The notes beneath the pieces are model-generated. The model was not told the DNA's origin. It worked only from the letters and a program-made list of their open reading frames with translations, and did not search any database. Below, piece by piece: positions 1 to 33,723 of a stretch of 33,723 nucleotides of DNA. Source of the stretch: Deltaproteobacteria bacterium (GTDB taxonomy: Bacteria; Desulfobacterota; Desulfarculia; Adiutricales; JAFDHD01); the NCBI GenBank assembly GCA_019308995.1, contig JAFDHD010000023.1, forward strand, positions 1-33,723, read 5' to 3'. A program made the position numbers and the translations under genes. Each line of letters begins with the position of its first letter. Positions within the stretch are counted from its first letter, which is position 1.

Positions 1-113
1 CGATCGCAGAAAACATCCATGCCGCCAACGAGCGGGTGAACACCAAGAGTGTCATTCAGACGGCCAAGGTTTACGCCCTGTTCCTGGCGCGTTGGTGCAG
101 GCTGGCCGAGTGA
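1..113 (+). CDS. C-terminal fragment, probable M20-family metallopeptidase (partial)
   Basis: An open frame enters from the left edge (first full codon at 3) and stops with TGA at 111-113, giving 36 residues. The fragment holds NIHAANERV followed by a helix ending in VYALFLARW. A His in an H-A-x-(D/N)-E-x-V context followed by a 'K-x-Y-A' helix is typical of the extreme C-terminus of M20 (ArgE/DapE/PepT-like) peptidases, where that His is a metal ligand. This is a family-level guess from a short tail. It is convergent with the tRNA gene to its right and probably unrelated to the flagellar genes. Confidence 0.4.
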   Translation, partial: IAENIHAANERVNTKSVIQTAKVYALFLARWCRLAE

Positions 114-181
114 CCTGCCCGGCTAACCATTTAGCCTCATGCAGGCTCCTCCTCAAGCACGATAAATCCGGAAATGAAAAT

Positions 182-259
182 TGGGGTGGGTGAAGGGACT
201 TGAACCCTCGGCCTCCAGGGCCACAACCTAGCGCTCTAACCGACTGAGCTACACCCACC
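182..259 (-). tRNA. tRNA-His (anticodon GTG)
   Basis: The reverse complement folds into a full cloverleaf. The acceptor stem is GTGGGTG paired with CACCCAC. The D-arm starts AGCTCAG. The anticodon stem CTAGG/CCTGG encloses the loop TTGTGGC with anticodon GTG. The T-arm has GGTTCAAGTCC. The extra 5' G (position -1, base 259) opposite C73 is the histidine-specific identity element, and CCA (182-184 on the plus strand) is encoded in the gene. A good minus-strand promoter lies upstream at 319-347. Confidence 0.96.
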
Positions 260-318
260 ATGCAACCAGGACGTGTGCTTGCGGGAACATTCCGCAAAGA
301 GCTGACATATCTGGATGT

Positions 319-347
319 TTTATACATTAAAACCGGTCGTGAGGCAA
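319..347 (-). promoter_or_regulatory. Sigma-70-type promoter for tRNA-His
   Basis: Read on the minus strand: -35 box TTGCCT (347-342), a 17-base spacer, and -10 box TATAAA (324-319). A start near 312 would give a leader of about 50 bases before the tRNA 5' end at 259. The boxes and spacing are seen directly; promoter activity is inferred. Confidence 0.5.
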
Positions 348-549
348 CATGATTTTATTAAATTTTAACCTCCAGGTCAGGCAGGGAGTGAAAAGCCAAG
401 AAATGAATTCTTTTACTGGAGTCTTGAAGAAAAAACGGGTATAATAAATTATTCATTCCCGGCCTGAAAAGAAGCGGGCGTGCCGGGTAAAGGTATAAGG
501 GTCTCTGAGATAATAATTTGACTGTTTAGTCCCTTGTAAGGAGGATACC

Positions 550-1392
550 ATGGGAACCCGAGGTCGCAGTCTGCCTTATGGCTGGTACCCGGACACGGCC
601 AGTGCCTGCCGGCAGGAGATCGAGGAGTTCATATCCCAGGTCGAGGCGCCCGGCCCGGATATGAGCGGGCTCAACGGTGGTATCGTCCCGCATGCCGGCT
701 GGTACTTTTCTGGCAAGGCGGCCGCCAAGGTTTTCCGCTATGTCTCCCATGAAGGCGGCGTGGACATAGTGGCTGTTTTTGGCGGACACATGAGTGCCGA
801 GCCCGGCCTCATTTACCTGGATGAAGCCTGGGAAACACCGCTTGGGAATCTTGAGATTGACCAGGACCTTGGACAGGCGCTCAAAGATAAGGCCGATCTT
901 GAAGTTGAAACCTGGGAGACAGGCGACAACACCATGGAAGTTCAGTTGCCTTTCATAAAATACTTCTTCCCGGACAGCCGCATTGTGGCCATTCGAGCGC
1001 CTCATTCACAAAAGGCCGTTAACATTGGGCAGCAACTGATCGAACTGGCAAAGACACAAGGTCAGACCATCCGGGTCTTTGGCTCCACCGACCTGACTCA
1101 CTACGGCCCCAATTACGGTTTTACACCACAGGGACGCGGGCAGGCGGCACTGGATTGGATGCGCAATGAAAACGACAAAGGCTTTATTGATCTAGCCCTG
1201 GCTATGAATCTGCCCGGTCTTTTAGAGCATGCTGCTCAAAACCACAGCGCCTGCAGCGCCGGAGCGGCTGCGGCCGCCATCGCCGCCTGCCAGGCTCTGG
1301 GATCAAACCGGGGCGAGCTCCTGGACTACTACACCAGCTCAGATATCATGCCCGGCGATTCCTTTGTCGGGTATGCCGGTATCGTTTTCTGA
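550..1392 (+). CDS. amrB: AmmeMemoRadiSam system protein B (Memo family)
   Basis: The 280-residue protein matches the Memo family, which has an extradiol-dioxygenase-like fold. PHAGWYFSG (H48) and FGGH (H80), with C235 in NHSACSAG, line up with the three metal ligands of human MEMO1 (H49, H81, C244). GSTDLTHYG (D181, H184) matches the family's SSDFCHWG-type motif. The C-terminal SFVGYAG is also typical. Bacterial members are usually grouped with an AMMECR1-like protein and a radical SAM protein; neither is seen here and the substrate is unknown. The start is set by AAGGAGG seven bases before ATG. A TATAAT lies at 440-445 but has no convincing -35 box. The next gene follows after 48 bases, so the two may be co-transcribed. 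Confidence 0.88.
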   Translation: MGTRGRSLPYGWYPDTASACRQEIEEFISQVEAPGPDMSGLNGGIVPHAGWYFSGKAAAKVFRYVSHEGGVDIVAVFGGHMSAEPGLIYLDEAWETPLGNLEIDQDLGQALKDKADLEVETWETGDNTMEVQLPFIKYFFPDSRIVAIRAPHSQKAVNIGQQLIELAKTQGQTIRVFGSTDLTHYGPNYGFTPQGRGQAALDWMRNENDKGFIDLALAMNLPGLLEHAAQNHSACSAGAAAAAIAACQALGSNRGELLDYYTSSDIMPGDSFVGYAGIVF

Positions 1393-1440
1393 ATTTACTT
1401 CGGTTCTGAACTTGGGGCCGTCAGGTCAGGAGGAAAAAAA

Positions 1441-1791
1441 ATGAATGATTCGTCAGTAAGCCTCTCAGCCCTGCAGGCTTTTGCGACCAAATTACAGGCC
1501 ACGGCCAACAATATCGCCAACTTTATCACACCGGAGTACAAGGCCGAGCGAGTGGTTATGACCTCCGGCCCTGCGGGCGGTGTTTTAGCCGCCGTGACGA
1601 GGGACCTGACGCCTGGAGTGACCCTGCCACAGGAGGCCGGGCAGCCGGGCGAGCCCCAGGAGATGTCAAACGTCAATCTGGCGAACGAGATGATTGATTT
1701 AATGCTAACCAGAACCGCCTACCAGGCCAACGCCCGGGCTTTGAGTATTACTCAAGAGACCAACGGCAAGGTCATAGACATCATCGGCTAG
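1441..1791 (+). CDS. Short FlgC-like rod/hook-family protein (N- and C-terminal helices only)
   Basis: This 116-residue protein keeps only the two conserved ends of the rod/hook family. The N-terminal helix has ALQAFATKLQATANNIAN (the canonical 'L-x-A-x-x-x-x-L-x-x-x-A-x-N-I-A-N'). The C-terminal helix starts SNVNLANEMIDLMLTRTAYQ. These ends normally form the D0 coiled coil that assembles rod and hook. Only about 40 residues separate them, so the outer domains are missing. It is shorter than FlgC (144 aa at 8239) and is a separate gene. AGGAGG lies seven bases before ATG. It sits just upstream of the FleQ-like regulator rather than in the rod operon. It could be a minor rod or junction component, or a relic; the exact role is unknown. 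Confidence 0.75.
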   Translation: MNDSSVSLSALQAFATKLQATANNIANFITPEYKAERVVMTSGPAGGVLAAVTRDLTPGVTLPQEAGQPGEPQEMSNVNLANEMIDLMLTRTAYQANARALSITQETNGKVIDIIG

Positions 1792-1875
1792 GTATTCGCT
1801 TCAAACCTGACTGCCGCTAAGCTCACTTCATAAATAGCATTTGCCTTTCCCTAGCGCCGCTGAAATTACCCCGTC

Positions 1876-1901
1876 AAAAATCAGACTCTTGATCTTTTTT
1901 T
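1876..1901 (+). terminator. Weak terminator-like hairpin after the FlgC-like gene
   Basis: AAAAATCA, a six-base loop (gactct) and TGATC lead into a run of seven T (1895-1901). The stem is AT-rich with one bulge, so it is weak. Its place between the end of the FlgC-like gene and the promoter of the next gene is what makes termination plausible. Confidence 0.3.
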
Positions 1902-1919
1902 CCTACCGAAAAAAAACAC

Positions 1920-1948
1920 TTGTTAAATGAGCGTCAAAATATTATCAT
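1920..1948 (+). promoter_or_regulatory. Sigma-70-type promoter of the FleQ-like activator gene
   Basis: -35 box TTGTTA (1920-1925), a 17-base spacer and -10 box TATCAT (1943-1948, five of six consensus bases). The start would fall near 1955, about 60 bases before the ATG at 2016. No sigma-54 element is present in this gap. A housekeeping promoter fits a top-of-cascade regulator. Activity is inferred. Confidence 0.5.
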
Positions 1949-2015
1949 AAAAACACGAATACAAACAGCCCCTGGACATGCGCGGCTACGGATTTCTTGA
2001 AAGATCTGAGGACCT

Positions 2016-3386
2016 ATGCCTACTGCTATGCTCGTAATAAGCGACCTTGAAGCGGCCAAGCCCCTGGTGACCGCTTTAGAGGATAAAGGGTTGGACCTGA
2101 CACATGCCGCGGATGGGGCAGCGGCCATGGACATGCTGAAAAAGGACTCCTTCGAATTGGTCCTGGCCGAGACAGACCTTCCCAAGGTCAAGGGTCTTGA
2201 CCTCCTCAAACACATACAGATCAAACATCCAGGCAGCAAGTGCGTGCTTCTCTCTAATGACGCCTCGGCGCGGGCCGCTCTTCAGGCCATCCGCACGGGC
2301 GCTTTTGACTACCTGACCCTGCCTCTCGACGAAAATGATGTTCACTCCTGTTTGGAAAGAGCCTTAAATATAGGGGTCAGCGGCGGCGAGGCCGGGCCGG
2401 TCGTGGGTTATCAAGTTCGCTATCCGGAGATCATCGGCCAGAGTGCGGCCATAAAAAATGTGTTTCGCATGATTGACAAGGTGGCTCAGACAGACAGCAC
2501 CATTATGATCACCGGTGAATCGGGCACAGGCAAGGAACTCGTGGCCCGCGCCATTCACTCCAGCAGCCCCCGGCAGAACTACCCTCTTGTTCCGGTCAAC
2601 TGTGGAGCCATTCCAGAAGAGCTCCTGGAGAGCGAACTCTTCGGACATGAAAAAGGGGCCTTTACGAGTGCCATTCGCTCCCGGTCCGGGCGCTTTGAGT
2701 TGGCCAATAATGGAACGATCTTCCTGGACGAAATCTCGGATATGAGCCCGAGACTCCAGGTGAAACTCCTGAGGGTCCTCCAGGAGCGCAAATTCGAGCG
2801 AATTGGCGGCACAAAAACCATCGAGGTTGATATCAGGATTATCGCCGCCACAAACAAGGACCTCTACCAAACCCTCCAGGAAGGACGCTTCAGAGAGGAC
2901 CTTTACTACCGGCTCAATGTTATCCCTGTCACTGTTCCCCCGCTTAGACAACGCCAATCGGACATCCCTCTCCTCATGGAGCATTTCTTTCTAAAGTTCA
3001 ATCACCACAAGCAGAAAGAGATAAAGGGACTCGCAACAGAGGTTAAAGCCCTGCTCATGGCTTACCCGTGGCCCGGGAATATCCGGGAGTTGGAGAATGT
3101 AATCGAACGCATGGTCATCCTGGCGGAAAATGAGGTGATTTCTATTGAAGATTTGCCTCTGCATATCCAGGAGGCTACCGCTCAACCAAAACGAGAACCC
3201 ATCGAGATTCCAGAGCAAGGGATTGACTTCAATGAAGTAGTCTCCGAGTTCGAAGACCAGCTCCTGGTACAAGCCCTTGAAAAATCAAACTGGGTTAAGA
3301 ACAAGGCCGCCAAACTGCTCAATCTCAACCGCACCACCCTTGTCGAGAAACTCAAAAAAAAGGATATCAAGCGCCCTGATAGTTGA
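2016..3386 (+). CDS. FleQ/FlrA-like sigma-54 activator with degenerate receiver domain
   Basis: The 456-residue protein has three domains: receiver-like (1-120), AAA+ sigma-54 interaction (138-375) and a Fis-type helix-turn-helix (425-447, ending NRTTLVEKLKKK as in FleQ-type proteins). AAA+ motifs are Walker A GESGTGKE (167-174), Walker B IFLDE (235-239), and GAFTSA at 214-219 instead of GAFTGA. The receiver lacks key residues when aligned with the FlrC-like protein at 6286: the phospho-acceptor Asp is Glu52, the conserved Lys is Leu102, and one of the two acidic-pocket residues is Ser9. Phosphorylation control is therefore unlikely, as in Pseudomonas FleQ. I infer that it is the master activator of flagellar sigma-54 promoters. 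GAGG lies five bases before ATG, and a sigma-70-type promoter lies upstream. Confidence 0.85.
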   Translation: MPTAMLVISDLEAAKPLVTALEDKGLDLTHAADGAAAMDMLKKDSFELVLAETDLPKVKGLDLLKHIQIKHPGSKCVLLSNDASARAALQAIRTGAFDYLTLPLDENDVHSCLERALNIGVSGGEAGPVVGYQVRYPEIIGQSAAIKNVFRMIDKVAQTDSTIMITGESGTGKELVARAIHSSSPRQNYPLVPVNCGAIPEELLESELFGHEKGAFTSAIRSRSGRFELANNGTIFLDEISDMSPRLQVKLLRVLQERKFERIGGTKTIEVDIRIIAATNKDLYQTLQEGRFREDLYYRLNVIPVTVPPLRQRQSDIPLLMEHFFLKFNHHKQKEIKGLATEVKALLMAYPWPGNIRELENVIERMVILAENEVISIEDLPLHIQEATAQPKREPIEIPEQGIDFNEVVSEFEDQLLVQALEKSNWVKNKAAKLLNLNRTTLVEKLKKKDIKRPDS

Positions 3387-3530
3387 TCCTGATTCAGACC
3401 CTCTCCCGGCTCAAAATACTATTCTTGCTTCTCTCTCCGACAATTTTTTGACGAACATGACATCAACCTGATCACGACAGCATCCGTCTCCCTGATTGAC
3501 CAGCCGGCCTCTATCTTACTAACTAGCTAA
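3370..3530 (+). pseudogene. Possible relic of a response-regulator receiver domain
   Basis: Just after the activator gene, one frame reads ALIVDPDSDPLPAQNTIL and then LSDNF. A one-base change in the T6 run (3444-3449) would shift it into a frame reading FDEHDINLITTASVSLID, which ends at TAA 3528-3530. The first part resembles the start of a receiver domain (ILIVDPD..., then a helix), and the continuation resembles its second strand. No start codon or ribosome site is visible. This may be chance; it is offered as a fossil, not a working gene. Confidence 0.22.
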
Positions 3531-3570
3531 AATTTCTTTATATCTTTAAGATGAAATGAATAAAATTTTC

Positions 3571-3585
3571 TGGCACAAACATTGC
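3571..3585 (+). promoter_or_regulatory. Sigma-54 promoter, TPR protein/FlrC-like operon
   Basis: TGGCACAAACATTGC matches the -24/-12 consensus with exactly ten bases between GG and GC. The start is expected near 3597, about 30 bases before the ATG at 3626. It is therefore a likely target of the FleQ-like activator encoded just upstream. Confidence 0.88.
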
Positions 3586-3625
3586 TCCCCCCAGTGAAAG
3601 GGCTAGACCCCAGAGGGAGAAGTGG

Positions 3626-6196
3626 ATGCGATTTATTCCGAGACCTTTGATAAAAAGAAGGGCCTGCCTTCTGATGCCGGGTATGCTCCTGGTCTGTGCG
3701 GTCATCATGCTCGGACAAAGCAGCGCTCCGGCGCAGAAACCCCCTGGGCAGCCTCTGAAAAAACCAGGCGCGGCCGACAGGAGTTCGGCCTTGAAGTCCG
3801 GGCGGCTTACTGGAATCCGCCTGGGTACCTTTCCCGACTACTCCCGTCTTATATTTCTTTTTAAAAAGCCGGTGGACAGTTACATGGTCAGGCGGCCGGA
3901 GGTGAACGAACTCTGGCTGGATTTCGGGCCGGACGCCATTCCCAAGGAAGGCCGGTATGAACTGCATGATGAACTAGTCCAGGGTGTGGCTCTGCTTGAA
4001 CAAAACGGCCGGTTGACAGCACGGGTCAAGGTCGGGCTCTCCAGGTTCTCCTTTAGACATTTTTCTACTCCGGATCGAAAGGCTGTGGTCTTAGACCTTC
4101 GTCCTGGGGACCCGATAAAGAGGGCCAGGCCCGCCGTGAGCCGTGCCGCGCTCGAAAAACTGAAGGGTCTGAGCCTTGAGCTGCCCGATCCCAAGGCGAT
4201 CGCCAGAAAAATACGCGCCGCCTTGCCCGCCGACCCGACTCCGGATACAGAGCTCTTTTTTCTAACTCAAGCTGCCGACGATATGGCGCGAGGCAATTTT
4301 GAGGAGGCGATCATCAATCTGAAGCGTCTTTTGAAAAATTTTCCGAACACCAAGTATCGGGACCCGGGTCTCTTTCTCCTGGGAGACGCTTATTATTATT
4401 CATACCAAAACAAGCTTGAACCCCATTTTCTCGAAATTACAGATACTTTCCGAGAAGCAATCGTCACCTTTCCCCAGTCGGCCCTCACGCCTCGCGCCAC
4501 ATTGATGCTCGGCCTGGCTTACCTCAAGATGAACTTCAACAGTGAGGCGGTGGGCTACTTGGAAATCGTCACCAAGGATTTTCCAGATACCCGCTATGCA
4601 GTGCTGGCCTATCTCTACCTGGGTGAAGCCCAGCTCAACCTGGGTGAAGCCGATCTGGCTCAGGAATCCCTTGACACTGTCTTAACCTTCAAGCCCAGCG
4701 GCCACTCTTTTCTGAAGGCTTACTACAAGCTGGGTCAGGTTCACTTTCAAAAAGGTATTTACACCAAGGCGAATGAGGTATTTAAAGAGGTCTTAATTCG
4801 CCAAGAGGATTTCTATCTCGAACACCCTGAAATTCTTTATTATATGGGTGAAGGCTACTTCCATTCCCATCGCCCGGACCTGGCCAGGAGCTACCTTTAT
4901 CACCTGCTGAATATCTACCCTGAATACAAAGCCAAAGACGTGGTCATGGCCCGTATCGGGGACACGTATAAGGAGGAGGGCCGTCATTCAGAAGCCAAGA
5001 AAATCTACCGCATCACTAAAGACATCTTTCCAGAGAGTACCGGGGCCTTGATCAGCCAGCTCCGGCTTGCTGAATATGGCGCGCTCCGGGACTCTTTTAA
5101 GCCGGAGACGATCTTCATCGAACTCGAAGAAGGCGCCAGAGAAGCCACCTTGAAGATGTATCGGGAAATCGTGGCTTCCCAAAAGGAGTCCCCTCTTCTC
5201 CAGCTGGCTATGTTCAAAATCGGTCTCGCTGCCTACTGGCAAAAAAACTATAAAAAAGCCTTGCAGACCTTCAAGGACACCCTGGAAAAATATCCCAAGG
5301 GTTCTATCATCCCGGATGTACATTTTGTTATGAGCAAAACCATCCTGGCCCGGGTAAGAAACCTTTACCGGCAGAAGAAGCACCTGGAGCTGCTCAGTTA
5401 TTTTTTTGAGAATCAGCGGTACATCTCTGAGATTGCCTTGTCAGATATCCGTCTTTACGTGGCTTTGAGCCATCTGGCTCTGGACCTTCCTTCAGAGGCC
5501 ATCGAACTCTTTCTGGCGGATCGAGGCGTGCCCGATTCGGCTGACCAGCGGCTCTTGGGTCTTGGCGAGGCCTACCTTAAAGACAGCCAATATGAGGAGG
5601 CCATAAAGGCCTTAAACCAGTTTTTAAAACGCTATCCCAGGCATGAGAAAAAGGATCAGGCCCTGCTCCACCTGGCTCAAGGTAAAATGAAACAGGGACA
5701 TACAAAGGAAGCCCTGTCTCTTTTTGAAAACGCTATGACTGCCCAGCCCAGGCTTAAAAGGGACGGCGAGTTTCAAAACATGTTGGGCCGGATTTACCTG
5801 GAGCTAGGTCAATATGAAAAGGCGGCCGCGGCCTTGGAGATTGCCGCCAAAGGCCTGGGTGAAGGTCAAGGGAACGCCCAGGATGTCTTCCTGGCTTACG
5901 CTCACCTGGGGCGAGCTCTGGCAAAGGTCAAACGCAAAGGTGAAGCAGCCCAGGCCCTGGACAAGGCGCTCACGGTTCAGCCTGAACAGCCTTTCCCGGA
6001 AGCCCTTTATCTCATAGCGCGAACGAATTTTAATCTGGGCCGCCAAAAAGAAGGCCTTGAGGCCCTGGACCTCGTGTCCAAGGCTGAAGATAGTTTCTGG
6101 AAAATGATGGCCGATCAGGAACTTAAGGTCCGTAAATGGAATCAAGAATTAAACCGGGAGATCGAGAAGGAAATATCGGCTAACCTACAGAAATAA
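3626..6196 (+). CDS. Exported AMIN-like/TPR-repeat protein
   Basis: The 856-residue protein starts with a basic and then hydrophobic segment (about residues 1-36, ending near APAQ) that looks like a signal peptide. Residues about 50-165 form a beta-rich block (GIRLGTFPDYSRLIFLF ... AVVLDLRPGD) resembling AMIN domains of envelope proteins. From about 205 to the end there are many tetratricopeptide-type repeats, such as FEEAIINLKRLLKNFPNTKY and YEEAIKALNQFLKRYPRHEK. It is therefore predicted to be periplasmic and to act as a protein-binding scaffold; the partner is unknown. It has its own sigma-54 promoter, and GAGGGAG lies six bases before ATG. The FlrC-like gene follows after 89 bases. In Vibrio the kinase gene flrB holds this position; this protein has no kinase motif. 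Confidence 0.78.
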   Translation: MRFIPRPLIKRRACLLMPGMLLVCAVIMLGQSSAPAQKPPGQPLKKPGAADRSSALKSGRLTGIRLGTFPDYSRLIFLFKKPVDSYMVRRPEVNELWLDFGPDAIPKEGRYELHDELVQGVALLEQNGRLTARVKVGLSRFSFRHFSTPDRKAVVLDLRPGDPIKRARPAVSRAALEKLKGLSLELPDPKAIARKIRAALPADPTPDTELFFLTQAADDMARGNFEEAIINLKRLLKNFPNTKYRDPGLFLLGDAYYYSYQNKLEPHFLEITDTFREAIVTFPQSALTPRATLMLGLAYLKMNFNSEAVGYLEIVTKDFPDTRYAVLAYLYLGEAQLNLGEADLAQESLDTVLTFKPSGHSFLKAYYKLGQVHFQKGIYTKANEVFKEVLIRQEDFYLEHPEILYYMGEGYFHSHRPDLARSYLYHLLNIYPEYKAKDVVMARIGDTYKEEGRHSEAKKIYRITKDIFPESTGALISQLRLAEYGALRDSFKPETIFIELEEGAREATLKMYREIVASQKESPLLQLAMFKIGLAAYWQKNYKKALQTFKDTLEKYPKGSIIPDVHFVMSKTILARVRNLYRQKKHLELLSYFFENQRYISEIALSDIRLYVALSHLALDLPSEAIELFLADRGVPDSADQRLLGLGEAYLKDSQYEEAIKALNQFLKRYPRHEKKDQALLHLAQGKMKQGHTKEALSLFENAMTAQPRLKRDGEFQNMLGRIYLELGQYEKAAAALEIAAKGLGEGQGNAQDVFLAYAHLGRALAKVKRKGEAAQALDKALTVQPEQPFPEALYLIARTNFNLGRQKEGLEALDLVSKAEDSFWKMMADQELKVRKWNQELNREIEKEISANLQK

Positions 6197-6285
6197 TGAG
6201 ATAACCAGGAAAAAACAACGGGAAAAACCTGATCGAGAAAGCCGTTTAATAATGTTCGTTCCCGCAAGTCAAGAGGCAGGAGGCC

Positions 6286-7674
6286 ATGCAGTCCAGATCC
6301 GTCTTGGTAGTTGATGATCAACCCGAAATACGAACTTCCCTTTTCGAAGCCCTCACGAAGGAGGGCTATGCCGTGGCCCTGGCGCAAGATGGAAAGGAGG
6401 CTCTGGGAAAATTCAAAGCAAACCCCTTTGAAATAGTCATCACAGACGTTCGTATGCCTCGCATGGATGGAATGGAGCTGCTTTCCCGGATTAAACAATC
6501 TTCGTCCCAAACTCCGGTCATCATCATCACCGGCCACGGGACAGTGGATAACGCTGTCAAAGCCATGCGTGACGGGGCCTTTGACTACATCCTGAAACCC
6601 CTTTCCATGGAGGTCCTTAAAGAGACAATCAATCAGGCCCTGAATGCCGCTCAAACGTCAGCCTCTAAAATCATGAATCGCGAAACCAATAGCCTGGGCA
6701 TAGGTGACCGGCCTATCATCACTCAAGACCCGGCCATGAAACGGCTGCTCGAAATGTCCAAAAACGTGGCGCCCTCAAAGGCCACCGTGCTCATACAAGG
6801 CGAGTCCGGAACAGGCAAGGAACTCCTGGCACGGTTCATTCACCGGGAATCGGACCGGGCCAAGGGACCTTTTGTGGCCATCAATTGCGCCAGCCTGCCT
6901 GAGGGACTCCTGGAAAGCGAACTATTCGGCCACGAAAAAGGCTCTTTCACCGGGGCTATTACTCGAAAAATCGGCAAGTTTGAGCTGGCCCATCTAGGAA
7001 CGATTCTCCTTGACGAAATCAGCGAAATGGCTCCGGCCTTGCAGGCCAAACTGCTGCGCGTTCTGCAGGAAGGAGAAATAGACCGCCTCGGTGGCAAAAG
7101 CCCCATCCAGATCAATGTCCGGGTCATCGCCACCACTAACCGTAATCTCATGGAATGGGTCAGGCAGGGAAAATTCCGCCAGGATCTTTACTACAGGCTG
7201 AATGTTATTCCCTTGCGTATCCCTGCCATGCGAGACCGCCCTCGCGATATCCGCCCTTTGTCCGAATATTTTTTAGAAAAATACAGCCAGGAGAATGGCA
7301 AAGGGATAAAGAGCCTCTCCCAAGAAACCCTGGCCCAGCTTCAAAGTATGAGCTGGCCCGGTAATGTTCGAGAACTGGAAAATATCATCGCGCGCGGGGT
7401 GCTGCTGGCCAAAGGGGAATCCATCGAACCAGGCGACCTTTTCCTGGACGAAGCCCTGCCAGAAGCAGCCGGAAACGATGCTCACAGTACCGTTAAAAAA
7501 GGACGAACCATGACGATCAAGGAGATGGAAAAAGAACTCATCGAACAGGCCCTCAACGAGACGAACGGGAATCGCACCCATGCCGCCGGGATTTTAGGAA
7601 TAAGTGTCAGAACCCTGAGGAACAAACTCACAGAATACAAAGCCATGGGCTGGGAGGCCGGTCAGGCGGCCTGA
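6286..7674 (+). CDS. flrC: FlrC-like sigma-54-dependent flagellar response regulator
   Basis: The 462-residue NtrC-family regulator has an intact receiver: D10-D11, phospho-acceptor D54 (VITDVRMP) and K104 (ILKP). AAA+ motifs are Walker A GESGTGKE (172-179), GSFTGA (219-224) and Walker B LLDE (241-244). A Fis-type HTH lies near 428-450 (NRTHAAGILGISVRTLRNKL), as in FlrC, FlbD and FlgR. It should respond to phosphorylation, but no partner kinase gene is in the window. AGGAGG ends just before ATG, a tight spacing. It probably shares the sigma-54 transcript of the TPR gene and activates the sigma-54 promoters at 7748, 15228 and 19672. The FlrC assignment rests on context and domain order; FlgR or FlbD would be equivalent names. 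Confidence 0.87.
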   Translation: MQSRSVLVVDDQPEIRTSLFEALTKEGYAVALAQDGKEALGKFKANPFEIVITDVRMPRMDGMELLSRIKQSSSQTPVIIITGHGTVDNAVKAMRDGAFDYILKPLSMEVLKETINQALNAAQTSASKIMNRETNSLGIGDRPIITQDPAMKRLLEMSKNVAPSKATVLIQGESGTGKELLARFIHRESDRAKGPFVAINCASLPEGLLESELFGHEKGSFTGAITRKIGKFELAHLGTILLDEISEMAPALQAKLLRVLQEGEIDRLGGKSPIQINVRVIATTNRNLMEWVRQGKFRQDLYYRLNVIPLRIPAMRDRPRDIRPLSEYFLEKYSQENGKGIKSLSQETLAQLQSMSWPGNVRELENIIARGVLLAKGESIEPGDLFLDEALPEAAGNDAHSTVKKGRTMTIKEMEKELIEQALNETNGNRTHAAGILGISVRTLRNKLTEYKAMGWEAGQAA

Positions 7675-7747
7675 GTACTGACCTCCCTGCCCTGTTTTTC
7701 TGATCGTAAAACGAAGTCAATGGAGGAGAAGCGAGACAAAATCATCT

Positions 7748-7762
7748 TGGCACACAATTTGC
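7748..7762 (+). promoter_or_regulatory. Sigma-54 promoter of the flgB basal-body operon
   Basis: TGGCACACAATTTGC is a full -24/-12 match with GG-N10-GC. The expected start is near 7774, about 30 bases before flgB. An inverted repeat, GGTCAG and CTGACC (7660-7683), lies about 65 bases upstream across the end of the previous gene and could be an activator site. Confidence 0.88.
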
Positions 7763-7804
7763 TCACCATTGACGCGAATAACAATTAATTGGAGAAGTTA
7801 GGTC

Positions 7805-8236
7805 ATGGATGCATTAGGAAAACTATTCGACCGTTCCATTGACTTGATGGGCAAGGCGCTAAACCTGCGGCTCACCAAGCACAGTTACATCGCAAGCAAC
7901 CTGGCAAATATGGACACGCCGGGCTATAAGGTCAAAGATTTGGAATTTCAAAAGGTTTTACTCAAAAGCCTGCCAAAATCAAACAACCGTCTGCCTTTAC
8001 AAAGAACGCATCCCCGTCACATGCCGGTGACAAAAGCCGAAAAAGCATACGCCTTGGCCCAGAAAAACGTGGTCTATGGAGTCTATGGCAAAGATGAGAA
8101 TGGAAACGATGTGCTTGATATTGACCGGGAAATGAGCAAGCTGGTTAAGAACCACCTTATGTATAATATCACGGTTCAAATGCTGGCCAAAAAATTTGGA
8201 GGCCTCAAATACGCCATCACCGAAGGAGGGAGGTAA
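7805..8236 (+). CDS. flgB: Flagellar basal-body rod protein FlgB
   Basis: FlgB is a proximal rod subunit exported by the flagellar type III apparatus. The 143-residue product is of normal family length. The N-terminal helix has YIASNLANMDTPGYK (family 'A-x-N-x-A-N-x-x-T-P-G-Y-K'), and the C-terminal part has VLDIDREMSKLVKNHLMYN, the FlgB-specific form of the rod end. It is the first gene after the sigma-54 promoter at 7748 and leads into flgC with a two-base gap, the standard flgB-flgC-fliE order. Confidence 0.96.
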   Translation: MDALGKLFDRSIDLMGKALNLRLTKHSYIASNLANMDTPGYKVKDLEFQKVLLKSLPKSNNRLPLQRTHPRHMPVTKAEKAYALAQKNVVYGVYGKDENGNDVLDIDREMSKLVKNHLMYNITVQMLAKKFGGLKYAITEGGR

Positions 8237-8238
8237 TC

Positions 8239-8673
8239 ATGGATTTTATCACGGCCATGGATATTAGCGTCTCGGGTCTTACGGCCCAAAGGACCCGTAT
8301 GAATATCGTCTCGATGAACCTTTCCAACATGCACGCCACGCGCACCGTAACAGGAGGGCCTTACCGGCGAAAGATCCCCATATTCACGGCAACACCTCTG
8401 AAAGGACCCTTTGGGCGGCGCCTGAAGGGCAGCCAACGTAAGCTTCAGCAGGTCGAAGTTACGAACATTATTCAAGATCAAAAGGATTTCAAAATCATCT
8501 ACGACCCTTCCCACCCCGATGCGAACCAGTACGGCTACGTTCAGATGCCCAATGTCAACCTGATGGAAGAAATGGTGCACATGCTTACAGCCAAGAGATC
8601 CTATGAGGCCAATATCGTGGCCATTAATGCGGCCAAGAACATGGCTCTTAAGTCTTTGGAAATACTGAAGTAG
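8239..8673 (+). CDS. flgC: Flagellar basal-body rod protein FlgC
   Basis: FlgC is a proximal rod subunit joining FlgB to the distal rod. The 144-residue product begins with DISVSGLTAQRTRMNIVSMN and N-L-S-N-M-x-A-T-R-T, and ends with VNLMEEMVHMLTAKRSYEAN, both FlgC signatures. The middle has the short loop typical of FlgC (HPDANQYGYVQMPNVN). GGGAGG lies six bases before the ATG, and the gene starts two bases after flgB. This is the true FlgC, unlike the shorter relative at 1441. Confidence 0.96.
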   Translation: MDFITAMDISVSGLTAQRTRMNIVSMNLSNMHATRTVTGGPYRRKIPIFTATPLKGPFGRRLKGSQRKLQQVEVTNIIQDQKDFKIIYDPSHPDANQYGYVQMPNVNLMEEMVHMLTAKRSYEANIVAINAAKNMALKSLEILK

Positions 8674-8686
8674 GAAGGTGAATCCG

Positions 8687-8983
8687 ATGAAAATATCCCC
8701 AGTGGACCCGATTCAAATTCCGGGAATCCAGCCTCATGAGGCTAAGCCTGGCCAGCTTCCTGTACCGGGCTTCAAGGAGACCCTCCTGGATTCGATCAAA
8801 AAGGTCAATGAGTTACAGATCAAAGCCCAGCAAGCCATGGAAGACCTAGCCACAGGTCGAAGTCAAAACATACACGAAACCATGATCGCTATTGAACAGG
8901 CTGAAATTGCGTTTAAGCTGGCGGCTCAAGTCCGCAATAAGATCATAGCCGCGTATAGCGAGATCATGAGGATGGCAGTCTGA
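8687..8983 (+). CDS. fliE: Flagellar hook-basal body complex protein FliE
   Basis: FliE is the small subunit linking the MS ring and export gate to the rod. The 98-residue product has the FliE pattern FKETLLDSIKKVNELQIKAQ and then IHETMIAIEQAEIAFKLAAQ, with a basic C-terminal helix (VRNKIIAAYSEIMRM). A GTG at 8678 is in frame, but it sits inside the ribosome site; AGGAAGG at 8672-8678 is correctly spaced for the ATG at 8687, which is chosen as start. It follows flgC within a few bases. Confidence 0.94.
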   Translation: MKISPVDPIQIPGIQPHEAKPGQLPVPGFKETLLDSIKKVNELQIKAQQAMEDLATGRSQNIHETMIAIEQAEIAFKLAAQVRNKIIAAYSEIMRMAV

Positions 8984-9036
8984 CGCCTTCTTTCTTGATT
9001 AACAATGATAGTATATAATTAGGGTGCAGAGGGAAA

Positions 9037-10626
9037 ATGTTTGAGTATCTTAGCCGACTTATTGGCCAACTGCAAGAAGTCTTCATAGCCCTGCCCGCCA
9101 ATCGGAAAATTCTCCTTATAGGCGTTGTGGGCGCTACTGTGGCCGGTTTCATCGTCTTGTTCACATGGGCGAACAGGCCCAGTTTTGAAATCCTGTACTC
9201 TGGATTGAGCCAGGATGAAGCCGGTGAAATCGTGACCAAGCTAAAAGAGAAAAAGATTCCCTACCGCCTTGAATCCGGGGGAACCACCATTCTGGCCAGG
9301 GATGAAGACATCCAGGACACACGCCTTACCTTGGCCACTGAAGGACTTCCCCGCGGCGGGGGCGTGGGCATGGAACTCTTCAATAAAACCAGCCTGAGCA
9401 CATCCGCTTTCGTGCAGCGCCTTAACTACCAGCGGGCCATCCAGGGCGAACTGGAGCGAACCATCATGAAATTTCCAGAGGTCGCCCAGGCGCGAATCCA
9501 CCTGAGCATACCCAAGGAATCGCTCTTCCTCGAAGAGGCTCGGGAACCGTCAGCCTCAGTGGTGCTCGGGCTTCGCCCCAATAGAACTCTGAGCCAGGCC
9601 CAGGTCCTGGGTATAGTGCACCTGGTGGCCAGCTCGGTTGAAGGGCTCAAACCCGAAAACGTTTCCGTGGTAGACACCTCTGGAGGATTGATTTATAAGA
9701 AAGATGAGGAGGCTGAAACCCCGATGCTGACCGCCTCCCAGATTCAGCAGCGACGGATGCTCGAAAAAACCCTGGCCGACCGGGTGACCACCATGTTAGA
9801 ACGAGTTGTCGGGCCTGGCAAAGCTGTGGCGCGAGTCACGGCTGAACTGGACTACAATCGCACCAGCACCACCGAGGAGACGTTTGACCCTGAACTGGCC
9901 GTGATCCGCAGTGAAGAGCGGGTGAAAGAAAAAAGCACCGGGCCGGGCCGGATAACCGCCGGAGCGCCGTCGGCCCGATACAGCCTGGAAACCGGGGAAG
10001 GCGCCGCCGCCGATCAGGGTCAACCTCTGGAAACTTATGAGAAAACCGAAGAAACCATTAATTACGATATCACCCGCGTCAACAAGCAAACCGTAATTCC
10101 AGGCGGTAAAATAAAACGCCTGTCCGTGGCGGTGATGGTTGATGGAAAAGAAGTGGAAAAAACAGAAGGCGGCGAGACGGTCAAGACGGTGGTGCCTCGA
10201 ACCGAGGAGGAACTGGCTCGTTTGCAAGAAGTGGTTCGTTACGCCGTAGGCTATGACGAGGAGCGGGGTGATACGGTCATTGTAACCAGCTTTCCCTTTT
10301 TTATCCCTGAAGAAATAAAAGTGCCTGTCCTGGCAAAATGGTGGACCACCTACCTCCGCCAGGCCGTCCGACCGGCAATCAATATTATATTGATCGTGCT
10401 GTTCTTCCTGTTTATAGTCCGGCCGCTGATAGCCTGGATCAGAAGGGAAGCAAGGGTTGTTGTCCGGGAAGAAGAGAGGGTTGCCTTACCGCCCGGAGTG
10501 GAGGCGCCGGCCTTGCCGGGTGAGGTGCCTAAAATTGAGGCGGCTCTGCCCGACCAGATGCGGGAAACGGCTCTTCAGCACCCAGACCGGACACTGGATG
10601 TAATCCGGACCTGGATTAGTGAGTGA
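9037..10626 (+). CDS. fliF: Flagellar MS-ring protein FliF
   Basis: FliF forms the MS ring in the inner membrane, the base on which switch and rod assemble. The 529-residue product has an N-terminal membrane helix (about 24-46), a periplasmic ring-building domain beginning EILYSGLSQDEAGEIVTKLK and carrying QRLNYQRAIQGELERTI, a second membrane helix (about 445-466), and a C-terminal tail ending PDRTLDVIRTWISE, which matches the FliG-binding end of the family. Periplasmic residues about 280-345 are low-complexity and variable, as is usual. GAGGG precedes the ATG. fliG follows after 27 bases. Confidence 0.96.
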   Translation: MFEYLSRLIGQLQEVFIALPANRKILLIGVVGATVAGFIVLFTWANRPSFEILYSGLSQDEAGEIVTKLKEKKIPYRLESGGTTILARDEDIQDTRLTLATEGLPRGGGVGMELFNKTSLSTSAFVQRLNYQRAIQGELERTIMKFPEVAQARIHLSIPKESLFLEEAREPSASVVLGLRPNRTLSQAQVLGIVHLVASSVEGLKPENVSVVDTSGGLIYKKDEEAETPMLTASQIQQRRMLEKTLADRVTTMLERVVGPGKAVARVTAELDYNRTSTTEETFDPELAVIRSEERVKEKSTGPGRITAGAPSARYSLETGEGAAADQGQPLETYEKTEETINYDITRVNKQTVIPGGKIKRLSVAVMVDGKEVEKTEGGETVKTVVPRTEEELARLQEVVRYAVGYDEERGDTVIVTSFPFFIPEEIKVPVLAKWWTTYLRQAVRPAINIILIVLFFLFIVRPLIAWIRREARVVVREEERVALPPGVEAPALPGEVPKIEAALPDQMRETALQHPDRTLDVIRTWISE

Positions 10627-10653
10627 TAAAGTTAATCAACAGGGGGGGCAATC

Positions 10654-11661
10654 ATGGCTAATGCCCAGAAGTTGACCGGCCCGCAAAAAGCGGCCGTCTT
10701 CCTTCTGACCATGGGTGAAGACTTCACTTCCCAGATCTTCAGCAAACTGGAAGATGATGAGATAAAAAAACTCAGCCGGGCTATGTCGCGAGTCCAGGAG
10801 CTCTCTTCTGATACGGTCACAGAAGTATTAGATGAGTTCAATAAATCGTTAGTTTCGCCGATGGGCCTGAAGATCAAGGGGGATTCTTTTGTCAAAAAAA
10901 TCATCTCCCGGTCCGTGCCCAGGGATCGGGCCGAGAACATCCTGGAAGATATCAGCGCCGACATCGGGCCAACGCCCTTTGAAAACTTAAAAGATATAGA
11001 CTCAAAAACTTTGGCCAACTTTATCCAGAACGAGCACCCCCAGACCATAGCTTTGATCCTGGCCTATACAGAACCCGGTAAGGCCGCGGAAGTTATCAGC
11101 AACTTTCCAGAAAATCTTCAAACTGACGTCGTCCTGCGCATTGCCAATCTTGAAAATGTCCCTCAAAATATCGTGACTGAGGTTGAAGATGTCCTGCAAA
11201 AAGAAATCCACACCCTGGGGACCACTGACGCCCGGAAGGTAGGGGGAGCTGAGGCTGTGGCTGAGATTCTCAACCAGGTGGATCAGTCTACAGAGAACAC
11301 CATCCTCTCCCGAATTGAGGAAGACCACACCGATCTGGCCAATGACATACGCAAGCTGATGTTCGTCTTCGAAGATCTGGTTACTGTTGACGACCGCGGT
11401 ATCCGCGGCATACTCAGGGAGGTCAACAACGAAGAGCTTACCCTGGCCCTAAAAACCGCTTCAGATACCTTGAAGGAAAAAATCTATGGCAACCTATCAG
11501 AAAGAGCCGCAGCCATCATTAAGGAAGACCTTGAAATCATGGGGCCGGTCAAGCTGGTGGATGTGGAAAAGGCGCAGCAAAGCGTCGTGCGAGTCGCCAA
11601 GAAACTCGAAGACGAGGGGAAGATAATGCTTGGCAAGGGCGGTGAGGAAACTTTTGTCTGA
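10654..11661 (+). CDS. fliG: Flagellar motor switch protein FliG
   Basis: FliG is the rotor protein that receives torque from the stator and contacts FliF and FliM. The 335-residue product has the N-terminal FliF-binding domain (LTGPQKAAVFLLTMGEDFTS), a middle domain with EHPQTIALILAY (the family E-H-P-Q-T motif), and a C-terminal torque domain with FEDLVTVDDRGIRGILREV that carries the charged residues facing MotA. AGGGGGGG lies upstream of the ATG. The 3' end overlaps the probable fliH start by eight bases, suggesting translational coupling. Confidence 0.97.
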   Translation: MANAQKLTGPQKAAVFLLTMGEDFTSQIFSKLEDDEIKKLSRAMSRVQELSSDTVTEVLDEFNKSLVSPMGLKIKGDSFVKKIISRSVPRDRAENILEDISADIGPTPFENLKDIDSKTLANFIQNEHPQTIALILAYTEPGKAAEVISNFPENLQTDVVLRIANLENVPQNIVTEVEDVLQKEIHTLGTTDARKVGGAEAVAEILNQVDQSTENTILSRIEEDHTDLANDIRKLMFVFEDLVTVDDRGIRGILREVNNEELTLALKTASDTLKEKIYGNLSERAAAIIKEDLEIMGPVKLVDVEKAQQSVVRVAKKLEDEGKIMLGKGGEETFV

Positions 11662-12460
11662 GTCAATCATTATTAGATCCGCAGATTCCGCTCACTCCAG
11701 CCCCGGGGGCTCCAGCCTGAAAAATACCGGCGAGGCGAAAACGGATACGGATATCAAACCAGAAACCCTTGTGGAATATACCTTTACCCCATTGACAGAC
11801 GCAGGCGGCACCCCGGCCATGACCTTTGCCAAGGCCCAGAAAACCATGGAGCAGGCGAAAGAAACACTCGCTCAGGCGCAGAAAGAGGCCGAAGCAATAA
11901 AGGCCCTGGCTAGAAAAGAAGGGGAAGAAATAAAAGAGAAGGCGCGAGCCGAAGGTTTTGAAAAGGGGCGCGAACAGGGAATCAATGAAGGCATGGTCCA
12001 AGGCCAGGAGAACTTCAAGGCCAAGCTGATTGAAACCTGGAACGTCCTGGACGCCATTGGCAACCTTTACCAGGACCTCAAAAAAGCCAATGAAGTGGTG
12101 CTGGTCAAACTGGCGCTGACCGTGGCCGAGAGAGTGCTCTTGCATGAGGTCAGCACCTCCCCAGAGGTAGTCGCAGCAGCCTTTAAGGCTGCCCTGGCTA
12201 AGCTGGACAAGATGCACGAAGTAACCCTGAGAGCCCACCCTGATGACCTGGCGCGCCTGGAGGCTGCCAAGGCTGAACTGAAAGACCAGCCGGACGGACT
12301 GATCAAAATAACCATTCAGCCCGACCCGGCCCTGAACAGAGGCGATCTGGTGGCGGAGACAGAGGCCGGCCGGATTGACGCCACACTCAGAAGACGCCTG
12401 CAGGCCGTGATTGAAGCGGTGGATGAGGAACTTAAAAAAAACCTGAACCTGGACTGGTAG
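11654..12460 (+). CDS. fliH: Flagellar export ATPase regulator FliH
   Basis: FliH is the peripheral stalk and negative regulator of the FliI ATPase. The product has a variable N-terminus, a long charged coiled coil (about residues 55-125, rich in A-K-E) with a short glycine-containing stretch (EGFEKGREQGINEGMVQGQE, the family G-x-x-x-G repeats), and a C-terminal V-ATPase-E-like domain ending near VDEELKKNL. The frame is open from 11630, but I choose TTG at 11654 because GAGG at 11643-11646 is well placed. GTG 11642 is the main alternative. It overlaps fliG by eight bases and precedes fliI by 30. Confidence 0.9.
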   Translation: MSESIIIRSADSAHSSPGGSSLKNTGEAKTDTDIKPETLVEYTFTPLTDAGGTPAMTFAKAQKTMEQAKETLAQAQKEAEAIKALARKEGEEIKEKARAEGFEKGREQGINEGMVQGQENFKAKLIETWNVLDAIGNLYQDLKKANEVVLVKLALTVAERVLLHEVSTSPEVVAAAFKAALAKLDKMHEVTLRAHPDDLARLEAAKAELKDQPDGLIKITIQPDPALNRGDLVAETEAGRIDATLRRRLQAVIEAVDEELKKNLNLDW

Positions 12461-12490
12461 AAACCCATCTATATGAGAAGCGGCTGATTC

Positions 12491-13810
12491 ATGGATATAG
12501 CCTATAATTTAGATCGGTATATCACTACTGCGGCCCAGGCTGAACCCTTGATCCTCGAAGGCCGTGTCGTCAAGGTCGCTGGCCTGGTGATCGAAAGCGA
12601 GGGTCCAGCCGCCTCAGTGGGTGATCTCTGCCATATTTTCTCCAGGGATGCGGAAAAGCCCATCGAGGCCGAAGTGGTCGGGTTCCTTCAGGGTCATATT
12701 CAGCTTATGCCTCTCGGACCGGTTCAAGGTCTTACTCCCGGCTGCCGGGTGGTGCCGCAAAATGCGACCGCCTCGGTCCAGGTCGGCCCGGAGATACTGG
12801 GACGGGTCCTTGACGGCCTGGGGTACCCCATTGATGACCTTGGCCCCATTGCGACCGGCGCCTCCTACCCGCTCTATGGCCGGCCAAGCAACCCTCTGGC
12901 CAGGGCCGATATAACCGAGCCGGTGGATGTGGGAATCCGGGCCGTCAACGCCTTGCTTACTATTGCCAAGGGGCAGCGGGTCGGGATATTTTCCGGGGCA
13001 GGCGTGGGGAAAAGCACGCTTCTGAGTATGATTGCCCGCCATACCCGGGCCGACGTCAACGTCATCGCCCTCATTGGGGAGCGAGGCCGGGAAGTCAAGG
13101 AATTCATTAATAAAGGACTGGGCCCAGAAGGCATGAAACGCTCCGTGGTAGTGGCCGCCACGTCTGATCAGCCGGCTCTGGTTCGAATAAGAGGCGCTTT
13201 TGTAGCCACGGCTGTGGCCGAATATTTCTGTGACCAGGGAGCCGACGTCATCTTGATGATGGATTCAGCCACCCGATTTGCCCATGCCTCCCGGGAGGTG
13301 GGCCTGTCCATCGGCGAACCACCCACCACCAGAGGCTACACCCCGTCAGTTTTTGCTCAACTGCCATTACTTCTGGAAAGGGCCGGCATCTGGCGCGAAA
13401 AAGGAAGCATCACCGGGTTATATACAGTCCTGGTGGAAGGCGATGATATCAACGAACCACTGGCCGATGCCTTGATGTCTATTCTGGACGGCCACATCAT
13501 CCTGAAAAGAGAGTATGCCGCCCGCAACCGCTACCCGGCTATTGATCCACTGGTCAGCATCAGCCGGCTCATGATTGACGTGGTGGGCCAGGATCACCTG
13601 AACCTGGCCCGGCGTTTTACAGATGTGCTGTCCACCTACGTGCGGTCTGAAGACATGATCAATATCGGGGCTTATATCCAGGGTTCCAATCCTGAAATTG
13701 ATTACGCCATCAAAACAATGCCTCGCTTCGAGGCTTTCCTTAAACAGACGCCCGAGGAAGGCGTTAACTTTTCCCAGTCCCAGGATGAACTCAAAAAGGT
13801 CTTTAGCTAA
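12491..13810 (+). CDS. fliI: Flagellum-specific export ATPase FliI
   Basis: FliI hydrolyses ATP to unload chaperones and feed substrates to the export gate. The 439-residue product is of normal length and is related to F1-beta. Walker A is GAGVGKST (169-176), preceded by GIFS. The catalytic region has IALIGERGREVKEF. Walker B is VILMMDS (D258), followed by TRFAHASREVGLSIGEPPTT, diagnostic of FliI/type III ATPases. The C-terminal helical domain includes EDMINIGAYIQGSNPEIDYA. The ribosome site is weak. fliJ starts two bases after its stop. Confidence 0.97.
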   Translation: MDIAYNLDRYITTAAQAEPLILEGRVVKVAGLVIESEGPAASVGDLCHIFSRDAEKPIEAEVVGFLQGHIQLMPLGPVQGLTPGCRVVPQNATASVQVGPEILGRVLDGLGYPIDDLGPIATGASYPLYGRPSNPLARADITEPVDVGIRAVNALLTIAKGQRVGIFSGAGVGKSTLLSMIARHTRADVNVIALIGERGREVKEFINKGLGPEGMKRSVVVAATSDQPALVRIRGAFVATAVAEYFCDQGADVILMMDSATRFAHASREVGLSIGEPPTTRGYTPSVFAQLPLLLERAGIWREKGSITGLYTVLVEGDDINEPLADALMSILDGHIILKREYAARNRYPAIDPLVSISRLMIDVVGQDHLNLARRFTDVLSTYVRSEDMINIGAYIQGSNPEIDYAIKTMPRFEAFLKQTPEEGVNFSQSQDELKKVFS

Positions 13811-13812
13811 CT

Positions 13813-14247
13813 ATGTTTCAATTTCCCCTGGAAGCTTTTCTTAAATACCGCCGCCAGCAAGAAGAAACAGAGATGTATGAATTATCCAACCGAATCAGGG
13901 AAATGCGCCAAATCCAGGACGATCTTAAAACCATAAAGGCCAGAGCCGCGAATCTGACCCTGGCGCTGCAGGAACGGACAACCGCAACGGTCACCGCGCC
14001 CGTCATCGCCCTCTACTCGAATTATCTTCATAATCTCCGCAAGTTAGGTTTGGCAACCGCGGATGAGATCAACCGCGCCCAGACCAAAGTCAAAAGACAG
14101 CGTGAAAAACTGATAAAAGCCTCGGTCGGCCGCAAGATCATAGAACGCCTCAAGGAAGGACAGCTTCAGGCCTATATTGATGAGGAGGCCCGCAAGGAAC
14201 ACAAGATCTTCGATGAAATAACCACCCTGAAGGCCGGAAGGAAATGA
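13813..14247 (+). CDS. fliJ: Flagellar export protein FliJ
   Basis: FliJ is the central stalk of the export ATPase ring, like F1-gamma. The 144-residue product is almost wholly alpha-helical coiled coil, starting FQFPLEAFLKYRRQQEETEM (the FliJ 'F-x-L-x-x-V-L-x-x-R' start) and ending with a basic, glutamate-rich helix. Sequence conservation in FliJ is low, so the call rests on length, coiled coil, the N-terminal motif and its position directly after fliI. The end overlaps the next ATG (ATGA). Confidence 0.93.
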   Translation: MFQFPLEAFLKYRRQQEETEMYELSNRIREMRQIQDDLKTIKARAANLTLALQERTTATVTAPVIALYSNYLHNLRKLGLATADEINRAQTKVKRQREKLIKASVGRKIIERLKEGQLQAYIDEEARKEHKIFDEITTLKAGRK

Positions 14248-14930
14248 TGACGACAAGTATGCACAGAACACGGCGCCATCCCGCCTGGCTGACCCTGGAA
14301 TTCATCATTATTATATGCCTGGCCCTAAAAATGGTCCTCGCCGGGGGATATTTCCTCTCACTCACCAAAGGGGCGCCGGTAATCAAAACCTCAATGGCCA
14401 TCGCCGCCGATCCAACTCAGGCCGAAACACAAGGCTCACCTCCTGCACTCCTGTCGCCTCCAAAGGACCTCTCTCTGGTCGAACAGTACAAGGCCATGCT
14501 CCTGGTTCTGAAAAGCAGAGAAAAGACGATTAAAGAAAAAGAACAGCGCCTCAAGGAAAAAGAGGAAGCCTTGAAAGCCCTGCAAAAAGAAACCGAGAAA
14601 AGATCCTCGGAACTGACGGCGCGCCTGAATAAACTTATCAGGCAGAAAGAGGAACTGACCCTTAAACTGGAAAAACTCATTTCAGAACAGAAAATACTTG
14701 AAGACGCCAAAATTACGCATCTCGTCAAAGCCTACAGCGCCATGCGGCCGGAAAACGCCGCCACGCTAGTCAATAGCCTTGACGATGACGTGGCGGTACG
14801 CATCCTGGCTTCCATGACCGGCCGATCTGCAGGTAAAATCCTGGCCTTTGTCGAACCAGTCAAGGCCGCAAGGCTAACAAAGCATCTGGCCGATCATAGA
14901 GTAAGTGGAGTCAAGCCGGAGAAGCAGTAA
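14244..14930 (+). CDS. MotE-like protein (membrane helix, coiled coil, MgtE N-domain fold)
   Basis: The 228-residue product has one membrane helix (about 17-40), a proline-rich linker, a long charged coiled coil (about 75-150), and a C-terminal helical segment reading YSAMRPENAATLVNSLDDDV ... ILASMTGRSAGKILAFVEP. That segment resembles the intracellular N domain of MgtE, as in MotE/YlxF-type proteins placed after fliJ. In Sinorhizobium MotE chaperones the periplasmic stator protein MotC; equivalence here is not shown. The body would be extracytoplasmic. The ATG overlaps the fliJ stop. It is the last gene before a hairpin and the fliK promoter. Confidence 0.8.
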   Translation: MMTTSMHRTRRHPAWLTLEFIIIICLALKMVLAGGYFLSLTKGAPVIKTSMAIAADPTQAETQGSPPALLSPPKDLSLVEQYKAMLLVLKSREKTIKEKEQRLKEKEEALKALQKETEKRSSELTARLNKLIRQKEELTLKLEKLISEQKILEDAKITHLVKAYSAMRPENAATLVNSLDDDVAVRILASMTGRSAGKILAFVEPVKAARLTKHLADHRVSGVKPEKQ

Positions 14931-15139
14931 AAAAAACTGTGCCTTATCAAAGGTGAATAGCGCTGACACCGCGCCTTTAAAAAACCCATTGCGCCAAACA
15001 AAACGCCAGGTCTTTCAAAAGGATCGCTACTTGCCTGTTTTTTCCTCTTATTTTTAAATATATTTAAAAACAATTTAAATTCTTTAGAAAAATATGGAAA
15101 GAAGTTCTATTTTACTGGAGTAAAATTCGGTAAAATCTG

Positions 15140-15180
15140 CCTCTCAGGGTCATTTCTTGAGAGGGCCCTTTATTGTCTTT
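15140..15180 (+). terminator. Possible terminator of the flgB-motE operon
   Basis: Seven-base stem CCTCTCA/TGAGAGG (15140-15146 and 15158-15164) with an 11-base loop, followed by GCCC and a T-rich tail (TTTATTGTCTTTTC). The loop is large and the T run is broken, so strength is uncertain. The location, after the operon and before the next promoter, supports the role. Confidence 0.4.
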
Positions 15181-15227
15181 TCTTTATAACTAGCTTACAT
15201 TACTAATAAATTGTCCTTGGTTTATTG

Positions 15228-15242
15228 TGGCACGTCTATTGC
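15228..15242 (+). promoter_or_regulatory. Sigma-54 promoter of the fliK-flgD-flgE operon
   Basis: TGGCACGTCTATTGC is a perfect -24/-12 element with GG-N10-GC. The expected start is near 15254, about 30 bases before the chosen fliK start. It overlaps an in-frame TTG and lies just before an in-frame ATG at 15249, which rules those out as main starts. Confidence 0.9.
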
Positions 15243-15284
15243 CTCCTCATGAGGCAGCACCACAAACTAACCAGGAGAAAGGCC

Positions 15285-16853
15285 TTGATACAAGCTTCAG
15301 CCATCGTATCGCCCCTCCAGATGCAAGCCGACTTCTTTCTTGCACAAACTTCGCCTCTTCAGATTCACGGGGCTGATCTTTATCATAATGAGCCCTTCCG
15401 GGCGGTTCTGAACAATACGCTGGAGAAAAGGGAACGATTCCTTGAAAAGCCGGGGTTTAAGGATCAGAGAGAAGAGGGACCGATTCATGGCTCAGCGCTG
15501 GAAGCTTTTGAAGCCGAAGTAAAGGCCTTCGGGCTTCCCCTGGACACCGTTTCCATGGACCCAAAGGATTTACCGCTCCTGCAGAAAATCTTGAACGAGA
15601 GCGGCTTCAGCCCTGATGAGATTCATCATATTATGAAGAGCTTGACTCAGGGGCCGCTCACCATGGAGCGAATCATGGCTGTTATTGGAACGGTCCGGAC
15701 CGGGCCTCGCGTAAACCTGTCTCTGCCAGAGGCCGCGCTGCCTTCATTCGGTCGTTTCCTGCTCGAACTGGGACTCAACCCGGAACAGGTCAAAAATATA
15801 ATTACTGAACTTGGCCAGGGTGGGCAATTTGGATCTGAAGTCTTGCGAGGGCTCCTTTTAAAGCACGGCCAGACCAATTTAAAGGAACTCAACCTTTCAA
15901 ATGTAGATTTAAGCAACCTCAAAGACCTCCTGGCCTCGCTTGGAGCTCAACCCAAGAATCTTCAGCATCTCTGGCAGCAGCTCGAGGCCAGCAAAGGCCG
16001 GATGTCCATGGAGGGATTCCTGGCGCTTTTTAAATCGCTGGAGCGGCCGGAGCCTCTTGGACCGGGCCAGATGGACTGCATCCGATCACTGGTGCACAAT
16101 CTGCGCTTAAAACATACTTTCCGGATACGCACCCACTTCGATCGAATCATAAGCCTGCTTCAGAGCATGGGCGACGATAAAATTGATCCGGATTCCCTGA
16201 AGCATAATCCAGCCCTGGCGATCCTGCGCGCCGGAACGCCGTCTGCCCGGGCTATTATGAATGGAACGGAATTCCCAGGCAGTGCTGCCGCTCAGAATAC
16301 AAACAATGCCGCGGCATCGGGACCGGAAATCCAGCCGGGCGCCATAGTTTCAAGGGAAGGTGAATTGTGGAACAGGCCTGAACTGCAAGTCAGGCTTGAA
16401 ACAGCCGCAACCACCCGTTTATCCGATTCTGTCCTCAGGCAGATCGCTGAAAAAATTATCTATTCATCGCGGAACAATCTGCATCGAATCATGATCCAGC
16501 TTGAACCCAAAGAACTCGGTCAGCTCAAGATCAACATGATCTTTAAGAACAACCAGCTCCAGGCCAAAATCGTTACCGAGCATGGATTTGTCAAGCTGGC
16601 CCTGGAGGAGCAGCTGGATCAACTAAAGAAAACCCTGGAAGAGCAAGGTCTCCATGTGGAGCGTTTCGATGTCTCCTTCACCAGGGATCAGCAGGACTTT
16701 GCAGGGAAATCAGAAACCTGGTCCGCATTTCAAAACAGCTCTCAGGCGGCATCGAACACAGGCTCCACGATTGAGCCTGCTGCCTTGGAGGAGCTTGAGG
16801 CCGCACTTCCCGAGGCAGTCCGGGACGTGAACCAGGTGGATCTTTTCGCTTGA
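15285..16853 (+). CDS. fliK: Flagellar hook-length control protein FliK
   Basis: FliK is the secreted ruler that measures the hook and switches export specificity through FlhB. The C-terminal domain (about 100 residues) has the Flg_hook pattern: LHRIMIQLEPKELGQLKINM, then a core region with QLQAKIVTEHGFVKLALEEQ and LKKTLEEQGLHVERFDVSF. The N-terminal 380 residues are mostly helical and unlike common FliK proteins, as usual for the variable ruler part. The frame is open from 15225, but the sigma-54 promoter covers that start. TTG 15285, seven bases after AGGAG (15273-15277), is chosen, giving 522 residues. Confidence 0.9.
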   Translation: MIQASAIVSPLQMQADFFLAQTSPLQIHGADLYHNEPFRAVLNNTLEKRERFLEKPGFKDQREEGPIHGSALEAFEAEVKAFGLPLDTVSMDPKDLPLLQKILNESGFSPDEIHHIMKSLTQGPLTMERIMAVIGTVRTGPRVNLSLPEAALPSFGRFLLELGLNPEQVKNIITELGQGGQFGSEVLRGLLLKHGQTNLKELNLSNVDLSNLKDLLASLGAQPKNLQHLWQQLEASKGRMSMEGFLALFKSLERPEPLGPGQMDCIRSLVHNLRLKHTFRIRTHFDRIISLLQSMGDDKIDPDSLKHNPALAILRAGTPSARAIMNGTEFPGSAAAQNTNNAAASGPEIQPGAIVSREGELWNRPELQVRLETAATTRLSDSVLRQIAEKIIYSSRNNLHRIMIQLEPKELGQLKINMIFKNNQLQAKIVTEHGFVKLALEEQLDQLKKTLEEQGLHVERFDVSFTRDQQDFAGKSETWSAFQNSSQAASNTGSTIEPAALEELEAALPEAVRDVNQVDLFA

Positions 16854-16880
16854 ACTTTATGAATATCACAGGAGAAGAGC

Positions 16881-17591
16881 ATGACGGTGGTTACTCAAAA
16901 CCAGATCACTCAAAATTACCTGCCCGTAAAGCAGAACGACCCTGACCTTTATCAGGAAGGCAACTATACAAAAATAGGCAAAGACGAGTTCCTCAAACTG
17001 CTTATTGCGCAGATGAAATACCAGGACCCGCTCAACCCCATTGAAGGTACTGAATTTACGGCCCAGCTGGCCCAGTTCACCAGCCTGGAGCAGCTTTACA
17101 ACATCAATGACACCCTGGAGGGACTGAACACGGCTCTGACCGCTCAAAACAGCTTCCAGGCCGTCAATCTTCTCGGGAAAACGGTCAAGACCGCCGGGCA
17201 GTGGCTGAACGTCGAGGAAGGTGAACTGGTGACAGCGGGAGTTTACGAACTCAAAAACGCTGCGCAGCAGGTTCAGATAAATATTTACAGCCAGGATGGC
17301 GCCATGGTTCACAGCATTGACCATCCGGCTCAGGAAGCGGGGACTCACCAGGTCGAGTGGGATGGCAGGAATTTCTTGGGCCAGCCTGTGCCCGATGGGA
17401 TCTACGCCTTTGAAGTCGTGGCCCGCAACCCTGATGACAGCCTCATAGACTCGACCGGCTACACCAAAGGCACAATTACCGGCTTGACTTTCGGACAGGG
17501 CGGAGAACCGATCCTGCTCATGAACGGCATCGGCCTGAACTTGGCCAATGTCATTGAAATCATTGTCCCGAAGTCAACCAAGGATAATTAA
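16881..17591 (+). CDS. flgD: Flagellar hook-capping protein FlgD
   Basis: FlgD is the scaffold cap on the growing hook. The 236-residue product carries the N-terminal signature FLKLLIAQMKYQDPLNPIEG, followed by TEFTAQLAQFTSLEQL, both diagnostic. The C-terminal half has the FlgD Ig-like/tudor part (HQVEWDGRNFLGQPVPDGIY, matching 'W-D-G-x-x-x-x-G-x-x-x-P-x-G-x-Y'). AGGAG is well placed before the ATG. It lies between fliK and flgE, the usual arrangement. Confidence 0.97.
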   Translation: MTVVTQNQITQNYLPVKQNDPDLYQEGNYTKIGKDEFLKLLIAQMKYQDPLNPIEGTEFTAQLAQFTSLEQLYNINDTLEGLNTALTAQNSFQAVNLLGKTVKTAGQWLNVEEGELVTAGVYELKNAAQQVQINIYSQDGAMVHSIDHPAQEAGTHQVEWDGRNFLGQPVPDGIYAFEVVARNPDDSLIDSTGYTKGTITGLTFGQGGEPILLMNGIGLNLANVIEIIVPKSTKDN

Positions 17592-17618
17592 TTTAAAAGG
17601 ATTAAGGAGTGTAAAAAA

Positions 17619-19415
17619 ATGTCAATTTCTGCTGCATTGTATACGGGTATCACCGGTTTAAGCTCCATGGGTATGGCCATGTCCGTCATTGGCAACAACA
17701 TTGCCAACGTCAATACCGTGGGTTTCAAACAGGCGCGTCCGCAGTTCATGGATCTTCTGAGCCAGCGGATATTCACCGCTGCTGGCAGCTCCCAGATCGG
17801 GAAAGGAGTCAGTTTGGGCACCGTGAATAACGTCTTCTCTCAAGGCGCATTCGTAAACTCGGATGAAGACACCGATCTTGCCATCAGCGGGGAAGGGTTT
17901 TTCATGGTCAGGAAATCTGATGTTGATACGGTTTATTTCACGCGAGCCGGAAACTTCACCTTGGACAACCAAGGCCGCCTCATTACGCCGCTGGGTTATA
18001 TCGTTCAGGGCTGGGCCCTCAACGAGGATCAACAGCGCACGGGCACGCCGACCGATATCATTCTCACCACGAGCAACCTGCCCCCGGTCATGACCTCTAA
18101 CGCCACTTTTATCACCAACCTGCAAGCTGACTCCGCTTCCCGAGCCACCAGCCTGTGGCAGGCCTGGGATGCAACGAATGATAACCCCATTGCTGGTGAC
18201 AGTTATGTTTACCAGAGCTCCCTTCGCGCCTATGATTCGCTCGGGGAAGTTCACAACCTTTCCATTTACTACGATCCTAATTACAATCCGCCGTTTGCCA
18301 GTTTGACTACGGCCCTGCCCGGAGCAGACGATGACATTACCTTTACCGCCGTTTCCGGCGGGGCTAGAGGTAACAATATCACCATCACTTACGTGGACCC
18401 CGGCGCGCTCAGGGCCACCACGGATGTGACCGACGTCACCGGCACGGCCATTACCGTCACCCTGGCCCATGACGGAACCTCTATTACCGCCACAGCGAAC
18501 GATGTCCTGGCCGCTATCGCGGCAAGTACCGAGGCCGGCAACGTCCTCACCGCGGCGGCGGTAGGCGCAGGAACTGGAGTCGTAACGGCCATGGCGGCCA
18601 CCAACTTGAGCGGCGGCTCCGACGTCAATACCACGCCGAATCAGTGGGAGTATATCGTCACTACTGATCCAGCCGACGACTACCGCCAGATCAATAGTAA
18701 ATCTGTTATCGGGAATCCATCCGCCGGACTGCTGATGAGAGGTATTCTTACCTTCGACCCCAACACCGGAGGTATTGCTCATACCACCACGGCTGTCACA
18801 GCCGATGAGATAACCGATATTGATATCGTAAATGATCCTCCCAATCCCCCGACGTGGTCGAGTTTAACGCCAAACAACAACGGATATTTTGAATTAACGG
18901 CCAATTTCGTACCAGGAGCGTCAGATCAATCCATCGAAATAAACTTTGGGGCAAATAATCAGCTCGGACTCAATAACTGGATCACCGAAAGCCTCTCAAC
19001 TACACAATTCGCCGCGACCTCGACCACTGTTTTCCAAACCCAGGACGGATACTCTTCCAGCTATCTCCAGGGAATCAGCGTCGGACGTGACGGCACCATC
19101 TACGGCGATTATTCAAACGGGCAGAGCGTCGGCCGGTATCAGGTCGCCTTGGCCCTTTTCCAGAACCAGTGGGGCCTTGAAAAACTCGGCCAGAACCTCT
19201 ATATCGAAACACCGGCTTCAGGCGCAAGGACCCCTGCCCCGGCCGGACATGGAGGGGCAGGAGAACTTCATCCCAATGCCCTGGAACAGTCCAACGTGGA
19301 CCTGGCCCAGGAGTTTGTGGACATGATCGTCATTCAGCGCGGATTCCAGGCCAACTCCAAAATAATCACCACCACAGACACCATGCTGGCTGAACTGATC
19401 CAGCTCAAACGATAG
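17619..19415 (+). CDS. flgE: Flagellar hook protein FlgE with an extra inserted domain
   Basis: FlgE polymerises into the hook. The N-terminal D0 (GITGLSSMGMAMSVIGNNIA, then NVNTVGFK) and the C-terminal end (SNVDLAQEFVDMIVIQRGFQ) are typical. The product is 598 residues, longer than most FlgE. Residues about 226-337 interrupt the conserved stretch that normally runs from AYDSLGEVHNLSIYY directly into NQWEYIV. The insert is Thr/Ala/Gly-rich and reads like a beta module (DITFTAVSGGARGNNITITY ... ITATANDVLAAIAA ... ATNLSGGSD), a pattern I recall from phage and surface proteins. It should project from the hook surface. A ribosome site (AAGGAG) precedes the ATG, and a strong terminator follows. 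Confidence 0.95.
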   Translation: MSISAALYTGITGLSSMGMAMSVIGNNIANVNTVGFKQARPQFMDLLSQRIFTAAGSSQIGKGVSLGTVNNVFSQGAFVNSDEDTDLAISGEGFFMVRKSDVDTVYFTRAGNFTLDNQGRLITPLGYIVQGWALNEDQQRTGTPTDIILTTSNLPPVMTSNATFITNLQADSASRATSLWQAWDATNDNPIAGDSYVYQSSLRAYDSLGEVHNLSIYYDPNYNPPFASLTTALPGADDDITFTAVSGGARGNNITITYVDPGALRATTDVTDVTGTAITVTLAHDGTSITATANDVLAAIAASTEAGNVLTAAAVGAGTGVVTAMAATNLSGGSDVNTTPNQWEYIVTTDPADDYRQINSKSVIGNPSAGLLMRGILTFDPNTGGIAHTTTAVTADEITDIDIVNDPPNPPTWSSLTPNNNGYFELTANFVPGASDQSIEINFGANNQLGLNNWITESLSTTQFAATSTTVFQTQDGYSSSYLQGISVGRDGTIYGDYSNGQSVGRYQVALALFQNQWGLEKLGQNLYIETPASGARTPAPAGHGGAGELHPNALEQSNVDLAQEFVDMIVIQRGFQANSKIITTTDTMLAELIQLKR

Positions 19416-19444
19416 CTCCCCTCCTCTGCTCCACCTCAATGAAC

Positions 19445-19470
19445 AGGGGCCTTTCGGGCCCCTTTTCTTT
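19445..19470 (+). terminator. Rho-independent terminator after flgE
   Basis: A perfect seven-base GC-rich stem AGGGGCC/GGCCCCT with a five-base loop (TTTCG), followed by TTTCTTT. It lies 30 bases after the flgE stop and closes the fliK-flgD-flgE operon. Confidence 0.88.
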
Positions 19471-19553
19471 GTCAAAAAGTTGACTTGTGTCGTCCTGGAA
19501 ACTTGACGCATTTCATTCTCTTCAGGCCGCTTCAGGCCTTGTCTCACCAGGGG

Positions 19554-19587
19554 GACAGGCCTGTCATAACGGCCGACAGTGCCGTTA
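19554..19587. repeat. Two adjacent inverted repeats in the flgE-motA gap
   Basis: A 12-base perfect palindrome GACAGGCCTGTC (19554-19565) is followed one base later by TAACGGC-N7-GCCGTTA (19567-19587). Neither has a T tail, so they are not typical terminators. They may be protein-binding sites upstream of the mot promoter; function unknown. Confidence 0.5.
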
Positions 19588-19619
19588 ACCGGAGTATTTA
19601 TACGCTTGAAATGAGCTTG

Positions 19620-19646
19620 ACATTATGAGGTCATTGTTCATAATGT
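19620..19646. promoter_or_regulatory. 9-base perfect inverted repeat upstream of the mot promoter (possible activator site)
   Basis: ACATTATGA and TCATAATGT are separated by nine bases. The repeat ends 25 bases before the -24 element at 19672. Its dyad form suits a dimeric Fis-type regulator, but the spacing is short for a classical enhancer. A hairpin role cannot be excluded because TTTTA follows. Confidence 0.4.
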
Positions 19647-19671
19647 TTTAGAGTAATACTTTAGGTTTACG

Positions 19672-19686
19672 TGGCACGCACCTTGC
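19672..19686 (+). promoter_or_regulatory. Sigma-54 promoter of the motA-to-fliA operon
   Basis: TGGCACGCACCTTGC is a perfect -24/-12 element with GG-N10-GC. The expected start is near 19698, 28 bases before motA. No further terminator or clear promoter is seen to the right edge, so this may drive the whole stator, switch and export operon. Confidence 0.9.
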
Positions 19687-19725
19687 TTTATCCATTCCAT
19701 GAGTTAACTCACGAGGGGGAGCCAA

Positions 19726-20490
19726 ATGGATCTGGCGACTTTTATCGGTGTTATCGCTTCTTTTAGTATATTGGTCTCTGCCATCATGATGGGCAGCGGC
19801 CTCTCAGCTTTTATCAACATCCCTGCTGTCCTTATTGTCCTGGGTGGAACGATCTGCGCCACCATGATCAACTACCCCCTTAAAGACGTGATTGGTAGTA
19901 TTAAGGTGGTGCAGAAAGCCTTTTTCGCCAAGACCTTGACCTTTGGGGAAATCATCACCAATTTCGTCAATTATGCTACAAGGGCGCGCAAGGAGGGCAT
20001 CCTGGCCCTGGAGGCTACCTTACCGGAAATTCAGGATGATTTTTTGAAAAAGGGCCTGCAGCTCACGATTGACGGCCTGGAACCTCAATCCATCACCGAG
20101 ATCCTGGAAACCGAGATTGCATTCGTTGAAGACCGCCACCGACTGGGCGCGGAATTGTTTCAGACCATGGGTACCTTTTCTCCAGCTTTTGGGATGATCG
20201 GTACCTTGATCGGTCTGGTGCAAATGTTGCAAAGCATGGACGATCCCTCGACTATCGGCCCGTCCATGGCCGTGGCCTTGATTACGACCTTTTATGGCGC
20301 CGTGCTGGCCAATGTCCTCTTTCTGCCCATTTCTGGCAAACTGCGCACCAGGAGCAAGGAGGAAAGCCTGCTCAAAGAGATGATCCTCCATGGAATCATC
20401 TCCCTCTCACGAGGAGATAACCCGCGGATTATTGAGCAGAAACTGCACTCATTCCTGCCGCCCGTCCTGAGAGTCTCCACCTTCGAGTAG
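19726..20490 (+). CDS. motA: Flagellar stator protein MotA
   Basis: MotA is the inner-membrane stator subunit whose cytoplasmic loop pushes FliG. The 254-residue product has four membrane helices, the cytoplasmic stretch RARKEGILALE (the family R-x-x-G-x-x-x-L-E with charged torque residues), and GTFSPAFGMIGTLIGLVQML containing the conserved proline of the ion path. The second conserved proline is in VLFLPISGKL. It is the first gene of its operon, with GAGGGGGAG before the ATG. Two MotB-like genes follow. Confidence 0.96.
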   Translation: MDLATFIGVIASFSILVSAIMMGSGLSAFINIPAVLIVLGGTICATMINYPLKDVIGSIKVVQKAFFAKTLTFGEIITNFVNYATRARKEGILALEATLPEIQDDFLKKGLQLTIDGLEPQSITEILETEIAFVEDRHRLGAELFQTMGTFSPAFGMIGTLIGLVQMLQSMDDPSTIGPSMAVALITTFYGAVLANVLFLPISGKLRTRSKEESLLKEMILHGIISLSRGDNPRIIEQKLHSFLPPVLRVSTFE

Positions 20491-20503
20491 GAGTAAATTC
20501 TTC

Positions 20504-21301
20504 ATGGCGCGTAAAAAAGAAGAAAAAAGGCCTGAGTGGGAAAAAACCAATATTGGATTGATGATGTTCACCGCGCTGATGATCATTCTTCTCGCCTTCT
20601 TCATCATGCTCTCGACCATGTCCGTCATAGACGAACGCCGGGAGCAAGTGGTCCTCGGTTCCCTGATCGGCTCCTTTGGCATCCTTCCAGGCGGCCTCTC
20701 CCCAACACGCACCGAAGCCCACAGCCTGGCCCCGCCTTCAAGCCCCCTGCAAGTTATTAAATCCGACATGGAACAGTTGAAGGATATCTTCACTCAAAGG
20801 ACGATCGAGGATAAGATCAATTTTCTCAGAGGACGAACACGCCGTATTATCAGCTTTCAGGAAGCGGTCTTATTTCCTCCCGGCGAGGTGGAAATCCTGC
20901 CTGAAATGAAACCGGTCCTGATGGAACTTGCCAACGTTTTACGAGGATCAGACTACCCGATCATCATCGAGGGACATACTGACGACCTGCCGCCGCGAGA
21001 CGAAACATTGATCAACAACTGGTTCGTTTCGGCGACTCGATCAGCCAACATCCTGAAATTCTTTATAAATGAAGGAGGGCTCGACCCCAACCGTCTCTCG
21101 GCCTTCGGGTATGCCGGTTACAGACCGGTTGCAGCGAACAACTCTCCTGAAAACAGAAGGCGGAATCGCCGTGTTGACCTGATTCTGGATACGACCCGCC
21201 AGATGGCCCTCTGGCGCTATCAAAAGGAATCCTGGAAATTGAAACCGCTCACCTTTAAAGGCTTCACTTTTCATCTTTTTGGCGGAAAGGAAACCCCCTG
21301 A
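20504..21301 (+). CDS. MotB-like protein lacking the ion-binding Asp (MotB1)
   Basis: The 265-residue protein has one N-terminal membrane helix (about 17-41) and a C-terminal OmpA/MotB peptidoglycan-binding domain (IIIEGHTDDLPPRDE, then SATRSANILKFFI and NRRRNRRVDLIL). In the helix it reads FTALMIILLAFFIMLSTMS where the neighbour MotB2 reads FSDLITLLLTFFVLLITMS. The universally required ion-carrying Asp is thus Ala24 (GCG, 20573-20575). A conserved-looking segment LGSLIGSFGILPGGLSP follows the helix. Alone with MotA it should not conduct ions. It may form a mixed dimer with MotB2, anchor or plug the stator, or do another job. It starts 13 bases after motA. Confidence 0.85.
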   Translation: MARKKEEKRPEWEKTNIGLMMFTALMIILLAFFIMLSTMSVIDERREQVVLGSLIGSFGILPGGLSPTRTEAHSLAPPSSPLQVIKSDMEQLKDIFTQRTIEDKINFLRGRTRRIISFQEAVLFPPGEVEILPEMKPVLMELANVLRGSDYPIIIEGHTDDLPPRDETLINNWFVSATRSANILKFFINEGGLDPNRLSAFGYAGYRPVAANNSPENRRRNRRVDLILDTTRQMALWRYQKESWKLKPLTFKGFTFHLFGGKETP

Positions 21302-21308
21302 GGACGTT

Positions 21309-22052
21309 ATGGCCAGGAAGAAAAGTTCAGAAGACCCGAGCGCTAAGGTCAACCCCTTGGGATGGATGGTGACCTTCTCTGACCTCATTACCTTGTTGCT
21401 GACCTTCTTTGTCCTCCTTATTACCATGTCGTCCATGGATGTTAAAACCGTTCGGCAGGCCTTTGAAGCCTTCACCGGCGGCTCCGGGCCTTTCGAATTC
21501 GGCAAAAAAGGCAAGATGGAGGACCTGGCCCAAATCATCTCCCTAATCAACCGCGCCTCGCCTCAAACGCTCCTGGAAAACATAAACATCAAGGAAGTCA
21601 TTTTCAAATTTGATGAGGCTGGTTACCAGCGCCTCATGAAGCTCCTCGAGAAAGATATAAAAGTGAGAGTTACTGAAAAGGGTCTGGCCATTCAGCTGGC
21701 TAATTACATCCTTTTCAATGAAGGGGAATCAGGTCTTCGTATGGAGCATCTTCCTCTGCTGCACCGACTGGCCGGGGTTATCCGGGCAGTAGGCCGCTAT
21801 CCCGTGTCCATCGAAGGGCATACCGATGGAACTGAGGCTGAAGGCGGCTCCGGAGAATTCGCCTGGCAGCTCTCCCTGGCTCGAGCCATTAATATCCTGG
21901 AATACTTTACTGAAGATGAAGGCCTTTCTCCAGGCCGGTTTCGAGTGGGAGGATACGGGCCTTCAAAACCGATTTATCCTGACGACATCCCGGAAACTAG
22001 GGTCAAGAACCGAAGAATTGAGATAATATTATATAAAGAACAACTTGGTTAG
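21309..22052 (+). CDS. motB: Flagellar stator protein MotB (canonical Asp, MotB2)
   Basis: The 247-residue protein carries the canonical MotB membrane helix with Asp25 (WMVTFSDLITLLLTFFVLL), a plug/linker region (about 45-100), and an OmpA-like peptidoglycan-binding domain (VSIEGHTDG, LSLARAINILEYF, VKNRRIEIIL). With MotA it forms the ion-driven stator anchored to the cell wall. A TTG at 21279 is in frame, but GAGG five bases before the ATG at 21309 sets the start. It begins seven bases after motB1 and runs up to fliL. Confidence 0.94.
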   Translation: MARKKSSEDPSAKVNPLGWMVTFSDLITLLLTFFVLLITMSSMDVKTVRQAFEAFTGGSGPFEFGKKGKMEDLAQIISLINRASPQTLLENINIKEVIFKFDEAGYQRLMKLLEKDIKVRVTEKGLAIQLANYILFNEGESGLRMEHLPLLHRLAGVIRAVGRYPVSIEGHTDGTEAEGGSGEFAWQLSLARAINILEYFTEDEGLSPGRFRVGGYGPSKPIYPDDIPETRVKNRRIEIILYKEQLG

Positions 22053-22062
22053 AGGAGTAGTT

Positions 22063-22602
22063 ATGGCTGATGAAGAGAGAGAAGAGGTAACTGAGGAAGC
22101 GGCGGGCGGCGGGAAAGGCATGCTGCCTTTATTGATTATCGTGGCGGCCGTGGTGGTGGTGCTCTTGGGAGCGGTTATTGCCTTGCTGATATTTGCTCCT
22201 GGTGTGGTTCCTTTTGGGGGAGAAAAGCCGGCCGCTGAGACTGACTCTTCAGTCCAGGAGTCTGCCGCAAAGGAGGAAACTCAGGAGGAAGCTGAAACCC
22301 TGGGTATCCTGTACTCTATGCCGCCCTTCATCGTTAATCTGGTTGACCCGACGGTGCAGCGCTACCTGAAGCTCAAAGTGGAATTAGAGCTGAACAACAA
22401 AGAAGTTCAAGCCGAGATTGATCTCCGAATGCCTCAGATAAAAGACAGCCTTCTGGTGCTGCTTTCCAGTAAAACTTTTATTGATATTAAAACGGTCGAA
22501 GGCAAGATGCGGCTCAGAATGGAGATTATCGGCCGCATCAATAATTTCTTGACAAGTGGCCGCGTAAAAAACGTTTACTTCACTGAATTTGTAGTCCAGT
22601 GA
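22063..22602 (+). CDS. fliL: Flagellar basal-body-associated protein FliL
   Basis: FliL is a single-pass membrane protein that rings and supports the stator. The 179-residue product has an acidic N-terminus, a membrane helix (about 20-45), an acidic linker, and the conserved periplasmic domain starting PPFIVNLVDPTVQRYLKLKV and ending GRVKNVYFTEFVVQ. A TTG at 22045 lies upstream in frame, but AGAGGAG is placed for the ATG at 22063. It follows motB2 and precedes fliM by ten bases. A divergent second copy lies at 32393. Confidence 0.95.
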   Translation: MADEEREEVTEEAAGGGKGMLPLLIIVAAVVVVLLGAVIALLIFAPGVVPFGGEKPAAETDSSVQESAAKEETQEEAETLGILYSMPPFIVNLVDPTVQRYLKLKVELELNNKEVQAEIDLRMPQIKDSLLVLLSSKTFIDIKTVEGKMRLRMEIIGRINNFLTSGRVKNVYFTEFVVQ

Positions 22603-22612
22603 GGAACATCGC

Positions 22613-23602
22613 ATGAGCAAGATTTTATCCCAGGACGAGGTGGACGCCCTGTTAACGGGTATGTCCGGTGGTGAGATTGAGACCGGGACAGACGAGATTG
22701 AAGAAGATACCAATATCACGGCCTATGATCTGACCAATCAGGACCGTATCATCCGGGGCCGGATGCCCACCCTGGAAATCATAAATGACCGCTTCGCCCG
22801 GCTGTTGAGGGCCACGCTCTCCAGCGCTCTGCGCAAGGTGATTGACGTTTCCTCATTCTCCGTTGATATGATCAAGTTCGGAGAATTCATGCGTTCCCTT
22901 CCAGTACCGACCAGCTTACACATCTTCAAGATGGACCCTTTAAGAGGACATGGAATTGTGGTTATTGAGACAAAGCTGGTCTTCAACCTGGTGGATAACT
23001 TCTTTGGGGGCGCAGGCCTTTCCTTTATCAAAATCGAAGGGCGAGACTTCACGGCCATCGAAAACCAGCTCATTAATAAAGTCATCCTGATGGCCCTCAC
23101 TGACATGGAAAAGGCTTGGAATCCGGTTCACCCCATCAGCCTCAGCTTCGTCCGTTCGGAAACCAATCCCCAGTTTGCCAGCGTGGTCGCCCCGACCGAG
23201 GTGGTTATTGTCATCAAGTTTGAGGTGGAGCTGGAGCAATCTGTGGGCACACTGATCATCTGCATCCCTTACTCAACGATCGAACCAATCCGATCCAAGC
23301 TTTACGCCGGGTTCCAGAGTGATCAGCTGGAGATGGATCATGCATGGATTGACCGTTTCATCGAGCGGGTCCGGCAGGCTGAGGTGGAGATCTCGGTCGA
23401 ACTTGGCCGGGTGAACCTTTCCGGGCGGGAGCTGTTAAACCTGAAAACTGGCGATGTCATACAGCTGCAGCAGAATGTTGATCATCCCCTGACAGCCAGG
23501 GTAGCCGGCGTTCCAAAATTTCGCGGCCACACCGGCCTGCATAAAGGCAGTAAGGCCTTTCAGATCATAAACGAAATTAAGGAGTCCAAACCCCAAACAT
23601 AA
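22613..23602 (+). CDS. fliM: Flagellar motor switch protein FliM
   Basis: FliM links CheY-P to rotor reversal and binds FliG and FliN. The 329-residue product starts with the CheY-binding motif ILSQDEVDALL (residues 4-14). The middle domain has LPVPTS (96-101) and the FliG-contact loop FFGGAG (130-135). The C-terminal SpoA domain includes VELGRVNLSGRELLNLKTGD. Start ATG is directly after fliL. fliN follows after 18 bases. Confidence 0.97.
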   Translation: MSKILSQDEVDALLTGMSGGEIETGTDEIEEDTNITAYDLTNQDRIIRGRMPTLEIINDRFARLLRATLSSALRKVIDVSSFSVDMIKFGEFMRSLPVPTSLHIFKMDPLRGHGIVVIETKLVFNLVDNFFGGAGLSFIKIEGRDFTAIENQLINKVILMALTDMEKAWNPVHPISLSFVRSETNPQFASVVAPTEVVIVIKFEVELEQSVGTLIICIPYSTIEPIRSKLYAGFQSDQLEMDHAWIDRFIERVRQAEVEISVELGRVNLSGRELLNLKTGDVIQLQQNVDHPLTARVAGVPKFRGHTGLHKGSKAFQIINEIKESKPQT

Positions 23603-23620
23603 TGAGGCAAGGAGATAGCC

Positions 23621-24079
23621 ATGTCTGATAACGAAGTCCTGAATCAAGGCGATATTGATAAGCTCATGAGCGAAGATAAAAGCGTGTCAGATGACTTCGA
23701 TGATTCGCTCAAGGAAGAGGCCGAGGTTGAGACGGCTCAGGCCGAGGAAAAAGAGGCCGCCCCAGCGCACAGTTTTGACGCGCCTCTTGAAGAAAAAGAC
23801 CGAAAAGCCGAAGGACCGGGCCGCTCCCTCGACTTCATCCTGGACATTCCACTAGAGGTTACCGTTGAACTCGGCCGGACCAAGATGCTCATTAACGACC
23901 TGCTCCAACTCGGGCAGGGCTCGGTTATCGAACTGGACAAGCTGGCTGGCGAGCCTCTGGAAATCCTGATCAATAACAAACTGGTCGCTCGAGGAGAGGT
24001 TGTGGTTATCAATGAAAAATTCGGCGTACGGCTGACTGACATCGTCAGCCCCATGGAACGGGTGCAGAGCCTGGCCTGA
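23621..24079 (+). CDS. fliN: Flagellar motor switch protein FliN
   Basis: FliN forms the base of the C-ring. The 152-residue product has a C-terminal SpoA domain ([58 protein letters not shown]), diagnostic of FliN. The N-terminal extension of about 70 acidic residues begins with [14 protein letters not shown], which resembles the CheY-binding start of FliM. An extension of this sort is known in FliY; here it lacks a phosphatase domain. An AAGGAG ribosome site precedes the ATG. It sits between fliM and fliO. Confidence 0.95.
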
Positions 24080-24097
24080 AGACAGGGGTATAAAAAG

Positions 24098-24583
24098 ATG
24101 AGCCTTAAAGTCCTGAAACCTGCCGCCGCCGCTCTGGTATTCAAACTGGCTTTGGCCCCCGCTAGGGCCATGGCAGCGGTTGAGGCCCCGGGAACGGAGG
24201 CCCCGGACCTATTCACCGCCGGAATCAAAATGGTCTCCTCCCTGCTCCTCCTGGTCGGCGCGCTGCTGCTCATCCTTTACCTTTTCCGGCGTCTAGCCGC
24301 GGCGCGGAACGGAACTCTCGGCAGCCACGATGTCATCCATGTTATCGCCACCCGTCATCTCGCGCCAAAAAACTACATCACCGTGGTCGAGATAGGGGAT
24401 TCGGTCCTGACCCTGGGAGTCACCAGTGAAAATATCTCCTGCCTGGACAAAACGCCTGCCGATTCCTTTATTAAAAAGGCCGCACCCACGACCGGCCAAG
24501 GCGCCAAAGGCAGCTTTGCGCATCGCCTAAAGGTCCTGACCAGCCAGACGCCGATATTCTTCAAGGAAACAAAACAGCAATGA
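24098..24583 (+). CDS. fliO: Flagellar biosynthesis protein FliO
   Basis: FliO helps assemble the FliP ring of the export gate. The 161-residue product has a possible signal-like N-terminus (1-28), a membrane helix (about 46-66) followed by FRRLAAARNG, then the conserved cytoplasmic part (VIATRHLAPKNYITVVEIGD, VLTLGVTSENISCL). FliO is poorly conserved, so position between fliN and fliP adds weight. Its stop overlaps the fliP ATG (ATGA). Confidence 0.92.
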   Translation: MSLKVLKPAAAALVFKLALAPARAMAAVEAPGTEAPDLFTAGIKMVSSLLLLVGALLLILYLFRRLAAARNGTLGSHDVIHVIATRHLAPKNYITVVEIGDSVLTLGVTSENISCLDKTPADSFIKKAAPTTGQGAKGSFAHRLKVLTSQTPIFFKETKQQ

Positions 24584-25344
24584 TTATCGCTCGAAGAAAA
24601 AAAGCCTTCTTTTGCGCCATCCTGCTCCTGGTGATAATAGCCGCCGGAGCCGGTTCAGCTCAGGCCCTTCAGATCCCGACCATTAACATCGCGCTTGAGG
24701 AAGCCGAAAAACCGGAGCAGGTGGCCACGGTCATAAAAATCCTATTTCTCTTGACGGTCCTGACCCTGGCGCCTTCGATCCTGATCATGATGACCTCTTT
24801 TACCCGACTGGCGATTGTTTTTCATTTCCTGCGGCAGGCCATGGGAACCCATCAGTCTCCTCCCAATCAAATCATCGTCGGCCTGGCTCTCTTTCTGACG
24901 ATTTTCATCATGGCGCCGGTGTGGACCAGGATCAACGAACAGGCCCTGCAGCCTTACATGGCCCGGCAGATCAACGAGGAAAAGGCCTTCAAACTGGCGT
25001 CGGTGCCAGTCAGGGAATTCATGTTCAGGCAGACTCGGGAAAACGATCTGGCCCTGTTTATGAATATTTCTCACCTGAAGCGCCCGGCCAATAAGGACGA
25101 GGTACCCTTGACCGTCCTCATCCCGGCCTTTGTCATCAGTGAATTGAAAACCGCTTTTACCATTGGTTTCATTCTATACGTGCCTTTTCTAATCATTGAC
25201 ATGGTTGTGGCCTCAGTCCTCCTTTCCATGGGCATGATGATGCTGCCACCCATTATGATCTCTCTCCCCTTTAAGCTCATGCTTTTCGTTCTGGTTGACG
25301 GCTGGCATCTGCTTGTTGGGTCCATGGTCAGGAGCTTCGGTTAA
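24580..25344 (+). CDS. fliP: Flagellar export gate protein FliP
   Basis: FliP forms the core of the type III export gate. The 254-residue product has a cleavable-looking signal (basic start, hydrophobic run, AQALQ) and four membrane helices. It contains MMTSFTRLAIVFHFLRQAMG, the FliP/FliQ family signature, and the C-terminal VLVDGWHLLVGSMVRSF. Length matches the family. The start overlaps fliO by four bases; fliQ follows after three bases. Confidence 0.97.
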   Translation: MIIARRKKAFFCAILLLVIIAAGAGSAQALQIPTINIALEEAEKPEQVATVIKILFLLTVLTLAPSILIMMTSFTRLAIVFHFLRQAMGTHQSPPNQIIVGLALFLTIFIMAPVWTRINEQALQPYMARQINEEKAFKLASVPVREFMFRQTRENDLALFMNISHLKRPANKDEVPLTVLIPAFVISELKTAFTIGFILYVPFLIIDMVVASVLLSMGMMMLPPIMISLPFKLMLFVLVDGWHLLVGSMVRSFG

Positions 25345-25347
25345 GTT

Positions 25348-25617
25348 ATGAGTCCGGATTTCGTTGTCAATTTCGGACGTGAAGCCATCATTATCACTTT
25401 AATGCTGGCTTTACCCATGCTCGGCCTCGGTTTGATCGTCGGCCTGATCGTTTCCATCTTTCAGGCCGTAACCTCGATCCAGGAGATGACGCTGACTTTT
25501 ATTCCCAAGATTCTGGCGATCATGATCGCCTTGATCATCTTTGCACCCTGGATGATGGAAAAACTGCTTACATTCACTCAGAACGTGATCATAAACATCC
25601 CGACCTATGTCAGATAA
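25348..25617 (+). CDS. fliQ: Flagellar export gate protein FliQ
   Basis: FliQ wraps around the FliP-FliR gate. The 89-residue product has two membrane helices and the conserved segment SIFQAVTSIQEMTLTFIPKI. Length is exactly typical. It lies between fliP and fliR with short gaps. Confidence 0.97.
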   Translation: MSPDFVVNFGREAIIITLMLALPMLGLGLIVGLIVSIFQAVTSIQEMTLTFIPKILAIMIALIIFAPWMMEKLLTFTQNVIINIPTYVR

Positions 25618-25625
25618 GGCTGAAG

Positions 25626-26402
25626 ATGGCGCTTACATCTTTTAATGCAGCGGAATTCATGGCCTTTACCCTCATCCTGATCCGGATCTCGGTCATCCTG
25701 GCGGTTGTGCCAATCTTTGGCAGCCGCCTCATTCCGCCCCAGATCAGAATAGCCCTGACCATGGTCATGACCTTCTTTCTCTGGACCAGGATAAACGTGG
25801 ACATCTCTTACTTTCCGACCAGTATTCTTGGCTTTATTCCTTTGATCCTGGGTGAAGTCTTCATCGGTCTGGCCATGGCCCTGCTCATCCGGACCATCTT
25901 TGCCGGGGTTCAGCTTGCGGGCCAGTATATTGGCTATCAGATGGGCATGGCCATTGCCAATGTCATGGACCCCCAGACCGGGACCCAGGTCTCGATTTTG
26001 TCTGAATTCTCCCATGTCCTGGCCCTCTTTATGTTTCTGGCCTTTAACGGCCATTACTTTATCATCAAAGGTCTGGTGGAAAGCTTCGAACTGATCACCC
26101 CCGGCCATCTCTTCCCCAACCCGGCTATTTTTGATCTGGTTTCTGGAGCGGCGGCGAAGATGTTCATTATTGCCGTCAAGATCTGTGCGGCCCCTTTTGT
26201 CGTCCTGTTTTTCACCAAGGTTTCCATGGGCATCATTGCCAAGATGGTGCCTCAGATGAACGTTCTCTTCGTGGGGCTGCCGCTCTACATTATGATCGGT
26301 CTTTTAATCTTTGCGCTTTCTCTCACCTTTTTCCCGCCCATTCTGAAAAAGGCCCTTGCTGACCTCGATCTATCGGTCTTGGCCCTGCTTCGGGCTATGT
26401 GA
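25626..26402 (+). CDS. fliR: Flagellar export gate protein FliR
   Basis: FliR completes the export gate with FliP and FliQ. The 258-residue product is hydrophobic with about six membrane helices. Family landmarks are VVPIFGSRLIPPQIRIALTM near the N-terminus and GQYIGYQMGMAIANVMDPQT in the middle. It follows fliQ by eight bases and precedes flhB by seven. Confidence 0.96.
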   Translation: MALTSFNAAEFMAFTLILIRISVILAVVPIFGSRLIPPQIRIALTMVMTFFLWTRINVDISYFPTSILGFIPLILGEVFIGLAMALLIRTIFAGVQLAGQYIGYQMGMAIANVMDPQTGTQVSILSEFSHVLALFMFLAFNGHYFIIKGLVESFELITPGHLFPNPAIFDLVSGAAAKMFIIAVKICAAPFVVLFFTKVSMGIIAKMVPQMNVLFVGLPLYIMIGLLIFALSLTFFPPILKKALADLDLSVLALLRAM

Positions 26403-26409
26403 GCAGACC

Positions 26410-27480
26410 ATGGCTGAGGACAAAAGTAGCAAGACGGAAAAACCAACCGCCAAAAGGCGAAGAGAGGCGCGCCAAAAGGGGCAGGTGCCTAAAAGCATGG
26501 AACTTAATTCCGTGGTCGTGCTTATGGCCGGTCTCTTTATCCTCTTCTTTCTTTCAGGCCATCTTTATCAACAGTTAACCGGCCTCATGGCCAGCACATT
26601 TTCGCAAGCGGCTCAAATACCAATGGAAGGCAAAGATTTCAACATCTTCCTGGTTGGTAAAGCCCGTGACGTCCTGGTCTTACTCATTCCCGTCTTCATT
26701 GTTGTCCTCTGCGCGGCCTTAATCACGAACATTCTTCAAGTCGGACTGCTTTTCTCCGGGGCAAGCATCACGCCCAAGCTTTCCAAGCTGAGCCCCATTA
26801 AGGGCTTCGCGAGGATTTTCTCCCTGCGCACTCTCATGGAGCTCTTCAAGTCTGTTGCCAAGATTTCTATCATCGCCGCCACGGCCTACCTGACCATCAG
26901 AGGCGAGATGGACACTATCCTGGGGCTGGGCCAGCTCGAACCTAAGGAAATCGGCTATTTCGCCGTTCGGATTGCGTTCATTCTCTTCATCAAGACATGC
27001 TGGATCATGGTCGCTCTGGCTATTTTGGACTATACCTTCCAGAAGTGGCAGAGTGAAAGAGATCTGAAGATGAGTCGAGAGGAACTGAAAGAGGAAACCA
27101 AACAGACAGAAGGCGACCCTCACGTCCGGGCCAGGATCAGAGCCGTTCAGAGGGAGATGGCCCGCAGACGGATGATGGCCGCTGTGCCCGAGGCTGACGT
27201 CGTCGTCACCAACCCCCTCCATCTGGCCGTGGCCCTCAAGTATGACAGCCAGGAGACCGAAGCGCCGGTGGTGGTGGCCAAGGGCCGGAATATCATCGCT
27301 GAGAAAATCAAAGAAATCGCTAAGGAGCACGATATCCCGATCGTGGAGAATGAAACGCTGGCCCGGGGTCTATTTCATTCCGTGGAAATAGGCGAGATAA
27401 TCCCGGTTGAATTTTACGAGGCCGTGGCCGATGTGCTGGCTTACATCTATCAGATCAAAGGCAAGGTGATCAATGGCTGA
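26410..27480 (+). CDS. flhB: Flagellar export switch protein FlhB (NPLH cleavage motif)
   Basis: FlhB controls the substrate switch from hook to filament proteins. The 356-residue product starts with the FlhB signature (DKSSKTEKPTAKRRREARQKGQV) region, has four membrane helices to about residue 205, a charged linker, and the cytoplasmic domain. The autocleavage motif reads N268-P269-L270-H271 (27211-27222) in place of NPTH. Asn and Pro needed for cleavage are kept. The frame is open from 26356 inside fliR, but ATG 26410 gives the canonical start. The stop overlaps flhA by eight bases. Confidence 0.96.
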   Translation: MAEDKSSKTEKPTAKRRREARQKGQVPKSMELNSVVVLMAGLFILFFLSGHLYQQLTGLMASTFSQAAQIPMEGKDFNIFLVGKARDVLVLLIPVFIVVLCAALITNILQVGLLFSGASITPKLSKLSPIKGFARIFSLRTLMELFKSVAKISIIAATAYLTIRGEMDTILGLGQLEPKEIGYFAVRIAFILFIKTCWIMVALAILDYTFQKWQSERDLKMSREELKEETKQTEGDPHVRARIRAVQREMARRRMMAAVPEADVVVTNPLHLAVALKYDSQETEAPVVVAKGRNIIAEKIKEIAKEHDIPIVENETLARGLFHSVEIGEIIPVEFYEAVADVLAYIYQIKGKVING

Positions 27481-29578
27481 TCAAGCGGGCAGCGCCGCGG
27501 TCAGGTCCTGGGGGATCGCCGATACCCGGGATATCGCTGTCGGCGTCGGCGTCGTCGCTATCCTGGGCGTCATGATCCTGCCCGTGCCCACACCGGTCCT
27601 GGACTTTTTTCTCACCTTCAATATTACCCTGGGGATCATCATCCTTCTCACCTCGACGTACACCCTCAAGCCCCTGGATTTTTCGATCTTCCCTTCCCTG
27701 CTCCTCATAGTTACCCTTTTCAGGCTCTCGCTCAATGTGGCCTCGACCAGGCTGATCCTGCTGCGGGGTGAGATAGGTTTATCTGCCGCCGGACAGGTGA
27801 TCAAGGCCTTTGGCAGCTTCGTTGTCGGCGGGAATTACGTCGTGGGCATAATCATCTTCGCCATCCTGGTGATCATCAATTTCGTAGTTATCACCCGAGG
27901 CGCAGCGCGCATTGCCGAGGTTGCGGCCAGATTCACCCTCGATGCCATGCCAGGCAAGCAGATGGCCATTGACGCCGACCTGAACGCCGGGCTGATTGAC
28001 GAGGATGAGGCTCGCGGCCGCCGGGCGGAAATCGCCCGTGAAGCCGACTTTTACGGCGCCATGGACGGCGCTTCCAAGTTCGTGCGCGGAGACGCCATTG
28101 CAGGCCTCATCATCACTATCATCAACATCCTCGGCGGCCTGATCATCGGAGTCCTGCAAAAGGGTATGGATTTAACCACCGCGGCTCAAACATATACCGT
28201 GCTAACCGTGGGCGACGGCCTGGTGGCGCAGATCCCGGCCCTCATTATTTCAACATCAGCCGGCATCATCGTCAGCCGGGCAGGCACTGAAAAGACCATG
28301 AGCCGGGAGCTGACCAGTGAGTTCTTGAAGCACCCCCAGGCCATGCTCATCGCGGGCGGGATTATCTTCCTCTTTGGACTTATGCCTGGCCTGCCCAAAT
28401 TTCCCTTCATGATCTTAGGCGGCGTCTTTGCCTTCATCGGCTTCACCGCGACGCAGCAAAAGAAAATGATCGAGACCGAAAAGATCAAAATCGCTGAAAG
28501 AGAGGCCGTGGCCCGGCCCCCAGGCCCGGAGCGTGTGGAGTCGCTTCTGCCTCTGGACGTGCTGGAACTGGAAGTCGGCTACGGCCTCATCCCTCTGGTT
28601 GACGAAGAACAGAACGGCGAGCTCCTGGAGCGCATTCGCTCCATTCGCCGCCAGTTCGCCCTGGAAATGGGCTTCGTCGTCCCGCCCATGCACGTTCGTG
28701 ATAACCTGCAGCTCAAACCCGGGGAATACTCCGTCCTGATCAAAGGCATTGAGGTCGCCCGGGTCGAGCTGATGCTGAATCATTACCTGGCCATGGACCC
28801 TGGAGATGCAAAAAAGAAGATCGAGGGCATCGAGACCACGGAACCGGCTTTTAACCTGCCTGCCATCTGGATTCCGGAAAACAAAAAGGAAGAGACTCAG
28901 TATGCGGGCTACACTGTTGTTGATCTGGCCACGGTCATCGCCACTCACCTCACCGAGTTGATCCGGACCCACGCCGATGAATTGCTCAACCGCCAGGACG
29001 TTCAGAGCCTGATTGACAACGTGGCTCAAACCAACAGCAAGGTCGTCGAGGAATTGATTCCCGGTCTGCTCAATGTGGGTCAAGTCCAGAAGGTGCTGCA
29101 GAACCTGCTCCGAGAGCGGGTCTCCATCAGGGACCTTCAGACGATTCTCGAAACCTTGGCCGACTATGCCGCGCTGATCAAGGACACGGACCTGCTGACC
29201 GAATACGTCCGTCAGCGACTGGCCCGCTCTATTGTCCGCCAGTATGAAGCGCCCGAAGGAGAGCTGCCTCTCCTGACCCTGGGCCAGGACATTGAAGACC
29301 AGCTCGCCAACTCCATCACCGAGACGGAGCAAGGCGCCTTCCTCTCCCTCGAGCCTGAAGCAGGCCAGAAGATATTGAGCGCCCTCAATAAATCCCTTCA
29401 AAATATGGTTGAAATGAACTACCAGCCCCTTGTTCTCTGTTCGCCTGTAGTCCGCCGGCATCTGCGCAAGCTGACCGAGCAGTTTTTACCAAATCTGGTT
29501 ATTCTGTCTCACAATGAGATAACGCCGACAACCAGGATCAAGGTCCTGGGCGAAGCGGGATTGAAAGATGCGGATTAA
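27473..29578 (+). CDS. flhA: Flagellar export protein FlhA
   Basis: FlhA is the export-gate protein that forms the cytoplasmic docking ring and takes part in proton-driven export. The 701-residue product has about eight N-terminal membrane helices, the FHIPEP signature region (FTLDAMPGKQMAIDADLNAG, then DFYGAMDGASKFVRGDAIAG), and a C-terminal cytoplasmic domain from about 360 with NRQDVQSLIDNVAQTNSKVV and ERVSIRDLQTILETLADYA. Length is typical. It overlaps flhB by eight bases and flhF by 11, suggesting tight coupling. Confidence 0.98.
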   Translation: MADQAGSAAVRSWGIADTRDIAVGVGVVAILGVMILPVPTPVLDFFLTFNITLGIIILLTSTYTLKPLDFSIFPSLLLIVTLFRLSLNVASTRLILLRGEIGLSAAGQVIKAFGSFVVGGNYVVGIIIFAILVIINFVVITRGAARIAEVAARFTLDAMPGKQMAIDADLNAGLIDEDEARGRRAEIAREADFYGAMDGASKFVRGDAIAGLIITIINILGGLIIGVLQKGMDLTTAAQTYTVLTVGDGLVAQIPALIISTSAGIIVSRAGTEKTMSRELTSEFLKHPQAMLIAGGIIFLFGLMPGLPKFPFMILGGVFAFIGFTATQQKKMIETEKIKIAEREAVARPPGPERVESLLPLDVLELEVGYGLIPLVDEEQNGELLERIRSIRRQFALEMGFVVPPMHVRDNLQLKPGEYSVLIKGIEVARVELMLNHYLAMDPGDAKKKIEGIETTEPAFNLPAIWIPENKKEETQYAGYTVVDLATVIATHLTELIRTHADELLNRQDVQSLIDNVAQTNSKVVEELIPGLLNVGQVQKVLQNLLRERVSIRDLQTILETLADYAALIKDTDLLTEYVRQRLARSIVRQYEAPEGELPLLTLGQDIEDQLANSITETEQGAFLSLEPEAGQKILSALNKSLQNMVEMNYQPLVLCSPVVRRHLRKLTEQFLPNLVILSHNEITPTTRIKVLGEAGLKDAD

Positions 29579-30698
29579 ACGCTTTGAAGCCCTGGATATG
29601 AAGACCGCTCTGACTAAAGTCAGGGAAGAGCTGGGTTCGAATGCGGTGATCATCTCAACCAGGGAGATTGAGAACAAGGAAGGGCTGCCGCCTTCGGTTG
29701 AAATCACGGCCGGGGCCGACCACCATTCAGTCATCCTGGCAAGTTCGTCACCAGACGGCCAGGACATGAGTCGTCCCGAAAAAGATGCAAAGGAAGCCGA
29801 GCCGAACCTGCAAGTTATGCATAAAACAATGGAGAATGAACTGAACCAGATCAAGGAGCTGCTCCTGGACCTGACCCATCGCTCCAGGTTGTCTGAACGG
29901 CTCCGAAATCGAACGGACCTGGTCCGCCTCTATCGTAACCTCATCGAATCCGAGCTTGATCCAGCCCTGGCCCGAGGCCTGATCGAGCAGATCGCGACTC
30001 AGGGAAACGGAAAAGGCCCGGACCCTAAGACACTTCTCACGAAAAAGCTCTGCCTCCTGCTCCAAACGAACGATCCCATAAATTCTCCGGCTGAACCGGG
30101 ACGTCCTAAACTGGTGGCCCTGGTTGGGCCGTGCGGGGCTGGCAAGACCACGACCCTGGCCAAGCTGGCGGCAATAATGGCCTTGAAAAAGAAAAAAAAG
30201 GTGGCTTTAATCAGCCTGGACAGCTATCGTCTAGGAGCGGTCGCTCAACTCAGAACATATGCCCGGGTCATGGGGCTGCCGTTCAAGGCGGCCCAAAGTA
30301 GTGAGGATTTCAAGCAGTGGGTCGAGCTTTTTGAAGACATGGACTTGATTTTGATTGATACACCCGGGCGTGCGCTTTCCGAGCCCGACCGTCTTGAGGA
30401 GGTTGCAAAGGCTATCAATCAATTCGATGAGGCTATCATGCTTCTTGTCCTCTCCGCCGCAGCCAAGGACCGAAACCTGACCGCGGCCATCGAACGAACG
30501 CGGGACCTGCCGGTCAAGGGCCTGATTATTTCCATGATTGATGAAACAGATCGCTACGGCAATGTGATCAATAATCTGATAAAGTTTAAAACACCAGTAT
30601 CATATCTGACCAACGGCCAGAAGGTCCCTGATGACATTATCCCGGCTACTCCGAATCGCCTGGTGGCATTGATAAACCCTGGACTCGTCAATAACTGA
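29568..30698 (+). CDS. flhF: Flagellar placement GTPase FlhF (variant G4 motif)
   Basis: FlhF is an SRP-type GTPase that fixes flagellar position and number. The 376-residue product begins with the B-domain start MRIKRFEALDMKTALTKVRE, then a variable linker, a helical N domain (about 90-170) and the G domain: P-loop GPCGAGKTTT (187-196), DSYR (218-221), DTPGR (264-268) and GQKVPDDI (350-357). The G4 motif, normally TKLD, is SMID (322-325), so the Lys is replaced while the specificity Asp remains. It overlaps the end of flhA and is followed by its partner flhG. Confidence 0.95.
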   Translation: MRIKRFEALDMKTALTKVREELGSNAVIISTREIENKEGLPPSVEITAGADHHSVILASSSPDGQDMSRPEKDAKEAEPNLQVMHKTMENELNQIKELLLDLTHRSRLSERLRNRTDLVRLYRNLIESELDPALARGLIEQIATQGNGKGPDPKTLLTKKLCLLLQTNDPINSPAEPGRPKLVALVGPCGAGKTTTLAKLAAIMALKKKKKVALISLDSYRLGAVAQLRTYARVMGLPFKAAQSSEDFKQWVELFEDMDLILIDTPGRALSEPDRLEEVAKAINQFDEAIMLLVLSAAAKDRNLTAAIERTRDLPVKGLIISMIDETDRYGNVINNLIKFKTPVSYLTNGQKVPDDIIPATPNRLVALINPGLVNN

Positions 30699-30721
30699 AC
30701 AAGGAGGCAGAGAAAATCTTT

Positions 30722-31576
30722 ATGACGCGAAACCGGAAAGCAGAAGCTGAGCACACCACCGAACCAGAAGCCAGGCCTGTGCGGGCCATCTCGATCACCA
30801 GCGGCAAAGGCGGAGTAGGCAAAACCAACATCGCAGCCAACCTGGCCATCGCTCTGGCCAGACAAGGGCAGGAAGTCCTGGTTTGGGACGCTGATCTGGG
30901 GCTGGCCAACATTGACGTCATCCTGGGCCTCAATGCGCTGTATAATATCAACCATCTCCTTAACGGAGAAAAAAACCTGGAAGAAATTATCATCCAAGGA
31001 CCGAGCGGTATCAAAATAATGCCAGCCAGCTCCGGGGTCCAGGAGATGGCCAATCTGGGCGAAGGGCAAAAGATGAGACTGCTCAGCGAGTTCGATAACT
31101 ATAACGCTGACCTGAACTTCCTCCTGATTGACACCGGCGCCGGAATCAGCTCGAATGTCATGTACTTCAACATGGCGGCTCAGGACCGCATCATCGTGGT
31201 TACCCCGGAGCCGACTTCGATCACCGACGCCTATGCCCTCATAAAAGTCATGACCACCAAATATAATACCAAGAAATTCCAGATTCTGATCAACCTGGTT
31301 GCAAGTTCCAGGGAAGCCAAGGACGTTTTTACATTGCTCAGTGCGGTGGCAGACAAGTATCTGACCTCCATCTCACTGGACTACCTCGGCTTTATCCCTA
31401 AAGATGAATATATCCCAAAGGCAATATTAAAACAGCAGGCGGTGCTGGACCTGTACCCTTCAGCTGATTGCAGTAAGTATTTCAACAACCTGGCTAAACG
31501 GATACTCAGCACCCCGGCAGATACCGGCCTGGATGGAAACATCAAATTCTTATGGAAGAGGATGTTGCAGATTTAA
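30722..31576 (+). CDS. flhG: MinD-like ATPase FlhG (FleN/YlxH)
   Basis: FlhG is a MinD/ParA-type ATPase that limits flagellar number, usually by acting on FlhF and on FleQ-type activators. The 284-residue product has the deviant Walker A SGKGGVGKTN (27-36, with the signature Lys), switch I DADLGLANIDVILGL, and Walker B LLIDTGAG. The C-terminus is amphipathic (SKYFNNLAKRILS), fitting membrane targeting. No long FleQ-like DQAQGLR activation motif is evident at the N-terminus. fliA follows four bases after its stop. Confidence 0.95.
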   Translation: MTRNRKAEAEHTTEPEARPVRAISITSGKGGVGKTNIAANLAIALARQGQEVLVWDADLGLANIDVILGLNALYNINHLLNGEKNLEEIIIQGPSGIKIMPASSGVQEMANLGEGQKMRLLSEFDNYNADLNFLLIDTGAGISSNVMYFNMAAQDRIIVVTPEPTSITDAYALIKVMTTKYNTKKFQILINLVASSREAKDVFTLLSAVADKYLTSISLDYLGFIPKDEYIPKAILKQQAVLDLYPSADCSKYFNNLAKRILSTPADTGLDGNIKFLWKRMLQI

Positions 31577-31580
31577 TAAG

Positions 31581-32387
31581 ATGTCCCCTCAAAACAGCAA
31601 CCATAGCTACAGGCAAATGAAAGAACTGCCCCAGCCGGGACACGATTCATGGAGCAGTCTGACCGAGGAGGAACGGACTGAATACATAGAGAAATATGCG
31701 CCGCTCATACGCTACATTGCTGACCGTCTGGCCTTGCGCCTGCCCAGTCATGTCTCACGTGAAGACCTGATCAGCTCCGGTGTCCTGGGCCTGATTGACG
31801 CCATTGACAAGTTCGATCCTGACCGAAATATCATGTTCAAGACCTATGCGGAATTTCGAATCAAGGGGGCGATACTGGATGAATTGAGATCCATGGACTG
31901 GGTACCGCGTTCTATTCGCAGGAAATCCAGCCAGCTGGAAAAAACCTACCAGGACCTGGAGATGGAACTGGGGCGGGCAGCGGCAGACGAAGAGGTGGCT
32001 GAGGCCATGGGGCTTTCTATTGAAGGCTTCCATCGTTTGCTGGATGAGGTCAGGAGCGCCTCGATCCTGAATATTGACATCTTTTTCGGCTATCTTCACA
32101 ATCATAGCCGTGACGACCTCTTCGATCTCATGACCAAAGAAACCAGCCAGGACCCGTTAGCCGCTCTCAATATGCAGGAAATCAGAAACATCCTGGCACT
32201 AACCATAGAGAAATTACCGGAAAAAGAGAAGCTTGTCATCTCGATGTACTACTATGACGAATTAACCATGAAAGAGATCGGCGAAGTCCTGGATTATACT
32301 GAATCCCGGATCAGCCAGCTTCATACCAAGGCCATCGCGCGCCTCCACGCTCGCCTGCGCCATTACTTCGAGACTCAACCGAGATAA
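31581..32387 (+). CDS. fliA: Flagellar sigma factor FliA (sigma-28)
   Basis: FliA directs RNA polymerase to late flagellar promoters. The 268-residue product has region 2 (YAPLIRYIADRLALRLPSHV, LISSGVLGLIDAIDKFDP, FKTYAEFRIKGAILDELRSM), region 3 (DWVPRSIRRKS) and region 4 with HTH LTMKEIGEVLDYTESRISQL, all typical of sigma-28. The frame is open from 31533 inside flhG; ATG 31581 is chosen although its ribosome site is poor, which suggests coupling to flhG translation. An anti-sigma FlgM gene is not in the window. Confidence 0.96.
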   Translation: MSPQNSNHSYRQMKELPQPGHDSWSSLTEEERTEYIEKYAPLIRYIADRLALRLPSHVSREDLISSGVLGLIDAIDKFDPDRNIMFKTYAEFRIKGAILDELRSMDWVPRSIRRKSSQLEKTYQDLEMELGRAAADEEVAEAMGLSIEGFHRLLDEVRSASILNIDIFFGYLHNHSRDDLFDLMTKETSQDPLAALNMQEIRNILALTIEKLPEKEKLVISMYYYDELTMKEIGEVLDYTESRISQLHTKAIARLHARLRHYFETQPR

Positions 32388-32392
32388 AGACC

Positions 32393-33091
32393 ATGGCTGA
32401 GGAAAACGACGAACTGCTGAAAGACACGGACCTCGAGGAAGAAGACCTGGAAGGAAGCGATCAACTCCTCCACGCAGAAGGCTTTCCTGCTGAGACGCCT
32501 TTAGTGGAAGACGCTGGCCCTCCGACCAAAAAGGTCGAACTAGATGTTGAAGAACTGCCAGAAGAGTTGGCCAGGGAAGAAGAGCCGGAAGAAGAGGAAG
32601 AGGAACACCTGGAAGAAGAAGCCGTCGAGGAAGAAGAACCCCGGAAATTAAAAACCGCTAAATACAAGCTTTTCATAGCCGGAACTGCCGGCGGACTGAT
32701 CCTGATTCTGATCATAGCCGGACTTATTCTCTTGATCGGCCCTGGCAAGAAAAAGGTGGACCAAGTCGGATCAGCCGAACCGGTCAGGCAAAAACTCCTG
32801 GTCAACATGAAACCGTTCATCATTGACTTCTCCTCCTCCGGCCAGGACGTGATCCTCAAACTCACCATGTCACTGACCTTCTCCAGCCCGGAAGCCGAGG
32901 CTGAATTCAAAAATCAGCAGGTCGTCATGCGGGACCTGATTTACCGCTTCCTGCAGGGACACGCCTCGGTTGATCTCAATAAGCGCGCCGCCTTACTGTC
33001 CCTGCAGAAAGATATCGCCAGATTGATTAACTCGGCCCTGACCCGAGGGCAGGTAAACATGGTCCTGTTCCAGGAGCTCCTGCTGGTTTGA
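32393..33091 (+). CDS. Second FliL-family protein with long acidic N-terminus
   Basis: The 232-residue protein has an 85-residue cytoplasmic N-terminal part that is extremely acidic (runs of Glu around 61-82), a basic stop (KLKTAKYK), one membrane helix (about 91-116), and a C-terminal domain that follows the FliL layout: VNMKPFIIDFSSSGQDVILK, LTMSLTF, then MRDLIYRFLQG and a final ALTRGQVNMVLFQELLLV. The family end VYFTEFVVQ is degenerate. It is a divergent FliL paralogue, six bases after fliA. It may attach to the stator or basal body; the acidic tail has no known partner. Confidence 0.82.
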   Translation: MAEENDELLKDTDLEEEDLEGSDQLLHAEGFPAETPLVEDAGPPTKKVELDVEELPEELAREEEPEEEEEEHLEEEAVEEEEPRKLKTAKYKLFIAGTAGGLILILIIAGLILLIGPGKKKVDQVGSAEPVRQKLLVNMKPFIIDFSSSGQDVILKLTMSLTFSSPEAEAEFKNQQVVMRDLIYRFLQGHASVDLNKRAALLSLQKDIARLINSALTRGQVNMVLFQELLLV

Positions 33092-33100
33092 GGTGTAATT

Positions 33101-33418
33101 ATGTTCGCCCCTGATGACATGAATATCGTTCTCATTCAGACACCGAATGTTGAGAAAACCCAGCAGGCGGAACAGCAGAACCCGGACCAGACCCAGCGCC
33201 ACGCCGCAGTTAAGGAAGCAGAGGAACACCGCACCAGGATGGAATCCGTGCAGACAACTGACGATACAAAAGAAATCAAGCCTCTGGATAACGAAAAACA
33301 GGAAAAAAAACGAACCCGGGACCAAAAAAAATTCCAGGCCGAATCTGAGGACATAGAGACACAAGAACCAGCAGAAGAAGAGACCGAGGCCGGAAACATC
33401 GTGGACGTCCTCATATAA
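33101..33418 (+). CDS. Small hydrophilic protein of the flagellar operon, function unknown
   Basis: A 105-residue, highly charged, Gln/Glu/Lys-rich protein with no membrane helix or signal. It starts MFAPDDMNIVLIQTPNVEKT, continues as a predicted helix (QQAEQQNPDQTQRHAAVKEA) and ends in a hydrophobic ETEAGNIVDVLI. GAGG lies well before the ATG. Small proteins of this form often sit near fliL/fliA in deltaproteobacterial flagellar clusters, by recall only. The gene starts nine bases after fliL2, so it is very probably real, but no function can be assigned. Confidence 0.7.
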   Translation: MFAPDDMNIVLIQTPNVEKTQQAEQQNPDQTQRHAAVKEAEEHRTRMESVQTTDDTKEIKPLDNEKQEKKRTRDQKKFQAESEDIETQEPAEEETEAGNIVDVLI

Positions 33419-33442
33419 AATACAGGGAGCATCGAGTTGTTC

Positions 33443-33723
33443 ATGGATTTGTTAAGCCTTCAATTTTGGTTAGCATTTCAGATTATTCTGGAAGCCTTCC
33501 TGCTCGCCCTTATAATTATCTTCTTTTTACGTCTGCGCCGTCTGGGAGATTCGAAATTCCAAACACCAGAACATATTGAGAAGGCCCTCAATCAATTTAT
33601 CACGGAATCAGAAAAGCTATCCGTTCATTTTACCGAAAATTTGAAACAAAAAAAGGAACTTAGCCTGAGCCTGCTTCTTAAGCTGGAACGGAAGATTAAT
33701 GAGATGAATCAGCTCCTGGAAAG
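33443..33723 (+). CDS. Membrane-anchored coiled-coil protein (partial, runs off the right edge)
   Basis: The open frame starts at ATG 33443 and continues to the window end, 93 full codons. An in-frame TTG at 33437 is seven bases from GGGAG (33425-33429) and is an equally good start. The product has one N-terminal membrane helix (about residues 8-29, FWLAFQIILEAFLLALIIIF), RLRRLG as a positive-inside stop, and then a charged helix likely to form a coiled coil (KALNQFITESEKLSVHF). It resembles the anchored coiled-coil proteins often found near the end of flagellar operons, but I cannot name a family. Confidence 0.7.
   Translation, partial: MDLLSLQFWLAFQIILEAFLLALIIIFFLRLRRLGDSKFQTPEHIEKALNQFITESEKLSVHFTENLKQKKELSLSLLLKLERKINEMNQLLE

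Follow-up and report, generated by a model that had tools for sequence, protein, structure and literature searches.

In the 5:2 stator model, the two MotB aspartates of one stator work alternately. The two PomB aspartates have been described in different states, one engaged and the other disengaged, and three threonines are conserved in all sodium-driven stators (PMC10374538). One ion drives a 36-degree step, with about ten steps per turn, and the two plugs act in trans (PMC11940233). In Aquifex aeolicus, two motB genes follow one motA in a motA/motB1/motB2 operon, their transmembrane (TM) regions are 97% identical and chimeras of both function (PMC4525482). In Myxococcus, AglR works together with two B proteins, AglQ and AglS, which may or may not pair with each other and for each of which the conserved Asp is described (PMC9389320). 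A MotB paralogue without the Asp, or a stator containing one, was not described in the open-access literature that we searched, and the terms "two motB", "tandem" and "aspart" are absent from the main text of a 2025 survey of MotAB evolution (PMC12505986). Here, we analyse a flagellar locus in which one motA is followed by an Asp-less motB paralogue, motB1, and by an Asp-bearing motB2.

Results

Organisation of the locus

The window, that is, the whole stretch of 33,723 nucleotides that was analysed, is a large flagellar cluster of a desulfobacterial MAG, extending from flgB to flhA and beyond. A terminator-like hairpin lies 3′ of flgE and is followed by a sigma-54 (−24/−12) promoter-like site with an exact TGGCAC-N5-TTGC match (TGGCACGCACCTTGC, 19672..19686), this site and the stator and fliL genes below, with the features mapped inside them, being on the + strand. 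Downstream of this site come motA (19726..20490), motB1 (20504..21301), motB2 (21309..22052) and fliL (22069..22602), with 7 to 16 bases between neighbouring genes. One motA followed by two MotB-like genes was the starting point of the preliminary description, whose genes, order and coordinates were all correct. MotA is a stator A subunit of the PomA/MotP (sodium) type (PF01618, 111.6 bits; NCBIfam PomA, 6.7e-86), and FliL, a stator-associated protein, belongs to the same gene run (PF03748, 92.5 bits). The list of open reading frames starts motB2 at a TTG at 21279; an ATG at 21309 (TGAGGACGTTATG), directly 3′ of the motB1 stop, is more likely to be where the gene begins, and with it the aspartate of MotB2 is residue 25, as in the preliminary description.

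Four exact TGGCAC-N5-TTGC sites occur in the window (3571, 7748, 15228 and 19672, + strand), all of them close to where a flagellar gene or group of genes begins, and two sigma-54 activators are encoded within it. The TTG-started fliK-like frame that begins at 15225 contains the site at 15228, and the real start codon of this gene therefore probably lies further downstream.

Three further proteins of the cluster deserve mention. Between fliJ and fliK, positions 14244-14930 encode an MgtE_N-like protein (25.3 bits, just below the cut-off) that resembles MotE/FlgY/FlbB, the E-ring protein of PMC13023049. A sigma-54 site precedes the frame of an 856-aa TPR-repeat protein (3626-6196), which might act as a scaffold in the periplasm, as MotK and PflA do. 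Finally, a second FliL-like protein (32393-33091; PF03748, 41.9 bits, above the cut-off) is encoded 3′ of the flagellar sigma factor gene. Because a weak match to it is found in the same neighbourhood of L190, a genome whose two MotBs both have Asp, a pair of FliLs may go with a pair of MotBs.

MotB1 is a MotB-family protein without the ion-carrying aspartate

At its N-terminus, MotB1 has a single TM helix and a plug, matched by MotB_plug (PF13677, residues 4-58, 31.1 bits against a cut-off of 24) and modelled as helices 17-39 and 44-58. At its C-terminus, an OmpA-like peptidoglycan-binding domain (PF00691, residues 123-222, 59.7 bits against a cut-off of 27.2) conserves GHTD and the R179 region, and Foldseek matches the periplasmic domain to those of MotS, PomB and MotB. 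Both Pfam domains are above cut-off in MotB2 as well (MotB_plug 60.7 and OmpA 56.6 bits). What is absent from the TM helix of MotB1 is the ion-carrying Asp, replaced by Ala24 (codon 20573..20575), and for this reason we class it as a MotB-family paralogue and not as an ion-conducting MotB. MotB1 is below the NCBIfam cut-offs for MotB-type equivalogs, the best score being MotD with 122.6 bits against 283, and MotB2 is likewise under its own MotB-type cut-offs.

The opposition of Ala24 in MotB1 to Asp25 in MotB2, originally read from the shared FF pair, was confirmed: the two helices align without gaps, with 10 of 21 positions identical, and in an alignment of 120 sequences both residues fall in a single column, which shows the expected residue in every MotB. 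The segment after the MotB1 helix had been noted as distinctive. It is indeed conserved, but it corresponds to the canonical plug region within the MotB_plug match (plug helix, residues 44-58, 20633..20677, from the AlphaFold2 model and the alignment). The truly distinctive addition of MotB1 is a C-terminal tail beyond the OmpA-like domain, conserved among MotB1 homologues as F-x-[YF]-x-x-F-x-F (here LTFKGFTFHLF, residues 249-259, 21248..21280) and modelled as strands with a mean pLDDT of about 82. The AlphaFold models, both of monomers, show a break between the TM and plug helices of MotB1, and a single unbroken helix (residues 16-56), of low confidence at the plug, in MotB2.

In intact clusters, the Asp-less MotB precedes an Asp-bearing one

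A search of 60 related genomes yielded 30 fetched loci, every one with a MotB1 carrying Ser or Ala and then an Asp-bearing MotB2, and 29 of them with motA upstream. Candidatus Adiutrix, Desulfocarbo and Dethiosulfatarculus are among the related genomes, and the closest record with a name belongs to a Deltaproteobacteria MAG whose MotB1 is 81% identical. Wider sets came from scanning 84,980 species genomes, which gave 80 named loci, and from a phylum-wide search of 395 genomes. After deduplication, the first MotB, directly after motA and before a second motB (n = 89), carried Ser in 69 cases, Ala in 11, Thr in 4, Gly in 4, Cys in 1 and Asp in 0, while the second MotB carried Asp in 101 of 101 and a lone MotB after motA in 33 of 33; because the loci were gathered by similarity to MotB1, these counts express association and not prevalence. 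The Asp-less state was thus seen in every intact motA-motB-motB cluster found. The preliminary description had proposed to look among homologues for conservation of the change and for an adjoining Asp-bearing partner, and both expectations held: the residue was S, A, T, G or C in 89/89 motA-adjacent first MotBs, and the partner was always present where the contig was intact. Within the phylum, this Asp-less type extends over at least 18 groups at family level, and it also occurs in a Nitrospinota MAG and in Myxococcota-labelled MAGs.

Six apparent cases of an Asp-less MotB without a partner proved to be contig-cut or fragmented, and four of the six retain a fragment of an Asp-bearing MotB2. 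A pseudogene or an assembly error was rejected, as the protein is 81% identical in a same-genus genome, dN/dS is low and dozens of independent assemblies agree on the state of the site. A displaced acidic residue within the MotB1 helix was found in only 2 of 89 sequences, at the helix start. These two, with Glu at that position, belong to a subgroup of four loci with Gly at the MotB1 ion site (L181, L183, L184 and L185), whose MotB2s cluster apart from the main MotB2 clade.

Ion helix and plug are conserved differently in the two MotBs

In a comparison with a same-genus genome, in which dS was close to saturated, dN/dS was 0.02 for MotA, about 0.05 for MotB1 and 0.09 for MotB2. Purifying selection on MotB1 is strong, and its dN/dS value and OmpA score bear out the earlier view that it is not decaying and keeps a full peptidoglycan-binding domain. 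In gapped alignments, pairwise identity of the ion helix was 0.69 for MotB2, 0.58 for lone MotBs and 0.50 for MotB1; that of the plug was 0.40 for MotB1, 0.41 for lone MotBs and 0.29 for MotB2; and that of the remainder was 0.34, 0.35 and 0.39 for MotB1, MotB2 and lone MotBs, respectively. The plug difference between MotB1 and MotB2 is moderate with gaps allowed (0.40 vs 0.29, the values used here), an ungapped comparison (0.43 vs 0.20) having exaggerated it. By these figures, MotB2 holds the ion path most strictly and has a relaxed plug, and MotB1 shows the opposite pattern.

At single positions, Asp25 of MotB2 is invariant in 90 homologues, and in 102 MotB1 sequences Phe32-Phe33 and the plug residue Ser53 are invariant and Phe58 is nearly so. 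A small residue at the ion site without exception (S, A, T, G or C) and an FF pair kept in 100% of MotB1 helices are what would be expected if this helix were tightly packed inside a pore.

One MotA, probably sodium-driven, accompanies two MotBs

Whole-genome searches found exactly one MotA and two MotBs, all of them in the cluster, in 11 of 27 genomes, including that of the window and one single-contig genome, and the flagella of these 11 must therefore run on the cluster. The genome of the window has motA as its single MotA match, four other MotA/TolQ/ExbB matches having been discarded because they do not match MotA at 1e-10. Other genomes have additional MotA and MotB genes, for example in the Desulfarculaceae group. 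Seven genomes of the Adiutrix order (G002, G004, G006, G007, G008, G009 and G021) also have, away from the stator cluster, an extra MotB_plug protein with an open frame of 390-484 aa, which in one of them adjoins a remote MotA-like gene.

MotA residues T160, T187 and T188 correspond to PomA T158, T185 and T186, an equivalence established through the constant +2 offset shared with PomA G154 and A182. All three are Thr in 95 of 95 one-A-two-B operons, as found in sodium-type stators, and G156, A184, P153 and P201 are invariant over the same 95 operons. The MotA pore looks intact and of the sodium type, and the coupling ion is probably Na+.

A clade of MotB1 carries the aspartate

Eight tandem motB-motB pairs have Asp in both MotBs and no adjoining motA. 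Five of these pairs were inspected (L190-L194), and three, L190, L191 and L194, sit among rod and P-ring genes. Each of the seven Asp-Asp genomes checked has a single MotA elsewhere; six have exactly two MotBs, and the seventh has a third. The first MotB of this clade has a canonical ion helix and the MotB1 C-terminal tail, and it groups with MotB1. MotB1 is accordingly an orthologous subfamily, some members of which have a normal ion helix. This clade also shows that the one-A-two-B arrangement does not require loss of the Asp.

How did the Asp-less helix arise? With the Asp column removed, a tree built by a quick method and with many weak branches places 50 MotB1 representatives in one group (SH-aLRT 84) and 41 of 52 MotB2s in a starred group. 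This topology suggests that the duplication is old and took place before these families spread. In both trees, quick ones with many weak branches, the Asp-bearing MotB1 clade is nested inside the Asp-less ones. Such nesting favours loss of the Asp followed by its regain, but the AU test is borderline (p 0.049), and several losses may have occurred instead. Partner TM identity averages 0.35 in the Asp-less group vs 0.74 in the Asp-Asp clade. Transfer of the MotB2 TM helix into the Asp-bearing MotB1s by gene conversion was considered and set aside, since their helix is similar to the other MotB2s of the clade too.

Discussion

We infer the heterodimer, its stoichiometry, its step size and its ion from these observations. 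The explanation that we consider best, at somewhat better than an even chance, is that MotB1 and MotB2 form an obligate hetero-axle in the MotA pentamer (MotA5:MotB1:MotB2), with MotB2 carrying the ion and MotB1 as a passive half, plug and anchor. In such a stator, MotB2 would provide the sole ion-binding Asp, and MotB1, with a small uncharged residue at the ion position, would be the other half of the axle; its better-conserved plug would hold unbound stators shut, and its periplasmic part, which includes the additional tail, would serve as an anchor to peptidoglycan. Taken together, the 36-degree steps and the two aspartate states reported for known stators (PMC11940233, PMC10374538) imply that one Asp per axle would turn the MotA wheel in 72-degree steps, with about 5 ions per turn vs about 10. 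The full proposal, a natural hetero-axle stator that has one ion site, completes a turn in five 72-degree steps on five ions, divides labour between an ion-carrying and a plug/anchor B subunit and is widespread in the whole phylum, we hold more tentatively, at a little short of an even chance. Among the options raised in the preliminary description, the heterodimer with a single ion site is the best-supported reading, helped by the presence of one MotA per two MotBs, the split in conservation between plug and ion helix, and the Asp-bearing MotB1 clade. Several points weigh against it: MotB2 could form homodimers with MotA while MotB1 does something else, the plug difference is moderate, the AlphaFold models are of single chains, and the Asp-Asp clade keeps both aspartates in a one-A-two-B arrangement.

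A rival reading, which we judge unlikely though worth serious attention, would place MotB1 outside MotA, as a scaffold that is tethered to the membrane, bound to peptidoglycan and attached to a periplasmic ring or FliL through its tail, and that positions MotA5MotB2(2) around the rotor, a role that might resemble that of MotXY, PflA/B or MotK in other lineages. The conserved periplasmic domain and tail, a TM helix less conserved than that of MotB2, and the MotE/E-ring-like protein, TPR protein and second FliL in the same cluster would all suit such a scaffold. Nevertheless, the strictly small ion-site residue, the invariant FF pair and the conserved plug would have no obvious use there, and in each of the intact Asp-less clusters found, motB1 directly follows motA and directly precedes motB2. 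From sequence, the strongest case for MotB1 acting inside MotA is made by the clade with Asp in a canonical ion helix, which speaks for a position of MotB1 within the MotA pore.

Given what is established about MotB, loss of the Asp should abolish ion conduction. MotB1 homodimers, or stators containing MotB1, might accordingly be non-conducting dummies or brakes that compete with MotA5MotB2(2) and tune speed or torque, and a single MotA common to both MotBs fits this role; yet the tandem is constant and tightly spaced and no genome was found with MotB1 lost from the cluster, which suggests an obligate partner because a regulator should be lost often, and we regard this reading as improbable. 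Least probable of all seems free assembly, in which active MotB2 homodimers and half-active heterodimers would coexist in a ratio that sets the output. Both proteins do keep a TM segment of the plug family and an OmpA-like domain as in MotB, but MotB2 homodimers would be poorly plugged given the weak conservation of the MotB2 plug.

If the hetero-axle exists, a natural one-Asp stator would directly test the need for two sites, the step size, and the coupling ratio against torque and speed, with the Asp-Asp clade as a ready comparison. A one-Asp stator is also at odds with the claim that every stator B subunit has this Asp.

How does this locus compare with the described systems? It shares with canonical MotA5MotB2 and PomA5PomB2 the MotA pore residues, the MotB plug, the OmpA-like anchor, the gene order, the FliL neighbour and the sodium-type threonines, and differs from them in having two distinct MotBs per MotA, one without the Asp. 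The MotB-like protein DVU_2228 of Desulfovibrio vulgaris (3KHN), of which only the periplasmic fragment has been solved, is one of the relatives of known structure that come closest to the periplasmic domain of MotB1, with 34% identity. Myxococcus AglR/AglQ/AglS likewise combines one A protein with two B proteins, but it serves gliding and not flagella, and the Asp is present in both AglQ and AglS. In Aquifex aeolicus, the duplicated MotBs have near-identical TM helices, whereas the partners of the Asp-less group fall far from such identity, and in the present locus the two helices agree at fewer than half of their positions and one of them is without the Asp.
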